Shown piece after piece: positions 1-64,000 of a stretch of 64,000 nt of DNA. A program made the position numbers and the translations under genes. The DNA comes from Crossiella cryophila. GTDB taxonomy: Bacteria > Actinomycetota > Actinomycetes > Mycobacteriales > Pseudonocardiaceae. Location of the stretch: assembly GCF_014204915.1 (NCBI RefSeq), contig NZ_JACHMH010000001.1, positions 8,581,501 through 8,645,500 of the forward strand, given 5' to 3'. Numbering within the stretch: the stretch's first letter is position 1; each line of letters opens with the position of its first letter. Under the pieces are notes generated by a model. The model saw only the letters and a program-made list of their open reading frames with translations. It did not search any database and was not told where the DNA came from.

Positions 1-196
1 GAGGCCCCTCCACCCGCCGATTCGCCGCTGCCCGGCATCGGAGATCTTGTGCAACACCCCCGGTCGCGACGCCCGCACGCCTAGGCTGGTTCGGCTGAGG
101 TGGTGCCCCGTACCCGGGCGTGCCCGTGCCGAACCAAGTGACAGGATGCCCGCGGCCGGTCCAGCGCCGGTCCAGCGGAGTCCACCGGGGGGCTGG
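1..196. other. Gene-free leader upstream of the AfsR-type regulator
   Basis: No convincing gene lies here. The regulator frame stays open back to an ATG at 47, but that stretch is Arg/Pro-rich and precedes the conserved winged-helix start, so I read it as untranslated leader. A G-rich ribosome-binding-like run (about 187-192) sits a few bases before the ATG at 197. A TAGGCT at about 81-87 could be a -10 element, but I see no matching -35. Confidence 0.45.
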
Positions 197-3100
197 ATGC
201 TGCTGCTCGTGCTCGGTCCGCTGGCGGCGCGAGGGCCGGACCAGGAGCTGGTCAGCCTGCCCGCGCGCAAGCAGCGGCTGGTGCTGGCCACCCTCGCCCT
301 GCACGCCGGGACCACCGTGTCGGTGGAGAAACTGGTGCACGCGGTCTGGGGCGAGACGCCACCGCGGTCCGCGCCCGGCAACCTCAAGACCTACGTCTGG
401 GAACTGCGCCGCCAGCTGCACCCCGACCTGCGCATCTCCAGCCAGCCCGGCGGCTACCGGCTGGACCTGCCTGCCGACGCGCTGGATCTCGACGTGCTCG
501 GCGGGCAGCTCGAGGCCGCCACCACCGCGCTGAACTCGGGCCACCCGGAGATCGCGCTGCGGCTGGCGGGCGAGGCCCTGGAACTGTGGCGTGGCCAGCC
601 GTTCGAGGAACTCGACACCGACCTGGCCAGGGCGGCCGCCACCGCCGCGCTGGAGACCCGCTGGCAGGTGCAGGACGTGCGGGTGGAGGCGTTGCTGGCC
701 ACCGGGCAGCACGAGAACGCCACCGCGGTGCTGCGCGGACTGATCGGCGAGGACCCGCTGCGGGAGAAGCTGTGGGCGCGGCTGCTGCTCGCGCTGTACC
801 GCTCCGGGCGACAGGCGGAAGCGCTTTCCGCCTACCGGCAGGCGCGCACCGTGGTGCGGGCCGAACTGGGCATCGAACCCGGCCTGGAGCTGCGTGAACT
901 GCACCAGCGCATCCTCACCGGCGACCCCGGCCTGCTGCTGCGCGAAGCCGAACCACCCGGCCCGGAACTGGTGGTGCCACGGCAGCTGCCGCCGGCCACC
1001 GGCGGCTTCACCGGGCGGGAGACCGCGCTGGCCTGGCTGGACCGGCTGCTCGCCGACCCGGACCAGGCCACCGTGCTGGGCACGGTCACCGGCAGCGCGG
1101 GCGTCGGCAAGACCACGCTGGTGGTGAACTGGGCGCACCAGGTGCGCGAGCGGTTCCCGGACGGGCAGCTCTACGTCAACCTGCGCGGCTACGCCGAGGG
1201 CCCGCCGCTGGGCCCGACCGAGGCCCTGGCCAGGTTCCTGCGCGCACTGGGCGTGCGGGCCGAACGGGTGCCTGCCGACCTGGACGAGCAGGCAGGGCTG
1301 TTCCGCTCGCTGCTGGCCGAACGCCGGGTGCTGATCATCCTGGACAACGCCAGCAGCGTGGTCCAGGTCCGCCCGCTGCTGCCGGCCACCCCGGGCTGCG
1401 CGGTGGTGGTGACCAGCCGGGACGCGCTGCGCGGGCTGGCCGCCTTCGACGACGCGCACACCCTGACGCTGAGCGTGCTGCCCGCGGCCGAATCGGTGCG
1501 GCTGCTGTCCCGGATCATCGGCCCGGCCCGCGCCGCGGCCGATCCGGCGGCCACCACCGAACTGGCCCAGCGCTGCGCGCACCTGCCCCTGGCCCTGCGG
1601 ATCGCCGCGGCCGACCTGGCGGTGCACCCGGAGCAGACGGTCGCGGAGTTCGTGGCGGAGCTGGGTGCGGACGGGCTGATGGGCAGGCTGACCGTGCACG
1701 GCGACGAACAGGCCGCGGTGCGCACCACCTTCGGCCTGTCCTACCGCGCGCTCAAACCGGAGACCGCGCACGTGTTCGCCTGCTTCGGCCTGATGACCGG
1801 CGACGACCTGACCCCGTCCGCGCTGGCCGCGCTGGCCGGGGTGAGCGAGGCCGAGGCCCGGCGCCGGCTGGCCGAGTTGCGCACGGCCAGCCTGGTCGAG
1901 CAGTCCGGGCCCGGCCGGTACCGGTGTCATGACCTGCTGCGGCAGTACGCGCGGGAACGGATCGAGGCCGAACTGGGCCAGGAGCAGCGGGACCGGGCGG
2001 TGCGCGGCCTGATCGGCTGGTACCTGCGGCACGCGGGCGCCGCGGTCGACCTGCTCGGCCCCGGCCTGGCCCAGCTGGTTGGCACCGCGCGCTGGGTGGA
2101 GGAGAGCGGCGAACCCGCCGCCATCGCCAGCACCGAGGAGGCGATGGCCTGGCTGGACGACGAACGCGCCAACCTCATCGCCGCCATCCACCACTGCGCC
2201 GAACACGGCCCGCACGACGGCGCCTGGCTGCTCGCCGACGCCCTGCGCGGCTGCGCCATGACCTTCCGCGGCCTGCTCCCCGGCTGGCTCGGCGCGGTCA
2301 CCGCCGCACTGGCCGCCGCCACCGCCGAACGCAACCCGCTGGCCCAGACCGTGCTGCACGACATCTTCGGCGAGACCTACTGGAGCCTGGGCGAGGCCGC
2401 ACTCGCCGAGGAACACGCCCAGGCGGCCCTCACCGGCTACCGGGCCCTGGGCATGGTCGCCTCCGAGGCCAGCGTGCTGCACGTGCTGGGCCTGCTGCGC
2501 TGGGACCGCGGCGAACTCGACGAGGCCGACGACCACCACACCAGGGCACTGCGGGTCTTCGAGGAGATCGACGACCTGCCCAACCAGGCCCTGGTCCTCT
2601 CCGGCCGCACCGGCGTCGCCTACGCCCGCGGCGACCTGCAGGCCTGCCTGGAGCTGGCCACCCGCACGGTGGAGGTGGGCCGCGCGGCCAGATCCCCACT
2701 GGCCGAGTCCTTCGGCATGATCGAACTGGGCTGCGCCCTGCACGAACTGGGCCGGTACGAGGAAGCCCAGACCGCCAACACCGAGGCCCGCGACTTCGGC
2801 GCCCGCTTCCAGATGGCCTACGTAGAGTCCATGGCCCTGCGCGGCCTGGCCCAGCAACGCTGCGCCCACCAGGACTTCCAGGGCGCCCTGCACCTGAGCC
2901 GCCTCGGCCACCAGGTCGCCACCGAGGCGGGCCTGGGCGTGATCGCGGTAGAACTCCTCAACTCCACCTCCCAAGCCCTCCGCCTGCTCAACCGAAACCA
3001 GGAAGCCGCCGAACAGGGCGAACGTGCCCTGGCCCTGATCCGCACCGCCGAATTCCGCTTCGGCGAGGTAACCGTCAGCACCGAACTAGCCCTGACCCGC

Positions 3101-3343
3101 CTCGCCCTGGGCGACCAGGCGCGGGCGGAGGAACTCGCCGAGCACGCGTTGTTGTTGGCGCGGCAGCATGGGTTCGGGTTGCTGGTGGGGCGGGCTTGGC
3201 AGGCGGTGGCGCTGGTGCGGCGGGCTCGGGGTGCGGTGGTGGGGGCGCGGGAGGCGGCGGGGGCGGCGTTGGCGGTGTTTGAGGAGCGTGGGCATCCGTT
3301 GGGGGTTCGGGAGGCTGGGGAGTTGATCGCGGAGTTGGGGTAG
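197..3343 (+). CDS. AfsR/SARP-family transcriptional regulator (winged helix - BTAD - NB-ARC - TPR)
   Basis: Large pathway-regulator type protein of about 1048 residues. Visible parts in order: an OmpR-like winged helix (about 1-95), a bacterial transcriptional activation domain (about 100-245), a STAND/NB-ARC ATPase with Walker A GSAGVGKT near residue 299 and a Walker B-like VLIILDN, then tetratricopeptide-type helical repeats to the C-terminus. The family binds direct repeats upstream of target genes, often secondary-metabolite clusters, using ATP-dependent switching. Start 197 is chosen because the conserved fold begins LLLVLGPL and a G-rich RBS precedes it; in-frame ATGs at 47 and 146 are alternatives. 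No biosynthetic cluster is adjacent, so the target is unknown. The last roughly 70 codons shift from C-ending to G-rich codons (GGG, TTG, GTG), unlike the rest of the gene. Confidence 0.9.
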   Translation: MLLLVLGPLAARGPDQELVSLPARKQRLVLATLALHAGTTVSVEKLVHAVWGETPPRSAPGNLKTYVWELRRQLHPDLRISSQPGGYRLDLPADALDLDVLGGQLEAATTALNSGHPEIALRLAGEALELWRGQPFEELDTDLARAAATAALETRWQVQDVRVEALLATGQHENATAVLRGLIGEDPLREKLWARLLLALYRSGRQAEALSAYRQARTVVRAELGIEPGLELRELHQRILTGDPGLLLREAEPPGPELVVPRQLPPATGGFTGRETALAWLDRLLADPDQATVLGTVTGSAGVGKTTLVVNWAHQVRERFPDGQLYVNLRGYAEGPPLGPTEALARFLRALGVRAERVPADLDEQAGLFRSLLAERRVLIILDNASSVVQVRPLLPATPGCAVVVTSRDALRGLAAFDDAHTLTLSVLPAAESVRLLSRIIGPARAAADPAATTELAQRCAHLPLALRIAAADLAVHPEQTVAEFVAELGADGLMGRLTVHGDEQAAVRTTFGLSYRALKPETAHVFACFGLMTGDDLTPSALAALAGVSEAEARRRLAELRTASLVEQSGPGRYRCHDLLRQYARERIEAELGQEQRDRAVRGLIGWYLRHAGAAVDLLGPGLAQLVGTARWVEESGEPAAIASTEEAMAWLDDERANLIAAIHHCAEHGPHDGAWLLADALRGCAMTFRGLLPGWLGAVTAALAAATAERNPLAQTVLHDIFGETYWSLGEAALAEEHAQAALTGYRALGMVASEASVLHVLGLLRWDRGELDEADDHHTRALRVFEEIDDLPNQALVLSGRTGVAYARGDLQACLELATRTVEVGRAARSPLAESFGMIELGCALHELGRYEEAQTANTEARDFGARFQMAYVESMALRGLAQQRCAHQDFQGALHLSRLGHQVATEAGLGVIAVELLNSTSQALRLLNRNQEAAEQGERALALIRTAEFRFGEVTVSTELALTRLALGDQARAEELAEHALLLARQHGFGLLVGRAWQAVALVRRARGAVVGAREAAGAALAVFEERGHPLGVREAGELIAELG

Positions 3344-3427
3344 TGCTCGCTGGGGCGGCGGGGGCTGGGGCGGACGGCCGGGCGCGTGGGCCGGGCTGGG
3401 GCGCGGGCCGGGCCGGGACGTGGGCGG

Positions 3428-3933
3428 GCCGGGCGCGTAGGAGGGCCGGGCACGCCGGAAGGCCGGGCACGCCGGAGGACCGGGCGCGCGGGCGGGGTCG
3501 GGCACGCCCGCTGGCCGGGCACGCCGGAGGGCCGGGCCGGGCCGCTGGCTGGGCGGGGCCACTGGTCGGGCGCGGGCGCTGGCGGGACACGAACGCCGGT
3601 CCGGCACACCTGCGGGCAGGACACCGCCGCCGGTCTTCTGCCACACAGATCGGCTAGGCACACCCGTCGGTCAGGCACGCCCGTCGGTTTGTCGCGCCCG
3701 TCGGTCAGGCACGCTCGCCGGTCCGGCATACCTGCTGGCGAGGCACAGCCTCCGATCAGGCGTGCTCGCCGGTCCGGCACGCCCACTGGCCAGACACGCT
3801 CGCCGCTCTGCCACGCTCGCCGGTCTGCCGCACCCGCTGGCCAGACATGCCCGCCGGTCAGACACGCCGGTCAGACACGCCGGTCTGGCATGACCGCCGG
3901 GTGGACGTGTCGTGTGGTCAGGCACGCCGCTTG
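3428..3933. repeat. Degenerate 17-bp tandem repeat, 30 units
   Basis: Thirty consecutive units can be laid out by eye. The left half resembles GCCGGGCACGCCGGAGG and the right half resembles GTCAGGCACGCTCGCCG. Nearly all units are exactly 17 bp; exceptions are a 1-bp insertion near 3496, 3 extra bases near 3633 and two 13-bp units at 3857-3882. Seventeen is not a multiple of three, and the long open frames in several phases on both strands are what a stop-poor GC-rich repeat produces, so I treat it as non-coding. The rest of the interval 3344-4078 is G/C-rich with partial repeat-like units at both edges and no supported gene. Confidence 0.85.
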
Positions 3934-4078
3934 GGTGGGGTGGCCGAGGGCACGGGGTGGTCGCCCCGTGTGGCGCGGGGCGCCGCACGGGGCGACCGGG
4001 CTGTGGCAGGCATGCCGGGGCTCGCCTCGTGATCCGTGGTGGCCTGGGTTTCGTGGGGCGGGCCCCGAATTCGCTGTG

Positions 4079-4627
4079 TTACCAGTCGATGGTGTCCAGG
4101 AACGCCTCCACCTTGGTGGCCACCTGGCCTAGTACCGCGGCTGAATTGGACAGTGGGCCTGGCACGTACATGCCGTGGTCGGCGTCTTCGACTTCCAGTA
4201 CGTGTGGGGTGAGGCGTCGGGCCAGTTCGCCGTCCCACCAGTGGTCCCTGGTGCCGCCGATGAGCAGGAAGGGGGCGGTGGTTCTGGCCAGTGCGGTTCG
4301 GACCTCGGGGTCGGTGAGCAGTGGGGTGTGCCAGATCGCGGGCCAGCCGTGGTCGGCGACTGGGCTCGCGGTGTGGGTGCCCAGGGACTTGCCGGTGACC
4401 AGGACGCTGTCGGTGTGGGCCGCCGCGGCGGCGAGCACCGGCTCGACCTGGGCGAGCACGAACTCCGCTCTGGCGGCCGAGCCGAGTTTGATCGAGTCGT
4501 CCGGGGTCCACTCGATCACGTTGAGCTGGGCGCCGCGTGCTTCCGCGGCGTCGGCGGTGAACTTGAGCAGTGGGGCGTACGGGCCGAAGGAACTGCCCGG
4601 GACGACCACCACCCGACGCCCGGTCAC
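4079..4627 (-). CDS. Small alpha/beta-hydrolase-fold protein
   Basis: A 182-residue compact hydrolase. Visible elements: a first strand RRVVVVPGS, a nucleophile elbow GKSLGT with Ser81, a candidate acid in GGTRDHWWD (Asp128 or Asp132), and His151 in DADHGM near the end. This order matches the serine hydrolase triad; the short length and lack of a lid resemble the small KANL3/Tex30-like or dienelactone-hydrolase-like groups. The substrate is unknown. The start is a GTG overlapping the uvrB stop in a GTGA, so translation is probably coupled to uvrB and the gene is the second cistron of that transcript. The DNA repair linkage is positional only. Confidence 0.8.
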
Positions 4628-6765
4628 TGGACTCCGGCGGCGTCCATGCCGCGCAGCTCCTTCTTCAGGTCGGCGATCTCGTCGCGGAGACGGCCGGCCA
4701 GCTCGAACTGGAGTTCCCTCGCCGCGTTCATCATCTGGTCGGTCAGTTGCTGGATCAGGTCGGCCAGCTCGGCCCTGGGCATGCCCTTGACGTCCCGGTC
4801 GACCAGCACGCCACTGGTGCCGCGGCTGCCGGAGGACCTCTTGCCGCGGCTGGCGTTGCGGCCGGAGCCGCCGATCTCCACCGTCTCGGTGTCCTCGGCC
4901 TCGGCGTAGACCACGTCCAGGAGGTCGGCGATCTTCTTGCGCAGTGGCTGCGGGTCGATGCCGGCCTCGGTGTTGTAGGCGGTCTGCTTCTCCCGGCGGC
5001 GGTTGGTCTCGTCGATGGCACGCCGCATCGAGTCGGTGATCCGGTCCGCGTACATGTGCACCTGGCCGGAGACGTTGCGCGCCGCGCGGCCGATGGTCTG
5101 GATCAGGCTGGTGGCGCTGCGCAGGAAGCCTTCCTTGTCCGCGTCCAGGATCGCGACCAGGGACACCTCGGGCAGGTCGAGGCCCTCGCGCAGCAGGTTG
5201 ATGCCGATCAGCACGTCGAACTCGCCCAGCCGCAGCTGCCGCAGCAGTTCGATCCGGCGCAGCGTGTCCACCTCGGAGTGCAGGTAGCGCACCCGGATGC
5301 CCAGTTCCAGCAGGTAGTCGGTGAGGTCCTCGGACATCTTCTTGGTCAGCGTGGTGACCAGCACCCGCTCGTTGCGTTCGGCGCGCAGCCGGATCTCGTG
5401 CACCAGGTCGTCGATCTGGCCCTCGGTGGGCTTGACGATGACCTCCGGGTCGATCAGGCCGGTGGGCCGGATGACCTGCTCGACGAACTCGCCGTGCGCC
5501 TGCCCCATCTCATACGGGCCGGGCGTGGCCGAGAGGTACACCGTCTGCCCGATCCGGTCGCAGAACTCCTCCCAGTTCAGCGGCCGGTTGTCCAGTGCGC
5601 TGGGCAGCCGGAAGCCGTGCTCGACCAGGGTCCGCTTACGCGAGGCGTCGCCCTCGAACATGCCGCCGACCTGCGGCACCGTCACGTGCGACTCGTCGAT
5701 GACCAGGAGGAAGTCCTCCGGGAAGTAGTCGATCAGGGTGGCGGGCGCGGAGCCGGGCGGCCGGTCGTCGATGTGCCGGGAGTAGTTCTCGATGCCGGAG
5801 CAGAAGCCGACCTGGCGCATCATCTCGATGTCGTAGGCGGTGCGCATCCGCAGCCGCTGCGCCTCCAGCAGCTTGCCCTGCTTCTCCATGCTGGCCAGCT
5901 GGCCGGCGAGTTCGGCCTCGATGTCCCGGATCGCCCGCTCCATCCGCTCCGCTCCGGCGGTGTAGTGGGTGGCCGGGAAGACCCGCAGCTCCTCGACCTC
6001 GCGCACGATCTGGCCGGTGAGCGGGTGCAGGTAGTACAGCTTGTCGATCTCGTCGCCGAAGAACTCGATCCGGATGGCCAGTTCCTCATAGGCCGGGATC
6101 ACCTCGACGGTGTCGCCGCGGACCCGGAAGGTGCCGCGGGCGAAGGCGATGTCGTTGCGGGTGTACTGCACGTCCACCAGCGCGCGCAGCAGCTGGTCGC
6201 GGACCACCTCGTCGCCGACCTTGAGCTGGACCGAGCGGTCGAGGTACTCCTGTGGCGTGCCGAGGCCGTAGATGCAGGACACCGAGGCGACCACGATGAC
6301 GTCCCGCCGGGTCAGCAGGCTCATCGTGGCGGAGTGACGGAGCCGCTCGACCTCGTCGTTGGTCGAGGAGTCCTTCTCGATGTAGGTGTCGGTCTGCGGG
6401 ACGTATGCCTCGGGCTGGTAGTAGTCGTAGTAGCTGACGAAGTACTCGACCGCGTTGTCCGGGAAGAACTCGCGCAGCTCGTTGGCCAGCTGGGCGGCCA
6501 GGGTCTTGTTCGGCGCGAGCACCAGGGTGGGCCGCTGCAGCCGTTCGACCAGCCAGCCGGTGGTGGCCGACTTGCCGGTGCCGGTGGCGCCGAGCAGCAC
6601 CACGTGCTCCTCACCAGCCCTGATCCGCCGTTCCAGCTCTTCGATGGCCGCGGGCTGGTCGCCGGCGGGCTGGTAGTCGGCGGCCATGCGGAATCGGCCG
6701 TCGGCGCGGGCGATGTCGCCGACGGGACGGAACTGCGAGTGCGCGATCACGGGTGCTTCAGCCAC
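4624..6765 (-). CDS. uvrB: Excinuclease ABC subunit UvrB
   Basis: DNA-damage recognition helicase of nucleotide excision repair, working with UvrA and UvrC. At 713 residues it is the usual length for actinobacteria. Visible: Walker A GATGTGKS (59-66), the beta-hairpin region with repeated Tyr ([13 protein letters not shown]), the DESH helicase motif, the C-terminal helicase motifs ([32 protein letters not shown]) and a C-terminal UVR domain (about 665-705) that contacts UvrC. The start is a GTG without a visible Shine-Dalgarno. It lies about 7 bases from a -10-like TACAGT, so the message may be leaderless. Position between coaE and a hydrolase keeps the conserved polA-rpsA-coaE-uvrB order. 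Confidence 0.98.
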
Positions 6766-6772
6766 GTCTGCG

Positions 6773-6795
6773 ACTGTAGGCGCAGGGACCGACAG
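6773..6795 (-). promoter_or_regulatory. RecA-NDp (PafBC-type) DNA-damage promoter of uvrB
   Basis: Read on the minus strand: CTGTCGGTC, then 8 bases, then TACAGT. The mycobacterial RecA-independent damage promoter is described as TTGTCRGTG-N8-TANNNT. This site differs only at the first and last base of the 9-mer. The spacing is exact, and the -10 element ends about 7 bases before the GTG start, which predicts a leaderless or nearly leaderless uvrB transcript. No TCGAAC-type SOS box is visible. Confidence 0.7.
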
Positions 6796-6819
6796 TCTGC
6801 GATCCCGGCCGCGCGGGGC

Positions 6820-6856
6820 TGTGGATAACTCGCGGCCGGGGTCGCCCTGTGGATAA
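6820..6856. promoter_or_regulatory. Two directly repeated DnaA-box-like sites
   Basis: TGTGGATAA occurs at 6820-6828 and again at 6848-6856, both in the same orientation; the complement TTATCCACA is the classical strong DnaA box. They sit 28 bp apart between the uvrB promoter and the DUF5685 gene, in a 96-bp gap. Chance is possible, but two perfect copies so close together upstream of a repair gene are notable. Confidence 0.45.
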
Positions 6857-6861
6857 CCGGG

Positions 6862-7992
6862 TCAGCAGTCGCAGCTGCAACCATCGCAGCAGCTCTGGCA
6901 GCAGCATTGCTCGCAACCGTTGCAGCCGCAGTCCCCGCAGCAGTCGTTGCGGTGGCACCAGCCTTCCTTGCGCTCCCCGGTCCACGGGTCGTGGTACTCC
7001 GAGGCGCAGCAGGTCTGGCAGGTGAAGAAGGCCAGCGCGGCCACTCCGCAGCCCATGATCAGGCCGCGCTGTTTGCCCTTGGTCTCCGGCGCCTCGTGCT
7101 TGTTCGGCGAGTCGGGCCGTTCCGGGGCCTGCGGGTCGGCCTGGGCGAAGATCCGCCGCACCGCCTGCTCCAGCTCGTGCGCGAGCAGCGCGTGCACCAG
7201 CCGCTGGTCGGTGAAATCGGCCTCCTTGAGCGCGAGCCGCACGCCCAGCACCGCGTCGTCGCAGAGCCGTCGCGCCTCGGCCAGGTCGATGCCGGTGGCC
7301 AGCAGCGGGTTCCAGGCGCCGTTGGCGCGGTCCTCCTCCAGGTCCTCCACCGCGTCGAGCAGGTGCACGATTCGCCCGAACAGGCGACCGGCCTCGCGCA
7401 GCGGCCGCATGTTGTGCGGCCTGCCCGCGATCACCGCGGTGTGCGCGAAGGCGGCGCCGGTGGCGGTCTCGGTCGGCTCGGTCACCGCGAGCACCGAGCT
7501 GCCCAGTCCGGCCGCGGCCTCCAGCTCGGGCTGGCGGTGCACCGCGTCGAGCAGCACCGCGGTGTCGAAGCCCAGGTCGGCGCCGGTGCGCCCGGCGCGC
7601 TGGGCCCAGCGCGCGGTGAGGGTGCGGGCCACGCCGGCCACCGGCCGGGCGGCGAAGATCCCGTCCCGGTCGGCCACGTGGTCGGAGATCTTGGCCGAGG
7701 CCAGCACCAGGGAGACCACCGCGGCCAGCCGGGCGCCCTCCCCGTTGGCGATCTCGGTGCCGCGCATGCCGCGCAGCGGGCACGGACCGGCCTTGCGCCG
7801 CGCCTTGGCGCTGCTCTCCTGCTGGGCCTCCACCAGCACGGAGATGACCAGGCCGTCGTAGTTGGTGGCCGTGCGCGCCACCTGCCCGTGGTCGTCCCGC
7901 AGCGCCAGGCACAGCCCGCACAGGTGCGCCCACCAGGCCGCGGCCAGTGATTCGTCCAATCGATGCCGGCAGGGCCGGATGATCCCGAACAT
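6862..7992 (-). CDS. DUF5685-family protein with cysteine-rich tail (copy 1)
   Basis: A 376-residue actinobacterial protein of unknown function. The start MFGIIRPCRHRL is the conserved family beginning and has an AAGGGGGA ribosome site upstream, so the 21 codons before it are excluded. The main body (about 1-300) is helical with family signatures such as HLCGLCLAL, NYDGL, GPCPLRGM, VTEPTE, EAGRLFGR and LLDAVEDL. After a polar linker comes a hydrophobic stretch near GCGVAALAFF and then a tail with 18 cysteines in about the last 60 residues, in CC, CxC, CxxC and CCC patterns. The tail could bind metal or be heavily disulfide-linked. The gene lies 19 bp downstream of a paralogue in the same orientation. 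Confidence 0.85.
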   Translation of the reverse strand: MFGIIRPCRHRLDESLAAAWWAHLCGLCLALRDDHGQVARTATNYDGLVISVLVEAQQESSAKARRKAGPCPLRGMRGTEIANGEGARLAAVVSLVLASAKISDHVADRDGIFAARPVAGVARTLTARWAQRAGRTGADLGFDTAVLLDAVHRQPELEAAAGLGSSVLAVTEPTETATGAAFAHTAVIAGRPHNMRPLREAGRLFGRIVHLLDAVEDLEEDRANGAWNPLLATGIDLAEARRLCDDAVLGVRLALKEADFTDQRLVHALLAHELEQAVRRIFAQADPQAPERPDSPNKHEAPETKGKQRGLIMGCGVAALAFFTCQTCCASEYHDPWTGERKEGWCHRNDCCGDCGCNGCEQCCCQSCCDGCSCDC

Positions 7993-8011
7993 TGAAGTCA
8001 GTCCCCCTTTT

Positions 8012-9232
8012 TCAACACTGACACTGACAACCCCCGCCGCAGTTGCCACAGCCACTGGCGCAGTTTCCGCAGTCCGCGCACTGACTGCCGTCGCAGCAGC
8101 TCGAACACGACTTCCCGGTGCACCCGCAGGTCCACTTGTCGCAATTACAGAGGTCCTTGCACTGGCAGCCGTCCGCGCACTGCTGACAGCCGTCGGTCTT
8201 GCAGCGCAGCCCGCCGTCGCAGCTGGACTTCAGGCAGGCCACGCAGCCACCGCAGGCGGCCAGGGCCAGGCCGGAGCAGCCGGTGATCCACGGCCAGCGG
8301 CGGCGTTTTCCCTGCTCAGGCAGCACGTCGGCGGGCGGCATGGGCGGGATCGGGAACGGTTCGGTCGGCGGATCCTCGGGTTGCTGGGCGAAGATCCGTT
8401 CGACGGCGTGTTCCAGCTCGTGCGCGAGCAGCGCGTGCACCAGGCGCTGGTCGGCGAAATCGGCCTCCCGGAGCGCGAGCCGCACGCCGAGCACGGCGTC
8501 GTCGCAGAGCCGCCTGGCCTCGGGCAGGCCGGTGCCGGTGGCGGTCAGCGGGTTCCAGGCGCCGCTGTCGGCGTCCGCGCGCAGGTCCTCGACCGCGTCG
8601 AGCAGGTGCACGACGCGCCCGAACAGGCGACCTGCCTCGCCCAGCGGGGCGGCGTTGTGCGGGCGGCCGGCGAGTACCGCGGTGTGCGCGAAGGCGGCCG
8701 CGGTGGCGGTCTCGGTGGGTTCGGTGACGGTCAGCACCGAGCTGCCGAGGGCGGCGGCGGCCTCCAGGGCGGGCTGGCGGTCGATCGCGGCCAGCACCAG
8801 CGTGCTGTCGAAGCCGACCACCTCGGCGCTCGCGGTGCTCTGCCGGTGCCAGCGGGCGGCCAGTCTGCGGCCCGCGTGCGCGCCGGGGCGGGTGGCGAAC
8901 GGGCCGTCCCGGTCGGTGACGTGGTCGGCGATCTTGGCCGAGGCCAGCAGCAGGGACACCGCGGCGGCCAGCCGGGCGCCCTCGCCGACCGCGACCTCGG
9001 CCGAGCGCATGCCGCGCAGCGGGCAGGGGCCGGCCTCCCTGCGGGCCGTCGAGCCGGTCTGCTGGGCCTCCACCAGCGCGGAGATGACCAGGCCGTCGTA
9101 GTTGGTGGCGGCGCGCGCGAGCTGCCCGTGCGCGTCGCGCAGGGCCAGGCAGAGGCCGCACAGGTGCGCCCACCAGGCCGTACGCAGTGGTTCCGGCAGC
9201 CGGTGCCGGCAAGGTCGAATGATCCCGAACAA
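8012..9232 (-). CDS. DUF5685-family protein with cysteine-rich tail (copy 2)
   Basis: 406-residue paralogue of the downstream gene; the two are easily alignable through the whole helical body (RPCRHRLPEP, HLCGLCLALRD, NYDGLVIS, RPHNAAPLGEAGRLFGR). The C-terminus diverges: a WITGCSGLALAACGGC membrane-like segment followed by a tail that brings the total to about 25 cysteines, many as CxxC or GxC. The start appears to be a TTG, supported by the conserved FGIIRPCRHRL and a GGGGGC run just upstream. The two genes probably form an operon created by tandem duplication. Function unknown; metal handling or surface attachment are guesses. Confidence 0.83.
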   Translation of the reverse strand: MFGIIRPCRHRLPEPLRTAWWAHLCGLCLALRDAHGQLARAATNYDGLVISALVEAQQTGSTARREAGPCPLRGMRSAEVAVGEGARLAAAVSLLLASAKIADHVTDRDGPFATRPGAHAGRRLAARWHRQSTASAEVVGFDSTLVLAAIDRQPALEAAAALGSSVLTVTEPTETATAAAFAHTAVLAGRPHNAAPLGEAGRLFGRVVHLLDAVEDLRADADSGAWNPLTATGTGLPEARRLCDDAVLGVRLALREADFADQRLVHALLAHELEHAVERIFAQQPEDPPTEPFPIPPMPPADVLPEQGKRRRWPWITGCSGLALAACGGCVACLKSSCDGGLRCKTDGCQQCADGCQCKDLCNCDKWTCGCTGKSCSSCCDGSQCADCGNCASGCGNCGGGCQCQC

Positions 9233-9380
9233 GCGTGTGCCCCCAGAGCAAGCCGCCGGCCCACACCGGTGGCATGCCGGGATCCTAGAAGCGGTTGCCC
9301 AGGCAAGTTCACCGAATCGGGTAACTGTTTTGGTTCAGTCAGCGGAATCATCCGCGCGCTGCTCTAGGCAGGATGGCGGC

Positions 9381-9917
9381 ATGATGAGCGCTGCCGCCGA
9401 GAGCCCGCACATCCATCCGCCGAAGGTGGAGCTGTTCGACGTCGCCGCGATGACCAACACCGACCCCAAGGGGTTCGTGCGGCGGGTCGAGGAGTACCGG
9501 ATCGAGCCGTACGGCCTGTACCTGGCCCGGCCGGTGGTGGATCACCCGAAGATGACCTACCTGCAGAGCTGGTTGCTGCCCGGGTTGGGGCTGCGGGTGT
9601 CCAACTGGAGCTTCCGGCCGGAGCAGTGCCGGGAGCACTACCTCTACCTGGACATCGTCGACGTGGAGCGCGGTCCGGGGGTGTGGCGCAGCGTGGACCA
9701 CTACCTGGACATCGTGGTGTACCCGGGCAGGCGGCTGGAGGTGCTGGACACCGACGAACTGCTGGCGGCGGTCAACGCCGGCCTGATAAACACTCCAACG
9801 GCCGAACGGGCATTGCGGACAGTGCATCATGCGGTCGAGGGCATCACCCGATATGATTATTTGACCGAGAAGTGGTTGGCAACCGAAGGCATTTCCCTGA
9901 CCTGGCGAACCGAATAG
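9381..9917 (+). CDS. DUF402 domain protein (copy 1)
   Basis: 178-residue soluble protein. The DUF402 fold is recognisable from YLYLDIVDVERG..W, DHYLDIVVYPG, LEVLDTDELLAAV and NTPTAERALRTVHHAVEGI. Characterised family members are metal-dependent nucleoside di/triphosphatases or RNA-associated phosphohydrolases, but activity here is not proven. The start is the first ATG of an ATGATG pair; upstream codons in the frame belong to the divergent intergenic region. The gene is divergent from the DUF5685 pair and followed in tandem by a second DUF402 gene. Confidence 0.85.
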   Translation: MMSAAAESPHIHPPKVELFDVAAMTNTDPKGFVRRVEEYRIEPYGLYLARPVVDHPKMTYLQSWLLPGLGLRVSNWSFRPEQCREHYLYLDIVDVERGPGVWRSVDHYLDIVVYPGRRLEVLDTDELLAAVNAGLINTPTAERALRTVHHAVEGITRYDYLTEKWLATEGISLTWRTE

Positions 9918-10069
9918 CCCATTAGTCGCCGTGCGTCAGCGTGGTCAACCGACGTTGGTCGCGTGTCGGGCCGACTCACTCGATCGATACCGGATCGCTC
10001 ACCAGCCGTGATGTAACGAAACGACCCGGCTTGTCACCGCTCGCACCCCTCCCACTACTGTCTGGGGTT

Positions 10070-10588
10070 GTGGGCGCGGTCATCACTCCGCAGCTGGTCG
10101 ACGTGGTCGACACGTTCACCGCGGTGCGCAGTTATTCGTCGGGAACAACCCGGGAACTCTCCGAGTGCCGGGTGGAACCGTGGGGTCTTCGTACGGAGTG
10201 CTGGACTCCGGAAGATCCATTCGCTGAGGCCGAGGTGACCTGGTTGCTGCCAGATCTCAGTCTCCGGTTGACTCATTACCGGCCGCGGTCCCGCCATGCG
10301 CGGACCGCCCCGAGTGTGCTGACCGCCGTGCGCGTGCAGCGGGACACCCGGGCGTGGCGCACGACGGACCTTCTGCTCGGGCTGGCGGTGCCGGGCGGGA
10401 CCACCGCGCGCATCGTGCGCTCGGAGGAGTTCGCCGCCGCGGTCGCCGGTCAGGTGCTGCGCTCGGCAGATGCCGACCTGGCACTGCGCGTGGTGCACCG
10501 CACCCTGGAGGAGATCAGCAGGCACCGGCACGATCTGGGCGCCTGGCTGACCTCCCGCGGGGTGTATGAGATCTGGCCGCCGCTGTAG
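10070..10588 (+). CDS. DUF402 domain protein (copy 2)
   Basis: 172-residue paralogue of the preceding gene. Shared blocks include ECRVEPWGL, AEVTWLLPDLSLRLTHYRP, DLLLGLAVPGG, VRSEEFAAAVAGQVL and ADLALRVVHRTLEEI. The GTG start is chosen because similarity to copy 1 begins there; the 43 in-frame codons before it look untranslated. Several acidic and tyrosine residues of copy 1 (YLDIV, DTDEL) are altered here (LLGLA, RSEEF), so this copy may have lost or changed catalytic function. It ends one base before the convergent coaE stop. Confidence 0.75.
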   Translation: MGAVITPQLVDVVDTFTAVRSYSSGTTRELSECRVEPWGLRTECWTPEDPFAEAEVTWLLPDLSLRLTHYRPRSRHARTAPSVLTAVRVQRDTRAWRTTDLLLGLAVPGGTTARIVRSEEFAAAVAGQVLRSADADLALRVVHRTLEEISRHRHDLGAWLTSRGVYEIWPPL

Positions 10589-10589
10589 C

Positions 10590-11786
10590 TCAGACCGGGG
10601 ACCAGCCGGTGTCCTCGGCCCAGAGGTTGGCCCGCTCGAAAGCGGCGTCGAACCAGGGTTCCTTGGTCTCCGCGTACTCGGCTGCGGTCGGCTCGTCGGC
10701 GAAGCGCTCGGCGACGTCCCGCTTCATCGCCTCGTACTCGGCGCGTTCGGCCGGTAGGGCGCGCAGCCAGTCCCGGAACAGCAGGGCGAAGCGCTGGTTG
10801 GGCAGGCCGGCGACCCGGATGTGCAGGTTGGCCGCGCGGCCCGGGTCCGAGCCGGCGTGCAGGCGCTTGAGCCAGCGGGTCATGTCGGGGTCGCTTGGCT
10901 TGGGGTTGTCCCGGTCGATCCAGGTCAGCGGGGCGAATCCGGCCTCGGCCAGCGGGGTGGCCAGCGCGTCGGCGTCGGCCAGGGAGCCGACGGTGAGCTG
11001 TAGATCGATGATGTCCTTGGCGGCCAGTCCGGGCACCGAGGTGGACCCGATGTGGTCCACTCGCAGCGCCCGCCCGGTCGCGGCCAGCCGGACCCGGTTG
11101 ATCAGGCGCTCGGCGTCCGCCGGCCAGTCAGGCCGGGGGTCGGTCATGCGGGCCGGGCCGCGTTCGGCGCGGCGCTGGAGCCGGACGTTGGCCTCGAACG
11201 GGACCAGGCGGTCGGTCCAGAGCGCGTCGATCACCGGCAGCAGCTGGTCGGGCGGGCCGCTGTTGTCCAGCCACACATCGGCCGCCGCCCGCCGCTGTTC
11301 ATCGGTGGCCTGGGCCGCGATCCGGGCGCGCGCGTCCTGCTCCGGCACGCCGCGGTAGGTGACCAGACGGCGGACCCGCTCCTCGACCGGGGCGTCCACC
11401 ACGATCGCCAGGTGGAAGCCGGGGGCCATGCCGTTCTCCACCAGCAGCGGCACGTCGTAGACCACGATCGCGTCGGCAGGGGCGGCCGCGATCAGCTCGG
11501 CGGTGCGGGCGCCGACCCGGGGATGCACGATCGCGTTGAGCCGCAACCGGGCTGACTCATCGTGGAAGACGATCCCGGCCAGCGCCGCCCGGTCCAGCGA
11601 ACCGTCCGCGGCGAGCACCCCGTCCCCGAACCCGGCGACCACCTCGGCGAGCCCGTCGGTCCCCGGCTCGACCACCTCACGGGCGATCCGGTCCGCGTCG
11701 ATGACCACCGCCCCAAGCCCGGCGAGCCGAGCCGCCACCGTCGACTTGCCGGACCCCATGCCACCAGTCAGCCCAATACGCAACAC
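10590..11786 (-). CDS. coaE: Dephospho-CoA kinase fused to a GrpB/UPF0157 domain
   Basis: Last enzyme of coenzyme A synthesis: ATP-dependent phosphorylation of the 3'-OH of dephospho-CoA. The N-terminal half (about 1-200) has Walker A GGMGSGKS (8-15), DADRIAREVV and the CoA-binding VVYDVPLLVENG. The C-terminal half (about 205-398) is a GrpB/UPF0157 nucleotidyltransferase-like domain (VDHIGSTSVPGLAAKDIIDLQLTV). This fusion is the standard actinobacterial form, about 400 residues in Mycobacterium. Start is GTG. It keeps the conserved position between rpsA and uvrB. Confidence 0.96.
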   Translation of the reverse strand: MLRIGLTGGMGSGKSTVAARLAGLGAVVIDADRIAREVVEPGTDGLAEVVAGFGDGVLAADGSLDRAALAGIVFHDESARLRLNAIVHPRVGARTAELIAAAPADAIVVYDVPLLVENGMAPGFHLAIVVDAPVEERVRRLVTYRGVPEQDARARIAAQATDEQRRAAADVWLDNSGPPDQLLPVIDALWTDRLVPFEANVRLQRRAERGPARMTDPRPDWPADAERLINRVRLAATGRALRVDHIGSTSVPGLAAKDIIDLQLTVGSLADADALATPLAEAGFAPLTWIDRDNPKPSDPDMTRWLKRLHAGSDPGRAANLHIRVAGLPNQRFALLFRDWLRALPAERAEYEAMKRDVAERFADEPTAAEYAETKEPWFDAAFERANLWAEDTGWSPV

Positions 11787-11805
11787 GAGACGGCAGTCTG
11801 CCAGG

Positions 11806-12441
11806 TCAGCGCGGCGCCGCCGAGGCGATTTTGGCCGCCAACTCGGTCAACGCGGGCCCCGCCCGGTCATCAGCCACGACTCCAGCGGCCAAGGTCAACG
11901 CGATGGTGCTCCGCCCGAGCGCGAAGACCAGTACCCGCTGCTTCTCCCCCACGATCAACACAGCCTTGTCCGACCCGACCTGGACGTCGTTGACGGCGGC
12001 GCCCTTGGCCCGTTCGGTCTCGACGGTGGCCCGGACCCGCTTCTGGGCAGCGGCCTCGTCGGCGTAGGTGGCCAGGCCCAGTTCGAGTTGGGTGCCCGGG
12101 GTCTGGCCGGGCGGGGCGTCGCGGGGCGGGACGTCGGAGGGCGGGGCGTAGTAGCAGCCGAGGCGCCCGGTGCGCCCGATCTTGGGCTCGGGGACGCCGA
12201 CGATGGAGCGGACGCCGGTGGAGGCCGGGGGTTTGCCGAGGGCGCGGTCGACTTCGGGGGTGGGGAGGACTTCGGCGCAGTCCTTGGCGAGGGGTTTGGG
12301 TGGGGCGAGGGAGCTGGGGGTGGGGGTGGTGGTTGAGGTGGGGAGGGGTGGGGCGGGGTTCTCCTTGGCGGGCTCGCTGGTGGAGCAGGCGGTCAGGGCG
12401 GTGAGGAGGAGGGTGGCGGGGAGGACGAGAGCCCTGGTCAT
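11806..12441 (-). CDS. DUF3558-type lipoprotein
   Basis: 211-residue secreted lipoprotein. A short basic N-terminus and hydrophobic core end in the lipobox LTAC with Cys19, followed by a Ser/Thr/Pro linker (about 20-50). The mature domain has the DUF3558 look: DCAEVLPTPEVDRAL, a paired-cysteine GCYYA, LATYADEAAA and a C-terminal VDDRAG-like helix. The ATG start is fixed by the signal peptide; the open frame upstream runs through non-coding repeats. Function of the family is unknown. It lies downstream of the repeat island and upstream of coaE. Confidence 0.85.
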   Translation of the reverse strand: MTRALVLPATLLLTALTACSTSEPAKENPAPPLPTSTTTPTPSSLAPPKPLAKDCAEVLPTPEVDRALGKPPASTGVRSIVGVPEPKIGRTGRLGCYYAPPSDVPPRDAPPGQTPGTQLELGLATYADEAAAQKRVRATVETERAKGAAVNDVQVGSDKAVLIVGEKQRVLVFALGRSTIALTLAAGVVADDRAGPALTELAAKIASAAPR

Positions 12442-12477
12442 GGGGTCACGGTAGTGGGTGGGGGTGGGGTGGGTGGG

Positions 12478-12664
12478 GTACGACTTCGGCCAACGTGGCG
12501 TACCACTTCGGCCAACACTGGGTACGACAACGGCCAACACGCCGGAGGGGGTGTGCGGGGTTTCGAGCCTCCGCGCGTGTTGGCCGTTCTTGTACGCCGT
12601 GTTGGCCGTTCTTGTACGGAGTGTTGGCGGTTGTGGGACGGGTCGTTGGCTGTTGTGGGGCGGC
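12478..12664. repeat. 22-bp repeat arrays A and B in opposite orientation
   Basis: Array A has three units (12478-12543) of the form GTACGACAACGGCCAACAC plus three variable bases. Array B has four units (12577-12664) of the complement form GTGTTGGCCGTTCTTGTACG plus two bases; the last two are degenerate. The opposed arrays can pair into a long hairpin with a loop of about 30 bases. The same unit recurs at 13383, 22835 and 41285. Confidence 0.85.
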
Positions 12665-12759
12665 GGCCGAGGGGCCTGGGTTGTCCGGGGGTGGAGGCGG
12701 GGGGCGGTCTTCAGGGGTTCGAGCCCTATGGCGGGGCGGAGGGGTGAAACCCCCACGAC

Positions 12760-12923
12760 GAGGGTTCTCGTGTGTTCTCCGTACGGCCTGGAGCTTGCTG
12801 ACCGCGCCCCGAGGAGTGGCCCCTGCAACACAAACCGCCGCCCTAGCCTCCCAACGTGACGGGGGCCGCTCCTCGGGGTGTGGTTGGCTTGCGGAAGGCC
12901 GTGCGGAGAACACGCGAGCCCTC
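12760..12923. repeat. Large imperfect palindrome P1
   Basis: Outer arms 12760-12788 and 12897-12923 are imperfect complements (core TGTTCTCCGTACGGCC against GGCCGTGCGGAGAACA). Inner arms 12805-12823 and 12862-12880 pair as CCCCGAGGAG/CTCCTCGGGG with flanks. The loop contains CCGCCGCCCTAGCCTCCCAA, which recurs in complementary form inside palindrome P3. This suggests a mobile or duplicated structured element about 165 bp long. Confidence 0.75.
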
Positions 12924-13014
12924 GGAGCCACGCTGGAACCGGCCCCGGCAGCACAAACCCCGCCCCGCAACCTGCTCATCCCGGGGTTTGATCTGTGCAC
13001 CCCCCTCCGGTGGT

Positions 13015-13115
13015 CTGCCCGGCCGGCGAGGCCATCCTTTCGCTTTTGATCTTGATCTAAAACCAAAGTCAAGATCAAGATCGTCCTCGCCGGACGGGCA
13101 GAAATCAAAGGATGG
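13015..13115. repeat. Structured element P2 with nested and crossing stems
   Basis: Stem 1: 13015-13031 with 13085-13101 (CTGCCCGGCCGGCGAGG against CCTCGCCGGACGGGCAG, one mismatch). Stem 2: GATCTTGATCT at 13048-13058 with AGATCAAGATC at 13072-13082, perfect. A third pair, CATCCTTT at 13033-13040 with AAAGGATG at 13108-13115, crosses stem 1, the topology of a pseudoknot. The core is strikingly AT-rich for this genome. Confidence 0.6.
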
Positions 13116-13162
13116 GGGGGAAAATCAAAGACAAGAACAAGAGCAAAGACGCAGTGCTCGTA

Positions 13163-13313
13163 CGGTTCCCCCATCCCCGTCAGCCTTCCGATACCAAACC
13201 ACATCCCGGGCACGCAGACCGTTGCGGTTGGGAAGCTAGGGCGGCGGCAGGTTGCGGTCTGCGCACCCGGGATGCGGTGTGTCCTCTCCAGGCTGACGGG
13301 GATGGGGGAACCG
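13163..13313. repeat. Large palindrome P3 with perfect 24-bp ends
   Basis: Arms 13163-13186 and 13290-13313 are perfect 24-bp complements (begin CGGTTCCCCCATCC, end GGATGGGGGAACCG). A second inner pair near 13204-13223 and 13256-13275 is imperfect (CATCCCGGGCACGCAGACCG against its near complement). The loop carries GGTTGGGAAGCTAGGGCGGC, the near-exact complement of the P1 loop, so P1 and P3 are inverted copies of one family. Confidence 0.8.
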
Positions 13314-13382
13314 CTCGAAGAGTGTTGAAAAGCCACCCCCGCTGCTGGTGTTCGGGCTTCGCCCGCTCGCAGTGCCCAAGGC

Positions 13383-13426
13383 GTACAAGAACGGCCAACG
13401 TGGCGTACGACAACGGCCAACACGCT
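13383..13426. repeat. 22-bp repeat array C
   Basis: Two units, GTACAAGAACGGCCAACGTG and GTACGACAACGGCCAACACG (each plus two bases), in the same orientation as array A. They lie just beyond the rpsA hairpin. Confidence 0.8.
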
Positions 13427-13449
13427 GGTGGTTTTTTGGGGGGACGTGG

Positions 13450-13485
13450 CTCGGCCCCGCACCCTGGTGGGGGTGCGGGGCCGAG
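13450..13485 (-). terminator. Hairpin terminator behind rpsA
   Basis: A perfect 15-bp stem (CTCGGCCCCGCACCC at 13450-13464 with its complement at 13471-13485) and a 6-base loop, 30 bp past the rpsA stop. On the rpsA strand there is no U tract, which is usual for strong GC-rich actinobacterial terminators. Confidence 0.8.
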
Positions 13486-13514
13486 GGGGTTTAGCTAGCT
13501 AGCCGGGGTGCGGG

Positions 13515-14999
13515 TCAGGCGCCGCCGGAGAGCTTTTCGCGGAGGGCAGCGAGCTGTTCGTCGCTGGCCAGGGTGCCGCTGGTCTCGCCGCCGGAGCTGT
13601 AGTTGCCGCCGCCGCTGGCTGCGGGGGCGCCGCCCTCGGCCGGGCCTGCGGCCGCGGCTTCGGCGTCGGCCTCGGAGGCCTTGACGACCTGCTTGATGTG
13701 GGCGTCGAAGCGGGTACGCGCCTCGGCGTACTGCTTCTCCCACTCCTCGCGCTGCTTGTCGAAGCCCTCGAGCCAGTCCTGGGTCTCCGGGTCGAAGCCT
13801 TCGGGGTAGATGTAGTTGCCCTCGGCGTCGTACTCGGCGGCCATGCCGTACTGGGTCGGGTCGAACTCGGACTCCGCGGTGAAGCCCTCGTTCGCCTGCT
13901 TCAGCGAGAGCGAGATCCGGCGGCGGTCCAGGTCGATGTCGATGACCTTGACCATGACGTCGTCGCCCACCTGGACGACCTGCTCCGGGATCTCCACGTG
14001 GCGCTCGGCCAGCTCGGAGATGTGGACCAGGCCCTCGATGCCCTCGTCCACCCGGACGAACGCGCCGAACGGAACCAGCTTGGTGACCTTGCCCGGCACG
14101 ATCTGGCCGATCGCGTGGGTCCGGGCGAACTGGCGCCACGGGTCTTCCTGGGTCGCCTTCAGCGACAGGGAGACGCGCTCGCGCTCCATGTCGACGTCGA
14201 GCACCTCGACGGTGACTTCCTGGCCGACCTCGACAACCTCGGACGGGTGGTCGATGTGCTTCCAAGACAGCTCGGAGACGTGCACGAGGCCGTCGACGCC
14301 ACCCAGGTCCACGAAGGCACCGAAGTTGACGATCGAGGACACGACGCCCTTGCGGACCTGGCCCTTCTGCAGCTGGTTGAGGAACTCGCTGCGGACCTCG
14401 GACTGGGTCTGCTCCAGCCAGGCGCGACGGGACAGGACCACGTTGTTGCGGTTCTTGTCCAGCTCGATGATCTTGGCTTCGAGCTCGCGGCCGACGTAGG
14501 GCTGGAGGTCGCGCACGCGGCGCATCTCGACCAGGGAGGCGGGCAGGAAGCCACGCAGCCCGATGTCGAGGATGAGCCCACCCTTGACCACCTCGATGAC
14601 GGTGCCCTTGACCGGCTCGTCCTTCTCCTTGAGCGCCTCGATGGTGCCCCACGCGCGCTCGTACTGAGCACGCTTCTTGGAGAGGATCAGCCGGCCTTCC
14701 TTGTCCTCCTTCTGGAGAACGAGGGCCTCGACGTGATCGCCGACAGTGACAACCTCGGCGGGGTCGACGTCGTGCTTGATCGACAACTCGCGCGAGGGGA
14801 TGACGCCCTCGGTCTTGTAGCCGATATCGAGAAGCACCTCGTCACGGTCGACCTTGACGATGGTGCCTTCGACGATGTCGCCATCGTTGAAGTACTTGAT
14901 GGTGAGATCGATGGCGGCGAGGAAGTCCTCCGCCGTCCCGATGTCGTTGATGGCGACCTGCGCGGCCGCGGCGGGAACGGTGGTGGTGTCGGTGGACAT
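13515..14999 (-). CDS. rpsA: 30S ribosomal protein S1
   Basis: 494-residue essential RNA-binding ribosomal protein that helps the 30S subunit take up mRNA. Four S1 (OB-fold) domains are visible, for example GDIVEGTIVKVDRDEVLLDIGYKTEG, then GTVIEVVKGGLILDIG, KGVVSSIVNFGAFVDLGG and GKVTKLVPFGAFVRVD. A long acidic/Ala/Gly-rich tail carries no S1 fold. Four domains plus a tail is the actinobacterial form, shorter than the six-domain enterobacterial protein. The ATG is chosen because MSTDTTT is the typical family start; the open frame 61 codons upstream is the promoter region. It is divergent from a methyltransferase gene. Confidence 0.97.
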   Translation of the reverse strand: MSTDTTTVPAAAAQVAINDIGTAEDFLAAIDLTIKYFNDGDIVEGTIVKVDRDEVLLDIGYKTEGVIPSRELSIKHDVDPAEVVTVGDHVEALVLQKEDKEGRLILSKKRAQYERAWGTIEALKEKDEPVKGTVIEVVKGGLILDIGLRGFLPASLVEMRRVRDLQPYVGRELEAKIIELDKNRNNVVLSRRAWLEQTQSEVRSEFLNQLQKGQVRKGVVSSIVNFGAFVDLGGVDGLVHVSELSWKHIDHPSEVVEVGQEVTVEVLDVDMERERVSLSLKATQEDPWRQFARTHAIGQIVPGKVTKLVPFGAFVRVDEGIEGLVHISELAERHVEIPEQVVQVGDDVMVKVIDIDLDRRRISLSLKQANEGFTAESEFDPTQYGMAAEYDAEGNYIYPEGFDPETQDWLEGFDKQREEWEKQYAEARTRFDAHIKQVVKASEADAEAAAAGPAEGGAPAASGGGNYSSGGETSGTLASDEQLAALREKLSGGA

Positions 15000-15217
15000 T
15001 AGGTGGGTTGCTCCGGTACGGATTGGGTGTCGATACGGACTGAAGTTGTGGGTGAAGCTCGCGCCAGGCGGCGCGGCTCCAGCCAACGCAGCCGACGAGG
15101 AGATCCACAACAATGCCGGTTCCGGGCAGAGCGCACCTATAGCGCGTTCAGTATCGTACGCACCCTCTCGATCGCCGGGCAAACCCGGTGGGGTGTCTCT
15201 AGCCAGAAGGAGCAGCC

Positions 15218-16066
15218 GTGGCCGCGCCAGCGGAGGACCGCCACGCCACCGCCGAACGGGTGCTCGGCACCTCGAAGGTGGTCAAACGCCGGGTGGACGC
15301 CGCCGAGTCACGGGTGGCCAGCCGGGTCTGGTGGGACGCCGACGCCGACGACTACCAGGCAGAACACGCGGATTTCCTGGGTGCGGCGGAGTTCGTCTGG
15401 TGCCCGGAGGGCCTGCTGGAACGCGACCTCGGCCTGCTCGGCGAGGTCAAGGGGCAGCGCATCCTGGAGATGGGCTGCGGGATGGCCGCCTGCGCCCGCT
15501 GGCTGGCCGCCGAGGGCGCGCTCGCGGTCGGCCTCGACGTCTCCGCGGGCATGCTCCGGCACGCTCGGCAGGCCGGTCTGGACTGCGGCACCCCGGTGCC
15601 GCTGGTGCAGGCCAGCGGGGACCAGCTGCCCTTCGCCGACAACGCCTTCGACACGGTGTGCAGCGCGTTCGGCGCGGTCCCGTTCGTGGCCGACATCGGG
15701 TTGCTGCTACGCGAGGTGCACCGGGTGCTCAAGCCGGGTGGCCGCTGGGTCTTCGCGGTCACCCACCCGATGCGCTGGATCTTCCCGGACGACCCCGGCG
15801 AGGCCGGGCTGACCGCGATGCAGTCCTACTTCGACCGCACCCCGTACCTGGAGGTCGACGAGGACGGCAACCCGACCTACGTCGAGCACCACCGCACCCT
15901 TGGCGACTACATCCGCGAGCTGAACCTGGCCGGACTGGTCCTGACCGAGCTGCTCGAACCGGAATGGCCGGAGGGTCACACCCGCGAATGGGGCCAGTGG
16001 AGCCCGTTGCGCGGTGAACTCTTCCCCGGCACGGCGATCTTCTGCTGCCACAAGGCCGGGCAATGA
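15218..16066 (+). CDS. Class I SAM-dependent methyltransferase
   Basis: 282-residue soluble enzyme. The Rossmann-like methyltransferase core runs from about residue 80 to 195: motif I ILEMGCGMAACARWLA, an acidic motif II at GLDVSAGML, motif with DQLPFADNAFDTV and the post-I LKPGGRWVFAV. The C-terminal part (PYLEVDEDGNPTYVEHHRTLGDYIRELNLAGL) is typical of small-molecule methyltransferases of the ubiE/Methyltransf_11 group. The substrate is unknown. The GTG start is supported by a strong AGAAGGAG site about 6 bases upstream. It overlaps the following GNAT gene by an ATGA, so the two are translationally coupled. Confidence 0.88.
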   Translation: MAAPAEDRHATAERVLGTSKVVKRRVDAAESRVASRVWWDADADDYQAEHADFLGAAEFVWCPEGLLERDLGLLGEVKGQRILEMGCGMAACARWLAAEGALAVGLDVSAGMLRHARQAGLDCGTPVPLVQASGDQLPFADNAFDTVCSAFGAVPFVADIGLLLREVHRVLKPGGRWVFAVTHPMRWIFPDDPGEAGLTAMQSYFDRTPYLEVDEDGNPTYVEHHRTLGDYIRELNLAGLVLTELLEPEWPEGHTREWGQWSPLRGELFPGTAIFCCHKAGQ

Positions 16067-16992
16067 CGCTGGTCGGCGACCTGCTCGCCGCCCAGACCGC
16101 GCACTTCGCCGGTCTGGACCCGCTGCTGCCGGCCGCCACCGGACTCGCCAGGGGGGACGCGGTCAGCGCCGCGCTGCCCGACGGCGGCCGGGTGGCCGGG
16201 CTGGTCAACTTCACCGAGTACCCGCCTGGATCGGCCAACCGGCTGTGGTCGGCGGCCAGGGTCTGGGAGCTGGTGCCGGTGCTCGGCGGCACGGGCGGGG
16301 CGGGCATGGACGCGCTGCTGCGGGCCTGGCAGCACCGGATGGCCGGGCAGGCCGACTTCGACCCGGACTCGGCCTGCGTGCTCAACTGGCCCAGCCGCGA
16401 TGTCGGCGCCACCCGCGCCCTGCTCGACCACGGCCTGGTCCCGCTGTCCGTGCTGGCCGTGCGCGAACACCTGGGCGCCACCGCGGTGCGCCCCGGCCAG
16501 CTGACCGTGCGCCGGGCCCGCACCGCCGACCTGGACGCCACGGTCGAGCTGTCCATGCTGGAGCTGGAGTACTCGGCGCTGGTCGGTTCGGCGATGATCC
16601 GCCCGGAGGCGGCTGCGCTCAAGCGGGAGGCCCTGGCGACCCGGCTGCGCTCGGGCGATCCGGTCTGGCTGGCCGAACACGACGGGGTGATCCTGGGCCT
16701 GGCCGAATGCGGCTGGACCGAGTCCGGACCGCACACCGCGGCGGCGGCCCGGCTGCCGCGCGGGCGGTGGGGCTACGTGAACTGCGTGTCGGTGCTGCCC
16801 GGCGCGCGCGGTTCGGGCGTTGGGCGGTTGCTGATGGCCACCGCGCACGCGGAGTTCGAGCGGGCCGGGGTGGCCGGGAGCTACCTCTACTTCAACCCGC
16901 CGAACCCGCTGTCCTCGGTGTTCTGGGCCCGGCAGGGCTACCGGCCGCTGTGGACGATGTGGGAGATCAGGCCGGCGGGGGCGTTGCGCTAG
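16063..16992 (+). CDS. GNAT-family N-acetyltransferase
   Basis: 309-residue protein. The C-terminal half holds the acetyltransferase fold: LTVRRARTADLDATVEL, the beta strand GYVNCVSVLP, the acetyl-CoA pyrophosphate loop GARGSGVGRLL (Q/RxxGxG/A type), then SYLYFNPPNPLSSVFWARQGYRP. The N-terminal 140 residues look like a second, degenerate GNAT-like lobe. The acceptor is unknown. It shares an ATGA with the upstream methyltransferase, which suggests that both modify related substrates. The 3' end overlaps the convergent hypothetical gene by 26 bases. Confidence 0.85.
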   Translation: MTLVGDLLAAQTAHFAGLDPLLPAATGLARGDAVSAALPDGGRVAGLVNFTEYPPGSANRLWSAARVWELVPVLGGTGGAGMDALLRAWQHRMAGQADFDPDSACVLNWPSRDVGATRALLDHGLVPLSVLAVREHLGATAVRPGQLTVRRARTADLDATVELSMLELEYSALVGSAMIRPEAAALKREALATRLRSGDPVWLAEHDGVILGLAECGWTESGPHTAAAARLPRGRWGYVNCVSVLPGARGSGVGRLLMATAHAEFERAGVAGSYLYFNPPNPLSSVFWARQGYRPLWTMWEIRPAGALR

Positions 16993-17674
16993 CCGCCCAG
17001 CGGGCCTTGTGGAAGATCGGCTCGCGGGCGTAGATGTCGATCTCCAGCTCATCCGGCGCCCCTCCCCCGCCGCGCAGCACCGGGGTGAGCGAGGACAGCA
17101 GCGCGAACCCGTTGCGGTGGATGTCCCGGTGGGTGGCGACCGCCTCGCCTGCCTGACTGAGCAGGTCGCCGACCTGGTGCAGGCCCTGGCCGGGAGCGGT
17201 GATCAGCAGGGTCTCGGCGTGCTCGGACAGCGCGAGCCGCCGGTCCGCGGAGAAGTCCCTGGAGTGCGGATCCGGATCGGGCCGGGCCGCCGGAGTGGTC
17301 GCGGTCTGCCGGTCGGCCTGGGTCGCGCGGCGGCGGGTGCTGGCCCGCAGGCCGGGCCAGGCGGAGGCCCGCAGGCCAGCGTCCCGGTGCGCGATGAGCA
17401 GGTCGGCCGGGCGGTGGTCGGTGAACCAGTGCGCGAGGTCCTCGGGGACCTGGTTGGCGCGCAGGGGCAGGTGCACGGCGCTGTGCGGGCTGATCGCGGC
17501 CAGCCGGAACAACGCGCCCAGCCGCAGCAGGTCGGCGCGGGAGGCGGTGATCTTGCCGTAGCCGGTCAGGAACGGCGAGCGCAGCCACGTGTGGCGGAGG
17601 GCGGCGGCCGGGATGAGGATCCGGTGCAGCGAGCCGTGCCGCCGCACGGGATGGGAGATGACCGGAAGCCGCAC
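16967..17674 (-). CDS. Hypothetical protein
   Basis: About 235 residues; I do not recognise a family. The sequence is soluble, with an even mix of helix-forming segments such as RADLLRLGALFRLAAIS and EDLAHWFTDHRPADLLIAH, a low-complexity middle (ATQADRQTATTPAARPDPDP) and an acidic/aromatic end. The GTG at 17674 is my tentative start because the frame upstream is Pro/Arg-rich and overlaps the TetR operator region. It is convergent with the GNAT gene and divergent from the ABC exporter operon. Coding status is supported by codon bias over the last 170 codons only. Confidence 0.55.
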   Translation of the reverse strand: MRLPVISHPVRRHGSLHRILIPAAALRHTWLRSPFLTGYGKITASRADLLRLGALFRLAAISPHSAVHLPLRANQVPEDLAHWFTDHRPADLLIAHRDAGLRASAWPGLRASTRRRATQADRQTATTPAARPDPDPHSRDFSADRRLALSEHAETLLITAPGQGLHQVGDLLSQAGEAVATHRDIHRNGFALLSSLTPVLRGGGGAPDELEIDIYAREPIFHKARWAASATPPPA

Positions 17675-17790
17675 ACCGGCAGCTTTGCCGGTAGGTGGGG
17701 CCGGGTCCAGGGGTTTTCCCGGCGGGACGGGCGGTAAGAGCGCTCTGCGCGGTGTGTCCGGGTTGCGCGGGGCGCGTCCGGCGGGCAAAA

Positions 17791-17814
17791 TTTGAACTGA
17801 CCGGTCAGTTCAAA
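17791..17814. promoter_or_regulatory. TetR operator: perfect 24-bp palindrome
   Basis: Half-site TTTGAACTGACC is followed immediately by its exact complement. It lies 32 bp before the first gene of an operon that ends in a TetR gene, so autorepression by that regulator is the obvious reading. AACTGACC/GGTCAGTT is a classical TetR-family core, and the same half-site recurs at 54819. Confidence 0.85.
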
Positions 17815-17845
17815 GAATTGGTAAAGAACCAGCGAGGAGAACGCG

Positions 17846-18508
17846 GTGGAGATCCTGGCCAGGGAAGTCGGCGTGAACGGCGCGCACGGGCCGTTGCTGC
17901 GACCGACGACCCTGCGGGTGCGGGCCGGGCAGGTCGCACTGGTGGCCGGGGAGCCCGGCACCGGGCACACCCCGCTCGCGCTGATGCTGGCCGGGCGGAT
18001 GACGCCCTCGGCAGGCGAGGTCACCGTGAACGGGCAGGCCGACCCGTCAGCGCTGCGCAAACTCGTGGCCATGGTGGACGCGCCGGGGGTGACCGAACCC
18101 GAGGACGCGCTGCCGCTGAAGACCGTGGTCGGCGAGGAGCTGTCCTTCGCGGGCAAACCGGCCGGCCGGGCCGCGGTGCGGGACTGGCTGACCCGGCACG
18201 ACGCCGAGCAGCACGCGGCCACCCGCTTCGACCGGATCCCGCCGACCGTGCGCACCCGGCTGCTGACCGAACTCGCCGCCGAACGCCCGGACGTGCGGCT
18301 ACTGGTCCTGGACTGCCCTGACCGGCACTGCGACGACCCGCACACCTGGTGGACCGTGGCCCGCCAGCACGCCACCCGCGATCGAGCGGTGGTGGTGCTG
18401 TGCACCGAGACCTCCGCGCGGCTGCTCGACCTGCCGGCGGCCCGCCTCGGCCGCCAGATCCAGCCGCCGCCCTTCACCGTCAGCAACACTGAGGACGAGA
18501 CCCGATGA
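17846..18508 (+). CDS. Degenerate ABC-type ATP-binding protein of a YhgE/Pip exporter operon
   Basis: 220 residues with the outline of an ABC ATPase but with the key residues replaced. The P-loop reads GEPGTGHT (35-42) with His where Lys is expected. The Walker B reads RLLVLDCPD with Cys157 in place of the catalytic Glu. No LSGGQ signature is visible (IPPTVRTRL in its place). The switch His is missing in VVVLCTETSARL. It is probably unable to hydrolyse ATP normally and may act as a regulatory partner of the permease. It starts 32 bp after the TetR operator and overlaps the permease by an ATGA. Confidence 0.8.
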   Translation: MEILAREVGVNGAHGPLLRPTTLRVRAGQVALVAGEPGTGHTPLALMLAGRMTPSAGEVTVNGQADPSALRKLVAMVDAPGVTEPEDALPLKTVVGEELSFAGKPAGRAAVRDWLTRHDAEQHAATRFDRIPPTVRTRLLTELAAERPDVRLLVLDCPDRHCDDPHTWWTVARQHATRDRAVVVLCTETSARLLDLPAARLGRQIQPPPFTVSNTEDETR

Positions 18509-20469
18509 CTGCCTTCCGCCTGGCCAAGGGCGAGTTCCAACGGATCACCGCGGGCAGGCTGCCCAAGCTGGCCGTGGTCGCGCTGGCGCTGGTGCCGCTG
18601 CTCTACGGCGCGCTGTACCTGTACGCCAACTGGGATCCCTACGGCAAGCTCAAGGACGTGCCTGCCGCGCTGGTGGTCGCCGACACCGGCAGCGGGGACC
18701 TGCGGGCCGGGGAGAAGGTCGCGGACAAGCTGGCCAACTCCGATGCCTTCGAGTGGCACCGGGTCAGCGCCGCCGAGGCCGAGACCGGGGTGCGGGACGG
18801 CAAGTACACCTTCTCGCTGACCCTGCCAGCCGACTTCTCCGCCGCGCTGGCCTCGCCGGGCAAGTTCGAGCCCAAGCAGGGCACGCTGATCCTGACCACC
18901 AACGACGCCAACAACTACATCGTGCGGACCATCGCGGACAAGGTGGTCAGCGAGGTGCGGCGGGCGGTCGCGGCGGACGCGGGCACCGAGGCGGCGGACC
19001 GGCTGCTGATGGGCTTCTCCACGTTGCGGGACAAGACCTTGGAGGCCGCCGACGGCGCCGGCAAGCTGGCCGACGGGTCCAAGAAGGTCTCCGACGGGGT
19101 GGGCACCGCCCGGGAGAAGATCAACGAACTACACACCGGACTCGGCAAGCTGGCCGACGGCGCGGACACCCTCGCTGCTAAGAACGGTGAGCTGGCAACG
19201 GGTCTGGGCACGATGAAGGAGAAGACCGCGCCGCTGCCGGGCAAGACCCAGCAGCTCGCGGACGGCGCGGCCAAGGTCGCCGACGGCAACGCCCAGCTGG
19301 CGCAGAAGGCCGGCACGGTGGCCGAGGGCGCCCAGCACCTGGTGGACTTCCTTGGCGGCAAGAAGGAGGACCTGGCCAAGCGGCTGCGCGAGATCGGCCT
19401 GGCCGAGGAGCAGGTGCAGCGGGTGCTGGCCGCGGTCACCGAGGCCGGGAAACCGGTGCGGGACGCCAACGACAAGATCCAGGGCGCGGTCGGCCAGGTG
19501 AAGCAGCTCGCCGACGGCTCGAAGCAGGTCGCCGACGGGGCCAAGACCCTGGCGACCAGCAGCGCCGAGCTGACCGGCAAGATCGGCGAGGCCGCGGACG
19601 GGGCGAAGAAGCTGGCCGACGGCGCGAAGACGTTGCGGGACGGCGTGCACAAGGCCGACGACGGCTCCGGCAAGCTCTACACCGGCACCGCGGAACTCCA
19701 GGACGGCGCGAAGAAGGTCGCCGACGGAAACGGTGAGCTGCACGGCAAACTCGCCGAGGGCGCCGGCCAGATCCCGAACCCGGACGACGAGACCCGCAAG
19801 GCCACCGCGCGCACCATCGGCGATCCGGTCGCCATCCGCGCGGTCGGCGAGAACCAGGCGTCCAACTACGGTTCCGGCCTGGCCCCGTTCTTCCTCGGCC
19901 TCGCGCTGTGGATCGGCGCGTTCGTGCTGTTCCTGTTGCTGCGCCCGCTGTCCAAGCGCGCGCTGGCCTCCGGCGCCAGCCCGCTGCGGGTGGCGCTGGG
20001 CGGCTGGCTGCCCGCCGCGCTGCTCGGCGCGGTGCAGACCGCGCTGCTCTTCGGCGTGGTGACCCTGGCGCTGGGCATCGAACCGGCCAGGCCCTGGGGC
20101 GTGCTCGGCTTCATGCTGTTGACCTCACTGGCCTTCACCGCGGTGCTGCACGGCCTCAACGCGCTGCTCGGCCCGGCTGGCAAGTTCGTCGGCCTGGTGC
20201 TGCTGGTGTTGCAGCTGACCACCGCGGGCGGCACCTTCCCCTGGCAGACCGTGCCCGATCCGCTCAAGCCGCTGCACCTGATCCTGCCGCTGTCCTACGT
20301 GGTCGACGGCATGCGGCACCTGCTCTACGGCGGCGGGCTGAACACGGTGTGGGAGGACGTCACGGTGCTCTCGATCTACCTGGTGCTGGGGCTGGCGCTG
20401 TCGACGCTGGCCGCCTACAAACAACGGGTGTGGACCCCGACGAAGCTCAAGCCCGAGCTGGTGCTGTGA
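18505..20469 (+). CDS. YhgE/Pip-type ABC-2 membrane permease
   Basis: 654-residue membrane protein. A first transmembrane segment (about 20-38, LAVVALALVPLLYGALYLYA) is followed by a very large extracytoplasmic region, much of it made of repeated LADGxKxLADGAxxL heptad-like units (about 180-430) predicted to form a long coiled coil. Five membrane segments at the C-terminus form the ABC-2 domain. This is the YhgE/Pip phage-infection-protein architecture, linked in other bacteria to export or to WXG100 secretion surfaces. Substrate unknown. Second gene of a TetR-controlled three-gene operon. Confidence 0.92.
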   Translation: MTAFRLAKGEFQRITAGRLPKLAVVALALVPLLYGALYLYANWDPYGKLKDVPAALVVADTGSGDLRAGEKVADKLANSDAFEWHRVSAAEAETGVRDGKYTFSLTLPADFSAALASPGKFEPKQGTLILTTNDANNYIVRTIADKVVSEVRRAVAADAGTEAADRLLMGFSTLRDKTLEAADGAGKLADGSKKVSDGVGTAREKINELHTGLGKLADGADTLAAKNGELATGLGTMKEKTAPLPGKTQQLADGAAKVADGNAQLAQKAGTVAEGAQHLVDFLGGKKEDLAKRLREIGLAEEQVQRVLAAVTEAGKPVRDANDKIQGAVGQVKQLADGSKQVADGAKTLATSSAELTGKIGEAADGAKKLADGAKTLRDGVHKADDGSGKLYTGTAELQDGAKKVADGNGELHGKLAEGAGQIPNPDDETRKATARTIGDPVAIRAVGENQASNYGSGLAPFFLGLALWIGAFVLFLLLRPLSKRALASGASPLRVALGGWLPAALLGAVQTALLFGVVTLALGIEPARPWGVLGFMLLTSLAFTAVLHGLNALLGPAGKFVGLVLLVLQLTTAGGTFPWQTVPDPLKPLHLILPLSYVVDGMRHLLYGGGLNTVWEDVTVLSIYLVLGLALSTLAAYKQRVWTPTKLKPELVL

Positions 20470-21068
20470 TGACCACCGCCAAGGCGACCAAGCCCAGCAG
20501 CAAGCAGAAGCTGTTCGACGCCGCGCTGCGGCTGATCGGCGAACGCGGCGCGGCCGGGGTCACCGTGGACCAGATCGCGGCCACCGCGGGCGTGGCCAAG
20601 GGCACCGTCTACTACAACTTCGGCAGCAAGGACGGTCTGGTCGAAGCCCTGCTGCGGCACGGGGTCGACCTGCTGGCCGAGCAGTTGCGGCGGGCCGAGG
20701 CGGTGCCGGACACCGAGTCCTCGGTGGAGACCCTGGTGGACGGGGCGCTGCTGTTCTTCGGCGAGTACCCGGAGTTCGCCCAGCTGCTGGTGAGCGAGAT
20801 GTGGCGGACGCCTGGCCAGTTCCACGGCACCCTGTCGCTGCTGCGGGACGACATCGTGGCCATCGTCAAACGGGTGCTGCAGCGGCACGCCGACGCAGGC
20901 CGGTTGTGCGGGGTCGAGGTGGGCACCGCCTCGGCCGCGTTGTTCGGCACCTTGCTGGTGGTGGCCCTGGACTGGCAGACCTTCCAGCGGCAGCGCACCC
21001 GCGAGGAGGTGCGCGAATCGGTGATGCTGCTGGTGCGCGGGATGGGCCGGGGGCAGGGCAAACGCTGA
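20469..21068 (+). CDS. TetR-family repressor
   Basis: 199 residues. The helix-turn-helix occupies about residues 12-55 (LFDAALRLIGERGAAGVTVDQIA, AGVAKGTVYYNFGSKDGLVEA), the rest is a helical ligand-binding and dimerisation domain. The ATG overlaps the permease stop (TGATG). As last gene of the exporter operon it most likely binds the perfect palindrome at the operon start and is induced by an export substrate. Confidence 0.93.
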   Translation: MTTAKATKPSSKQKLFDAALRLIGERGAAGVTVDQIAATAGVAKGTVYYNFGSKDGLVEALLRHGVDLLAEQLRRAEAVPDTESSVETLVDGALLFFGEYPEFAQLLVSEMWRTPGQFHGTLSLLRDDIVAIVKRVLQRHADAGRLCGVEVGTASAALFGTLLVVALDWQTFQRQRTREEVRESVMLLVRGMGRGQGKR

Positions 21069-21170
21069 GCCGGTCAGCGCCCGGTCACGATCCGTATAAC
21101 TACCGACGACTTTCCCGGCACTGACGGTCATAGTGAGCTGTTCACATGCCCGATTCGTGCTGGGGGGTTC

Positions 21171-22823
21171 ATGGCGCCGGAGGAGACCCGGGCGGGCCGG
21201 GTGATCGGCGGCCGGTACCGGCTGGTCGAGCGGCTGGCCGCGGGCGGATTCGGGCGGGTGTGGCGCGCCTACGACGAATCGCTGCGGGTGGAGGTGGCGG
21301 TCAAGGAGGTGTGGCTGCCGCCGACGCTGTCCGACACCGAACGGGCCGAGCGGCTGGCGCGGGCCGAGCGGGAGGCGCGCAACGCGGCGGCGCTACGGGC
21401 GCACCCCAACATCGTGCCGGTCTACGACCTGGTGATCGAGGACGGCGTGCCGTGGATGGTGATGCGGCTGATCGAGGGCCGGTCCCTGGCCGAGCGGTTG
21501 CAGCAGCGCAGGCTGTCCGAGGCGGAGACGCGGGAGGTCGCCACCGCGTTGCTGGCGGCGCTGGGCGCGGCGCACGGCGCCGGGATCGTGCACCGGGATG
21601 TCAAGCCGGCCAACGTGATGCTGGCCGAGGGCGGCGAGGTGCTGCTCACCGACTTCGGCATCGCGGTGCACCGGGCGGACCGGCGGGTCACCGAGTCCGG
21701 GATGATCATCGGCTCGCTGGAGTACCTGTCGCCGGAACGGGCCCGCGGTGAGGACGGGGCGGCGCCGAGTGACCTGTTCTCGCTGGGCGTGACGCTGTAC
21801 CGGGCGGTGGAGGGGTTCTCGCCGTTCCGCCGGGAGCCGCCGATCGGCGCGCTGGACGCGGTCAAGTTCGCCGAGGCGCCCGCGATGAAGCGGGCCGGTG
21901 ACCTGGAGCCGCTGATCTCCCGGCTGCTGGCCAAGGATCCGGCCCGGCGGCCCACCGTCGCGGAGGCGCGGGCGCTGCTGGATCCGCCGTCGGAGACGCT
22001 GACCGCGACCAGGGACGAGATCCGGCCGCCGGACCGGCCGACGCCGAACCGGGGTGGCGCGGCACTGGTGGTCTCCGCGCTGGTCACGGTGGGCCTGGTG
22101 TTGCTGTACAACGGGCATCCGCCGTTCACCGACTATGTGGACAGCAAGCTGGGCTGGTCCGGGACGACCACGCCCAGCGCCGCGCCCACCACCTCCTCGA
22201 CCCTGCGGGCCGGGCTCAGCGGGGAGAACACCACCCGGCGCACCACCCCGGCCACCAGCACCACCCGGCCGGGCACGACCACGCCCAGCACCACCGCCGA
22301 TTCGCGCAGCCTGGACCGGCAGGAGACCGACCGGACCCCGCTGACCGCGGCCGGGCTGCTGCCCAAGACCTTCCGGGACAGCAAGAACGTGGAGTACTCG
22401 CTGCGTTCCAGCGGGGTGCACAGCTGCCTGGGCAACGCCGAACGGGAGCCCGTGCGCGCGGGGCTGCGCCGGGCCAGGTGCTCCAACATGCTCGCGGCGA
22501 CCTTCGTGGACCACTCCAACAAGATCCTGGTGTCGGTGGTGGTCGTCCCGCTGGCCAGCGCGACCGCCGCGAGCACCGCCTACGAGGAACTCAAGGGCAG
22601 CAACACCGCGGACTGGGGCATCTGGTGCCCGACCTCGGGGCCCGGGTCCACGGTGTGCCAGGGGGACTACAACAAGGCCGCCCAGTCCGGCTACATCCGG
22701 AGCACCCACCGCTACCTGATCCACGCCAGGGCGATGTATGTGAACCTGAGTTCGGGCACGGTGGAGAAGCCCTGGGTGGAAGCAGCCGCCCAGAAGACCT
22801 CCGCCCTCGCCGGTCCCCAGTAA
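21171..22823 (+). CDS. Membrane-anchored Ser/Thr protein kinase
   Basis: 550 residues. The kinase domain (about 15-270) is intact: glycine loop AAGGFGRV, Lys45 in VAVKEV, catalytic HRDVKPANV near residue 143, DFG near 163 and a GSLEYLSPE activation end. One transmembrane segment follows near 296-313 (LVVSALVTVGLVLLY), then a Thr/Pro/Ser linker and an extracytoplasmic domain (about 385-550) with two or three cysteines, TFRDSKNVEYSL and VCQGDYNKAAQSGYI. That domain is not PASTA, so the signal sensed is unknown. The ATG is preceded by a GGGGGG run. The 3' side is closed by an array of 22-bp repeats. Confidence 0.92.
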   Translation: MAPEETRAGRVIGGRYRLVERLAAGGFGRVWRAYDESLRVEVAVKEVWLPPTLSDTERAERLARAEREARNAAALRAHPNIVPVYDLVIEDGVPWMVMRLIEGRSLAERLQQRRLSEAETREVATALLAALGAAHGAGIVHRDVKPANVMLAEGGEVLLTDFGIAVHRADRRVTESGMIIGSLEYLSPERARGEDGAAPSDLFSLGVTLYRAVEGFSPFRREPPIGALDAVKFAEAPAMKRAGDLEPLISRLLAKDPARRPTVAEARALLDPPSETLTATRDEIRPPDRPTPNRGGAALVVSALVTVGLVLLYNGHPPFTDYVDSKLGWSGTTTPSAAPTTSSTLRAGLSGENTTRRTTPATSTTRPGTTTPSTTADSRSLDRQETDRTPLTAAGLLPKTFRDSKNVEYSLRSSGVHSCLGNAEREPVRAGLRRARCSNMLAATFVDHSNKILVSVVVVPLASATAASTAYEELKGSNTADWGIWCPTSGPGSTVCQGDYNKAAQSGYIRSTHRYLIHARAMYVNLSSGTVEKPWVEAAAQKTSALAGPQ

Positions 22824-22834
22824 CACCCACCACC

Positions 22835-22958
22835 GTGTTGGCCGTTCTCGTACGGTGTGTTGGCCGAACTGGACGGTGTGTTGGCCGTTGTGGACGGTGT
22901 GTTGGCGGATCGGCGTACCAGTTCGGCCAAGACTGTGTACGAGAACGGCCAACACGAC
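22835..22958. repeat. 22-bp repeat array D (six units, inverted halves)
   Basis: Four units of GTGTTGGCCGTTxTxGTACG type (22835-22914, the second and third 21 bp and the fourth truncated to 16 bp), then two of complementary GTACGAGAACGGCCAACACG type (22915-22958). The halves can fold on each other. The array fills the gap between the kinase stop and the convergent TPR gene, so it probably works as a two-way terminator. Confidence 0.85.
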
Positions 22959-22967
22959 GGTTTCTGG

Positions 22968-25196
22968 TTAGTCGCGCAGGCGGTCGCGCAGGGTTAGGGC
23001 TCGGCGGGTGAAGGGGTTGTCCGGGCCTAGGACCTGGGTGCAGGACAGGGCCAGGGATTCGGCGTTTTCCCTCGCGGTGTCCAGGGCGCCGGATTGGGCC
23101 TGGTAGTTGGCCAGTTGCAGGCGGGCGTTGAGGGTGCTGGTGTGGTCGGCGCCCAGGCTGGCTGTGCGGGCCCGGACGACCTCGGTGAGCAGTTCGCCTG
23201 CCAGCCGGGGGTTGCCGGAGTTGCCGCTGTTGATGGCCAGGCGGTAGCGGGCCGAGACGGTGTGCGGGTGGTCGGCGCCGAGCAGGCGGGCGGAGTCGGC
23301 GACCAGTGCGGTGAACAGTTCGGCGGCCTTGGCCGGGTCGCCGCCGCGGCCGGTCCAGACGCCGAGCTGGAAGCGGGAGCTGAGCACGTTGGGGTGGTCC
23401 GGGCCGAAGACCCGGACGCGGTCGGCCAGCAGTTCGCGGCAGCGGGCCAGGGCGGTGGTGTGGTCGCCGGACTCGCCGAGCCAGGTGGCGTGCTGGTGCC
23501 GGACGGCGAAGGTGTCGACATGGTCCGCGCCCCACACCTGGGTGGCCTCGGCGAGCACCGCCTCGAACATCGCGATGGCCTCGGGGACCCGGCCCGATTC
23601 GGCCAGGTGCCCGGCGAAGACCCGGCGGACCCGCAGCGAATCGCGGTGGCGGGGACCGAGCACGCGTTCGCAGTCGGCCAGCAGGGTGGCGAACTCCTCG
23701 GCCGAACCCGCGTAGCGCAGCAGGGTGATCCGGTTGCGCAGGGTCTCCGGGTGCTCAGGGCCGAGTGCGGCCTCGCGCCGGGCGAGGCCGGCGCGCAGCA
23801 TCCGGATCGCGCCCTCCGGGTCGCCCGCCGCGCCGATCTCGTCGGCCAGCAACACATCCGCGCCCGGCACGCCGTGCTCGGCGCCCTTGCCGAATGCCTC
23901 GTGTGCCCGGTCGAACTGGGCGAAGCGGCGGGCGGCGTGGCCGATCTCCACCGCGGCCACCGGGGTGGCCCACTCGATCAGCGCCTGCCACACCGCCGCG
24001 GGCACCGGCGGGTTGTCCGGCAGGTCGAGGAGGTAGTCGAAGGCGCGGTAGTGCCCGGGATCGGCGCCGGGCAGCAGCAGGCTGCTGGTGGCGCGGGCCG
24101 GTTTCACCGCCCAGGCAAGGGCTTCGGTCTCCGGCTCGGGGCGCAGGGCCGCGCCGCCGCGTTCGGTGAGGTAGTGCTCGGCCAGCGCGGTGAGCACGTG
24201 CCGGGGCATCGGATCGTGCAGTCCGGCGCGGCGGCAGTCGACCGCGGCACTGACCAGGGCGGCGCCCCTGGGGTGGCCGCCGACCCGCCAGGCGTTGCGC
24301 CAGTCGTTGGCCAGTTCGGGTCCGTCGGCGAGCAGTTCGGCCACCCCGAAATCGCCGGATTTCGCCGCCGCCGCACGGAGTCTGGGGTCGGCGTGCGCAC
24401 CGGCGCGGGCCACCTCGGCCGGGCTCCAGCGGCGGGAGAGGGGGATCTCGGTGGCCAGGTTGAGCACCTCGCGGCCGGTGCGCCAGGCGCCGAGTTCGTC
24501 CCCGTCCAGCTCGGCCTCCCGGCGCGCGCCGAATGCCTCCAGCGCGGGCGTGCGGATGGTGCCCAGCAACAGCACCTCCCGGCCGGGCTCGGCCAGCATC
24601 CGGCTCACCCCGGCCACGGTCAGCCCGTCCGGCCGCAGGTAGCGCTCGATGTCGTTGAGCCACAACACCACCCGGCGCAGCTCCCGCACCGTGTCCACAA
24701 TGGACTGGAACGGCAGGTTGCCGGCGGGGGCGAGGAAGAGGTGGTCCGGGCACAGGCGGCGGATGGCCTCGTAGGCGGCCCTGGTCTTGCCCGCGGTGGA
24801 CTCGCCGATGATCAGCACGAACCCACCGGCGGAGACCGCGGCGTCCAGCCGGTCCTGGATGTCCCTGCGCACGTAGCCGGGCACCCGGTCCGCGCCGAGT
24901 CCGGCCGCGCGGTGCACGCCCAGCGCGATCGGGTCGTCCATCTCGCGCACCCTGGGCAGCCGTCCGGCACCGGCGCCGAGCACGTCCCCGGTCAGCGCCC
25001 GCCGCCGCTCCTGGCTGCGCTCCAGCAGCACCCGGCCGCGCGCGGCGAGAATGCCGAAGACCGCGGTGACCAGGCCGATCACCGCGGCGGCCACCTTGTC
25101 CGCGAGCAACAGCCAGGCCGTGCCGGCCACCGCGGCGACCGCCAGCGCGGCCAGCACGATCAGCGCCCAGCCACGATTCCGCCGCCACCACAACAT
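22968..25196 (-). CDS. Membrane-bound P-loop NTPase with TPR repeats
   Basis: 742 residues. Two transmembrane helices at the N-terminus (about 9-30 and 35-52). Then a P-loop domain with Walker A GESTAGKT near residue 128 and a Walker B-like RRVVLWLNDIERY. A middle helical region follows, and from about 430 to the end there are TPR-10 / kinesin-light-chain type repeats with the recurring LGPDHPxTLxxR phrase. Similar actinobacterial proteins are annotated as tetratricopeptide ATPases of unknown role; the plan resembles STAND signal-transduction proteins. It is divergent from the ECF sigma factor gene with only 68 bp between starts, so a functional link is likely but unproven. Confidence 0.85.
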   Translation of the reverse strand: MLWWRRNRGWALIVLAALAVAAVAGTAWLLLADKVAAAVIGLVTAVFGILAARGRVLLERSQERRRALTGDVLGAGAGRLPRVREMDDPIALGVHRAAGLGADRVPGYVRRDIQDRLDAAVSAGGFVLIIGESTAGKTRAAYEAIRRLCPDHLFLAPAGNLPFQSIVDTVRELRRVVLWLNDIERYLRPDGLTVAGVSRMLAEPGREVLLLGTIRTPALEAFGARREAELDGDELGAWRTGREVLNLATEIPLSRRWSPAEVARAGAHADPRLRAAAAKSGDFGVAELLADGPELANDWRNAWRVGGHPRGAALVSAAVDCRRAGLHDPMPRHVLTALAEHYLTERGGAALRPEPETEALAWAVKPARATSSLLLPGADPGHYRAFDYLLDLPDNPPVPAAVWQALIEWATPVAAVEIGHAARRFAQFDRAHEAFGKGAEHGVPGADVLLADEIGAAGDPEGAIRMLRAGLARREAALGPEHPETLRNRITLLRYAGSAEEFATLLADCERVLGPRHRDSLRVRRVFAGHLAESGRVPEAIAMFEAVLAEATQVWGADHVDTFAVRHQHATWLGESGDHTTALARCRELLADRVRVFGPDHPNVLSSRFQLGVWTGRGGDPAKAAELFTALVADSARLLGADHPHTVSARYRLAINSGNSGNPRLAGELLTEVVRARTASLGADHTSTLNARLQLANYQAQSGALDTARENAESLALSCTQVLGPDNPFTRRALTLRDRLRD

Positions 25197-25264
25197 TGCC
25201 CCAACCTAGCGGGAACCTGGATCGGCGTTCGCGGCTCATGCTGGGTGAAGGAGGGGTGAGAGGT

Positions 25265-25756
25265 GTGGGGATCGACTCGCAATGGTTCGCCCGGCTCTAC
25301 CAGGACAACTACCGGTCGCTGGTGCTGGTGGCCTACGCCATGACCAACGACCTGGGGGATGCCGAGGACCTGGCCCAGGAGACGTTCGCGGTGGCCTACC
25401 GCAAGCGCGGCCAGGTCGCCGAGACGGACAGCCCGGCGGCCTGGCTGCGCACGGTGGTGGTCAACCTGGCCCGGAAACGCTGGCGGCGGCGCAGTCTGCT
25501 GCACCGGCTGCTGATCCCGAGGGCGGAACCGAGTCCGCCCGCGGACATCGGCGCCGAGCACGCGGAACTGCACGCCGCGATCGGCGCGCTGGAGCAGGAA
25601 CGGCGGGCGGTGGTGGTGCTGCACTACCTGGCCGACCTGCCGGTGGAGGAGGTGGCCGCGGTGCTGCGGGTGCCGGTGGGCACGGTGAAGTCCCGGCTGT
25701 CCCGGGCCAGGGCCGCGCTCGCCCAGCGGCTGACGACGGAGGTGGGGCATGACTGA
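25265..25756 (+). CDS. ECF (group 4) RNA polymerase sigma factor
   Basis: 163 residues holding sigma region 2 (about 5-70: FARLYQDNYRSLVLVAYAMTND, GDAEDLAQETFAVAY) and region 4 (about 105-155: LEQERRAVVVLHYLADLPVEEVAAVLRVPVGTVKSRL), without region 3. The GTG at 25265 is chosen because GGAGG lies about 10 bases upstream; a GTG at 25256 and an ATG at 25238 are in frame. Its stop overlaps the start of the first propeller gene in an ATGA, the usual arrangement of an ECF sigma factor with its anti-sigma factor. Promoter target not identified. Confidence 0.9.
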   Translation: MGIDSQWFARLYQDNYRSLVLVAYAMTNDLGDAEDLAQETFAVAYRKRGQVAETDSPAAWLRTVVVNLARKRWRRRSLLHRLLIPRAEPSPPADIGAEHAELHAAIGALEQERRAVVVLHYLADLPVEEVAAVLRVPVGTVKSRLSRARAALAQRLTTEVGHD

Positions 25757-26972
25757 GCTGGACAACCGACTCGACGACCAACTGGCGGGTCTGCGCGCGG
25801 ACCTGCGGGCCGCGGTCCGCGATCCGGGGCAGGGCCCGGTGCTCGAACGAGTGCGCAGGCGGGCCCAGCGGCGGCGCACGGCGTTCGGGGTGAGCACGGT
25901 GAGCGTGGGCGTGGTGGCCTCGCTGGGGTTGCTCTACGGCCTGCTCGGGGCGGGCCAGCTCGCCGAGCCGCCCGCGCACTCGGGCGGCTCGGCCGAGCGT
26001 TCGGTGACGATGCTGGACTACGCCGACCCCCGGCACGGTTACGCGTTGCGGGCGGATTGTCCCGGTGGCCAGGAGACCTGCGTCAACATGCTGCTGTCCA
26101 CCGTCGACGGCAAGGACCAGGCCGAGCGGGCGGTGCCAGCGGAGGTGGCCGGGTACGGGCGGCTGCCCGCGGTCAAGGTGCTCGGCCCCGGCAACCTGGT
26201 GATCAACGGCAACGGCGGCTACTGGCACAGCATCGACGGCGGCCTCACCTGGCGGCGGCGGGAGTTCAACGGGCCGGACGCCGCGGAGATCCCCAAGGGC
26301 GGGTTCCTGGAGAACTGCGCCGGCGACCTGGCGGTCGAGTGCACCAAGGAGTTCGTGACGGTGCACGACCCGGCCACCGGGCAGCGGCGCACCCTGAGCA
26401 CCCAGCCCGCGCTGGACATCCGCACGGTGTTCAAGGCCCCCGCCCCGGACGGCACCTGGTGGGTGGCCGGGACGATCCCCGGCACGGACCGGTCCGCACT
26501 GGCGAGCAGCCGGGACAACGGGCGGAGCTGGCAGGTGCGGGAACTGCCCGCGGTGGCCACCGGCAAGCAGATCGGCACCCCGGTCGCCGCACCCGACGGC
26601 ACCTATTACCTGCCGGTGACCAACGGCGAGAACCTGGTCACGATCCTGCGCAGCGGTGACGGCGGCCAGACCTGGACCCAGGCATGGGTGCCACGCGATT
26701 CGACCGCCGCCTCCCGGCTCCCCGGGCCGGAGACCCTGCGCGGCGACCTGGTGCCCGGTGCGGGCGGGCGGCTGCGGCTGATCGACAAGGAGGGCGTGAC
26801 CTGGCGCAGCGACAACGGCGGGCAGAGCTTCGCCAAGGCGGAACAGCAGATCCCCGGCACCGAGGTGGAGTGGACCCGCAACGGTTTCCTCGCCTATTCC
26901 TGGACCGCGAACCACGCGAGCAGGCTGTACCACCAGTCCGGTGACGGCGAGACCTGGCGGGAGGTGCCGTGA
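25749..26972 (+). CDS. Membrane-anchored Asp-box propeller protein 1, candidate anti-sigma factor
   Basis: 407 residues. Unlike its six paralogues it has a cytoplasmic N-terminus of about 45 residues (charged, helical, RVRRRAQRRR), then a membrane segment (46-67) and an outside domain with sialidase-type Asp boxes: SIDGGLTW, SRDNGRSW, SGDGGQTW and SDNGGQSF. The shared family phrase is DYADPRHGYALRADC, and two Cys pairs could form disulfides. Translational coupling to the sigma gene and the cytoplasmic head make it the best candidate for the anti-sigma factor, with the propeller as sensor. No zinc-binding HxxxCxxC motif is present, so the assignment is inference. Confidence 0.75.
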   Translation: MTELDNRLDDQLAGLRADLRAAVRDPGQGPVLERVRRRAQRRRTAFGVSTVSVGVVASLGLLYGLLGAGQLAEPPAHSGGSAERSVTMLDYADPRHGYALRADCPGGQETCVNMLLSTVDGKDQAERAVPAEVAGYGRLPAVKVLGPGNLVINGNGGYWHSIDGGLTWRRREFNGPDAAEIPKGGFLENCAGDLAVECTKEFVTVHDPATGQRRTLSTQPALDIRTVFKAPAPDGTWWVAGTIPGTDRSALASSRDNGRSWQVRELPAVATGKQIGTPVAAPDGTYYLPVTNGENLVTILRSGDGGQTWTQAWVPRDSTAASRLPGPETLRGDLVPGAGGRLRLIDKEGVTWRSDNGGQSFAKAEQQIPGTEVEWTRNGFLAYSWTANHASRLYHQSGDGETWREVP

Positions 26973-28033
26973 TGATCAGCTCCCGCCTGCGGCTGCCGGT
27001 GATCGCGGCCGCCCTGATCGTCCTGGTGGCCTCGGCCGTGCTGGTGCTGCGCCAGGACACCGAACCAGCACCCGCGCCGGAACGGCCGACCGATCTCCGG
27101 CTGCTCGACATCGACTTCGCCACCGAGCGGCACTGGTTCGCGCTGCGGGCCCGGTGCGAGCAGGCGGACTGCACGCACCAGCTCCTCGACGTGGACAACG
27201 GCGTGGTCCAGGTCCGCGAACTGCCCGAGCCACTGCGTGCCCACCGCTCCGGCCCGCCGCCGCGGCTGCACGTGCTGGGCGGCAAGCTGGCCGTGGCCGG
27301 GGCGGAGCGGCGCTGGCACTCCGAGGACCGGGGCCGGACCTGGCAGGAGGGGCTGATGGCGGTCGACTGGCCGATGGACGGCCTGCTGCCGGACATGCTG
27401 CTCCAGCACTCCTGCCACGGCAAGGACCCGTGCGTGCCGGGGATCGACGCGGTGCTGTCCTTCACCGGGCAGCAGGTTCCGCTGACGCCCGAGTTCACCC
27501 CGCCGCTGACCGAGCCGTTCCCGTTCCCGCGTCAGCTCGCCGGACGGTGGTGGGTGGTGGGCAAACGGGACGGGCGGGCGGCCGTGTCCACCAGCGACGG
27601 CAATGGTCGCCGCTGGCAGACCAGGGAGCTGCCGTCCACCCCGCCGGGCGCCTTCCGCTGGGCCGAGGTGGTCGTCTCCGGCGACACCGCGTACGTGCTG
27701 ATCACCACCGATCACCAGCCGTTCGCGAGCACGCTCTACCGCGGTGCCGGCGAGAAATGGGAACAGGTCTGGCAGGCCCGGCCGGACGGGCAACCGCCGG
27801 AGATCACCGGGCTGGCCGCCGCGCCGGACGGCACGCTGCTGGCCGTGAGCCAGGGTGGCGGCTCCTGGTTCAGCGCGGACGGCGGGCACACCTTCCACGC
27901 CGGGCAGATCGCCGAACAGCGGGTGCCCGGCGACACCCTGCGCTCGGTCCGCGGCGGCATGCTCAGCACCTCCGAACGCGGGGCCAGCCACTCGGTGGAC
28001 GGCAGGCGGTGGACACCGTTGCCCTTCGGCTAG
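26972..28033 (+). CDS. Membrane-anchored Asp-box propeller protein 2
   Basis: 353 residues: a few basic residues, one membrane helix (about 7-26), then an extracytoplasmic propeller-like domain. Family marks are DFATERHWFALRARC, the paired cysteines in CEQADCTHQLL and SCHGKDPCVPG, and Asp boxes SEDRGRTW, TSDGNGRRW and SADGGHTF. The start ATG overlaps the previous stop by one base (TGATG), so it belongs to the same operon. No catalytic residues of true sialidases (Arg triad) are evident, so binding rather than hydrolysis is more likely. Confidence 0.8.
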   Translation: MISSRLRLPVIAAALIVLVASAVLVLRQDTEPAPAPERPTDLRLLDIDFATERHWFALRARCEQADCTHQLLDVDNGVVQVRELPEPLRAHRSGPPPRLHVLGGKLAVAGAERRWHSEDRGRTWQEGLMAVDWPMDGLLPDMLLQHSCHGKDPCVPGIDAVLSFTGQQVPLTPEFTPPLTEPFPFPRQLAGRWWVVGKRDGRAAVSTSDGNGRRWQTRELPSTPPGAFRWAEVVVSGDTAYVLITTDHQPFASTLYRGAGEKWEQVWQARPDGQPPEITGLAAAPDGTLLAVSQGGGSWFSADGGHTFHAGQIAEQRVPGDTLRSVRGGMLSTSERGASHSVDGRRWTPLPFG

Positions 28034-28079
28034 CGCTAACCTGGCCGGCAGGGGTGTGGGGACGAGGGGGTGGTCACCG

Positions 28080-29189
28080 GTGACCGAGCTGCCCTCCCGG
28101 TGGCGGATGCCGTTGGCCGGGGCGACCGTGTGCGCGGTGCTGGTGGCGATCGTGATCGTGTTGCGCGAGGACTCGGTGCCGCCGCCTGCCGCGCCGGCAG
28201 GCACGGTCTCCGATCAGCCGATGGTGCTGGTGCTGCGCGCGGTGGACTTCGTGCACGAGCGGCACTGGTTCGGTGTGCAGGGCCGGTGCCAGGAGACCGA
28301 CGCCCGGCGGTGCGCGCACACGTTGCTGGAGTCCGAGCACGGCCAGGTGCGGTCGCGGGAACTGCCAGCCGAACTACGCGGGCAGCGCGGCGGGACCGCG
28401 GTCGGGGTGACCGTGCTCGGGCCGGAACGGCTGCTGGTGCAGAGCGATCCGGGACGGCGCTGGTACTCCGCTGATCGCGGGCAGCACTGGGCCGAGGTCG
28501 GCCCGGACGCGCCGCCGGTGGGCGAGATCCCGCCGAACGGCGTCCTGGAACGCCACTGCGAACCGCTGCCCGGCTGCACGCCGAAGATCATGGTGACGCT
28601 GCCGGACTCCGGTCGCCGGGCCGAGCTGCGCGGGGTGCCGCCGCTGACCGAGATCGTGCTGCACACCGGATTCGCCGACGCCGACGGGAAATGGCGCCTG
28701 GTGGGCAGGCGTGCGGACCGGCCGGTGCTGGCCGCCAGCGCGGACCGCGGCCGCAGCTGGCAGGTCGGCGAACTGCCGCCGGGACCGCGTGGCCAGTTGA
28801 TCGACGCCGAGGTGGCGCTGTCCGGCCGCAGCACCTACCTGCGGCTGGCGAGCAGGCCGCCGGAGCGGGACGGCAAACCCGCGACGGCCTTGTACCGCGA
28901 CGACGGCGCCCGCTGGCAGCTGGTCTGGCAGTCCGATCCGGCCGGGCCGGAACCGCGTTCGCTGACCGGGGTGCTGCCCCGGCCGGGCGGGCAGCTGGCC
29001 GCCACCGACGAGCGGGGCGACGGCTGGGTGAGCGCCGACGGCGGCCGCTCCTTCCAGCCCGCCCGGCCCGAGGACCAGATCCCGCGCGGCCGGCCGCGGC
29101 GGGCCCGCACCGGCTACCTGGCCGAGGCAGGCAACACACTGAGCCACTCCCCCGACGGCGTGCGCTGGACGCCACTGCCGAACGGATGA
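28080..29189 (+). CDS. Membrane-anchored Asp-box propeller protein 3
   Basis: 369 residues, same plan: short N-terminus VTELPSRWRM, membrane helix (about 11-28), Pro/Ala linker and propeller domain. Family marks: DFVHERHWFGVQGRC with RRCAHTLLE, the second pair in RHCEPLPGC, Asp boxes SADRGQHW, SADRGRSW and SADGGRSF, and the end SHSPDGVRWTPL. The GTG start is taken because GAGGGGG lies about 10 bases before it. This gene has the largest gap in the array (46 bp), so an internal promoter is possible. Confidence 0.8.
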   Translation: MTELPSRWRMPLAGATVCAVLVAIVIVLREDSVPPPAAPAGTVSDQPMVLVLRAVDFVHERHWFGVQGRCQETDARRCAHTLLESEHGQVRSRELPAELRGQRGGTAVGVTVLGPERLLVQSDPGRRWYSADRGQHWAEVGPDAPPVGEIPPNGVLERHCEPLPGCTPKIMVTLPDSGRRAELRGVPPLTEIVLHTGFADADGKWRLVGRRADRPVLAASADRGRSWQVGELPPGPRGQLIDAEVALSGRSTYLRLASRPPERDGKPATALYRDDGARWQLVWQSDPAGPEPRSLTGVLPRPGGQLAATDERGDGWVSADGGRSFQPARPEDQIPRGRPRRARTGYLAEAGNTLSHSPDGVRWTPLPNG

Positions 29190-29193
29190 ATCG

Positions 29194-30285
29194 ATGACCC
29201 GCAACCGGATCCTGCTCGCCCTGCTCGCGGTGGCCCTGCTGGCCGCGGTGCTGGTGGTGCTGCGCGAGCAGGCCGGACCACCGCCGCCGGAGCCGCCGGG
29301 TCCGACCGCGATCGCCGAGCAGCCGCGGCCGACCATCCTGGAGACCGCGGACTTCGCCGACGAACGGCACTGGTTCGGGCTGCGCGCCCAATGCCGGGAG
29401 CCGAACCGGGACCGGTGCGTGCGCACGCTGGTCACCGTCGAGGACGGGGCGCCGCGGGTGCGCGAGCTGCCCGAGGAACTGCGCGGCGACCAGGAACACC
29501 AGCGGCTCACCCTGCTCGCGCTGGGGCCGCGCCAGGTCGCGGTGCGCAACCGGTACTTCCGGAGCTGGTACTCCGGGGACGCCGGGCAGAGCTGGGCCGA
29601 GGTGCACGAGCGGGCCGCGCCGGTGGACCGGATCCCACCGGCCGCGGTGCTGGAGCGGGACTGCTCCCTCTCCGGCTGCGAACAGCGGATCGTGGTCGTG
29701 CTGCCGGAGTCCGGGCGCCCTGCCGAACTACGCGGGCTGCCACCGCTGACCGACCCGCACCCGGTGCCGATCCCGGACGGCCAGGGCCACTGGCGGGTGG
29801 TCGGGACGCTCGCCGGGAAACCGGTGGTGGCCACCAGCGCGGACCACGGGAACAGCTGGCAGACAAGCGCATTGCCGCCCGGCGGGCCCACGGAGATCGA
29901 ACGCGTGCAGCTGATCCCGGCCGGGGACCGCGGCTACCTCCAGGTCGACGGCAAGCCGCCGCCCGGCGGCGACACCAGCACCGGCCTGTACCGGGGGGAG
30001 GGCGCGGACTGGCGGCTGGTCTGGCGCAGCACCCCCGGCGAGAAGCCGCTGAGCGGCATGTACGGCCTGGTCCCCGCGCCGGGGAACCGGCTCGTCTCCC
30101 TCGACCACCAGCGGGCCACCGGCGTGAGCGAGGACGGCGGCCGCACGTTCCGGCCGGCCCGGCCCGAGGAGGAGCTGCCCGGCGTGTGGATCAGCCACAC
30201 CCGGAAGGGCCACCTGGTCACCTCCTTCACCGACATCAGCCACTCCCCCGACGGCGGCACCTGGACCGTCCTGCCGAAAGGCTGA
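29194..30285 (+). CDS. Membrane-anchored Asp-box propeller protein 4
   Basis: 363 residues. N-terminus MTRNRILLALLAVAL (membrane helix about 5-23) and a PPPEPPGP linker are nearly identical to the next gene. Family marks: DFADERHWFGLRAQC, RCVRTLVTVEDG, RDCSLSGCEQR, and Asp boxes SGDAGQSW, SADHGNSW and SEDGGRTF. Only 4 bases separate it from the previous stop. High similarity to protein 5 points to recent duplication. Confidence 0.8.
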   Translation: MTRNRILLALLAVALLAAVLVVLREQAGPPPPEPPGPTAIAEQPRPTILETADFADERHWFGLRAQCREPNRDRCVRTLVTVEDGAPRVRELPEELRGDQEHQRLTLLALGPRQVAVRNRYFRSWYSGDAGQSWAEVHERAAPVDRIPPAAVLERDCSLSGCEQRIVVVLPESGRPAELRGLPPLTDPHPVPIPDGQGHWRVVGTLAGKPVVATSADHGNSWQTSALPPGGPTEIERVQLIPAGDRGYLQVDGKPPPGGDTSTGLYRGEGADWRLVWRSTPGEKPLSGMYGLVPAPGNRLVSLDHQRATGVSEDGGRTFRPARPEEELPGVWISHTRKGHLVTSFTDISHSPDGGTWTVLPKG

Positions 30286-30290
30286 ACCCC

Positions 30291-31385
30291 ATGCGCCGCA
30301 ACCGGATCCTGCTCGCCCTGCTCGCGGTGGCGCTGGTCGCCGCGGTGCTGGTGGCACTGCGCGAGCAGGCCGGACCACCGCCGCCGGAGCCGCCGGGTCC
30401 GACCGTGTTCGCCGAGCCGCCGCGGGAAGCCGTGCTGGAGACCGCGGACTTCGCCGACGAACGGCACTGGTTCGGGCTGCGGGCCCGGTGCCACCGGCCA
30501 CCGATGTTCGGGTGCGTGCGCACGCTGCTGGCAGTCGAGGACGGGGTGACCCGGGTGCGCGAGCTGCCGGAGGAACTGCGTGGCGAGCAGGAACGGCCGC
30601 AGGTCAGACTGATGACGCTGGGGCCGCGCCAGGTCCTGGTGCACACCAGGTACTTCCGGAGCTGGTACTCCGGGGACGCCGGACAGAGCTGGACCGAGAT
30701 CCATGAGCGGGCCGCGCCGGTGGACCGGATCCCGCCCGCCGCGGTGCTGGAACGGGACTGCACCCTCGCCGGGTGCGAACAGCGGGTCGTGGTCGTCCTG
30801 CCGGACTCCGGCCGCCGCGCCGAACTACGCGGCCTGCCACCGCTGACCGAGGCGCACCCGGTGCCGATCCCGGACCGGCAGGGCCGCTGGCGGGTGGTCG
30901 GGGTGCTGGACGGGAAACCGGTGGTGGTCACCAGCGCGGATCAGGGGCACAGCTGGCAGGTGCGCGCGCTGCCGCCCGGCAGTCCGGACAAGATCGAACG
31001 TGTCCGGCTGACCTCCGCCGACGGCGGCATGTACCTGCAGATCGATGCCGTGCCTCGGCAATACCCGAGCGATATCCCCACATTCCTGTACCGCGGCCAG
31101 GGCGAGGGCTGGGAGCTGGTGTGGCGGAACGATTCCGGCGAGCAGCCGCTGCGCTCCCTCTACGACCTGGTGCCCGGTCCCGGCGGCCGGATCACCGCAC
31201 TCGACCAGCAACGCCTCAACCGGGTCAGCGAGGACGGCGGCCGCACGTTCCGGCGGGCACGGCCCGAGGAGGAACTGCCCGGCGAGTTCATCTGGCACGT
31301 CCGGACCGGCCACCTGATCGGCTCGCAGACCGAACTCCGCCACTCCGTCGACGGCGTGGCCTGGACGCTGTTACCCAAGGACTGA
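30291..31385 (+). CDS. Membrane-anchored Asp-box propeller protein 5
   Basis: 364 residues and the closest paralogue of protein 4, with the same MRRNRILLALLAVAL membrane anchor, PPPEPPGPT linker and DFADERHWFGLRARC block. Differences cluster in the loops (for example RHRPPMFGC region and QIDAVPRQYPSDIPT), as expected for diversification of a binding surface. Asp boxes SGDAGQSW, SADQGHSW and SEDGGRTF are present. It starts 5 bases after the previous stop, with a GAAAGG ribosome site inside the end of the upstream gene. Confidence 0.8.
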   Translation: MRRNRILLALLAVALVAAVLVALREQAGPPPPEPPGPTVFAEPPREAVLETADFADERHWFGLRARCHRPPMFGCVRTLLAVEDGVTRVRELPEELRGEQERPQVRLMTLGPRQVLVHTRYFRSWYSGDAGQSWTEIHERAAPVDRIPPAAVLERDCTLAGCEQRVVVVLPDSGRRAELRGLPPLTEAHPVPIPDRQGRWRVVGVLDGKPVVVTSADQGHSWQVRALPPGSPDKIERVRLTSADGGMYLQIDAVPRQYPSDIPTFLYRGQGEGWELVWRNDSGEQPLRSLYDLVPGPGGRITALDQQRLNRVSEDGGRTFRRARPEEELPGEFIWHVRTGHLIGSQTELRHSVDGVAWTLLPKD

Positions 31386-31390
31386 ATCCC

Positions 31391-32467
31391 ATGCGCCGCA
31401 ACCGGATCCTGCTCGCCGCCCTGGTGCTCGCACTGGCCGGGACGGCCGTGTTGGTACTGCGGGAGGAGGCCGGACCGCCGCCGCCCGAGCCGGAGGCCGC
31501 CGCCGAGCCGCCCCGGCGGATCGCGTTGCGGGGCGTGGAGTTCGCCGACGAGCGGCACTGGTTCGGGGTGCGTGCCCACTGCCGCGACGACGGTCAGGAC
31601 TGGTGCGCGCACACGTTGCTGGCCGGGCAGGACGGCCGGGTGGCGCCGCGCGAGCTGCCACCGGAACTGCGTGGCGACCAGCAGCACCTGGCAATCAACC
31701 TGGTGGCGCTGGGGCCGTCCCGGCTGGTGGTGTGGGAGGGGTCGCGCCGCTGGTTCACCGCCGACGCCGGGCAGAGCTGGACCAGGGTCGACGAGGACGC
31801 CCCGCCGGTGGACCGGATCCCGGCGGGCGCGGTGCTCGAACCGGACTGCACGCCCACCGGCTGCGCGCCGCGGGTGCTGGTCGTGCTGCCGGAGTCCGGG
31901 CGCAGGGCCGAACTGCGTGGACTGCCACCGCTGGGCGACGTGCGCCCGGTGCCGCACCCGGACGCCGCGGGCCGCTGGCGGGTGGTCGGGACGCACCGCG
32001 GCCGACTGGCCGTGGCCGACACCGCCGACGCGGGGCGCGGCTGGCAGGTGCGGGAGCTGCCGCCCGGTCCGGTGGCCAGGCCGAAACGCGTGCAGCTGGT
32101 CTTCGCAGGGCACACCGGATACCTGCTGATCGACGGCGAGGCCCAGCCGCAGGGCCGCGTCCTGCAGAACCTGTATCGCGGCGACGGCCAGCGGTGGGAA
32201 CTGAGGTGGCACAGCACCGAGGGCCGGTACCCGAACGTCCTGTTGGCACTCATCCCCCGGCCGGACGGCAGGCTGACCGGGCTCGACCAGGCGAGTCAGA
32301 CCTGGGTGAGTGAGGACAGCGGCCGGTCCTTCCGCCCGGCGCGGCCCGAGGAGGTGCTCAACGGGTGGGCGGCCTACCCCACCCGCTCCGGGCACCTGCT
32401 GGCCGCCGAAACCGATACCAGCCACTCCCCCGACGGCGTAACCTGGACTCTCCTGCCGAAGGGCTGA
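31391..32467 (+). CDS. Membrane-anchored Asp-box propeller protein 6
   Basis: 358 residues. Anchor MRRNRILLAALVLALAG, shorter linker, EFADERHWFGVRAHC with WCAHTLLAG, second Cys pair in PDCTPTGCAPR, and Asp boxes TADAGQSW, TADAGRGW and SEDSGRSF. The ending SHSPDGVTWTLLPKG is shared with proteins 4 and 5. Five bases from the previous stop. Same orientation and spacing indicate one long transcript from the sigma gene. Confidence 0.8.
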   Translation: MRRNRILLAALVLALAGTAVLVLREEAGPPPPEPEAAAEPPRRIALRGVEFADERHWFGVRAHCRDDGQDWCAHTLLAGQDGRVAPRELPPELRGDQQHLAINLVALGPSRLVVWEGSRRWFTADAGQSWTRVDEDAPPVDRIPAGAVLEPDCTPTGCAPRVLVVLPESGRRAELRGLPPLGDVRPVPHPDAAGRWRVVGTHRGRLAVADTADAGRGWQVRELPPGPVARPKRVQLVFAGHTGYLLIDGEAQPQGRVLQNLYRGDGQRWELRWHSTEGRYPNVLLALIPRPDGRLTGLDQASQTWVSEDSGRSFRPARPEEVLNGWAAYPTRSGHLLAAETDTSHSPDGVTWTLLPKG

Positions 32468-32472
32468 ACGCC

Positions 32473-33567
32473 ATGCGCCGCAACCGGATCCTGCTCGCCG
32501 CCCTGGCTCTCGCGGTGGCGGTCACGGCCGTGGTGGCGTTGCGCGAACAGGCCGGGCCGCCGCCGGAACCCACCGCCGCACCCGAGACGAGCGCCGAACT
32601 GGAACCGGACCGCGCGCCGACCGGGATCGTGGCCCTGGACTTCGCCGACGACCGGCACGGTTACGCGGTCCGCCGGGTCTGCCGGGACGGCCCGGCCGAT
32701 GTCTGCCAGGCGCACCTGCTGGCCACCACCGACGGCTTCCAGTCCGCCGAGCACCGCGACCTGCCGCCAGGGGTCGGCGGCTACCTGGGCGGGCTCACCG
32801 GGTTCGTGGTGCTGGGGCCGCAACGCCTGCGGGTCGGCGCGGGCCCGGATCAGCACTACAGCGGGGACGGCGGGCGGAGCTGGACCAGGGTCGAGGGCGA
32901 GGCGGCGCCGGTGGACGGGATCCCGGCCGGGTCGCGGCTGGAACGGCAGTGCCAGCAGAGCCGGTGCGTGCTGCGGGTGGTGCTGCCAGGGTCCGGGCAG
33001 TCGGCGGCGTTGCGGCACCCGCCCGCGCTGACCGATCCACGCCCGCTGCCGGTGCCCGCGCGGGACGGGCGCTGGTGGGTGGTCGGCCGGGCCGTCGACG
33101 GGCGCGCGCCGGTGGTGGCCAGCAGCGTGGACGGACGGGACTGGCTGGTGCGGGAACTGCCCGCGGCGCCCTATGCCGGCTGGTGGCAGGCGGGTGTGGC
33201 GGTGGCGGGCAACGCGGTGTACGTCGGGGTGACCGGGCCGGGGGCGGAGGCGGCCGGATCGCTGCTGACGCTGTACCGCAGCGGGGACGGCGGCGCGAGC
33301 TGGGCCAGGGTGCAGGCCGGGGTGGCCAGCCCCTCGCTGACCGCGGCCCTGGTGGTCGGCGCGGACGGCGAGCCCCGGCTGCTGGACCGGTCAGGACAGA
33401 CCGTGACCGGGACCGGCGGCGGCCGCGAGTTCCGGACGGTGGCGGCGGAGCAGCGGCTGCCCAAGGGCACGGTGACCTGGACCCGCGGCGGCTACCTGGC
33501 CGAAACCCCCTACGAGCACCTGGTCTCCGCCGACGGCAGCACCTGGACCCGGCTCTGGGTGGCCTGA
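32473..33567 (+). CDS. Membrane-anchored Asp-box propeller protein 7
   Basis: 364 residues, last of the array. The anchor MRRNRILLAALALAV matches proteins 4-6, but the outside domain is closer to protein 1: DFADDRHGYAVRRVC (HGYA rather than HWFG), a DGFQSAEHRDLP phrase and Asp boxes SGDGGRSW, SVDGRDW, SGDGGASW. Second Cys pair is RQCQQSRC. It may be a hybrid of an array-type anchor and a protein-1-type sensor. It ends 7 bp before the convergent oxidoreductase gene. Confidence 0.8.
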   Translation: MRRNRILLAALALAVAVTAVVALREQAGPPPEPTAAPETSAELEPDRAPTGIVALDFADDRHGYAVRRVCRDGPADVCQAHLLATTDGFQSAEHRDLPPGVGGYLGGLTGFVVLGPQRLRVGAGPDQHYSGDGGRSWTRVEGEAAPVDGIPAGSRLERQCQQSRCVLRVVLPGSGQSAALRHPPALTDPRPLPVPARDGRWWVVGRAVDGRAPVVASSVDGRDWLVRELPAAPYAGWWQAGVAVAGNAVYVGVTGPGAEAAGSLLTLYRSGDGGASWARVQAGVASPSLTAALVVGADGEPRLLDRSGQTVTGTGGGREFRTVAAEQRLPKGTVTWTRGGYLAETPYEHLVSADGSTWTRLWVA

Positions 33568-33574
33568 ATCCCGC

Positions 33575-34675
33575 TCACCACGGCGCGCCCAGTTCGGTGA
33601 AGGTGGCCATCCGCTCGGCCGACGCGGTCACCAGCGCGTCCACCCCGGACACGATCACCCGGCGCCGCTCGCCACTGTCCACTTCGGACAGAAAGCGGTC
33701 CGGGACACGCCCTGGGGCCGGGGCATCGCCGATGGCGGCGACCACCTCGGTGAAGGTGCGGCAGTCGGCAAGGGGTGAGCGCAGCGGGGTGCCGTCCGCG
33801 CGAAAGTCCAGCAGGTTCGCCAGCAGGTCGGACCGCGGTGGGGTCGGGACGGGTTCGCCGTCGACGGTGAGCAGGTCCGCTTCGTAGGCCAGTTCGGCCC
33901 GGCGGGTGCTGCCGTGCGCGATCAGCCGGGGTGCGGTGGACTGTTCGGCGGCCAGGGTGACCGCGACGGTGACGGTGGGGTGCGCGGCGAAGCGCAGGCG
34001 CACGCAGCCGGTGTCGTCGGCCTCGATGTCCCTGGCGCGGAACAACTCCAGGTCCAGGCCGAGTGGCCGGGCCCGCTGCGCACCGGCGGCGACCAGGGCG
34101 GCGTGCACGGTGTGCGCGAACGGGTTGCTCAGCGCGCCGTCCAGGACCGGTTCGCCGTGCAGGCGACGGCGGCCCGCCCAGGGCGCGCGCCGGTAGTAGG
34201 CGTCGGTCCGGGTCCAGGCGCCCTGGCCGCCGATGCCGCGGACCTCGCCGAGGCCGCCGTCGGCGACCAGCTCGGCCAGCCGGTGCAGGGCCGGGGAACC
34301 CATGGTCTGGAAGCCGACCTGGCAGCGCCGCCCGGTCTCCGCCTCCAGCGCGAGGAGTTCCTCCAGGGTGGCCAGGTCGAGCACCGGGGGTTTCTCCAGC
34401 AGCACATCGCTGCCCGCACGCAGGGCGGCCACGGTCAGCGCGCGGTGGGTGTGCGGCGGGGTGGCGATGATGGTGACCGCGGGCGCCTCGGCGGCCAGCA
34501 GCACGGTCAGGTTCGGGTGGTGCCGCACCCCGGGCGGCAGCGGGCCGGGATCACGCGGGTCGCAGACGGCGACCAGGTCGATCCGGCCCTGCTCGTGCAG
34601 GTCCCGGGCGTGCTGAAGGTGGTGGCGGCCGTGGCCGTGCACTCCGGCCAGTGCCAGCCGGGGCGCACCGCTCAC
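33575..34675 (-). CDS. Gfo/Idh/MocA-family NAD(P)-dependent oxidoreductase
   Basis: 366 residues. The Rossmann N-terminus (LALAGVHGHGRHHL, LVAVCDPRDPG, IIATPPHTHRALTVAAL) is followed by the hallmark EKP in LLEKPPVLDLATLEELLALE and a C-terminal alpha/beta substrate domain. The family oxidises or reduces sugars, inositols and their derivatives. The GTG start overlaps the upstream DUF624 gene by GTGA. Position at the end of a sugar-permease operon suggests it acts on the imported sugar; the substrate is not deducible. Confidence 0.88.
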   Translation of the reverse strand: MSGAPRLALAGVHGHGRHHLQHARDLHEQGRIDLVAVCDPRDPGPLPPGVRHHPNLTVLLAAEAPAVTIIATPPHTHRALTVAALRAGSDVLLEKPPVLDLATLEELLALEAETGRRCQVGFQTMGSPALHRLAELVADGGLGEVRGIGGQGAWTRTDAYYRRAPWAGRRRLHGEPVLDGALSNPFAHTVHAALVAAGAQRARPLGLDLELFRARDIEADDTGCVRLRFAAHPTVTVAVTLAAEQSTAPRLIAHGSTRRAELAYEADLLTVDGEPVPTPPRSDLLANLLDFRADGTPLRSPLADCRTFTEVVAAIGDAPAPGRVPDRFLSEVDSGERRRVIVSGVDALVTASAERMATFTELGAPW

Positions 34676-35274
34676 GGTTCCTCCCGCAGGCTCGCCGCGG
34701 TGGCGGCCAGCGCGAGCGGTCCGGCCACCACCAGCGCGAGCGGCGGCAGCGTCCACACCAGGACACCGGCCACCACGTGCGCGGTGGCCAGCAGCAGGAA
34801 GGCCCCTGGCCCCAGCACGGCCTTGCCGTAGGCGGCGCGCACCGCGGACAGCCAGCCCCGACCGGTCGCCCCTGCCACCGCCGCGGTCAGCGTGAGCAGG
34901 GTGAACGCGCACAGGCTGACCCCGGCGACCAGCCAGCGCAGCACCGCGCCACCGGGCAGGGACAGGTCCAGCAGCAGGCTCAGGTTCAGCGCGAGCAGCA
35001 GGCTCGCGGCGACGAAGGCCACCCCGGCGAGCAGGTGCCTGCGCAGGCCGTCGGCGAGGGTGTCCCGGAAGACCGGCAGCAGCGCGGGCGAGTCACCCTC
35101 GCGCCAGCGGGCGATGACCGCGCAGGCGGCGGCGAACCCGGCTGGCAGGGTCAGCACCGGCACCGCGCACAACGCGACGAGCAGGCCGAGCAGGACGGTG
35201 TCGGACAGTGCGGACAGGCGGTCCCACCACACGGTGGGGCGCCGTAGGTGCCCGGCAGGCGTCCGATCCGCCAT
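34672..35274 (-). CDS. DUF624 (YesL-like) membrane protein
   Basis: 200 residues with four to five hydrophobic helices (LLGLLVALCAVPVLTLPAGFAAAC, LLAGVAFVAASLLLALNL, WLVAGVSLCAFTLLTLTA, and two near the end). The early TLPAGFAAACAVIARWREGDS phrase is the DUF624 signature. Such proteins are common beside CUT1 sugar ABC permeases (as yesL in Bacillus rhamnogalacturonan loci) but have no assigned activity. It lies 6 bp after the MalG-type permease and overlaps the oxidoreductase. Confidence 0.83.
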   Translation of the reverse strand: MADRTPAGHLRRPTVWWDRLSALSDTVLLGLLVALCAVPVLTLPAGFAAACAVIARWREGDSPALLPVFRDTLADGLRRHLLAGVAFVAASLLLALNLSLLLDLSLPGGAVLRWLVAGVSLCAFTLLTLTAAVAGATGRGWLSAVRAAYGKAVLGPGAFLLLATAHVVAGVLVWTLPPLALVVAGPLALAATAASLREEP

Positions 35275-35280
35275 CGGCGT

Positions 35281-36123
35281 TCACCCCTTCAAGCCCGAGG
35301 TCGCTACACCTTGAACCAGGAAGCGTTGGAAGGCAAGGAAGAAGAGCAGGATTGGCACCAATGAGAGCACCGACATGGCGAACATCGCGCCGTAGGCCGA
35401 GGAGGAGGTCTGGTCGATGAACAGCCGCAGCCCCACCGGGATCGTGTAGTTGTCGGCGGAGTTGAGGTAGACGAGCTGGCTGAAGAAGTCGTTCCAGGCC
35501 CAGATGAAGCTGAACAGCGCGGTGGTCACGATCGCCGGCCTGGCCAGCGGCAGCACGATGTGCCGGAAGGTGGCGAACGGGCCGCAGCCGTCGATGGTGG
35601 CCGCCTCGTCCAGCTCCCGTGGGATACCGCGCATGAACTGCACCATCAGGAACACGAAGAACGCGTCGGTGGCCAGGATCTTCGGCAGCACCAGCGGCAG
35701 GAAGGTGTCGATCAGGCCGGTGCGCTGGAACAGCACGTACTGCGGGATCAGCGTGACGTGCGCGGGCAGCATGATGGTGAGCAGGGCGAAGGCGAACAGC
35801 GGCGCGCGCAGCCGGAACCGCAGCCGGGCGAAGGCGAATCCGGCCAGCGCGCAGGAGATCACGTTGCCCAGCGCGGTGCCGGTGGCCACGATCAGCGAGT
35901 TGCCAAGGAAAGTGCCGAACCCGACGCCACCGGCGCCTTCCAGGGCCTGCTGGTAGCCGCTGAGGTCGATGACCTTGGGCCACAACGTGTCCAGCCTGCC
36001 CATCAGTTCGGCGACCGGGCGGACCGAGGCGGTGAGCAGCCAGAGCAGCGGGTAGAGCACCAGCAGCAGCGCGGCGAGCGCGGCCAGGTGGGTGGCCAGC
36101 AGCCGCAACCGGCGGGCGGTCAT
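35281..36123 (-). CDS. CUT1 sugar ABC transporter permease, MalG type
   Basis: 280 residues, six membrane helices. The cytoplasmic EAA loop reads ELDEAATIDGCGPFATFRHIVLPLARPA, the contact site for the ATPase. N-terminal LLATHLAALAALLLVLYPLLWLLTASVRP is typical of the MalG class. It overlaps the MalF-type gene in an ATGA. No dedicated ATPase gene is present; in actinomycetes CUT1 systems usually share an MsiK-type ATPase. Confidence 0.93.
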   Translation of the reverse strand: MTARRLRLLATHLAALAALLLVLYPLLWLLTASVRPVAELMGRLDTLWPKVIDLSGYQQALEGAGGVGFGTFLGNSLIVATGTALGNVISCALAGFAFARLRFRLRAPLFAFALLTIMLPAHVTLIPQYVLFQRTGLIDTFLPLVLPKILATDAFFVFLMVQFMRGIPRELDEAATIDGCGPFATFRHIVLPLARPAIVTTALFSFIWAWNDFFSQLVYLNSADNYTIPVGLRLFIDQTSSSAYGAMFAMSVLSLVPILLFFLAFQRFLVQGVATSGLKG

Positions 36124-37019
36124 CGGCCGGCCAGGTCGTCGCCGTAGAACACCCAGCGGCGGGCCGAGCGGAACAGCAGCGCGGTGACCAGGGCGATCAC
36201 CAGCAGCAGGATCCAGGCCATCGCGGCGGCATAGCCCATGCGGAAGTCACCGAACCCGCGTTCGTAGAGGTAGAGGGTGTAGAACAGGGTCGCGTCGGCC
36301 GGTCCGCCGCGGCCGGAGCTGATGATGAAGGCCGAGGTGAACGCCTGGAAGGCGTGGATGGCCTCCAGCACCAGGTTGAAGAAGATCACCGGCGAGAGCA
36401 CCGGGAAGACCACGCTGACCAGCCGCCGCCACCAGCCAGCGCCGTCCACCGCGGCCGCGTCCAGCAGGTCCGGCGGGATCTGCTGCAACCCGGCCAGGAA
36501 GATCACCATGGGCGCGCCGAACTGCCAGGCGGAGAGCAGCACCACCGCCCACAGCGCCCAGTCCGGATCGTCCACCCAGCTCGGCGTGCTGATGCCCAGC
36601 TGCCCGAGCAGGGAGGGCACCGCGCCGCCGCGGTCGAACAGCGAACGCCAGGCCAGCGCCAGTCCGACGCTGGCGCCCAGCAGCGAGGGCGCGTAGAAGG
36701 CGGAGCGGTAGAAGGCTTTCCCCCGGCCGCGCAGCGAGTTCAGCAGCAGCGCGGCGGCGAAGGCGAGCAGCAGTTTCAGCGGCACCGAGACCAGCACGTA
36801 CTTCAGCGTCACCACGACCGCGGTGCGATAGCGGTCGTCCTGGGTGAACAGCTCGACGTAGTTGGCCAGACCTACCCAGCGTGGGGTCTCGAACAGGTTG
36901 TAGTCGGTGAAGGAGAGGTAGAGCGAGGCGGCCATCGGCAGCAGGGTCAGGGTGACCGCGCCGAGCAGCCAGGGCAGCAGGAACACGTAGGCCGGCCACG
37001 CGCGTTGCCGCATGGCCAC
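36120..37019 (-). CDS. CUT1 sugar ABC transporter permease, MalF type
   Basis: 299 residues, six membrane helices (AYVFLLPWLLGAVTLTLLPMAASLYLSF at the start). The EAA loop reads LLDAAAVDGAGWWRRLVSVVFPVLSP. First gene of a four-gene operon (MalF, MalG, DUF624, oxidoreductase). GTG at 37019 or ATG at 37013 could be the start; the latter has better spacing from a GGGGG run. An operator-like site lies 17 bp upstream. No substrate-binding protein gene is found next to it in this window. Confidence 0.92.
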   Translation of the reverse strand: MAMRQRAWPAYVFLLPWLLGAVTLTLLPMAASLYLSFTDYNLFETPRWVGLANYVELFTQDDRYRTAVVVTLKYVLVSVPLKLLLAFAAALLLNSLRGRGKAFYRSAFYAPSLLGASVGLALAWRSLFDRGGAVPSLLGQLGISTPSWVDDPDWALWAVVLLSAWQFGAPMVIFLAGLQQIPPDLLDAAAVDGAGWWRRLVSVVFPVLSPVIFFNLVLEAIHAFQAFTSAFIISSGRGGPADATLFYTLYLYERGFGDFRMGYAAAMAWILLLVIALVTALLFRSARRWVFYGDDLAGR

Positions 37020-37035
37020 CCCCGTCCACCCAGAA

Positions 37036-37050
37036 TGAAAGCGTTTACCA
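37036..37050. promoter_or_regulatory. LacI-family operator before the sugar permease operon
   Basis: TGAAAGCGTTTACCA, an imperfect inverted repeat centred on CG, matches the general LacI/CcpA-type pattern TGNAANCGNTTNCA. It sits just ahead of the permease operon. No LacI regulator gene is in the window, so it must be encoded elsewhere. Confidence 0.7.
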
Positions 37051-37091
37051 AGGCGGACCGTAGGCGGCGGATCAGGCGGGTGTCAACAACT

Positions 37092-37682
37092 TCAGCCGAC
37101 GATGGAGCGCAGCCAGGCATCGGTCTGGCGCTGTCCGCACAGCCGCACCACGGGCAGCGGGGTGGGCAGCATCTCGCGCACCCGCGCGCGCACCTTGGGG
37201 TAGGTGGTCCAGGCCCAGCGAATCACGTGTTCCGGGTCGGTGAGGATGGTGTGCAGCGGTGGTTCCTGCTCGCCGTTCCACAGCGGCTCGCGGCGACCGC
37301 GGCGACTCAGCGTCCGCCAGGTGACCCGGCGGATCACGGTGTGCCGAGGGTGGTCCAGCCACACCATGAGGTCGGCCCGTTCGGCCAGCAGCGGCCGCAC
37401 CGACTCGTACTGCCACTCGCACACCCAGCTCTCGCTGTTGGCGAATTCGGTGACCTCGGCCAGGAAGGTGGGCCGGGGAATCCACTGTGGACCGTGGTAG
37501 AGCGCGTCCAGCTCGACCGCGGGCGCGGCGAAGATCCGCGCCAGCTCCCGGACCATGGTCGTCTTCCCGGCCCCGGAGGCGCCGGCGACGAGGATGCGGC
37601 GGGGTTTCTGACTCAACGGCTCGGCCCAGTGGAGCAACACGGCAGGTAGCTTACTGGCGTACTCTGCGTATCCGAATGTCAT
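37092..37682 (-). CDS. P-loop kinase of the adenylate-kinase/topology-modulation group
   Basis: 196 residues. Walker A GASGAGKTT near residue 33, then ELDALYHGPQW, the conserved Trp-rich WVCEWQYESVRPLLAERADLMVWLDHP and an RRVTWRTLSRRGRREPLW lid-like segment. This matches small FlaR-type NTPases annotated as topology modulation proteins. The physiological substrate is unknown. The ATG at 37682 is preceded by CTCCGGAGATAA, a good ribosome site. Divergent from the small membrane protein with 55 bp between the starts. Confidence 0.8.
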   Translation of the reverse strand: MTFGYAEYASKLPAVLLHWAEPLSQKPRRILVAGASGAGKTTMVRELARIFAAPAVELDALYHGPQWIPRPTFLAEVTEFANSESWVCEWQYESVRPLLAERADLMVWLDHPRHTVIRRVTWRTLSRRGRREPLWNGEQEPPLHTILTDPEHVIRWAWTTYPKVRARVREMLPTPLPVVRLCGQRQTDAWLRSIVG

Positions 37683-37737
37683 TTATCTCCGGAGGCCTGC
37701 TTGTCAGGGCCGACCATGTTGCGGAGGGGTCGCTCGG

Positions 37738-38034
37738 ATGCGCCGTTGGATGTTCGCGCTGGCCACCGCGATGGTGGCCTCCGGTATCGGGGTGTCGGTC
37801 AACGTGGCCACCGAACTGGGCACGAACGTGTGGGCCTGGGTCGCGGTTGGCGTGCTGACGCTGGCCGCGGCGGGGGTGGCGCTGTGGGCGCAGGCATCCT
37901 CGGCCGAGGACGACGGCGAGCGCGGCGGCTCGGTGACCAACTCGGTCAGCGGCACGGTGACCGGCTCGGTGGTGCAGGCCAGGGACATCTCCGGGCCGGT
38001 GAACCTGGGCCGCCCGGAGGAGCCGCGCCGCTGA
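37738..38034 (+). CDS. Two-TM small protein with an RHIM-like (amyloid-signalling-type) motif
   Basis: 98 residues. Two predicted membrane helices (about 4-24 and 31-50), then an acidic linker SSAEDDGERGG and a tail containing VTNSVSGTVTGSVVQARDIS with GPVNLG after it. The pattern VxGxVxGxVVQAxxIxGxV recurs in many actinobacterial proteins and resembles RHIM-like bacterial amyloid signalling motifs attached to NLR-like receptors and effectors. The start is supported by GGAGGGG 8 bases upstream. Whether it forms amyloid or pairs with a partner is unknown; the nearest gene is a divergent P-loop kinase. Confidence 0.75.
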   Translation: MRRWMFALATAMVASGIGVSVNVATELGTNVWAWVAVGVLTLAAAGVALWAQASSAEDDGERGGSVTNSVSGTVTGSVVQARDISGPVNLGRPEEPRR

Positions 38035-38077
38035 ACCGGCGTGGGCGCGACCTCCCGGTCACGCCCACGCGCCTGAC

Positions 38078-40777
38078 TCAGTGCGCGGCCTCGTCCCAGG
38101 ACTGGCCGACCCCGACCGAGACGTCCAGTGGCACGTCGAGCTGGTAGGCGTTGCCCATGTGCTCGCGCACCAGGGCCTCCACCGCGGCCCGTTCGCCCTC
38201 GGCGATCTCCAGCACGAGTTCGTCGTGCACCTGCAGCAGCATCCGGGAGCGCAGGTCGGAGCCGGCGATGGCCTGGTGCACGCCCAGCATGGCGACCTTG
38301 ATGATGTCGGCCGCGCTGCCCTGGATGGGGGCGTTGAGGGCCATCCGCTCGGCCATCTCGCGGCGCTGGCGGTTGTCGCTGTTGAGGTCGGGCAGGTAGC
38401 GGCGGCGGCCGAGGATGGTCTCGGTGTAGCCGTCCCGCCTGGCCTTCTCCACGACCTCGTGCAGGTAGTCGCGGACGCCGCCGAAGCGGGCGAAGTAGGC
38501 GTCCATCTGGGCGCGGGCGTCCTCGGCGGAGATCCGCAGCTGCTGGGCCAGGCCGTACACCGACAGGCCGTAGGCCAGGCCGTAGGACATGGCCTTGACC
38601 CGGCGGCGCAGTTCGCCGGTGACCTCGCCGGTCGGCACGTCGAATGCCTGGGCGGCCACGTAGGTGTGCAGGTCCTCGCCGGAGTTGAACGCCGCGATCA
38701 GGCCCTCGTCCTTGGACAGGTGGGCCATGATGCGCATCTCGATCTGGCTGTAGTCCGCGGTCATCAGCTCCGCGTAGCCGCCGCCGACCACGAAGGCCTG
38801 CCGGATGGTGCGGCCCTCCTCGGTGCGGATCGGGATGTTCTGCAGGTTCGGCTCGGTGGAGGAGAGCCTGCCGGTGGCGGCGATCATCTGGTTGAACGTG
38901 GTGTGGATGCGGCCGTCGTCGGAGACCGACTTGAGCAGCCCGTCCACCGTGGTCTTGAGCCGGGTGGCGTCCCGGTGTTCGAGCAGGTGCGCCATGAACG
39001 GGTGCTGGGTGTCCTCGTAGAGCTTCTGCAGCGCCTCGGCGTCGGTGGTGTAGCCGGTCTTGGTGCGCTTGGTCTTGGGCATGTTCAGCTCGTCGAAGAG
39101 CACCACCTGGAGCTGCTTGGGCGAGCCCAGGTTGATCTCCTTGCCGATCACCCCGTAGGCGTCCTGGGCGGCCTGCTTGACCCGGCCGGCGAAGTGCGCC
39201 TCCAGCTCGGTGAGCTTGTCGTCGTCCACCGCGATGCCGGTGATCTCCAGCTCGGCCAGCACCCCCAGCAGCGGCAGTTCCAGCTCGGCGAGCAGGCCGG
39301 TTGCGCTGATCCTGGCCAGTTCCTCATCCAGCGCGCCCGCCAGTTCGGCCACGGCGCGGGCCCGGAGGAGTTCCCTGGTCGCGGCCTTGGCCACGGTCTC
39401 GGTCTCGTCCTCCAGCAGGGAGAGCTGGCCGTCGCCGCCGGTGTCCTCGGCACGCAGTTCGCGCTGGAGGTAGCGCAGCACCAGGTCGCCGAGGTCGAAG
39501 GAGCGCTGACCGGGGCGGACCAGGTAGGCGGCCAGGGCGGTGTCGGAGGTGAGCCCGGCCAGCGTCCAGCCGCGGGCACGCAGCGCGTAGAGCGGTCCCT
39601 TGACGTCGTGCGCGGCCTTGGGCGCGGCCGGATCGGCCAGCCAGGCGGCCAGTGCCGCGTCGTCCTCGGGGGTCAGCGCGGTCACGTCCACGAAGGCGCC
39701 CTGACCGTCCACAGTGGACAGCGCGATGCCGGTGAGGTCACCCGCGCCGCGGGCCCAGTCACCGACGAAGGACAGGCCGAGCCTGCCGCCGCGCCCGTGT
39801 TCGCCCAGCCAGTCCGCGACCGCCCCTGAGGCCAGGGTCTCGCCGCTGACCTCGAAGCCCTCCTCGGCCTCGGGTTCGGCGGTGGACAGGGTGGCGAACA
39901 GGCGGTCCCGCAGCACCCGGAACTCCAGCTCGTCGAAGAGCCGGTGCACCGCGTCCCGGTCCCAGGACTGGGCGGCCAGGTCGGCGATGGTGGCCGGCAG
40001 TTCGACGTCCCTGACCAGTTCGGTGAGCCGCCGGTTGAGCAGCACCGCGTCCAGGTTGGCCCGCAGGTTCTCCCCGGCCTTGCCCTTGACCTCGTCCACC
40101 CGGTCGACCAGCGCGGCCAGCGAGCCGAACTCCTGGATCCACTTGGTGACGGTCTTCTCGCCGACGCCGGGGATCTTGGGCAGGTTGTCCGAGGGGTCGC
40201 CGCGCAGCGCGGCGAAGTCCGGGTACTGGTTGGGCGAGAGGCCGTACTTGGCCTGCACCGCCTCCGGGGTGAACCGGGTCAGCTCGGAGACGCCCTTGAC
40301 CGGGTACAGCACGGTCGTCTTGGGCGTGACCAGCTGCAGCGCGTCCCGGTCCCCGGTACAGATGAGCACGTCGAACCCGTCCGCCTCCGCCTGGGTGGTC
40401 AGCGTGGCGATGAGGTCGTCGGCCTCGAAGTTCTCCTTGCTCAGGAACGGGATGGCCAGCGCGGAGAGCACTTCCTGGATGAGGCTGACCTGCCCGCGGA
40501 ACTCATCCGGCGTGGCACTGCGGGTGGCCTTGTACTCGGCGTAGGCCTCGGTGCGGAAGGTGACCCTGGAGACGTCGAAGGCGACCGCGACATGCGACGG
40601 CTGCTCATCCCGGAGCAGGTTGATCAGCATCGAGGTGAACCCGTACACCGCGTTGGTGGTCTGCCCCGTCGCGGTCTGGAAGTTCTCCTTGGGCAGGGCG
40701 AAGAAGGCCCGGTAGGCCATCGAGTGCCCATCGATGAGCAACAGTCGGCGCGCGTCAAGGCGGTCGGGTTGGGTCAC
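38078..40777 (-). CDS. polA: DNA polymerase I
   Basis: 899 residues. The N-terminal 5'-3' exonuclease (about 10-290: LLLIDGHSMAYRAFFAL, ADDLIATL, CTGDRDALQLV, LRGDPSDNLPKIPGVGEKT) and the C-terminal polymerase (TADYSQIEMRIMAHLS, RRRVKAMSYGLAYGLS, LLQVHDELVLE) are intact. The middle domain lacks the 3'-5' exonuclease acids: no DTE is visible (SFVGDW at that place), and the Tyr-x3-Asp motif is gone. This is the proofreading-deficient form known in actinobacteria. It removes RNA primers and fills repair gaps, also after UvrABC. The GTG start matches VTQPDRLDARRLLL; the earlier frame overlaps the thioesterase gene. Confidence 0.97.
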   Translation of the reverse strand: MTQPDRLDARRLLLIDGHSMAYRAFFALPKENFQTATGQTTNAVYGFTSMLINLLRDEQPSHVAVAFDVSRVTFRTEAYAEYKATRSATPDEFRGQVSLIQEVLSALAIPFLSKENFEADDLIATLTTQAEADGFDVLICTGDRDALQLVTPKTTVLYPVKGVSELTRFTPEAVQAKYGLSPNQYPDFAALRGDPSDNLPKIPGVGEKTVTKWIQEFGSLAALVDRVDEVKGKAGENLRANLDAVLLNRRLTELVRDVELPATIADLAAQSWDRDAVHRLFDELEFRVLRDRLFATLSTAEPEAEEGFEVSGETLASGAVADWLGEHGRGGRLGLSFVGDWARGAGDLTGIALSTVDGQGAFVDVTALTPEDDAALAAWLADPAAPKAAHDVKGPLYALRARGWTLAGLTSDTALAAYLVRPGQRSFDLGDLVLRYLQRELRAEDTGGDGQLSLLEDETETVAKAATRELLRARAVAELAGALDEELARISATGLLAELELPLLGVLAELEITGIAVDDDKLTELEAHFAGRVKQAAQDAYGVIGKEINLGSPKQLQVVLFDELNMPKTKRTKTGYTTDAEALQKLYEDTQHPFMAHLLEHRDATRLKTTVDGLLKSVSDDGRIHTTFNQMIAATGRLSSTEPNLQNIPIRTEEGRTIRQAFVVGGGYAELMTADYSQIEMRIMAHLSKDEGLIAAFNSGEDLHTYVAAQAFDVPTGEVTGELRRRVKAMSYGLAYGLSVYGLAQQLRISAEDARAQMDAYFARFGGVRDYLHEVVEKARRDGYTETILGRRRYLPDLNSDNRQRREMAERMALNAPIQGSAADIIKVAMLGVHQAIAGSDLRSRMLLQVHDELVLEIAEGERAAVEALVREHMGNAYQLDVPLDVSVGVGQSWDEAAH

Positions 40778-40841
40778 GGCGGCGAGTCTAAGGTGACGGT
40801 ACGACGATTCCCGCGCCACCCGCGCGCGGACCCCCGGAAAG

Positions 40842-41273
40842 GTGATGGTGAGCCTGGTGAGCACGGTCGACCTGAGCAGCTCCCCCGCAGGACAGCTCAC
40901 GGAGAAGATGGGCATCGAGATCACCTCGTGGGACCCGGAGAAGCTGGTCGGCACGATGCCGGTGGAGGGCAATCGTCAGCCTTACGGGCTGCTGCACGGC
41001 GGCGCCAGCGCGGTGCTGGCCGAGACGCTGGGGTCGGTGGCCGCGGCCATGCACGCCGCGCCGGAGCGGATCGCGCTCGGGCTGGAGCTGGCCTGCACGC
41101 ACCACCGGGCGGGGCGGTCGGGGTTGGTCACCGGGGTGTGCCAGCCACTGCACCGGGGCAAGACCACGGCCACCTTCGAGATCGTCATCAGCGATGAGGA
41201 CGGCCACCGCCTGTGCACGGCCAAGCTGACCTGCATCCTGCGCGAGCGCCCGCCGGGCGACCCGAAGAGCTGA
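40842..41273 (+). CDS. PaaI-type hotdog-fold acyl-CoA thioesterase
   Basis: 143 residues, a single hotdog domain. The signature GLLHGGASAVLAETLGSVAA gives the helix with catalytic HGG and Glu. The core VTGVCQPLHRGKTTATFEIVISDEDGHRLCTAKLTCIL is typical of the PaaI/menI group that releases CoA from aryl- or hydroxyacyl-CoAs. The start may be GTG 40842 or ATG 40845. Divergent from polA with about 64 bp between them. Followed by a two-way hairpin terminator. Confidence 0.9.
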   Translation: MMVSLVSTVDLSSSPAGQLTEKMGIEITSWDPEKLVGTMPVEGNRQPYGLLHGGASAVLAETLGSVAAAMHAAPERIALGLELACTHHRAGRSGLVTGVCQPLHRGKTTATFEIVISDEDGHRLCTAKLTCILRERPPGDPKS

Positions 41274-41284
41274 CCCTCCCGGCC

Positions 41285-41392
41285 GTGCCACAACGGCCAA
41301 AACCCCGTCCCACAACGGCAAACACTCCGGCAGGTTGGGACCCCCTGCCGGAGTGTTTGCCGTTCTTGTACGCCAATTTGGCTGTTGTGGAC
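41285..41392. repeat. 22-bp repeat array E
   Basis: Two units of GTCCCACAACGGCAAACAC type (41285-41328) face two degenerate units of the complementary type (about 41349-41392, GTGTTTGCCGTTCTTGTACG). This is the same family as arrays A-D, again between convergent gene ends, and its arms form the hairpin listed at 41314. Confidence 0.75.
41314..41364. terminator. Bidirectional hairpin between the thioesterase and livF
   Basis: Perfect 21-bp stem between 41314-41334 and 41344-41364 (outer end AACGGCAAACACTCC against its complement) with a 9-base loop. It separates two convergent genes and has no U tract. It is built from 22-bp repeat units. Confidence 0.8.
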
Positions 41393-41393
41393 G

Positions 41394-42093
41394 TCAGGCG
41401 ACGCCCAGGTACGCCTCCTTGATGGACGGGTCGGCCAGCAGCTCCGCGCCCGTGCCCTCCTTCACGATGCGGCCGGTCTCCAGCACGTAACCGCGGTGGG
41501 CCCGGCTCAGGGCCTGCTGCGCGTTCTGTTCCACCAGCAGCACCGTGGTGCCCTGCTCGTTGATCTCCCGGATGATGCGGAAGATCTGCTGGATGAACTG
41601 CGGGGCCAGGCCCATCGAGGGCTCGTCCAGCAGCAGCACCCTCGGCCGGGCCATCAGCGCGCGGCCGATGGCGACCATCTGCTGCTCACCGCCGGACATG
41701 GTGCCGCCGACCTGGCTCTTGCGTTCGGCCAGCCTGGGGAACAGCTCGAAGACCCGCTCGAAGTCCTGGGCGATGGCCGCCTTGTCCTTGCGGGTGTAGC
41801 AGCCCATCTCCAGGTTCTCCAGCACCGTCATGCCGGGGAAAACGCCCCGGCCTTCCGGGGACTGGCAGATGCCGCGGACGACCCGGAGGTCGGCGCGCAG
41901 CTTGGTGATGTCCTCGCCGTCGAAGCGGATGGTGCCGCCGGAGAGCGGGCGCACGCCGCTGATGGCGCGCATGGTGGTGGACTTGCCCGCGCCGTTGGCG
42001 CCGATCAGGCTGACGATCTCACCCTGCTCCACGTGCAGCGAGACGCCCGTCAGGGCCTGGATCCGGCCGTAGTGCACGGACATGTTGTTCAGC

Positions 42094-42107
<14 letters not shown>
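41394..42107 (-). CDS. livF: Branched-chain amino acid ABC transporter ATPase LivF
   Basis: 237-residue ABC ATPase. Walker A GANGAGKST, signature MSGGEQQMV, Walker B VLLLDEPSMGLAP and the switch His region VLLVEQNAQQAL are intact. The short form with MGLAP identifies LivF rather than LivG. It overlaps livG by 14 bases and is last of the livJ-H-M-G-F operon. Confidence 0.95.
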
Positions 42108-43013
<906 letters not shown>

Positions 43014-43017
<4 letters not shown>

Positions 43018-44156
43018 CCCTGCACCCCCTTCTTCGAGTCGAGCATCGAACTCTCCGTGGCGATCTGCTCCGGTTTGCCCAGCAGCTTCTGATAAGCCTG
43101 CCTGCCCCTGGCGAGCAGCCGCTGCCGCGCGCCCAGCAGACCCTGCGGGCGGAACAGCATCAGCACGATCAGCGCGATACCGAAGATCAGGTACTTGTAC
43201 TCGGCGATCTCCTGGAACCTATCCGGCAGATAGGAGATGACGAACGCGCCCAGGATCACCCCGACCTTGTTCCCCGATCCGCCGAGCACCACCGCGGCCA
43301 GGAACAGCACCGAGGTGACCACGTCGAACTTCTGGTTGTTCACGAACCCGATCTGGCCGGCGTACAACACCCCGGACAGACCGCCGATCGCGGCGCCGAT
43401 GGCGAAGGCCCACAGCTTGAACTTGAACGTGGGCACGCCCATGATCTCGGCCGCGTCCTCGTCCTCCCTGATGGCGATCCAGGCCCGGCCGACCCGGCTG
43501 CGCTCCAGGTTCCCGACGAAGACCAGCACGATGATGATGATCGTGATGGTCAGCCAGTACCACGGGGTTCCGTTGGTGGAGTTGAAGATCGGCAGACCCG
43601 CCGCGTTCTCCAGCTCAGGGCGGCCGACCTCCTGGAAGCCGCGGTTGCCGCGCAGCCCAGGGACGTTGTCGGCCAGCAGGCGCACGATCTCGCCGAAGCC
43701 CAGGGTCACGATCGCCAGGTAGTCCCCGCGCAAGCGCAGTGTCGGTGTCCCCAGCAACACGCCGGAGACCATGGTCACCAGCATCGCGACCGGGATCACC
43801 GCGATCCACGGGTAGTCCCAGCGCAGCGGGGATTCCGGCGAGGTCAGCAGCGCCGCGACGTAGGCGCCGACGGCGAAGAAGCCGACGTAGCCCAGGTCGA
43901 GCAGACCGGCCTGGCCGACCACCACGTTGAGCCCGATCGCGATCAGCGCGAACCGGGCCGCGTTGAACAGCGCGATCTGGAAGTCGGTGCCCGGCTCAGT
44001 GGTCAGCAGCGGCGGGTTGATCAGCGGCAGCAGGTACAGCAGAGCCACCAGCGGGATGAGCACACCCCACTGCTGGAACCGGTTCAGGCCGTTCCACCAG
44101 TCACGCACGCGCTGGCCGAAGGGCACGGCCGCGGTCTTCTCGTGTTGTGCGTTCAT
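43014..44156 (-). CDS. livM: Branched-chain amino acid ABC transporter permease LivM
   Basis: 380 residues with about ten membrane helices and the LivM hallmarks NVVVGQAGLLDLGYVGFFAVGAYVAAL, LRLRGDYLAIVTLGFGEIVRLL and a cytoplasmic R-x-W-x-A-I-R-E-D-E-x-A-A loop (RAWIAIREDEDAAEIMG). The start MNAQHEKTA is taken because it overlaps the livH stop in an ATGA; the upstream frame is livH in another phase. Confidence 0.94.
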
Positions 44157-45163
44157 ACCCGTGCCTTCCCGAGGGACTCGCCGAGGATGCCGGTGGGCCG
44201 GAACATCAGGACGACGATCAGCAGGACGAACGCGACCACATCGCGCCACTGCCCGCCGAAGAGGGACTGTCCGTAGTTCTCCACCACACCCAGCAGCAAT
44301 CCGCCGAGCACCGCCCCCCGCAGGTTACCGATCCCGCCGAGCACCGCGGCGGTGAACGCCTTGAGCCCCAGCAGGAAGCCGCCGGTGTAGATGACACCGG
44401 AGGGGATCTGCATGACGTAGAACAACGCGGCGGCGCCGGCCAGCAGACCACCGATGAGGAAGGTCACCATGATGACCCGCTCCCGGTTGACGCCCATCAG
44501 CGTCGCGGTGGTCGGGTCCTGGGCCACCGCGCGGATGCCGCGGCCGAGCCTGCTGCGTTTGATGAAGGTGTCCGCGGCGAACATCAGCACCAGCGCGGCG
44601 AGGAACACGATGATCTGCACGTTGGTGACCCGCGCGCCGAAGATCTCGAACTGGGTGGTGGGCCGGATGATGCGGATCGCACCCTCGGCGTTGCCGCCCC
44701 GCCAGACGAAGAAGATCTGCTGCAGCACGAAGGACGCGCCGATCGCGGTGATCAGGAAGACCAGCGATGGCGCGTTCCGTTTGCGCAGCGGGCGGTACGC
44801 GACGCGTTCCACGATCACCGCCACCGCGCCGGAGACGATCATGCCGACCCCGATGGCCAGCACCAGGGTGGCGATGATCTCCCCCGTGCCCAGCGAGGGA
44901 GTCGGCCCCGGCTTGAAGCCGAGTGCGTCGAAGGTGAACCAGATACCGAAGGCGCCCGCGATGAACACCTCGGAGTGCGCGAAGTTGATGAGCCGCAGCA
45001 CGCCGTAGACGAGGGTGTAGCCCAACGCCATCAGCGCGTAGATGCTGCCGTAGGACAAACCGTCCACGGTGTTCGCCCAGAAGTTCTCCAGCAGCAGGTC
45101 AACGTTGAAGCCGATTCCGCTTCCCGAGTCCTGCGCGAGAACTGTGCCTAGTTGCTGAATCAC
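44153..45163 (-). CDS. livH: Branched-chain amino acid ABC transporter permease LivH
   Basis: 336 residues, eight or so membrane helices. Conserved NTVDGLSYGSIYALMALGYTLVYGVLRLINFAHSEVF, the cytoplasmic ATPase-contact loop RLGRGIRAVAQDPTTATLMGVN and GLLAGAAALFYVMQIPSG. Start is GTG (or internal). Preceded by a stem-loop that separates it from the binding-protein gene. Confidence 0.94.
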   Translation of the reverse strand: MIQQLGTVLAQDSGSGIGFNVDLLLENFWANTVDGLSYGSIYALMALGYTLVYGVLRLINFAHSEVFIAGAFGIWFTFDALGFKPGPTPSLGTGEIIATLVLAIGVGMIVSGAVAVIVERVAYRPLRKRNAPSLVFLITAIGASFVLQQIFFVWRGGNAEGAIRIIRPTTQFEIFGARVTNVQIIVFLAALVLMFAADTFIKRSRLGRGIRAVAQDPTTATLMGVNRERVIMVTFLIGGLLAGAAALFYVMQIPSGVIYTGGFLLGLKAFTAAVLGGIGNLRGAVLGGLLLGVVENYGQSLFGGQWRDVVAFVLLIVVLMFRPTGILGESLGKARV

Positions 45164-45193
45164 AGATCCGCCCGTTTCTTACGGTGCACACGC

Positions 45194-45239
45194 CTGGGGC
45201 ACGGACATACGCAGGCGAATGCGTGCATCCGTGCCCCAG
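45194..45239 (-). terminator. Attenuating stem-loop between livJ and livH
   Basis: CTGGGGCACGGA (45194-45205) pairs perfectly with TCCGTGCCCCAG (45228-45239); an inner ACGCA/TGCGT extends the stem. Lying in the 99-bp gap between the binding-protein gene and the permease genes, it fits the common pattern in which partial termination gives more binding protein than membrane components. Confidence 0.75.
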
Positions 45240-45262
45240 TGCGGTGATGTCTCAGGTCGGGA

Positions 45263-46471
45263 TTACTTGGTGATCGGCTTGAACTTGACGATCTTGCCGC
45301 CCTCGACCTTGTACGACCAGACGGGCGTGTCGGTGAGTTCGCCGGTGGCGTCCCACTTGAACTTCTTGGTCAGGCCCTGGCCCTCGTAGTTCTTCACGAA
45401 GTCCAGCAGACCGGCCCGGTCCTTGAGGCCCTTGTCGATGCCCTTGAGCAGGATCGTCGCGGCGTCGTAGCCCTCGGCCGAGTAGGTCGACGGCTCCTTG
45501 CCGGAGAGCTGCTTGTAGGCGGTGGAGAACTCGGTGAAGGCGTCCGCGGGCACACACGGGCAGGTCAGGTACGCGCCCTCGGCGCCGTCCGCGCCGCCCT
45601 TGATGAACTCATCGTCCTTGGTGCCGTCCGGCGCCACGAACTTCGCCTTGATGCCCTCGTCGAACAGCTTGGAGGCCAGCGGGCCGCCCTCGGCGTAGTA
45701 GCCGGCGAAGAAGATGGCGTCCACGTTGGCGGACTTCAGCTTGCTCGCGGTGGCGGAGAACTCGCGCTGGTTGGTCTTGATCTGGTCCTCGCAGGTGACC
45801 TTCGACCCCAGCGCGCCCTTGATCGCGTCGGCCAGGCCGGTGCCGTACTCCGAGTCGTCCCTGATCACGCAGACCTTCTGCGCCTTCAGCTCCTCGGTGA
45901 GGAACTTGGCCGCGGCCGGACCCTGCACCGCGTCGTTGCCCAGCCCGCGGAAGAAGGTCTTCCAGCCGTTCTTGGTCAGGCCGGGGTTGGTCGCCGACGG
46001 CGTGATGGTGACCAGACCGGCCTCGTTGAAGGTGCCGCCGACGGCCTTGGACTCACCCGAGAACGGCATGCCGATCACCCCGACGATGGTGGTGTCGGTG
46101 ATCGCCTGGGTGACCACACCCGGCGCCTTGTCCGGGCTGCCCTCGGAGTCGTACTTCTTCAGGTTCACCTGGCAACCGGCGTTCGCGCTGTTGTGCTGGT
46201 TGATCGCCAGCTGCGCGCCGTTGAGGATGGCCTGGCCCAGCGCGGCGTTGCCGCCGTTGATGGTGCCGATGTAGGCGAGCGAGATGTTGCTGCACTTGGC
46301 GTTGCCGTCGCCGCGCGGGTCGGCCGCGTCACCCGGCTTGCCAGGGGCCGCCTGTCCGCCCGAGGTCTGCCCCCCGTTGCCCGTTGAACCGCTACCGCCT
46401 CCGCACCCTGCGACGGTGAGCGCGATAACGCTCGCAACCGCCAGGGTCCGCACGAGTCGTGCTCCAGACAC
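45263..46471 (-). CDS. livJ: Branched-chain amino acid-binding lipoprotein (LivJ/LivK type)
   Basis: 402 residues. The signal peptide ends in the lipobox VAGC (Cys23), followed by a Gly/Ser/Thr/Gln linker and a periplasmic-binding-protein type I fold (NISLAYIGTINGGNAALGQAILNGAQLAINQHN; GVIGMPFSGESKAVGGTFNEAGLVTITPSATNPGL). The GTG at 46471 is preferred over 46483 since GGAGG lies 6 bases before it and the signal peptide is then normal. It delivers ligand to LivHMGF. Confidence 0.93.
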   Translation of the reverse strand: MSGARLVRTLAVASVIALTVAGCGGGSGSTGNGGQTSGGQAAPGKPGDAADPRGDGNAKCSNISLAYIGTINGGNAALGQAILNGAQLAINQHNSANAGCQVNLKKYDSEGSPDKAPGVVTQAITDTTIVGVIGMPFSGESKAVGGTFNEAGLVTITPSATNPGLTKNGWKTFFRGLGNDAVQGPAAAKFLTEELKAQKVCVIRDDSEYGTGLADAIKGALGSKVTCEDQIKTNQREFSATASKLKSANVDAIFFAGYYAEGGPLASKLFDEGIKAKFVAPDGTKDDEFIKGGADGAEGAYLTCPCVPADAFTEFSTAYKQLSGKEPSTYSAEGYDAATILLKGIDKGLKDRAGLLDFVKNYEGQGLTKKFKWDATGELTDTPVWSYKVEGGKIVKFKPITK

Positions 46472-46741
46472 CCGTACCTCCACTTGCCCAATCCGCCACC
46501 GGCTGAACGGCGGCGGTGTCCCGTACCACTCCGGGACGTGGTTGGACCGGAAAGTAGCTGTCCGTTTCGTCTAAGCCCAGGGTCGCTACAGGAGCGTGTC
46601 CACATCGTGACGGTGGTGACGCACCGAACACGAAGCAGACCCGGTCAAGAAGAAACAAGATCCAAACGGGTGGTAACCCACCGTTTACATCACACTCCGG
46701 AGCAGGCCAACGGAGGGTGACCAGATGGGTTCACCGCGTGT

Positions 46742-47353
46742 TCAGTTCAGGTTGTCCAGCACGGCGTCCGCGACGGCCTTCATGGTGGTCCGGCGGTCCA
46801 TGGCGGTGCGCTGGATCCAGCGGAACGCCTCCGGCTCGGAGAGCCCCTGCTTGGTCATCAGCAGCCCCTTGGCCCGCTCGATGGCCTTGCGCGTCTCCAG
46901 GCGTTCGGTGAGCCCGGCGACCTCGTTCTCCAGCGCGCTCAGCTCGGCGAACCGGGAGACGGCCAGCTCGATGGCAGGCACCAGGTCCCGCTTGGCGAAC
47001 GGCTTGACCAGGTAGGCCATCGCCCCGGCGTCGCGGGCGCGTTCGACCAGCTCACGCTGGCTGAAGGCGGTCAGGATGACCACCGGCGCGATCCGCTCCC
47101 TGGCGATCTCGCCCGCGGCCTCGATGCCGTCCTTCTTGGGCATCTTGACGTCCATGATGACCAGGTCCGGCCGCAGCTCACCGGCCAGCTCGACGGCCCG
47201 TTCGCCGTCTCCGGCCTCGCCGACGACCTCGTAGCCCTCCTCGCGGAGCATCTCCACCAGGTCGAGGCGGATGAGCGCCTCGTCCTCGGCGACGAGCACG
47301 CGGCGCTGGACGGGGGCGGCCTGTTCCTGGGCCTCGGCAGCCGGCTGGGTCAC
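46742..47353 (-). CDS. pdtaR: ANTAR-domain response regulator PdtaR
   Basis: 203 residues. Receiver domain with EDE near residue 24, phospho-acceptor Asp68 (LVIMDVKMPKKDGIEAAGEI), Thr/Lys (TAFSQ, VKPFAKRDL), then an RNA-binding ANTAR domain (about 140-200: LETRKAIERAKGLLMTKQGLSEPEAFRWIQRTAMD). ANTAR proteins act as RNA-binding antiterminators. The GTG start has GGAGG 6 bases upstream. Synteny with Rv1626 supports the name; the cognate kinase PdtaS is not in the window. Confidence 0.93.
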   Translation of the reverse strand: MTQPAAEAQEQAAPVQRRVLVAEDEALIRLDLVEMLREEGYEVVGEAGDGERAVELAGELRPDLVIMDVKMPKKDGIEAAGEIARERIAPVVILTAFSQRELVERARDAGAMAYLVKPFAKRDLVPAIELAVSRFAELSALENEVAGLTERLETRKAIERAKGLLMTKQGLSEPEAFRWIQRTAMDRRTTMKAVADAVLDNLN

Positions 47354-47529
47354 CGGGGTCCTCCTGCGGTCTCGGCACTGCACTGAACGCGAAACCGCAG
47401 CTTACCTGTGCCCCCGAGACGACTTTGTGAACGCGGCAGGTGATCGGTGTGACATTCCACGCCGCGAGCCCCGCGCCCCCGCTGGCCGCTTCCGGACTGT
47501 CCGCCCCCGGACACCCGCGAGGCCCCCAC

Positions 47530-48411
47530 TCACCCTCCTCCGGCGGGCGTCACCGCCCCGACCCGCCGCCGCGTGCCGCGGGCGAAGGCGAACGCGGCCA
47601 CCGCGGTCGGGAAGTTCATCACGATCCCGTAGACCGCGGCCGGGATCGCCAGCACCGGACTGCCCAGCACCACCGTGGCCACCGCGATGGCCAGCACCCC
47701 GTTGTGGATGCCGATCTCCATGGCGGAGGCGATCGCCTGCTCCCTGGGCACCCGGAACACCCTCGGCACCAGGTACCCGATCACCAGGCAGCACACGCAG
47801 AAAGCCAGCGCCCACAACCCAACCCCGCCCAGGTGGGCCAGGAACACCGTCCACTGCGTCACCACCGCGGTGGTGACCACGATCGCCAGCACCAGCACCG
47901 CCGCGATCTTGACCCACCCCGCCACCCGCACCGCGAACGCGCTGAACCGATGCCGCACCCACATCCCCAGTGCCACCGGCACCAGCACGGTCGCGAACAC
48001 CTGCACCAGCTTGTCCGCCTGGAACCCGATCTCCTTGCCGGCGCCCAGGAAATAGGTCATCGACAGGTCGACCACGATCGGCAGCGTGGCCAGCGCCAGC
48101 ACCGAGTTCAACGCCGTCACCGCGATGTTCAGGGCGACATCCCCACCCGCGAGATGGCTGAACAAACTCGCCGAACTCCCACCCGGCGAGGCCGCCAGCA
48201 ACATCGCCCCCACCGCCAGCTCGGCCGGCAGCCCGAACGCCAGCACCAGCCCGAAACCCACCACCGGCAACACCAGCATCTGGCAGGCCAAGGTGATCAC
48301 CGCGGCCCGCGGCGACCGCGCCACCCGCCGCAGGTCCACCCCCGTCAACGTCAGGCCCAGCCCGAACATCACCAGCGCCAGCGCCACCGGCAGGAACATC
48401 GAGAACGACAC
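47530..48411 (-). CDS. Bile acid:sodium symporter family transporter
   Basis: 293 residues, nine or ten membrane helices. The family marks are FGLGLTLTGVDLRRVARSP, ASPGGSSASLFSHLAGGDVALNI (the first broken-helix crossover) and SAMEIGIHNGVLAIAVA (the second). This is the SBF/BASS group, which in bacteria carries organic anions or sterols with Na+. Substrate unknown. GTG start. The same-strand pdtaR gene starts 176 bp downstream of its stop. Confidence 0.9.
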   Translation of the reverse strand: MSFSMFLPVALALVMFGLGLTLTGVDLRRVARSPRAAVITLACQMLVLPVVGFGLVLAFGLPAELAVGAMLLAASPGGSSASLFSHLAGGDVALNIAVTALNSVLALATLPIVVDLSMTYFLGAGKEIGFQADKLVQVFATVLVPVALGMWVRHRFSAFAVRVAGWVKIAAVLVLAIVVTTAVVTQWTVFLAHLGGVGLWALAFCVCCLVIGYLVPRVFRVPREQAIASAMEIGIHNGVLAIAVATVVLGSPVLAIPAAVYGIVMNFPTAVAAFAFARGTRRRVGAVTPAGGG

Positions 48412-48479
48412 GCGAACTCCTCGCCAACCCCAGGAAAGCCAAGATCACCCGCCCAGACCGTACGTCAGCCCCCCACGGC

Positions 48480-48941
48480 TCAGGGCAGGGTCACCGGGCC
48501 ACCCACGTTGGCGATGATGCGGCGCAACACCCGCAACGCGGCGACGTAGTCCGCGTCGCTGACCCCCTCGTGCAACCGGCGCCGGATCCCCACCGCGAGT
48601 TCGGCCAGCCGCGCCCGCCCGTCATACCCGGCCTCGGTCAGCGTGAGCCGTCCGCCGTCCCCCAGCACGATCCACCCCTTGTCGAGGAGATCGTCCAGCA
48701 CCGCCGGATAGGTCGACACCTCCCCGATCTGCGGTGTCAGGTACTGCCGCAGGAAGTCGGTGACCTCGGTTCTGGTCATCCCACCCTCGCGACTGGCCAG
48801 GGCGTTGAGCGTCATCCGGTGCCGCTGGGTCACGCCCAGGGTGCTGTCGGTCTCGCGGATGTGCCGGATGACCACTTCATGCGCGAGTCCGGTCCAGTAG
48901 CCGACCGGCTGCCGCGCGAGTTCCGCATCGTCAGGTTCCAT
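48480..48941 (-). CDS. MarR-like winged-helix regulator
   Basis: 153 residues. It has the helical/winged shape of MarR proteins: VGYWTGLAHEVVIRHIRETDSTLGVTQRHRMTLNALA, a helix-turn-helix near LTPQIGEVSTYPAVLDDLLDKGWI, and the wing LTLTEAGYDGRARLAELA. The fit is looser than for canonical MarR, so other small wHTH groups are possible. The ATG at 48941 follows GGTGG; the HD-domain gene is divergent from it. It may control that gene. Confidence 0.75.
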   Translation of the reverse strand: MEPDDAELARQPVGYWTGLAHEVVIRHIRETDSTLGVTQRHRMTLNALASREGGMTRTEVTDFLRQYLTPQIGEVSTYPAVLDDLLDKGWIVLGDGGRLTLTEAGYDGRARLAELAVGIRRRLHEGVSDADYVAALRVLRRIIANVGGPVTLP

Positions 48942-49032
48942 GCCACCAGACGCTAAAAGCTCAAGCATGCTGGAGGTCAACCCACCGGAGCCCGGCCACC
49001 GCGCGCCGGACAGCCGAGCAGCTGGAGGTCTG

Positions 49033-49710
49033 ATGATCAGCCGAGCGACCGCGCTGGACACGGTTGCCGAATGGGAGCGGGACAACGCCGCGGATCTGGT
49101 CAAAGCCGCCGGCGAGACAGCTGCCCAACTCCTGACCCCACTTGAGCGGCGCTGGCGGCACGTGCGCGGGGTGGCCGCCCGAGCGGCGGAAATCAGTGGC
49201 GCGGTTCGCCGGGACGGGGACTCCGACGCGCACAATCAGGCGGCGGCGAAGCTGCTCGTCGCCTCCGCCTGGCTGCACGACATCGGGTACTCCCCGGGAC
49301 TGGTCGCCTCCCGCCTGCATGCCGTGGACGGCGCGGAATACCTGGCGGAGCGGGGCTTTCCACCGAAGCTGGTGAACCTGGTGGCGCACCACTCAGGCGC
49401 ACGGTTCGAGGCCGTCGAACGCGGGCTCGGGCACCTGATGGCGCGCTATCCGTTCGAGGATGACGAGTTCTCCGACGCGCTGACGACCGCGGATCTGACC
49501 ACCGGCCCGGACGGCCAGTACCTCTCCTACACCGATCGGATCGACGAGGTTCTCACCCGATACGCGCCAGGCGACCCGGTGCACGAGTTCTGGCTGAAGG
49601 CCCGCCCCGTCATCGGCGAGGCCATCACGCGGACCGAACGGCGAACTGGAACTCAGCGCGGTCAGGGCAATGCGCGGCCGGTTCCGGAATTCAATCCATC
49701 AGCAATATGA
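49033..49710 (+). CDS. HD-domain metal-dependent phosphohydrolase
   Basis: 225 residues. The HD signature is visible: His43 in RRWRHVRGVAARAAEI, and His82-Asp83 in ASAWLHDIGYSPGL, then VAHHSGARFEA and DALTTADLTTGPDG with the last Asp. Fold and order fit small HD/HDIG phosphohydrolases acting on nucleotides or cyclic dinucleotides; the substrate is not defined. The ATG at 49033 has GGAGG 5 bases upstream. Confidence 0.88.
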   Translation: MISRATALDTVAEWERDNAADLVKAAGETAAQLLTPLERRWRHVRGVAARAAEISGAVRRDGDSDAHNQAAAKLLVASAWLHDIGYSPGLVASRLHAVDGAEYLAERGFPPKLVNLVAHHSGARFEAVERGLGHLMARYPFEDDEFSDALTTADLTTGPDGQYLSYTDRIDEVLTRYAPGDPVHEFWLKARPVIGEAITRTERRTGTQRGQGNARPVPEFNPSAI

Positions 49711-49775
49711 TGACCCCGTCTTATGATGCATGAGGGTGAAATTTCTCGACACCAAGCAGCCCATGCCGGACAGTC

Positions 49776-49820
49776 AAATGAGCGCGACTCCCTGCGAACA
49801 ACCCCCTGTCGCGCTCATTT
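49776..49820. promoter_or_regulatory. Perfect 13-bp inverted repeat upstream of the secreted dioxygenase gene
   Basis: AAATGAGCGCGAC (49776-49788) and its exact complement (49808-49820) flank a 19-base loop. It lies 24 bp before the dioxygenase start and 66 bp after the HD gene stop. It may be a terminator for the HD gene or an operator/leader element for the dioxygenase. The flanking DNA is relatively AT-rich. Confidence 0.65.
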
Positions 49821-49844
49821 ACCCTGCTCCCAAAAGGAAATCCC

Positions 49845-50612
49845 ATGCATGACGACGATGAGCCGATCGGCCGGGTACTCGGCAGACGGCAGGCGTTGAT
49901 TCTGCTCGGTGCCGCGGGTGCCACACTCACGGTCGCGGGATCCGCCATGGCCAGTCCCACCACCTTCGTCGCGGACGCACCCGAGGTCTGCTCACTGGAC
50001 TGTGTGGTCAAGCCAGAGCAGATGGAGGGCCCCTACTTCGTGGACGAGCGGCTCAACCGCTCCGACATCCGCACCGAACCGGCCACTGGCCGACCGGTGC
50101 CCGGCACCGCGCTGACGATCAACTTCACCATCCAGCAGATTCGCCAGCAGCAATGCACTCCACTACCGGGAGCGATGGTCGACCTCTGGCAGTGCGACGC
50201 GTTCGGCCTGTACTCCGATATCCCGTCCCAAGGCAGTTCCGGCCGCCGATTCCTGCGTGGTTACCAGAACACCGACCAGGCGGGCGCGGCCCGATTCATC
50301 ACCATTCTGCCCGGCTGGTACACGGGTCGCACACTGCACATCCATATCAAAATCCGCACCATCGGCACCAACGGCCGACCGTACGAATTCACCTCGCAGC
50401 TGTACTTCACCCCCGAGTTCGGCGCGGCCTATCTGCGGACCGAACCGTACCTGCGGCGAGGTCCGGCGAACACCACCAACAACCGGGACTCGATCTACCG
50501 CAACGGCGGCGCCCAGATGCTGCTGCGCCCGCAACAGGCCGGTACCGGCTACACCGCGGACTTCGCGATCGGCCTCGACCTGTCCAACATCCAGGTCGGT
50601 CGGCCCGACTAG
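49845..50612 (+). CDS. Exported intradiol ring-cleavage dioxygenase-like protein
   Basis: 255 residues. A twin-arginine type signal (RR at 14-15, then LILLGAAGATLTVAG, cleavage after AMA near 36) predicts export of a folded, metal-containing protein. The dioxygenase domain shows GPYFVDERL, DLWQCDAFGLYS (Tyr123), PGWYTGRTLHIHIKI (Tyr159, His165, His167), giving the two Tyr and two His iron ligands of the family. Most intradiol enzymes are cytoplasmic; secreted forms occur in actinomycetes (lignin or catechol chemistry) and in fungi. AAAAGGAAAT precedes the ATG. Confidence 0.9.
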   Translation: MHDDDEPIGRVLGRRQALILLGAAGATLTVAGSAMASPTTFVADAPEVCSLDCVVKPEQMEGPYFVDERLNRSDIRTEPATGRPVPGTALTINFTIQQIRQQQCTPLPGAMVDLWQCDAFGLYSDIPSQGSSGRRFLRGYQNTDQAGAARFITILPGWYTGRTLHIHIKIRTIGTNGRPYEFTSQLYFTPEFGAAYLRTEPYLRRGPANTTNNRDSIYRNGGAQMLLRPQQAGTGYTADFAIGLDLSNIQVGRPD

Positions 50613-50648
50613 GCGCGACAGGTGGCGGAACACCCCTGCGACAAGATC

Positions 50649-50681
50649 AGCCCCTGACCGGGTTTTGCCTGGTCAGGGGCT
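50649..50681. terminator. Bidirectional hairpin terminator
   Basis: AGCCCCTGACC and its perfect complement (11-bp stem, 11-base loop) lie 36 bp after the dioxygenase stop and about 20 bp beyond the 3' end of the opposing tRNA gene. A short GTTCTGT follows on the plus strand. Confidence 0.8.
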
Positions 50682-50699
50682 GTTCTGTACTGCACAAGG

Positions 50700-50773
50700 T
50701 GCCCCGGGTGGGAGTCGAACCCACACTGGACGGATTTTGAGTCCGCTGCCTCTGCCGGTTGGGCTACCGGGGC
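50700..50773 (-). tRNA. tRNA with anticodon CAA (Leu), short variable arm
   Basis: Cloverleaf read on the minus strand: acceptor GCCCCGG/CCGGGGC with discriminator A, D arm GCC...GGC, anticodon stem GCGGA/TCCGT with loop CTCAAAA (anticodon CAA, codon UUG), a 5-base variable region and T arm GTGGG-TTCGACT-CCCAC. Size is 74 bases. Ordinary tRNA-Leu carries a long variable arm and is about 85 bases, so this is class-I-shaped. CCA is not encoded. I cannot run a tRNA model, but the fold is complete. Confidence 0.88.
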
Positions 50774-50803
50774 CTTCTTTCTGGGCACAAGCACCATACG
50801 CGA

Positions 50804-51751
50804 TCACCGCCGCACCTCGTTGACGGGGTCACCTGGCGGGTCGGCGTCAGCAGGGATCGGGCGCCGCCTGCTGAGCCGCCCGTGCGCGGCCAGGATGCCC
50901 AGCAGCACCAGGGCCGCGCCCACGGGCTGGTGCCAGGCGACGGGTTCGGCCAGGACCAGCACACCCAGCAGTACGCCGACCACGGGCGTCACGTAGGTCA
51001 CCGCGGCCGCGTTGGTGGCGCCCCAGTCGCGCACCACCGCGGTGTTCCAGACGTAGGCCAGGCCGGTGCCGACCGCGCCCAGCGCGATCATGCTCAGCAG
51101 CACCGGCGGGGACAGATTCCCTGGTGTGCCAAGGAAGGGGGTGGTCAGCAGCATGAGCACGGCGCCGATGGTGACCTGGATGAAGGCCATGGTCACCGCG
51201 GGTACGTCCCGGTCGCCGAGGAAGCGGCGCAGGTAGACGAAGGCCAGGCCGTAGCTGGTGGTGGCGCCCAGGCAGGCGAGCTGGGCTGGCAGGTCGCCGG
51301 TGAGGTCGGCGGTGAACGGGCCGATGATCACCAGTACTCCGGCGAAACCGAGCAGCAGGCCGGTGAGGCGGTTCCTGGTGAGGCGTTCGGTGCGTAGCAA
51401 CGCGGCGGCGAAGGCGGTGGTCGCGAGGGGGGTGGTGGCGTTGTAGATGCTGGCCAGGCCGGAGGACAGCCGGGTCTCGGCCCAGGCGAAGAGCAGGAAC
51501 GGCAGCACGCAGAGCAGCACCGAGACCACGGCCAGGTGCGCCCACAGCCTCAGCTCGCGCGGGATCGATTGGCGGGTGGCCAGTACCAGCACGCCGAGGG
51601 TGAGCGCGCCCAGCAGCAGCCGTCCGGCCACGATCTGCGCCGGGCTCAGCTCGGTGAGCGCGATCTTGATGAACAGGAAGCTGGACCCCCAGGCCAGGGC
51701 CAGCAGGCCGAACTGGACCGGGGTGCCCAGCCGGGCTCGGGTGATCGGCAC
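50804..51751 (-). CDS. EamA-family (DMT superfamily) transporter
   Basis: 315 residues with ten predicted membrane helices in two EamA repeats: LALAWGSSFLFIKIALTELSPAQIV at the start and LALVLLGILAAHG near the end. The family exports amino acids, nucleobases or drugs; the substrate is not predictable. GTG start. The last 20 residues are charged and cytoplasmic. Confidence 0.88.
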   Translation of the reverse strand: MPITRARLGTPVQFGLLALAWGSSFLFIKIALTELSPAQIVAGRLLLGALTLGVLVLATRQSIPRELRLWAHLAVVSVLLCVLPFLLFAWAETRLSSGLASIYNATTPLATTAFAAALLRTERLTRNRLTGLLLGFAGVLVIIGPFTADLTGDLPAQLACLGATTSYGLAFVYLRRFLGDRDVPAVTMAFIQVTIGAVLMLLTTPFLGTPGNLSPPVLLSMIALGAVGTGLAYVWNTAVVRDWGATNAAAVTYVTPVVGVLLGVLVLAEPVAWHQPVGAALVLLGILAAHGRLSRRRPIPADADPPGDPVNEVRR

Positions 51752-51854
51752 GCTGCTCCCTCCGCGGCACCCGGCGGTTGTGCCGGGGCCGGGAGGGAGT
51801 CAACCCGCCGCGGGGGCGGGCTGTCCGGCGGGAATCAGACCGCGAGCCGGCGGC

Positions 51855-52820
51855 TCACAGGCCGCCGAGGAACTCCAGCAGCGCCTTGTTGACCTCGTCC
51901 GGGCGCTCCTGCTGGGTCCAGTGCCCGCAACCGGGCAGGTCGACCACGCCGCGCAGGTCGGGCAGGATCTTCGGCAGCACCTGGTCCATGAACTCCGGCG
52001 GGTAGAAGGCGCGCACCAGGTCCCGGTCGCCGCTGAGGTAGAGCGCGGGCGCGGTGATCCGGGCGTTCTGCCAGGGCGCGGTCAGCTCCCAGTTGCGGTC
52101 GATGTTGCGGTACCAGTTCAGGCCGCCGGTGAAGCCGTTGCGCTGGTACTGCTCGGTGTAGGCGTCGATGTCGGCCTCGGTGACCCAGCCCGGCAGCGTC
52201 TCCGGATCGGGCATCGCGGCCAGGAACCCGCCCGCCTGGGCCAGCGGGGCCGCGGCCGGGTTGGCGCCCTCGCCGGAGGTGGCGGCCAGGGTCTTGCGGA
52301 AGGCGCCGCGGATATCGGAGTTCAGCTCGGCGTCGGCGACACCCGGTTCCTGGAAGTAGATCTGGTAGAAGCCGTCGCCGAAGCGCTCGCGCGCGGCGAC
52401 CAGCGGCGGCACCGGGCCGCGCGGGCCGGGCGCCACGCTGAGTCCGGCCACGCCGCGGACCAGGTCCGGCCGCAGCATGGCGGTGTGCCAGGCGACCGGG
52501 CCGCCCCAGTCGTGCCCGACCACCACGGCCTGCTTGTGGCCGAGCGCCTCGATCAGGCCGACCACGTCGCCGACCAGGTGGAAGATCGAGTAAGCGTCCA
52601 CATCGGACGGTTGGTCGGTGCCGCCGTAGCCACGCTGGTCCGGCGCGACCACGTGGTAGCCGGCCGCGGCCAGCGGTTCGAACTGGTGCCGCCAGGAGTA
52701 CCAGCTCTCCGGGAAGCCGTGCAGCAGCAGCACGAGCGGGCCCTCGCCCTGCTCGGCGATGTGCATGGTGATGCCGTTGACGGACACTTCACGGTGCTGT
52801 GGCAACGAGATTCCCCTCAT
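51855..52820 (-). CDS. Epoxide-hydrolase-type alpha/beta hydrolase
   Basis: 321 residues. HGFPESW (34-40) provides the oxyanion hole, Asp104 in VVVGHDWGGPVAW is the nucleophile, and His300 in GCGHWTQQE is the catalytic base. An Asp nucleophile after GHxWGG and the PESWYSWRHQ phrase identify the epoxide hydrolase/haloalkane-type branch. The start ATG overlaps the TetR stop (ATGA), which puts it third in an operon with an FAD monooxygenase: epoxidation followed by opening is a plausible sequence. Confidence 0.9.
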   Translation of the reverse strand: MRGISLPQHREVSVNGITMHIAEQGEGPLVLLLHGFPESWYSWRHQFEPLAAAGYHVVAPDQRGYGGTDQPSDVDAYSIFHLVGDVVGLIEALGHKQAVVVGHDWGGPVAWHTAMLRPDLVRGVAGLSVAPGPRGPVPPLVAARERFGDGFYQIYFQEPGVADAELNSDIRGAFRKTLAATSGEGANPAAAPLAQAGGFLAAMPDPETLPGWVTEADIDAYTEQYQRNGFTGGLNWYRNIDRNWELTAPWQNARITAPALYLSGDRDLVRAFYPPEFMDQVLPKILPDLRGVVDLPGCGHWTQQERPDEVNKALLEFLGGL

Positions 52821-53527
52821 TCCGTATTCGTGACGATGGTGGCCAGCACGGCCGCTCGTCGTTCGTGCAGCAGGGTCAGGCCGATCTCGGCGGTGGCGCG
52901 GACCTCCGCCGCGGTGGCGGTCTCCTGGCCCAGCAACGCGGTCACCGCGGTGGCCAGCACGGCCGTGGGATCGGCGACCTCGACCTCGGTCAGCGCGTGC
53001 GGGTGCGCGGCCACCTGGAAGAACCCGGCGGTCATCGCCCGCAGCGCGTACGCCTGCTCGTCCAGTGGCCAGTCGGCGCGGGCCAGGTGGTGCTCCCGCC
53101 ACACCGGCAGCACCGCGTACATCAGCGCGCCGGGGCCGAGTGCGCTGATGAGTTCGGTGCTGCGCGGGTGCTCGGCCAGGATGCCGAGCATCTCCACGTC
53201 ACCGGTCTGCAGCGCGCGCACGATCGGGCGGTCCAGCGCGACCTGGACCAGCCGGGGGACCAGCCGGTGCGGGCGGGCGTTGTCCGGATCGCCGGTGAAG
53301 TTCTCGATGAACTCGTCAACCACTTCCAGGAAGTCCCTGGCGAACAGCCCGACGAACAGGTCCTCCTTGGTGCCCCAGTACAGGTACACCGTGCCCTTGC
53401 CGACGTGCGCCTTCTCCGCGATCTCGGCGATCGTGACGCCCTTGACCCCGCGCCGCAGCAACAACTCCCTGGCCACACCGAGGATGCGGGCGGCCTTCCC
53501 CGAGTCGTGTTCGACCAGTTGAGCCAT
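52817..53527 (-). CDS. TetR-family regulator
   Basis: 236 residues. HTH at about 15-58 (LGVARELLLRRGVKGVTIAEIA, AHVGKGTVYLYWGTKEDLFVG), helical ligand domain after. The start is fixed by MAQLVEHDS at 53527; the long open frame upstream is antisense to the monooxygenase gene. Second gene in an operon, between the FAD monooxygenase and the hydrolase. It probably binds the inverted repeat at 54819. Confidence 0.92.
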   Translation of the reverse strand: MAQLVEHDSGKAARILGVARELLLRRGVKGVTIAEIAEKAHVGKGTVYLYWGTKEDLFVGLFARDFLEVVDEFIENFTGDPDNARPHRLVPRLVQVALDRPIVRALQTGDVEMLGILAEHPRSTELISALGPGALMYAVLPVWREHHLARADWPLDEQAYALRAMTAGFFQVAAHPHALTEVEVADPTAVLATAVTALLGQETATAAEVRATAEIGLTLLHERRAAVLATIVTNTE

Positions 53528-53577
53528 GACCGATCCCTTTCCCCAGCCCGACCGCCCGCGACCGCGGGCCAAGACCA

Positions 53578-54801
53578 TCATGCCCGCGCGATGTCCAGCT
53601 CCTTCATGCGCGTCGCTTTCCCGCCATCGCGCATGGCCAGCAGCAGGCGGCCGATCAGCGGCCACTTCTGCCCGCGCATGAGCACCTTGCGCAGCGCGAT
53701 CTGGAACCGGCTGGTCGGGGTGAAGAACGCCTGCTGCTCCAGCCCGTTCTGCTGGTAGTACTCGATGCTGGGCCGCAGTTTCGCCTCCCACTCGGTCAGC
53801 GCCCGCTCCAGGTCGCCGGGGTGGCGTTCCAGCATGGTGCCGAGCAGGTCCGCGCCGGCCAGTCCGGCCGAGACGCCCATGCCCGCGTACAGCGTCACGC
53901 ACCAGGCCGAATCACCGACCAGCACCACCCTGCCGTCGTGCCAGCGGTCCATCTTGACCTGTTCGACCGAGTCGAACAGCAACTCCTCCGCGTTCTCCAT
54001 GGCCCGCAGCGCCTCGCCGAGCGCCCGCCCGGTCGGCTTGTCGCCGAAGACGCCGCGCACCCGCTGGATGGGCGGTTCGGTGAACTCGGCGTCCACGTCG
54101 TCGGTGCGGTAGGACAGCAGCACGGTCGGCGGGTGGTCGGCGAACGGGAAGATCCACATCGACCGGCCGGGTTCGAGCAGGGTGACGCCGTCCTCCTGCG
54201 CCACGTCGGTGAGCCGGTCGGGCAGCGAGAAGGCGGCGATCATGAAGTTGAGCCGCTTCAGGTATCGCTCGTGCGGCCCGAAGACCAGCGAGCGCACCGT
54301 GGAGCGCAGTCCGTCCGCGCCGATGACCAGGTCGAACCGCTCGGTGCCGGTCTGCCCGTCGACGGTGTTCCGCAGGGTCACGTCCACGCCGTCGGCGTCC
54401 TGGGCGATGGCGGTGGGCACGGTCGAGTAGCGGATCTCCACGTCGGCGGGCAGCGCGGCGAAGGCGGCCCGTTCGACGTCGCCGCGCAGCATCAGCCTGG
54501 GCAGTCCCGGCAGGTCCTTGAAGCCCAGCCCGCGCCGCCGGTTGCCTGCCCGGTCGATGTCGAAGTTGACCCCGTCCGAGGCGGTCCGGTCGGCCATCCC
54601 GTCCAGGATGCCCAGCCGTTTCGCCGCCGCCCGGCCGGTGCCGAACAGGCCGACGAAGTACCCGCCGGAGCGCCTGGCCGGGGCTTTCTCGATCAGCACC
54701 GGCTCCCAGCCCGCCCGCCGCAGCCGCAGTGCCGTGGCAATTCCGCTGATGCCCAGTCCGACCACCAGAGCGCGGCGGTCGCGGGTGTTCGTGGTGTCCA
54801 T
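53578..54801 (-). CDS. FAD-dependent monooxygenase
   Basis: 407 residues. Group A flavoprotein monooxygenase fold: FAD-binding VGLGISGIATALRLRRAG with GxGxxG, DG motif VIGADGLRSTVR and the GD motif VVLVGDSAWC. The family hydroxylates or epoxidises aromatic compounds using NAD(P)H. First gene of the operon with TetR and epoxide hydrolase; the operator lies 18 bp before its start. Confidence 0.92.
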   Translation of the reverse strand: MDTTNTRDRRALVVGLGISGIATALRLRRAGWEPVLIEKAPARRSGGYFVGLFGTGRAAAKRLGILDGMADRTASDGVNFDIDRAGNRRRGLGFKDLPGLPRLMLRGDVERAAFAALPADVEIRYSTVPTAIAQDADGVDVTLRNTVDGQTGTERFDLVIGADGLRSTVRSLVFGPHERYLKRLNFMIAAFSLPDRLTDVAQEDGVTLLEPGRSMWIFPFADHPPTVLLSYRTDDVDAEFTEPPIQRVRGVFGDKPTGRALGEALRAMENAEELLFDSVEQVKMDRWHDGRVVLVGDSAWCVTLYAGMGVSAGLAGADLLGTMLERHPGDLERALTEWEAKLRPSIEYYQQNGLEQQAFFTPTSRFQIALRKVLMRGQKWPLIGRLLLAMRDGGKATRMKELDIARA

Positions 54802-54818
54802 GAACCCAGGTTAGACCC

Positions 54819-54847
54819 AACTGACCAGAATCGTCATCTGGTCAGTT
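54819..54847. promoter_or_regulatory. TetR-type operator of the monooxygenase operon
   Basis: AACTGACCAGA (54819-54829) and its perfect complement (54837-54847) with a 7-base spacer, 18 bp upstream of the monooxygenase start. The AACTGACC half-site is the same as in the palindrome at 17791, although spacing differs. Confidence 0.82.
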
Positions 54848-54889
54848 CGTGGCCTGCGTCACTCCCGGAAGGGTGGGTGAACAGCGGTG

Positions 54890-56302
54890 TCAGACCTGCG
54901 CGGCGCGGGTGCGGCCACCGGTGACCAGGGTGAACGCGAAGCCGAGGGCCAGGGCGAGCAGCACCCCGAGGTTGGCGCCGGACCAGTTCTCCGCCAGTCC
55001 GAGCGGGGCGAGCAGGTAGCCCTGCCACCCCAGCCAGCCCGCCGCCGAGTTGGTCACCAGGCCCCAGCCCAGCCCGGCGGCCAGCACGATCAGCGCCACC
55101 GGCCCCCACCGGATGTCGCCGTAACGCCCGGCCGGATCGGACAGGTCCGCCTCGACGTACTCCCGCCGCCGGGCGAGGTCGGCGAGCATGATCCCGCACC
55201 AGGCCGCCACCGGCACGCCCAGTGTGGTCAGGAAGCCCTGGAACTGGCCGAGGAACTGCCCGCCGAGGAAGACCAGGTACACCGTGCCGAGCACCATCAG
55301 CACGCCGTCGATCAGCGCGGCCACCGGGCGGGAGACCCGGACGCCCGCGGCGAGCAGGGCCAGGCCGGAGGAGTAGATGTCCAGTACCGCGCCGCCGACC
55401 AGGCCGAGCACCGCGACCAGGGCGAAGGGCACCAGGAACCAGACCGGGAGCAGGGTGGTCAGGGCGCCGATGGGGTCGGCGGCGATGGCGGTGTTCAGCG
55501 ATGGCGAGGAGCCGGCGAGCAGCAGGCCGGACAGCAGCAGCACGATCGGGGCGAGGCTGGCGCCGAACGTGGTCCAGCCGATGACCGCGCGGCTGGGGGT
55601 TTCCCTTGGCAGGTAACGGGAGTAGTCGGCGGCCGCGTTGACCCAGCCGAGGCCGAAGCCGGTCATCAGGAACACCAGCGCACCGACGAACTGCTGGGCG
55701 GACCCGGCCGGGATCGCGGTCACCGCATCCAGGTGGATGTGCCCGGCGACCAGGCCCAGGTACACCAGGGTGAGTACGCCGGTGATCACGGTGATCACGG
55801 TCTGCAGCCGCATGATGGTGGCGAAGCCGAGCACGCCCGCGCCGACCACCAGCACCGTGACCACCAGCAGTGCCAGCACCTTCGTGGTCGCGCCGCCGCC
55901 CCAGCCCAGTCGCTCGAACACGGTCGCGGTGGCCAGCGTCGCCAGGGTGGCCAGCACGGTCTCCCAGCCGACGGTGAGCAGCCAGGAGATGGCCGAGGGC
56001 AGCCGGTTGCCGCGCACGCCGAAAGCCGCGCGGCTCAACAGCATCGTCGGCGCGGAGCCGCGTTTGCCCGCCACCGCGATGAAACCGCAGAGCAGGAAGG
56101 AGAACACGATGCCGAGTACGGCGACCAGCACGGCCTGTCCGAAGGAGAGGCCGAAGCCGAGTACGAACGAGCCGTAACTGAGGCCCAGCACGGAGACGTT
56201 CGCGCCGAACCAGGGCCAGAACAGCTGCCGGGGTTTGCCGTGCCGGTCGGCGTCGCCGATCACGTTGATCCCGTGCGTTTCGACCTTGAGCGCTTCGTTC
56301 AT
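54890..56302 (-). CDS. NCS1-family cytosine/purine permease
   Basis: 470 residues, twelve predicted membrane helices. The early WPWFGANVSVLGLSYGSFVLGFGLSFGQAVLVAVLG and RAAFGVRGNRLPSAISWLL are NCS1 hallmarks. The family imports nucleobases or related heterocycles. Overlaps the upstream PfkB kinase gene, so it is the third gene in an operon with ADP-ribosylglycohydrolase and kinase. Confidence 0.93.
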   Translation of the reverse strand: MNEALKVETHGINVIGDADRHGKPRQLFWPWFGANVSVLGLSYGSFVLGFGLSFGQAVLVAVLGIVFSFLLCGFIAVAGKRGSAPTMLLSRAAFGVRGNRLPSAISWLLTVGWETVLATLATLATATVFERLGWGGGATTKVLALLVVTVLVVGAGVLGFATIMRLQTVITVITGVLTLVYLGLVAGHIHLDAVTAIPAGSAQQFVGALVFLMTGFGLGWVNAAADYSRYLPRETPSRAVIGWTTFGASLAPIVLLLSGLLLAGSSPSLNTAIAADPIGALTTLLPVWFLVPFALVAVLGLVGGAVLDIYSSGLALLAAGVRVSRPVAALIDGVLMVLGTVYLVFLGGQFLGQFQGFLTTLGVPVAAWCGIMLADLARRREYVEADLSDPAGRYGDIRWGPVALIVLAAGLGWGLVTNSAAGWLGWQGYLLAPLGLAENWSGANLGVLLALALGFAFTLVTGGRTRAAQV

Positions 56303-57231
56303 GGCTGGAACCCCGTTCCGACAAGCTCTTCGATGTCCGCGCGCACCGGCGCGGTGGCCGGTCCGTGCCGGGTGACCGCGATCGCGGCCGCGGCGTTGGC
56401 GTACCGGGTGGCCGCCAGCATCCCGCTGCCGCGCAACAACTCCGCGAGCAACGCGCCGCAGTGCGCGTCGCCTGCCCCGTTGGTGTCCACCGCGTCCACG
56501 TTGAACCCGGCGACCGTGGTGATCCGCCCGTCCCGTTGCAGCAGGCAGCCCGCGGGCCCGTCGCGCACGATCACGGTGGCGAAGCTGGGCACCAGGGTGG
56601 CCAGCACGGCCGCGGCGGCCCGGGTGGTGTTGGTGCGGGAGAGTTGTTTGGCCTCACGGGCGTTGCAGCTCAGGATGTCCACTCTGGACAGTACGGCGGT
56701 GAGGTCGGACCAGACGATCTGCTCGACCAGCGGGCCGGGGTCGAACAGCACGGTGGGGCCGGGCAGCCGGGCCAGCCAGCCGAGCAGCGCCTCCCGGTTG
56801 GCCTGCTGCAGCAGGCTGTACCCGCTGATGTAGACCACGTCCGCGGCACTGGGATGCACCTGGTCCAGCTGCCCCGGTTCCAGTCGCCCCTCGGCCCCGA
56901 CGCCGGTGACGAAGGTCCGCTCGCCGGTCTCCTCGTCCACCAGCGCGACCACGATCCCGGTGTCCGCGCCGGTCGTGGGCGGGTTGGCCACCACAACGCC
57001 CTCGGCGGCCATCGCGGCCCTGGCCAGGTCGCCGAAGCTGCCGGTGCCGTGACTGCCCGCGTAGAGCACCCGCGCGCCGGAGCGGCAGGCCGCGGCCATC
57101 ACGTTGAACCCGCCGCCAGGGGTCAGTTTCACCGCGGAGGCAAGCACATCACCGCCAACGGGTGGCAGCCCGGACACGTTGAGCACCAGGTCGACCACGA
57201 CCTGGCCGGTGTGCACGAGCTGCCCGCTCAC
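56299..57231 (-). CDS. PfkB-family carbohydrate/nucleoside kinase
   Basis: 310 residues. Ribokinase fold: LTPGGGFNVMAAACRSGARV near the start, anion-hole and catalytic signature DTNGAGDAHCGALLAEL near the end. Likely phosphorylates a ribosyl or nucleoside substrate. Start at 57231 overlaps the ADP-ribosylglycohydrolase stop (ATGA) and the end overlaps the permease gene. Confidence 0.93.
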   Translation of the reverse strand: MSGQLVHTGQVVVDLVLNVSGLPPVGGDVLASAVKLTPGGGFNVMAAACRSGARVLYAGSHGTGSFGDLARAAMAAEGVVVANPPTTGADTGIVVALVDEETGERTFVTGVGAEGRLEPGQLDQVHPSAADVVYISGYSLLQQANREALLGWLARLPGPTVLFDPGPLVEQIVWSDLTAVLSRVDILSCNAREAKQLSRTNTTRAAAAVLATLVPSFATVIVRDGPAGCLLQRDGRITTVAGFNVDAVDTNGAGDAHCGALLAELLRGSGMLAATRYANAAAAIAVTRHGPATAPVRADIEELVGTGFQP

Positions 57232-58229
57232 GCCGGCCCTCGGAGCGCGAGCAGCCCCTGCACCAGCGGATCCAGCGCGAGAGCGTTCACCCGGATCACC
57301 CTAGTGGTCAGATCCGTTGGCAGCGCGGCACTTCCGTGACAGGCGCCGAGCATCGCCCCGCAGATCGCGGCGATGGTGTCGGTGTCCCCACCCAGGTTCG
57401 CGGCCAGCAGCAACGCGTCCAGGGGCCGCTCGCCCAGTGCCTCGGCCAGTGCGAAGGCGGCGACCACGGATTCCTGCGCCGCCACCGAGGTGCCGATCAC
57501 CTGCCCGATCGCCCCGCCCAGTTCCGCGGCCGGGATCCCGCGCACCCACTGCCGCGCCCACCGGATCCGCGGCCCGATCTCGGCCCCGGCCACCAGGCGC
57601 CCACGCCGGGCCCCCAGCAGCGCACCCTGTTCGCCCAGGTCAAGTGCCTCGGCCAGCCCGGCACCGGCGATTCCCGCGGACACCACGGCGGCGACCGCGA
57701 CCGCCGCGCCGAGTCCGAGGCTGGTGTTGTGGGTGACCCTGGCGGTCTCCGCGACCGCGTCGGCGAGCCGGTCGAGATCCGCGGGCGGGGTGGCGATGCC
57801 GACCGGGGCGACCCGCATGGCCGCCCCGTTGGTGACCCCGTCCCGCCCGGTCTCCGCCGGTGGCACCCCGGCCGCGAGCCGGGTCAGGGCCAGTTTCGTC
57901 GACGGGCCAAGCAGATCCGCCGATCCGCGGCTGATCATCCCGGCCTCCCAGACAAGCAGGGCCCGGCCGTACGCGCTGGCATCCACCTGCCCGTCGCCCT
58001 CGATCAGCAGCCGGGCCAGCAGCAGTGCCTGTTCGGTGTCGTCGGTGATCGTCCCGGCGGGCAGCCCTGGCGCGATCGGTTGGGCGGCAACGGCATCGAC
58101 CAGTCCGGTGATCTCGCCGTAGTGCGTGGCGATGTCCGAGGGGGACATCGACTGGGTCGGCATGCCGAGCGCGTCACCCAGGGCGAGCCCGAGCAGGGCC
58201 CCGCGCGCCCGGCCGACCCGTGAGTGCAT
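57228..58229 (-). CDS. ADP-ribosylglycohydrolase-family protein
   Basis: 333 residues. The magnesium-binding motifs are present: GLALGDALGMPTQ, TDDTEQALLLARLL and GGDTDTIAAICGAMLGA. The family hydrolyses N- or O-ribosyl bonds (ADP-ribose-protein or related nucleosides). The start is ATG 58229, with an ACAGGT site better spaced than for the in-frame ATG at 58235. First gene of a three-gene operon with PfkB kinase and NCS1 permease. Confidence 0.93.
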   Translation of the reverse strand: MHSRVGRARGALLGLALGDALGMPTQSMSPSDIATHYGEITGLVDAVAAQPIAPGLPAGTITDDTEQALLLARLLIEGDGQVDASAYGRALLVWEAGMISRGSADLLGPSTKLALTRLAAGVPPAETGRDGVTNGAAMRVAPVGIATPPADLDRLADAVAETARVTHNTSLGLGAAVAVAAVVSAGIAGAGLAEALDLGEQGALLGARRGRLVAGAEIGPRIRWARQWVRGIPAAELGGAIGQVIGTSVAAQESVVAAFALAEALGERPLDALLLAANLGGDTDTIAAICGAMLGACHGSAALPTDLTTRVIRVNALALDPLVQGLLALRGPA

Positions 58230-58276
58230 GTGCATACCTGTACACCCGGCCGCCGTCGCCGGCAATTCCCCGCAGG

Positions 58277-59404
58277 TCAGCGCCCGAACGCCGCCAGCGG
58301 CACGGCGGCGGCCATGGCGGCGGCGCCCGCGTCGTTGGGGTGCAGGTGGTCGCCGCTGTCCAGCTCCGCCCGGTAGGCCAGGTCGTACCCGGGGTCGCGC
58401 ACCGCCGCGTCGAAGTCGACCACCCCGGTGAACAGCGGGGACTCCCGGATCCACCGGTTGACCGCGCGCCGGATGAGGTCGCCCTCGGCGGTGAAGAACT
58501 CGCCGTAGACGGTGCCCGAGGTAGGCGGCAGCGTGGCGGCCAGGGTGAGCACCCCGGCGGCGCGGGCGGCCTCGGCGAGCAGGGTCAGGCCCTCGATGAT
58601 CTCGGCCGCGCCGGGCTGCGGCTGGTCCCACATGGTCGGCAGGCCGATGTCGTTGGTGCCCAACGCGATGATCACGTGGGTGAGTCCCGGCACGGCGAGC
58701 ACGTCACGCTGGAACCGGGTGACCCCGGCCTGGCCGAAGCCGTCCCTGAGCAGCCGGTTGCCGCTGAGGCCGAGGTTGAGCACGGGCAGGCCGAGTGCCC
58801 TGGACAGGTGGTCGGGGTAGCGCTGGTTGGTGTTCGGCGTGGTGCCGGTGCCGTCGGTGAGCGAGTCGCCGAAGGCCACCACCACCGGCTCGGCCGGACT
58901 GTCGGTCAGCGCGTCGACGCCGCTGAGCCAGTACAGGGAGGAGAGTTCCTCGGCCTCGAAGAGCGCGGTGACTGCGGTGGAATTCCCTTGCCGGGCATAG
59001 CTGATCTGTCCGGCGTCCGGGTGCAGGGTGGCCCACGGCGTGGTGCCGGGCAGGTACAGGCTGATCGCCAGCTCGACGTCGTCCGGCAGCGTCAGCGCCA
59101 CCGCGTCGGTGATCACCCGCTCCCCCGCGGCCACCGTGAACGACTTGGCCGCGCCCGCGGTGACCAGCGCGTCCGGGCCGATCCTGCCCGCGCCGAGGTG
59201 CCGGGCCACCCGCAGCTCGCCCACCTCCAGTGGCGTCCGGCCGAACCGGTTGTCCACGTGCAGCCGCAGGGTCGGGCCGCCCCGGTGCAGGTGCACGATC
59301 TGCCGCAGCGTGGTGTCGGTGAACCGGCGGGCCGGGGCGAAGGCGAAGGCGTCGTAGGGACTGGCGATCGCGGCCCGGTGCACGGGCCGCCAGTGCCCGC
59401 TCAT
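58277..59404 (-). CDS. SGNH/GDSL-family hydrolase with N-terminal beta domain
   Basis: 375 residues. A beta-rich N-terminal domain (about 1-155, LRQIVHLHRGGPTLRLHVDNRFG) precedes the SGNH catalytic domain: block I VVVAFGDSLTDGTG (Ser), block II NLGLSGNRLL, block III GTNDIG, block V DSGDHLHPNDAG (Asp and His). No signal peptide is visible, although this arrangement is common in secreted deacylases. It overlaps the NmrA gene in an ATGA. Confidence 0.9.
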   Translation of the reverse strand: MSGHWRPVHRAAIASPYDAFAFAPARRFTDTTLRQIVHLHRGGPTLRLHVDNRFGRTPLEVGELRVARHLGAGRIGPDALVTAGAAKSFTVAAGERVITDAVALTLPDDVELAISLYLPGTTPWATLHPDAGQISYARQGNSTAVTALFEAEELSSLYWLSGVDALTDSPAEPVVVAFGDSLTDGTGTTPNTNQRYPDHLSRALGLPVLNLGLSGNRLLRDGFGQAGVTRFQRDVLAVPGLTHVIIALGTNDIGLPTMWDQPQPGAAEIIEGLTLLAEAARAAGVLTLAATLPPTSGTVYGEFFTAEGDLIRRAVNRWIRESPLFTGVVDFDAAVRDPGYDLAYRAELDSGDHLHPNDAGAAAMAAAVPLAAFGR

Positions 59405-60249
59405 GCCTGACCGCGCAGGGCGCCGACGTGGTCCTTGGCGAACTGGGCGAAGTCCCGGGCCCGGTGCCCGGTCAGCTCGGGCACGGCCGGGGTGGTGAAA
59501 TCGCCCCAGCCACCGGCGTAGGCGGCCCCGTACTCGTTGGTGACCGCGGCCATCCACGGCGTCATCCCGGCCCCGATGAAGACCTCGTAGGCCTGCTCCG
59601 GGGTCAGCGACCGGTAGTCGACCGGCGTGCCCAGTGCGTCGCCAGCGGCCGCGGCGGCCTCGTGCAGGGTGATGCTCTCCGGGCCGGTCAGGGTGTAGAT
59701 CCGGCCCGCGTGCGGGGCCGGGTTGGCCAGGATGGCGGCGGCGGAATCACCGATGTCCCTGACGTCGATCAGGCCGAGCCTGCCCTCGCCGAGGAAACCG
59801 TAGAAGGTGTCGCCGTTGACCGAGCCGAGCAGGTTCTGCATGAAGAAGTGCGGGCGCAGGATCGTCCAGTTCAGCCCGGAGGCGATGAGTTCGTGGTCGG
59901 AGAGGGCGTGCAGCCGTCCGTTGCGGGTCGGCGCGTCGTACCCGGCGCCGATCGCGGACAGCCGCACCACGTGCCCGATCCCGGCCTGTTTGGCCGCGTG
60001 CACCGCGTTCATGCTGGCGTGCGGGGCCTGCGGACCCATCGCGGTGAGCAGCCACAGCGTGTCCACCCCGGCGAATGCCTCGGTCAGGCTGGCCGGCTCG
60101 TCCAGGTCGCCGACCACGACCCGCACGCCGGGCAGCCGGGGCGCACGCTTCGGATCGCGCACCATGATCCGGACGTCCTCGTCGGTGGCGAGGGAGCTGA
60201 GTACCGAACTGGAGACGGTGCCGTTGGCGCCGGTGATCAGAATGGTCAT
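59401..60249 (-). CDS. NmrA/NAD(P)H-binding atypical short-chain dehydrogenase
   Basis: 282 residues. N-terminal Rossmann motif TILITGANGTVSSSVL, VVVGDLDEPASL and the NmrA-like HFFMQNLL and GLIDVRDIGDSAAAIL. Often a quinone reductase or redox sensor. The ATG at 60249 gives the standard MTILITGA start. Divergent from a MarR regulator, so likely its target; the downstream GDSL gene is coupled. Confidence 0.9.
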   Translation of the reverse strand: MTILITGANGTVSSSVLSSLATDEDVRIMVRDPKRAPRLPGVRVVVGDLDEPASLTEAFAGVDTLWLLTAMGPQAPHASMNAVHAAKQAGIGHVVRLSAIGAGYDAPTRNGRLHALSDHELIASGLNWTILRPHFFMQNLLGSVNGDTFYGFLGEGRLGLIDVRDIGDSAAAILANPAPHAGRIYTLTGPESITLHEAAAAAGDALGTPVDYRSLTPEQAYEVFIGAGMTPWMAAVTNEYGAAYAGGWGDFTTPAVPELTGHRARDFAQFAKDHVGALRGQA

Positions 60250-60274
60250 GAGCACGACGGTATAGTAAGAATCA

Positions 60275-60297
60275 GTGACTATCAAGATTGGTGACTA
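60275..60297. promoter_or_regulatory. Direct repeat GTGACTA in the divergent NmrA/MarR promoter region
   Basis: GTGACTA occurs at 60275-60281 and 60291-60297, 16 bp apart, within an AT-rich 69-bp gap between divergent starts (60249 and 60319). A nearby TAGTAAGAATCA offers a partial inverted partner. This is a plausible MarR binding area. Confidence 0.5.
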
Positions 60298-60318
60298 AAT
60301 CCACGTGGAGGGGTGGCC

Positions 60319-60777
60319 GTGAGCCGTAGCCAACGCAAGGAAGACGACCCTGACCTGGGCATTCTCGCCGGGAACATCCTGTTCGGGGTGCAGCGCGAGA
60401 TGTTCCGGTCCCTGGCCGAGCAGGGCCACCCGGAGCTGCGGCCCCGGCATGGCGCGGTGCTGGCCTACCTGGACGAGAACGGCAGCCGGGCCACCGACCT
60501 GGCCCGCCAGTCCGGCCAGCACAAGCAGGTGATCGGCACCCTGGTCGACGAGCTGGTGGCACTGGGCTACCTGCGCCGGGAGCCGGATCCGAACGACCGG
60601 CGGGCCAAGCTGATCCTGCCAACCGAGCGCGGGCTGGACGAGATGCGCCGCGGCGACCAGATCATGGCCGAGATCGAGGCCAGGCACCGGGCGGAGGTGG
60701 GCGAGCAGGAGTACGCGGCGTTCAAGCGGTGCATGACCCGCATCGCCCGGCTGCACCGGAGCAGCGCCGAGGACTAG
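60319..60777 (+). CDS. MarR-family transcriptional regulator
   Basis: 152 residues. ILAGNILFGVQREMFRSL, the recognition region RATDLARQSGQHKQVIGTLVDELVALGYLRREPDPNDRRAKLILPTERG and the C-terminal dimerisation helix (MAEIEARHRAEVGEQEYAAFKRCM) are classical. GTG 60319 is chosen over 60313 because GGAGGGG then has normal spacing. Likely represses the divergent NmrA/GDSL operon. Confidence 0.92.
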   Translation: MSRSQRKEDDPDLGILAGNILFGVQREMFRSLAEQGHPELRPRHGAVLAYLDENGSRATDLARQSGQHKQVIGTLVDELVALGYLRREPDPNDRRAKLILPTERGLDEMRRGDQIMAEIEARHRAEVGEQEYAAFKRCMTRIARLHRSSAED

Positions 60778-60866
60778 CGACGCAGGTCACATCCAGACCG
60801 GTCACACTCTGCCGAGCCGGGTCGTCATAGCTGTGTACGGCAACGACAACGGCAGAGGAGTTCACC

Positions 60867-61340
60867 GTGAACGCCCGTCTGAACATGTTCGCCAGCCCGA
60901 TGGCAGGCAAGCTGATCAAGCACTTCAACTCGGCTGGCAAGGTGGTGTCGGACTCGTCGCTGCCCGCGGCGACCCAGGAGCTGGTGAAGATCCGGGCCAG
61001 CCAGATCAACGGCTGTGGCTTCTGCCTGGACATGCACACCAAGGAGGCCGCGCTCGCCGGCGAGACCGCGCAGCGGCTGCACATGATCGCCGGCTGGCGC
61101 GAGGCCACGCTGTTCACCGAGGCCGAGCGGGCCGCGCTGGAGCTGACCGAGCAGGGCACCCGGATCGCGGACGCGGCAGGCGGGGTGCCGGATGAGGTGT
61201 GGGCCAACGCCGCAAAGCACTACGACGAGGAGCAGCTGATCGCGCTGATGGCGCTGATCGCGATCATCAACGCGTACAACCGGATGAACGTGATCCTGCA
61301 GCAGCCCGCAGGCGACTACCAGCCCGGCCAGTTCGGCTGA
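60867..61340 (+). CDS. AhpD-like carboxymuconolactone decarboxylase family protein
   Basis: 157 residues. The peroxidase motif is seen: SQINGCGFCLDMHTKEA with Cys50, Cys53 and His57, preceded by a catalytic Glu (QELVKIRAS). This is the alkylhydroperoxidase AhpD core rather than a true decarboxylase. GTG start with AGAGGAG upstream. It lies next to redox-linked genes (NmrA, MarR), which is consistent with an oxidative-stress role. Confidence 0.92.
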   Translation: MNARLNMFASPMAGKLIKHFNSAGKVVSDSSLPAATQELVKIRASQINGCGFCLDMHTKEAALAGETAQRLHMIAGWREATLFTEAERAALELTEQGTRIADAAGGVPDEVWANAAKHYDEEQLIALMALIAIINAYNRMNVILQQPAGDYQPGQFG

Positions 61341-61358
61341 CCGGGCCGGTCTCCTCGC

Positions 61359-63794
61359 CTAGTCGTTGGCGCGCATCGCGGTGACCGGGCTGACCCGCGC
61401 GGTCCGCACCGCCGGGAGCAGTCCGGCCACCGCGGTGAGCCCGGCCATGGCGAGCACCGCGAGCAGCAAACCCGGTACCGGCAACACGAACGGCGCCGAG
61501 GTGCCCAGGCTCTGTACGCCCAGCCAGCCGTAGGGCACGCCGAGCAGCAGCCCCAGCAGGCCGCCGAGCAGGCCCTGCAGCACCGACTCGCCGAGGGTGG
61601 CCCCGGCCAGGGCGCCCCGGCCGAGTCCCAGTGCCCGCAACAGTCCCGCCTCCTGGCCACGCTCCACAACGGACAGTGCGGCGGTGGTGCCGACGCCGAC
61701 GACCGCGATCAGCACGGTCAGGCCGATCAGGCACAGCGCGAGCGTGGTCAGCAGGTCCAGCAGCCCGGACTGGTCGGTGCGCTGATCGGTCAGCGAGGAC
61801 AGTTCGGCCTGCTGTCCCAGCACATTCCGGGCCGCGGCCTGGGCAGCGAGCTGTTCGGCGTTGCCCGGCCCGGCGGCGGCGAGCAGCGCCCCGCTCGGGG
61901 TCGGCGGCACGTCCAGCCGGTCCAGGTCGGCCCGGTCGATCACCACGGCGGACACGGCGATCCGTTCACCCAGCACCACTCCTCGCACCACCAGATTCCG
62001 GCCGCCGACCTGGATCAGGTCACCGGCCCCCACCCGCAATCTGCGGGCGAAGCCGTCACTGAGCAGCACCCCGCCGGGTGCCCAGCTGCCCTCGGTCAGC
62101 CGCAGTCCGGCGAAGCCAGGGGTGGCCCGGATGTCCACATCGGACACCTGCACGCTCACCGCCTCGGTCGCGCCGCGCACGTCCAGGCGCACCTCGCGGT
62201 AGGCCAGCACCTGGCGGAATTCGGGGCGGGCACGGAGTTTCTGCACCAGTCCGGCGGGTAGCGACTCGCCCTCGGGCAGACTGACCAGGAGGTCGCTGGG
62301 ATAGCTCGCGGCGGATTCGGCCGCGGTGTACTCGCGCAGGGTGCTGCCGCCGACCAGCGCGCCGGTCAGCAGCGCCGAGCCCAGGGTGACCACCGCGGCC
62401 ACCGCCGCCGCCCGCCGTGGCGCGCCGCCGACCCCGCGCACGGCGAGCACGGCGGTGGGGCCGAACAGCCTGGCCGGGCGTTCCAGCAGGCGCAGCAGCG
62501 GGCCGATGTAGAGCGGGCCGAGCGCGACCACCGCGCCAAGGGCCAGGGCCCCACTGCCCACGGTGAGCAGCAACAGGTCCGCGGTGACGCCGCCTGGCCT
62601 TGCGGTTTCCAGCAGACCCTCCTGGATCATCAGGTACACCAGTGCGCCCGCACCGGCCGCGGCCAGCACGCCGATCGCGATCCGCAGCCGTCCGGTGCGC
62701 TTGCTCTCCTCGGGTTTGCTGGTGCGGCGCAAGGCTTCCAGGGGTGCGACACCGGCCGCGCCGAGTGCCGGGGCGAGCACCGCGCCGATGGTGATGAGCA
62801 TGGCTCCGGCAGCGATCACCAGCAGCAGCAAGGGTGACAGGCTCGGCTGACTCACCGGGGCGACCAGCGGGGCCAGCCAGCCGAGGCCGTACCCCAGGGC
62901 CGCGCCGAGTGCACCGCAGACCAGGCCGGTGAGCGCACCCTCGGCGATCAGCGCCCTGGCCAGGGTGGCCTGGGAGCCGCCGACCGCGCGCAGCAGGGCG
63001 AGCTGGCGGCCGCGATGGGCGAAGACGATCCGGAACGCCGAGGTGGCCACCATGACCCCGGCCAGCAGCGCGACCAGCACGAACGCGGTCAGCGCCGCGG
63101 TGAGCTGGTCGACGGAGTCCTGTGCCCGGCCGAGTTCGGCGGCACGGGCCTCGGCCGCAGGCACGGCGGATTCGGCGCTGGTGCGCAGGGCTTCGACGAT
63201 CTTCGATTGGTCGCCGGTCAGCTCGACCCGGTCCAGGGGCGCGCCGGTCAGCGTGAGCACCTGGCGGTCCGGGGCGTAGGCGGCGACGCCGTCCGCGGGC
63301 GGCCCGGCGACCAGGCCGGTCACCTTGAGCCGCACGGGTTTCGCGCCGATCATGGCCTCGACGCTGCCGCCGGTGCTGACGCCGAGCCGTCGCGCCGCCC
63401 GCTCGGACAGCGCGATCTCCCCGGCCGCGGCGGGGTAGGCGCCGGTGGTCAGGCGGACCCGGCTGAGCGGTCCGGCACCCGGGTCGGCATGCAGCTGGAC
63501 GGTGTTGTCCCCCACCAGGATCCGGCCGTGCGCACGGCCGACCGCGCTGGTCGCGCCCGGGGTGCGGGCGAGCCGGTCCAGGGCGGTGACGCCGTCGCCC
63601 GCGGGGCTGGCGACCACGGCGTCCGCGGCGGCCGGGATGGCGGTGAGGTTCTCGATCGCGGTGCGCAACGCGATGTCCCTGGCCATGATCGCGCCGGTGG
63701 CGAACAGCGCGGCCACGGTGATGGCCAGCCCGGTGAGCAGCAGGCGGAGCGGGGAGCGCAGCACGCCACGCAGGTGGACGCGGGTGAAGTTCAC
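61359..63794 (-). CDS. FtsX-type (MacB-like) ABC transporter permease
   Basis: 811 residues with the two-FtsX-domain plan: a membrane helix near 15-35, a long outside domain, three helices (about 235-360), a further helix and outside domain, and three helices at the end (AALSVVERGQEAGLLRALGLGRGALAGATLGESVLQGLLGG). Such proteins work with a small ATPase in lipoprotein or peptide export or mechanotransmission. It overlaps the ATPase gene upstream in an ATGA. Confidence 0.92.
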   Translation of the reverse strand: MNFTRVHLRGVLRSPLRLLLTGLAITVAALFATGAIMARDIALRTAIENLTAIPAAADAVVASPAGDGVTALDRLARTPGATSAVGRAHGRILVGDNTVQLHADPGAGPLSRVRLTTGAYPAAAGEIALSERAARRLGVSTGGSVEAMIGAKPVRLKVTGLVAGPPADGVAAYAPDRQVLTLTGAPLDRVELTGDQSKIVEALRTSAESAVPAAEARAAELGRAQDSVDQLTAALTAFVLVALLAGVMVATSAFRIVFAHRGRQLALLRAVGGSQATLARALIAEGALTGLVCGALGAALGYGLGWLAPLVAPVSQPSLSPLLLLVIAAGAMLITIGAVLAPALGAAGVAPLEALRRTSKPEESKRTGRLRIAIGVLAAAGAGALVYLMIQEGLLETARPGGVTADLLLLTVGSGALALGAVVALGPLYIGPLLRLLERPARLFGPTAVLAVRGVGGAPRRAAAVAAVVTLGSALLTGALVGGSTLREYTAAESAASYPSDLLVSLPEGESLPAGLVQKLRARPEFRQVLAYREVRLDVRGATEAVSVQVSDVDIRATPGFAGLRLTEGSWAPGGVLLSDGFARRLRVGAGDLIQVGGRNLVVRGVVLGERIAVSAVVIDRADLDRLDVPPTPSGALLAAAGPGNAEQLAAQAAARNVLGQQAELSSLTDQRTDQSGLLDLLTTLALCLIGLTVLIAVVGVGTTAALSVVERGQEAGLLRALGLGRGALAGATLGESVLQGLLGGLLGLLLGVPYGWLGVQSLGTSAPFVLPVPGLLLAVLAMAGLTAVAGLLPAVRTARVSPVTAMRAND

Positions 63795-64000
63795 CGGCCC
63801 GCCCCTGCGGTGCGCAGGGCCTCGATCACCGTCGGCAGGTCAGGGTCGCGCAGTTCACCGGCCAGGCGACCGTCGGCCAGCAGCACCACCCGGTCGGCGT
63901 GCGCGGCGGCCAGCGGATCGTGGGTGACCATCACGACGGTCTGGCCGAACTCGCGCACCGAGTGCCGCAGGAAGCCCAGCACCTCGGCGCCGGCGCGGGA
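63791..64000 (-). CDS. ABC transporter ATPase (partial, C-terminal part)
   Basis: Only the last 70 or so codons are in the window; the 5' part lies past its right edge. The visible H-loop VMVTHDPLAAAHADRVVLLADGRLAGEL is typical of the MacB/LolD-type ATPases that pair with FtsX permeases. The ATGA overlap with the permease confirms coupling. Confidence 0.88.
   Translation of the reverse strand, partial: SRAGAEVLGFLRHSVREFGQTVVMVTHDPLAAAHADRVVLLADGRLAGELRDPDLPTVIEALRTAGAGR

Follow-up and report, generated by a model that had tools for sequence, protein, structure and literature searches.

A sigma factor gene at the head of a propeller array

The window is a stretch of 64,000 nucleotides from Crossiella cryophila, the locus described here lies on its forward strand. 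The first gene (25265..25756, GTG start) encodes a SigE-like ECF sigma factor of 163 amino acids. This protein matches sigma70 regions 2 and 4 above the Pfam cut-offs (PF04542, 50.4 bits and PF08281, 59.6 bits) and contains these two sigma regions only, which is the composition that characterises ECF factors. By sequence its nearest family is TIGR02983 (SigE-fam_strep), the score of 141.1 bits is 0.45 short of the curated cut-off of 141.55 and membership is not claimed.

The sigma gene overlaps by 8 nucleotides the gene for p1 (25749..26972), a membrane-anchored propeller protein of 407 amino acids and the candidate anti-sigma factor and receptor. This gene in turn overlaps by 4 nucleotides the first of six further propeller genes, p2 (26969..28033), which are followed on the same strand by p3 (28080..29189), p4 (29194..30285), p5 (30291..31385, closest to p4), p6 (31391..32467) and p7 (32473..33567). 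The gene calls agree with an earlier note on this DNA, which described one ECF sigma gene overlapping a first Asp-box protein with six more behind it. The near-zero spacing that it reported for p2–p7 holds for most of them (an overlap, or gaps of 4–5 nucleotides), but not between p2 and p3, where the gap is 46 nucleotides. A second Crossiella genome, G001, has a syntenic array, so that the arrangement is not a product of chance. Identities between the genome under study (G000) and G001 are 94% for sigma, 79% for p1, 84% for p2, 91% for p3, 82% for p6 and 92% for p7, with a single copy where G000 has p4 and p5.

The outer domain of p1 (25995..26963) is predicted by AlphaFold2, with pLDDT mostly above 90, to be a seven-bladed Asp-box propeller, structural matches of the model to known propellers were taken from VIA-align. 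Seven Asp-box-equivalent hairpins are present in the model, in the position between strands 3 and 4 that is typical of Asp-boxes in propellers. The fold and these hairpins are common to Ycf48, GH74 and sortilin (PMC2716378), the propellers described here differ in being anchored N-terminally by a membrane helix. The PSII_BNR model matches p2 just above its cut-off. The Asp-boxes noticed earlier as SxDxGxxW are present, the strict form [ST]x[DE]xGxx[WFS] occurring 2–4 times in each of p1–p7. The two conserved Cys pairs are likewise seen in all seven proteins. A (D/E)FxxxRH(W/G)(F/Y) block had been assigned to the whole set, this is exact in p2–p7, but p1 has DYADPRHGY (DYxxxRH). A first scan of the genome contigs with p1 as query gave no match.

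A promoter-like motif, GGAACC-N17-CTCATG, precedes the sigma gene at 25212..25240 (forward strand). Because GGAACC-N17-CTCNTG occurs 5' of sigma in 14 of the 15 close-clade loci compared, with identical hexamers and spacing, the sigma factor probably regulates its own transcription from this predicted promoter. The strict motif is absent at the second sigma-propeller pair of genome G358. A wider regulon is not claimed, since the motif has 5 sites in the C. cryophila genome and 8 in a reversed control; three of the other four sites apparently lie over coding frames and one lies at a start codon. The p3 gene was rejected as a sigma target, having no GGAACC within 110 bases 5' of it. A possible, weak -10-like hexamer, TAACCT, lies 5' of p3 (28037..28042, forward strand), where a consensus promoter scan found no promoter. 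A TANNNT-type hexamer is also found 5' of the p3-like genes in the other four Crossiella genomes (G001–G004), at distances that are close but not identical.

The cytoplasmic head of p1 and its association with sigma

Pairs of sigma and anti-sigma factors are common, and many of their sensors and ligands are still to be found. The earlier note took p1 to be both anti-sigma factor and sensor, and placed a cytoplasmic head in this first protein only. Judged by eye, a head of about 43–45 residues is indeed limited to p1 (residues 1–45, 25749..25883, forward strand), p2–p7 beginning about 5–12 residues ahead of the membrane segment. The AlphaFold2 model of p1 has helices at residues 2–23 and 28–65 with a break at 24–27, the second of these runs on into the membrane helix. 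This predicted arrangement, a short two-helix cytoplasmic domain beside one membrane helix, is that of the class II anti-sigma factors, in which the helices contact regions 2 and 4 of sigma. In CnrY, a member of this class, the two-helix cytoplasmic domain is encoded with the ECF sigma factor CnrH (PMC7406223, PMC4598750). The p1 head is predicted to share the two-helix shape; p1 differs, however, in having no significant sequence match to CnrY, and in bearing its own propeller where CnrY uses a separate sensor, CnrX (PMC7406223, PMC4598750). The Pfam CnrY family (PF17524) does not match p1, and among ten proteins scanned one homologue head (L166) reaches 14.8 bits against a cut-off of 25. A PDB profile search with the heads returned no anti-sigma factor among its matches. 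Matches of homologues to CU044_5270 and an anti-sigma model of NCBI are weak and sub-threshold and were not used. A class I zinc anti-sigma head is ruled out for p1, the head lacks the HxxxCxxC motif and contains neither Cys nor His. A large survey of anti-sigma factors kept class I domains and discarded those of fewer than 50 residues (PMC7406223).

We trained a profile on ten heads from other genera, none of them Crossiella. The p1 head scores 35.2 bits against this profile, and 13 heads of sigma-paired propellers all outrank 16 headless propellers (AUC 1.0). When the sigma search was crossed with the propeller search in 100 genomes of the family, propellers beside a sigma gene were headed in 7 of 7 cases and other propellers in 0 of 13. 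A headed propeller lies directly downstream at all 12 of the nearest named sigma loci, a set that overlaps the previous one. Of 80 related sigma loci at least 64 are followed by a similar head, in many cases joined to a different outer domain, and remoter sigmas mostly retain head and membrane helix without the propeller. Among 49 partners of the other related sigmas the head profile gave an E-value of 1 or better for only 23, so the likeness of those heads rests partly on position and inspection by eye. Head and sigma are also missing together from loci.

These comparisons suggest that it is the head, rather than the propeller, that tracks sigma. The earlier note held that sigma genes lacking propellers in other genomes would speak against the system; such genes exist, but they have retained a short head of similar kind with a different outer domain, which suggests that sigma is paired with the head. 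The further objection named there, a lack of co-evolution between head and sigma, is contradicted by their co-occurrence. The head is conserved at 48% and the outer domain at 33% (10 loci). In Mantel tests on the 10-locus propeller clade sigma correlates with the outer domain at r 0.88 and with the head at r 0.63; over 59 pairs the correlation of sigma with the head is 0.835 (59 of 61 automatically found partners, leaving out the spurious frame L183 and the truncated L193). In these correlations the head does not stand out.

Sigma is fused to the propeller protein in two lineages. Four Catellatospora species, counted on top of the 64 or more loci with a similar head, have an intact sigma factor, a short Arg-rich half-head, a membrane helix and a propeller in a single chain. 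In genome G012 the sigma part of such a fusion is without its DNA-binding residues. The model of the Catellatospora fusion is of low confidence overall (pLDDT 66.7, pTM 0.40), with sigma region 2 good, region 4 middling and the outer domain partial, and carries no contact information. Sigma/anti-sigma fusions have been described for IutY (ECF243) and predicted for ECF48, ECF52 and ECF53 (PMC8999054). As in Catellatospora, these join sigma, a membrane helix and a further part in one chain; ECF48/52/53 have a zinc-finger domain, in contrast to the half-head and propeller found here (PMC8999054). The profile score of the p1 head, its joint absence with sigma and the fusions in two lineages all favour p1 as the anti-sigma factor and sensor.

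Origin and divergence of the headless copies

The locus is polA-linked throughout Pseudonocardiaceae, and the array is seen only in Crossiella, with 1–6 headless copies at the locus among the five genomes. In G002–G004 sigma and p1 are absent and headless copies are retained: G002 and G004 each have only a p3-like member (about 50% identity), and an orthologue of p7 is kept in G003. We calculated a tree that took in two Catellatospora fusions and left out L190, L210 and L224. The p2–p7 proteins group in a single clade (99/96) with the headless copies that the other four Crossiella genomes carry at this locus, the clade is sister to Crossiella p1 (84/87), and the single G001 copy replacing p4 and p5 groups with p5 (86/81). 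On this tree the array descends from a p1-type protein by loss of the head.

The earlier note proposed that p2–p7 are surface sensors or competing ligands that tune p1. On this reading they would join p1 in mixed complexes, or compete with it for a ligand that then informs sigma. In its favour, sigma is followed by one tandem array in both G000 and G001, and no terminator-like site was found within the array, a point of little weight since shuffled sequences average only 1.3. Being headless, however, p2–p7 cannot tune sigma by the route proposed for p1, they are retained where sigma and p1 are absent, and p3 may have a (weak) promoter of its own. We consider this tuning role unlikely. The persistence of headless copies without sigma in several genomes indicates that they have a sigma-independent function.

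On another reading the propellers would be Ycf48-like envelope assembly factors or chaperones, with sigma setting their supply and the p1 head acting as a feedback tether instead of a receptor. Both sequence and fold place Ycf48 among the solved relatives, and the propeller is retained without sigma in several lineages. Relative to silent changes, however, p1, p5 and p6 evolve faster than p3, which is unusual for a conserved assembly factor, and in other sigma systems of this kind a similar head is joined to different outer domains; we regard such a function as improbable. In the share of amino-acid changes p1 differs from p3 and p7, and not clearly from sigma (p 0.074).

Selection on the loops of p4 and p5, suggested earlier, is not borne out. 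Their strands differ as much as their loops and dN/dS is below 1, at about 0.70 between the two, and at 0.88 for p4 and 0.65 for p5 against the single G001 copy. No whole gene exceeds 1 between G000 and G001, and positive selection was rejected; an 18-codon linker of p1 gives 2.39, but so few changes underlie this value that no weight is placed on it. Pooled over seven comparisons, none significant singly and with loop faces assigned by hand, top-face loops have changed slightly more (134 of 622) than bottom loops (85 of 543; p 0.011).

Diversified tandem paralogues in varying number would also fit an immunity or surface-variation set directed against secreted proteins of competitors, which the sigma-p1 pair merely adjoins, and three homologues have weak sub-threshold matches to Tli3 immunity proteins. 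We think this very improbable, the headless copies arose at this locus from a protein of the p1 type, and a Pfam scan of nine nearby proteins found no toxin family.

A proposed autoregulated switch with decoys

We favour, at a probability of about 0.58, an explanation in which p1 is both receptor and anti-sigma factor to sigma, the pair acting as an autoregulated switch, and the headless p2–p7 serve as decoys. The 45-residue head of p1 would keep sigma inactive at the membrane, its two helices clasping sigma as in CnrY, and the seven-bladed propeller would bind an extracellular ligand via its top face. Ligand binding would release sigma, probably by proteolysis of p1 as the cases of RsiV and IutY suggest, and the freed sigma would transcribe its own operon from the conserved GGAACC-N17-CTCATG. 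The p2–p7 proteins, as local relatives of a p1-type protein minus its head, would be unable to hold sigma in this way. By analogy with RsiV it is most likely that they bind the ligand of p1, or related ones, outside the cell, probably as decoys or neutralisers.

RsiV of Bacillus subtilis is a membrane anti-sigma factor and lysozyme receptor that also inhibits lysozyme, its operon is autoregulated (PMC5014341). The candidate role of p1 and the predicted autoregulation resemble this system; the outer domain is a different one, the ligand of RsiV is known to be lysozyme while that of p1 is only postulated, and the account cited describes no headless extra copies for RsiV (PMC5014341).

More tentatively, and at odds we would put well short of even, this may be a receptor-plus-decoy locus, in which one propeller has a sigma-holding head and a headless family shapes or removes the signal, its relatives representing possible evolutionary steps. 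A possible path leads from separate sigma and receptor to a single-chain fusion, then to a decayed sigma and finally to loss of sigma, with headless receptors left. Nature has in effect run an experiment at the polA-linked locus, where one and the same site has sigma present, fused, decayed or missing. Proteolytic release could be tested directly on the Catellatospora fusions, and Crossiella is suited to asking whether a sigma response is damped or shaped by additional copies of the receptor. If such short heads can be recognised, many actinomycete SigE-like sigma factors could be paired with membrane receptors.

The sigma-propeller array and the head of p1

The window occupies positions 8581501–8645500 of a 10.06-Mb single-contig genome, that of Crossiella cryophila (G000). 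The ECF sigma gene (25265–25756) and the seven tandem genes for membrane-anchored Asp-box propellers (p1–p7, to 33567) described in the earlier note are all present. The near-zero spacing reported there holds in general, except that p2 and p3 are separated by 46 nt. The two conserved cysteine pairs are found in all seven propeller proteins; the DF/EF block ascribed to them reads DY in p1. The sigma factor exceeds the Pfam cut-offs for regions 2 and 4 and falls 0.45 bits short of the cut-off for SigE-fam_strep, the nearest NCBI family. Three long open frames in the window (13495–14649, 42082–43089 and 51447–53519) are candidate genes with no Pfam match at 1e-5.

p1 carries a short cytoplasmic N-terminal head of about 43–45 residues and had been proposed as an anti-sigma factor and sensor; p2–p7 are headless. 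In loci of relatives, propellers encoded directly 3' of the sigma gene have an arginine-rich head of about 32–48 residues, and other propellers have none. Judged by eye, the head follows the approximate pattern P-x-[LVF], then R.R.RR.RRR. A head profile trained on ten heads from genera other than Crossiella gives p1 35.2 bits. With this profile 13 sigma-paired propeller heads all outrank 16 headless propellers (AUC 1.0), E 0.01 being reached by seven of the 13, E 1 by 12 and neither by any headless propeller. Only 23/49 further downstream partners of related sigma factors reach E 1. For all sets together (63 positives, 666 negatives) the AUC is 0.91; four of the five top-scoring negatives (L217, L211, L195 and L225) begin at the sigma stop and are heads misclassed by the automatic rule.

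Genomes of the family were searched with the sigma factor at 1e-40 (200 genomes, 14 positive) and with the propellers at 1e-15 (100 genomes, 13 positive). Across the 100 genomes sigma-adjacent propellers are headed in 7/7 cases (p1 of G000, G034, G338, G339, G164 and two in G358) versus 0/13 for propellers without an adjacent sigma gene (six in G000, two in G003, and G002, G004, G007, G031 and G351); these cases are not independent of one another, one of the two G003 starts was set by eye, and the count leaves out G012, which has a fusion.

Related sigma loci, fusions and a promoter-like motif

The related sigma loci are the best 80 of 88, from named records. At the 12 nearest (56–94% sigma identity) a headed propeller with 2–5 Asp boxes lies directly downstream in every case; these are loci of Crossiella, Actinophytocola, Actinocrispum, Kibdelosporangium, Actinosynnema and Actinokineospora, and one record titled Rhodococcus rhodnii. 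The last (L172, JOAA01000001.1) closely resembles the Kibdelosporangium aridum locus, and its title may be wrong. A headed propeller also follows the sigma gene at three Micromonosporaceae loci (L190, L210 and L224). The automatic rule finds a downstream head-plus-membrane protein at 61/80 loci, spuriously at L183, and adding four that it missed gives a downstream head at at least 64/80; beyond these are four Catellatospora fusions with a half-head and 12 loci that were not sorted. Asp boxes are absent from most partners of the more distant sigma factors, mainly those of Micromonospora.

When 14 further sigma loci of G000 were examined, four (L087, L088 twice and L089) proved to be followed by a membrane protein with a similar-looking head and an outer domain of another kind, with no propeller; the L087 head, the only one of these scored, reaches 6.1 bits with the head profile. 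Several other sigma genes of this genome precede proteins with zinc-finger-like motifs, identified by eye. In G039, four tandem SigE-like sigma genes lie within less than 8 kb (L049:6400–14100), at least three with a headed propeller directly after.

Sigma factor and propeller are also found in a single chain. Four Catellatospora species have one open frame (L178:9983–11401, L179:9983–11413, L181:9983–11413 and L183:9983–11410) in which a SigE-like sigma factor that retains both region 2 and region 4 is joined to the latter half of a head, a membrane helix and a shorter propeller. The G012 fusion (L044:9274–10941), which occupies the same polA-linked locus, consists of a decayed sigma factor, a full head, a membrane helix and a propeller; by alignment, this sigma factor lacks the greater part of region 2.4 and, in region 4, the residues for recognition.

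The motif GGAACC-N17-CTCNTG is found upstream of the sigma gene in 14/15 close-clade loci examined (present in the window, L165–L176 and L268, absent from L267) and in the more distant G134. GGAAC[CT] occurs upstream at 23/80 sigma loci, compared with 6.4% of random pieces. Because the strict motif is not enriched genome-wide (5 sites versus 8 for the reversed control), the promoter motif is taken to suggest autoregulation of the sigma gene only.

Locus history and rates of change

The order GNAT, ABC-2 permease, a gene that is TetR-like by eye, sigma, propeller and polA is shared, whole or in part, by all five Crossiella genomes, G012 and the Actinophytocola, Actinocrispum, Kibdelosporangium, Actinosynnema and Actinokineospora loci; no GNAT-to-polA flanking matches were found at the Micromonosporaceae loci tested. 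A second sigma and headed propeller pair in G358 (L267:9622–11344) lacks the strict promoter motif and has no GNAT, ABC or polA matches across the surrounding 20 kb. G031, G007 and G351 have GNAT, a headless propeller and polA, with no sigma gene. The Crossiella genomes G002, G003 and G004 have no sigma gene but retain headless propellers, two in G003 and one in each of the others, and we infer that the sigma gene and p1 were lost jointly in some Crossiella species.

In a midpoint-rooted propeller tree the 15 same-locus headless Crossiella copies form a single clade (99/96) whose sister group is Crossiella p1 (84/87, short of the tool's star), and the head label needs 3 changes against a shuffled mean of 12.3. 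This argues that the array most likely expanded within Crossiella, starting from a p1-type protein and involving a single loss of the head. No additional propeller is found in the available flanks of the other 11 nearest loci. A lone headless propeller lies elsewhere in the second Crossiella genome, G001 (L040:8838–10001), which among the genomes compared is the closest to G000.

Between G000 and G001 dN/dS is 0.33 for sigma, 0.78 for p1, 0.49 for p2, 0.22 for p3, 0.56 for p6 and 0.31 for p7; p4 (0.88) and p5 (0.65) were each compared with a single G001 copy. p1, p5 and p6 change faster than p3, exceeding it in amino-acid relative to silent changes (Fisher p 7e-6, 4e-5 and 3e-3). Positive selection is not supported, since in this comparison no whole gene, sigma or p1–p7, has dN/dS above 1.

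Known systems and a possible mechanism

Among the matches listed in full-text literature searches, no title or abstract opening dealt with a sigma-propeller receptor array or an Asp-box anti-sigma factor; the 2021 ECF classification or the 2015 actinobacterial survey may already assign this sigma group a number. CnrY is described as holding its sigma factor by means of two helices, which cover both region 2 and region 4 (PMC7406223, PMC4598750). RsiV is described as a membrane anti-sigma factor that is cleaved after binding lysozyme, which it also inhibits, and its operon as autoregulated (PMC5014341). IutY is described as a sigma/anti-sigma fusion that is activated by proteolysis (PMC8999054). 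Combining these precedents, we hypothesise that p1 is a CnrY-like holder that would bind the sigma factor and carry its own propeller receptor, with a probable cleavage step at p1, and that p2–p7 would be additional copies that bind a ligand and may act as decoys.
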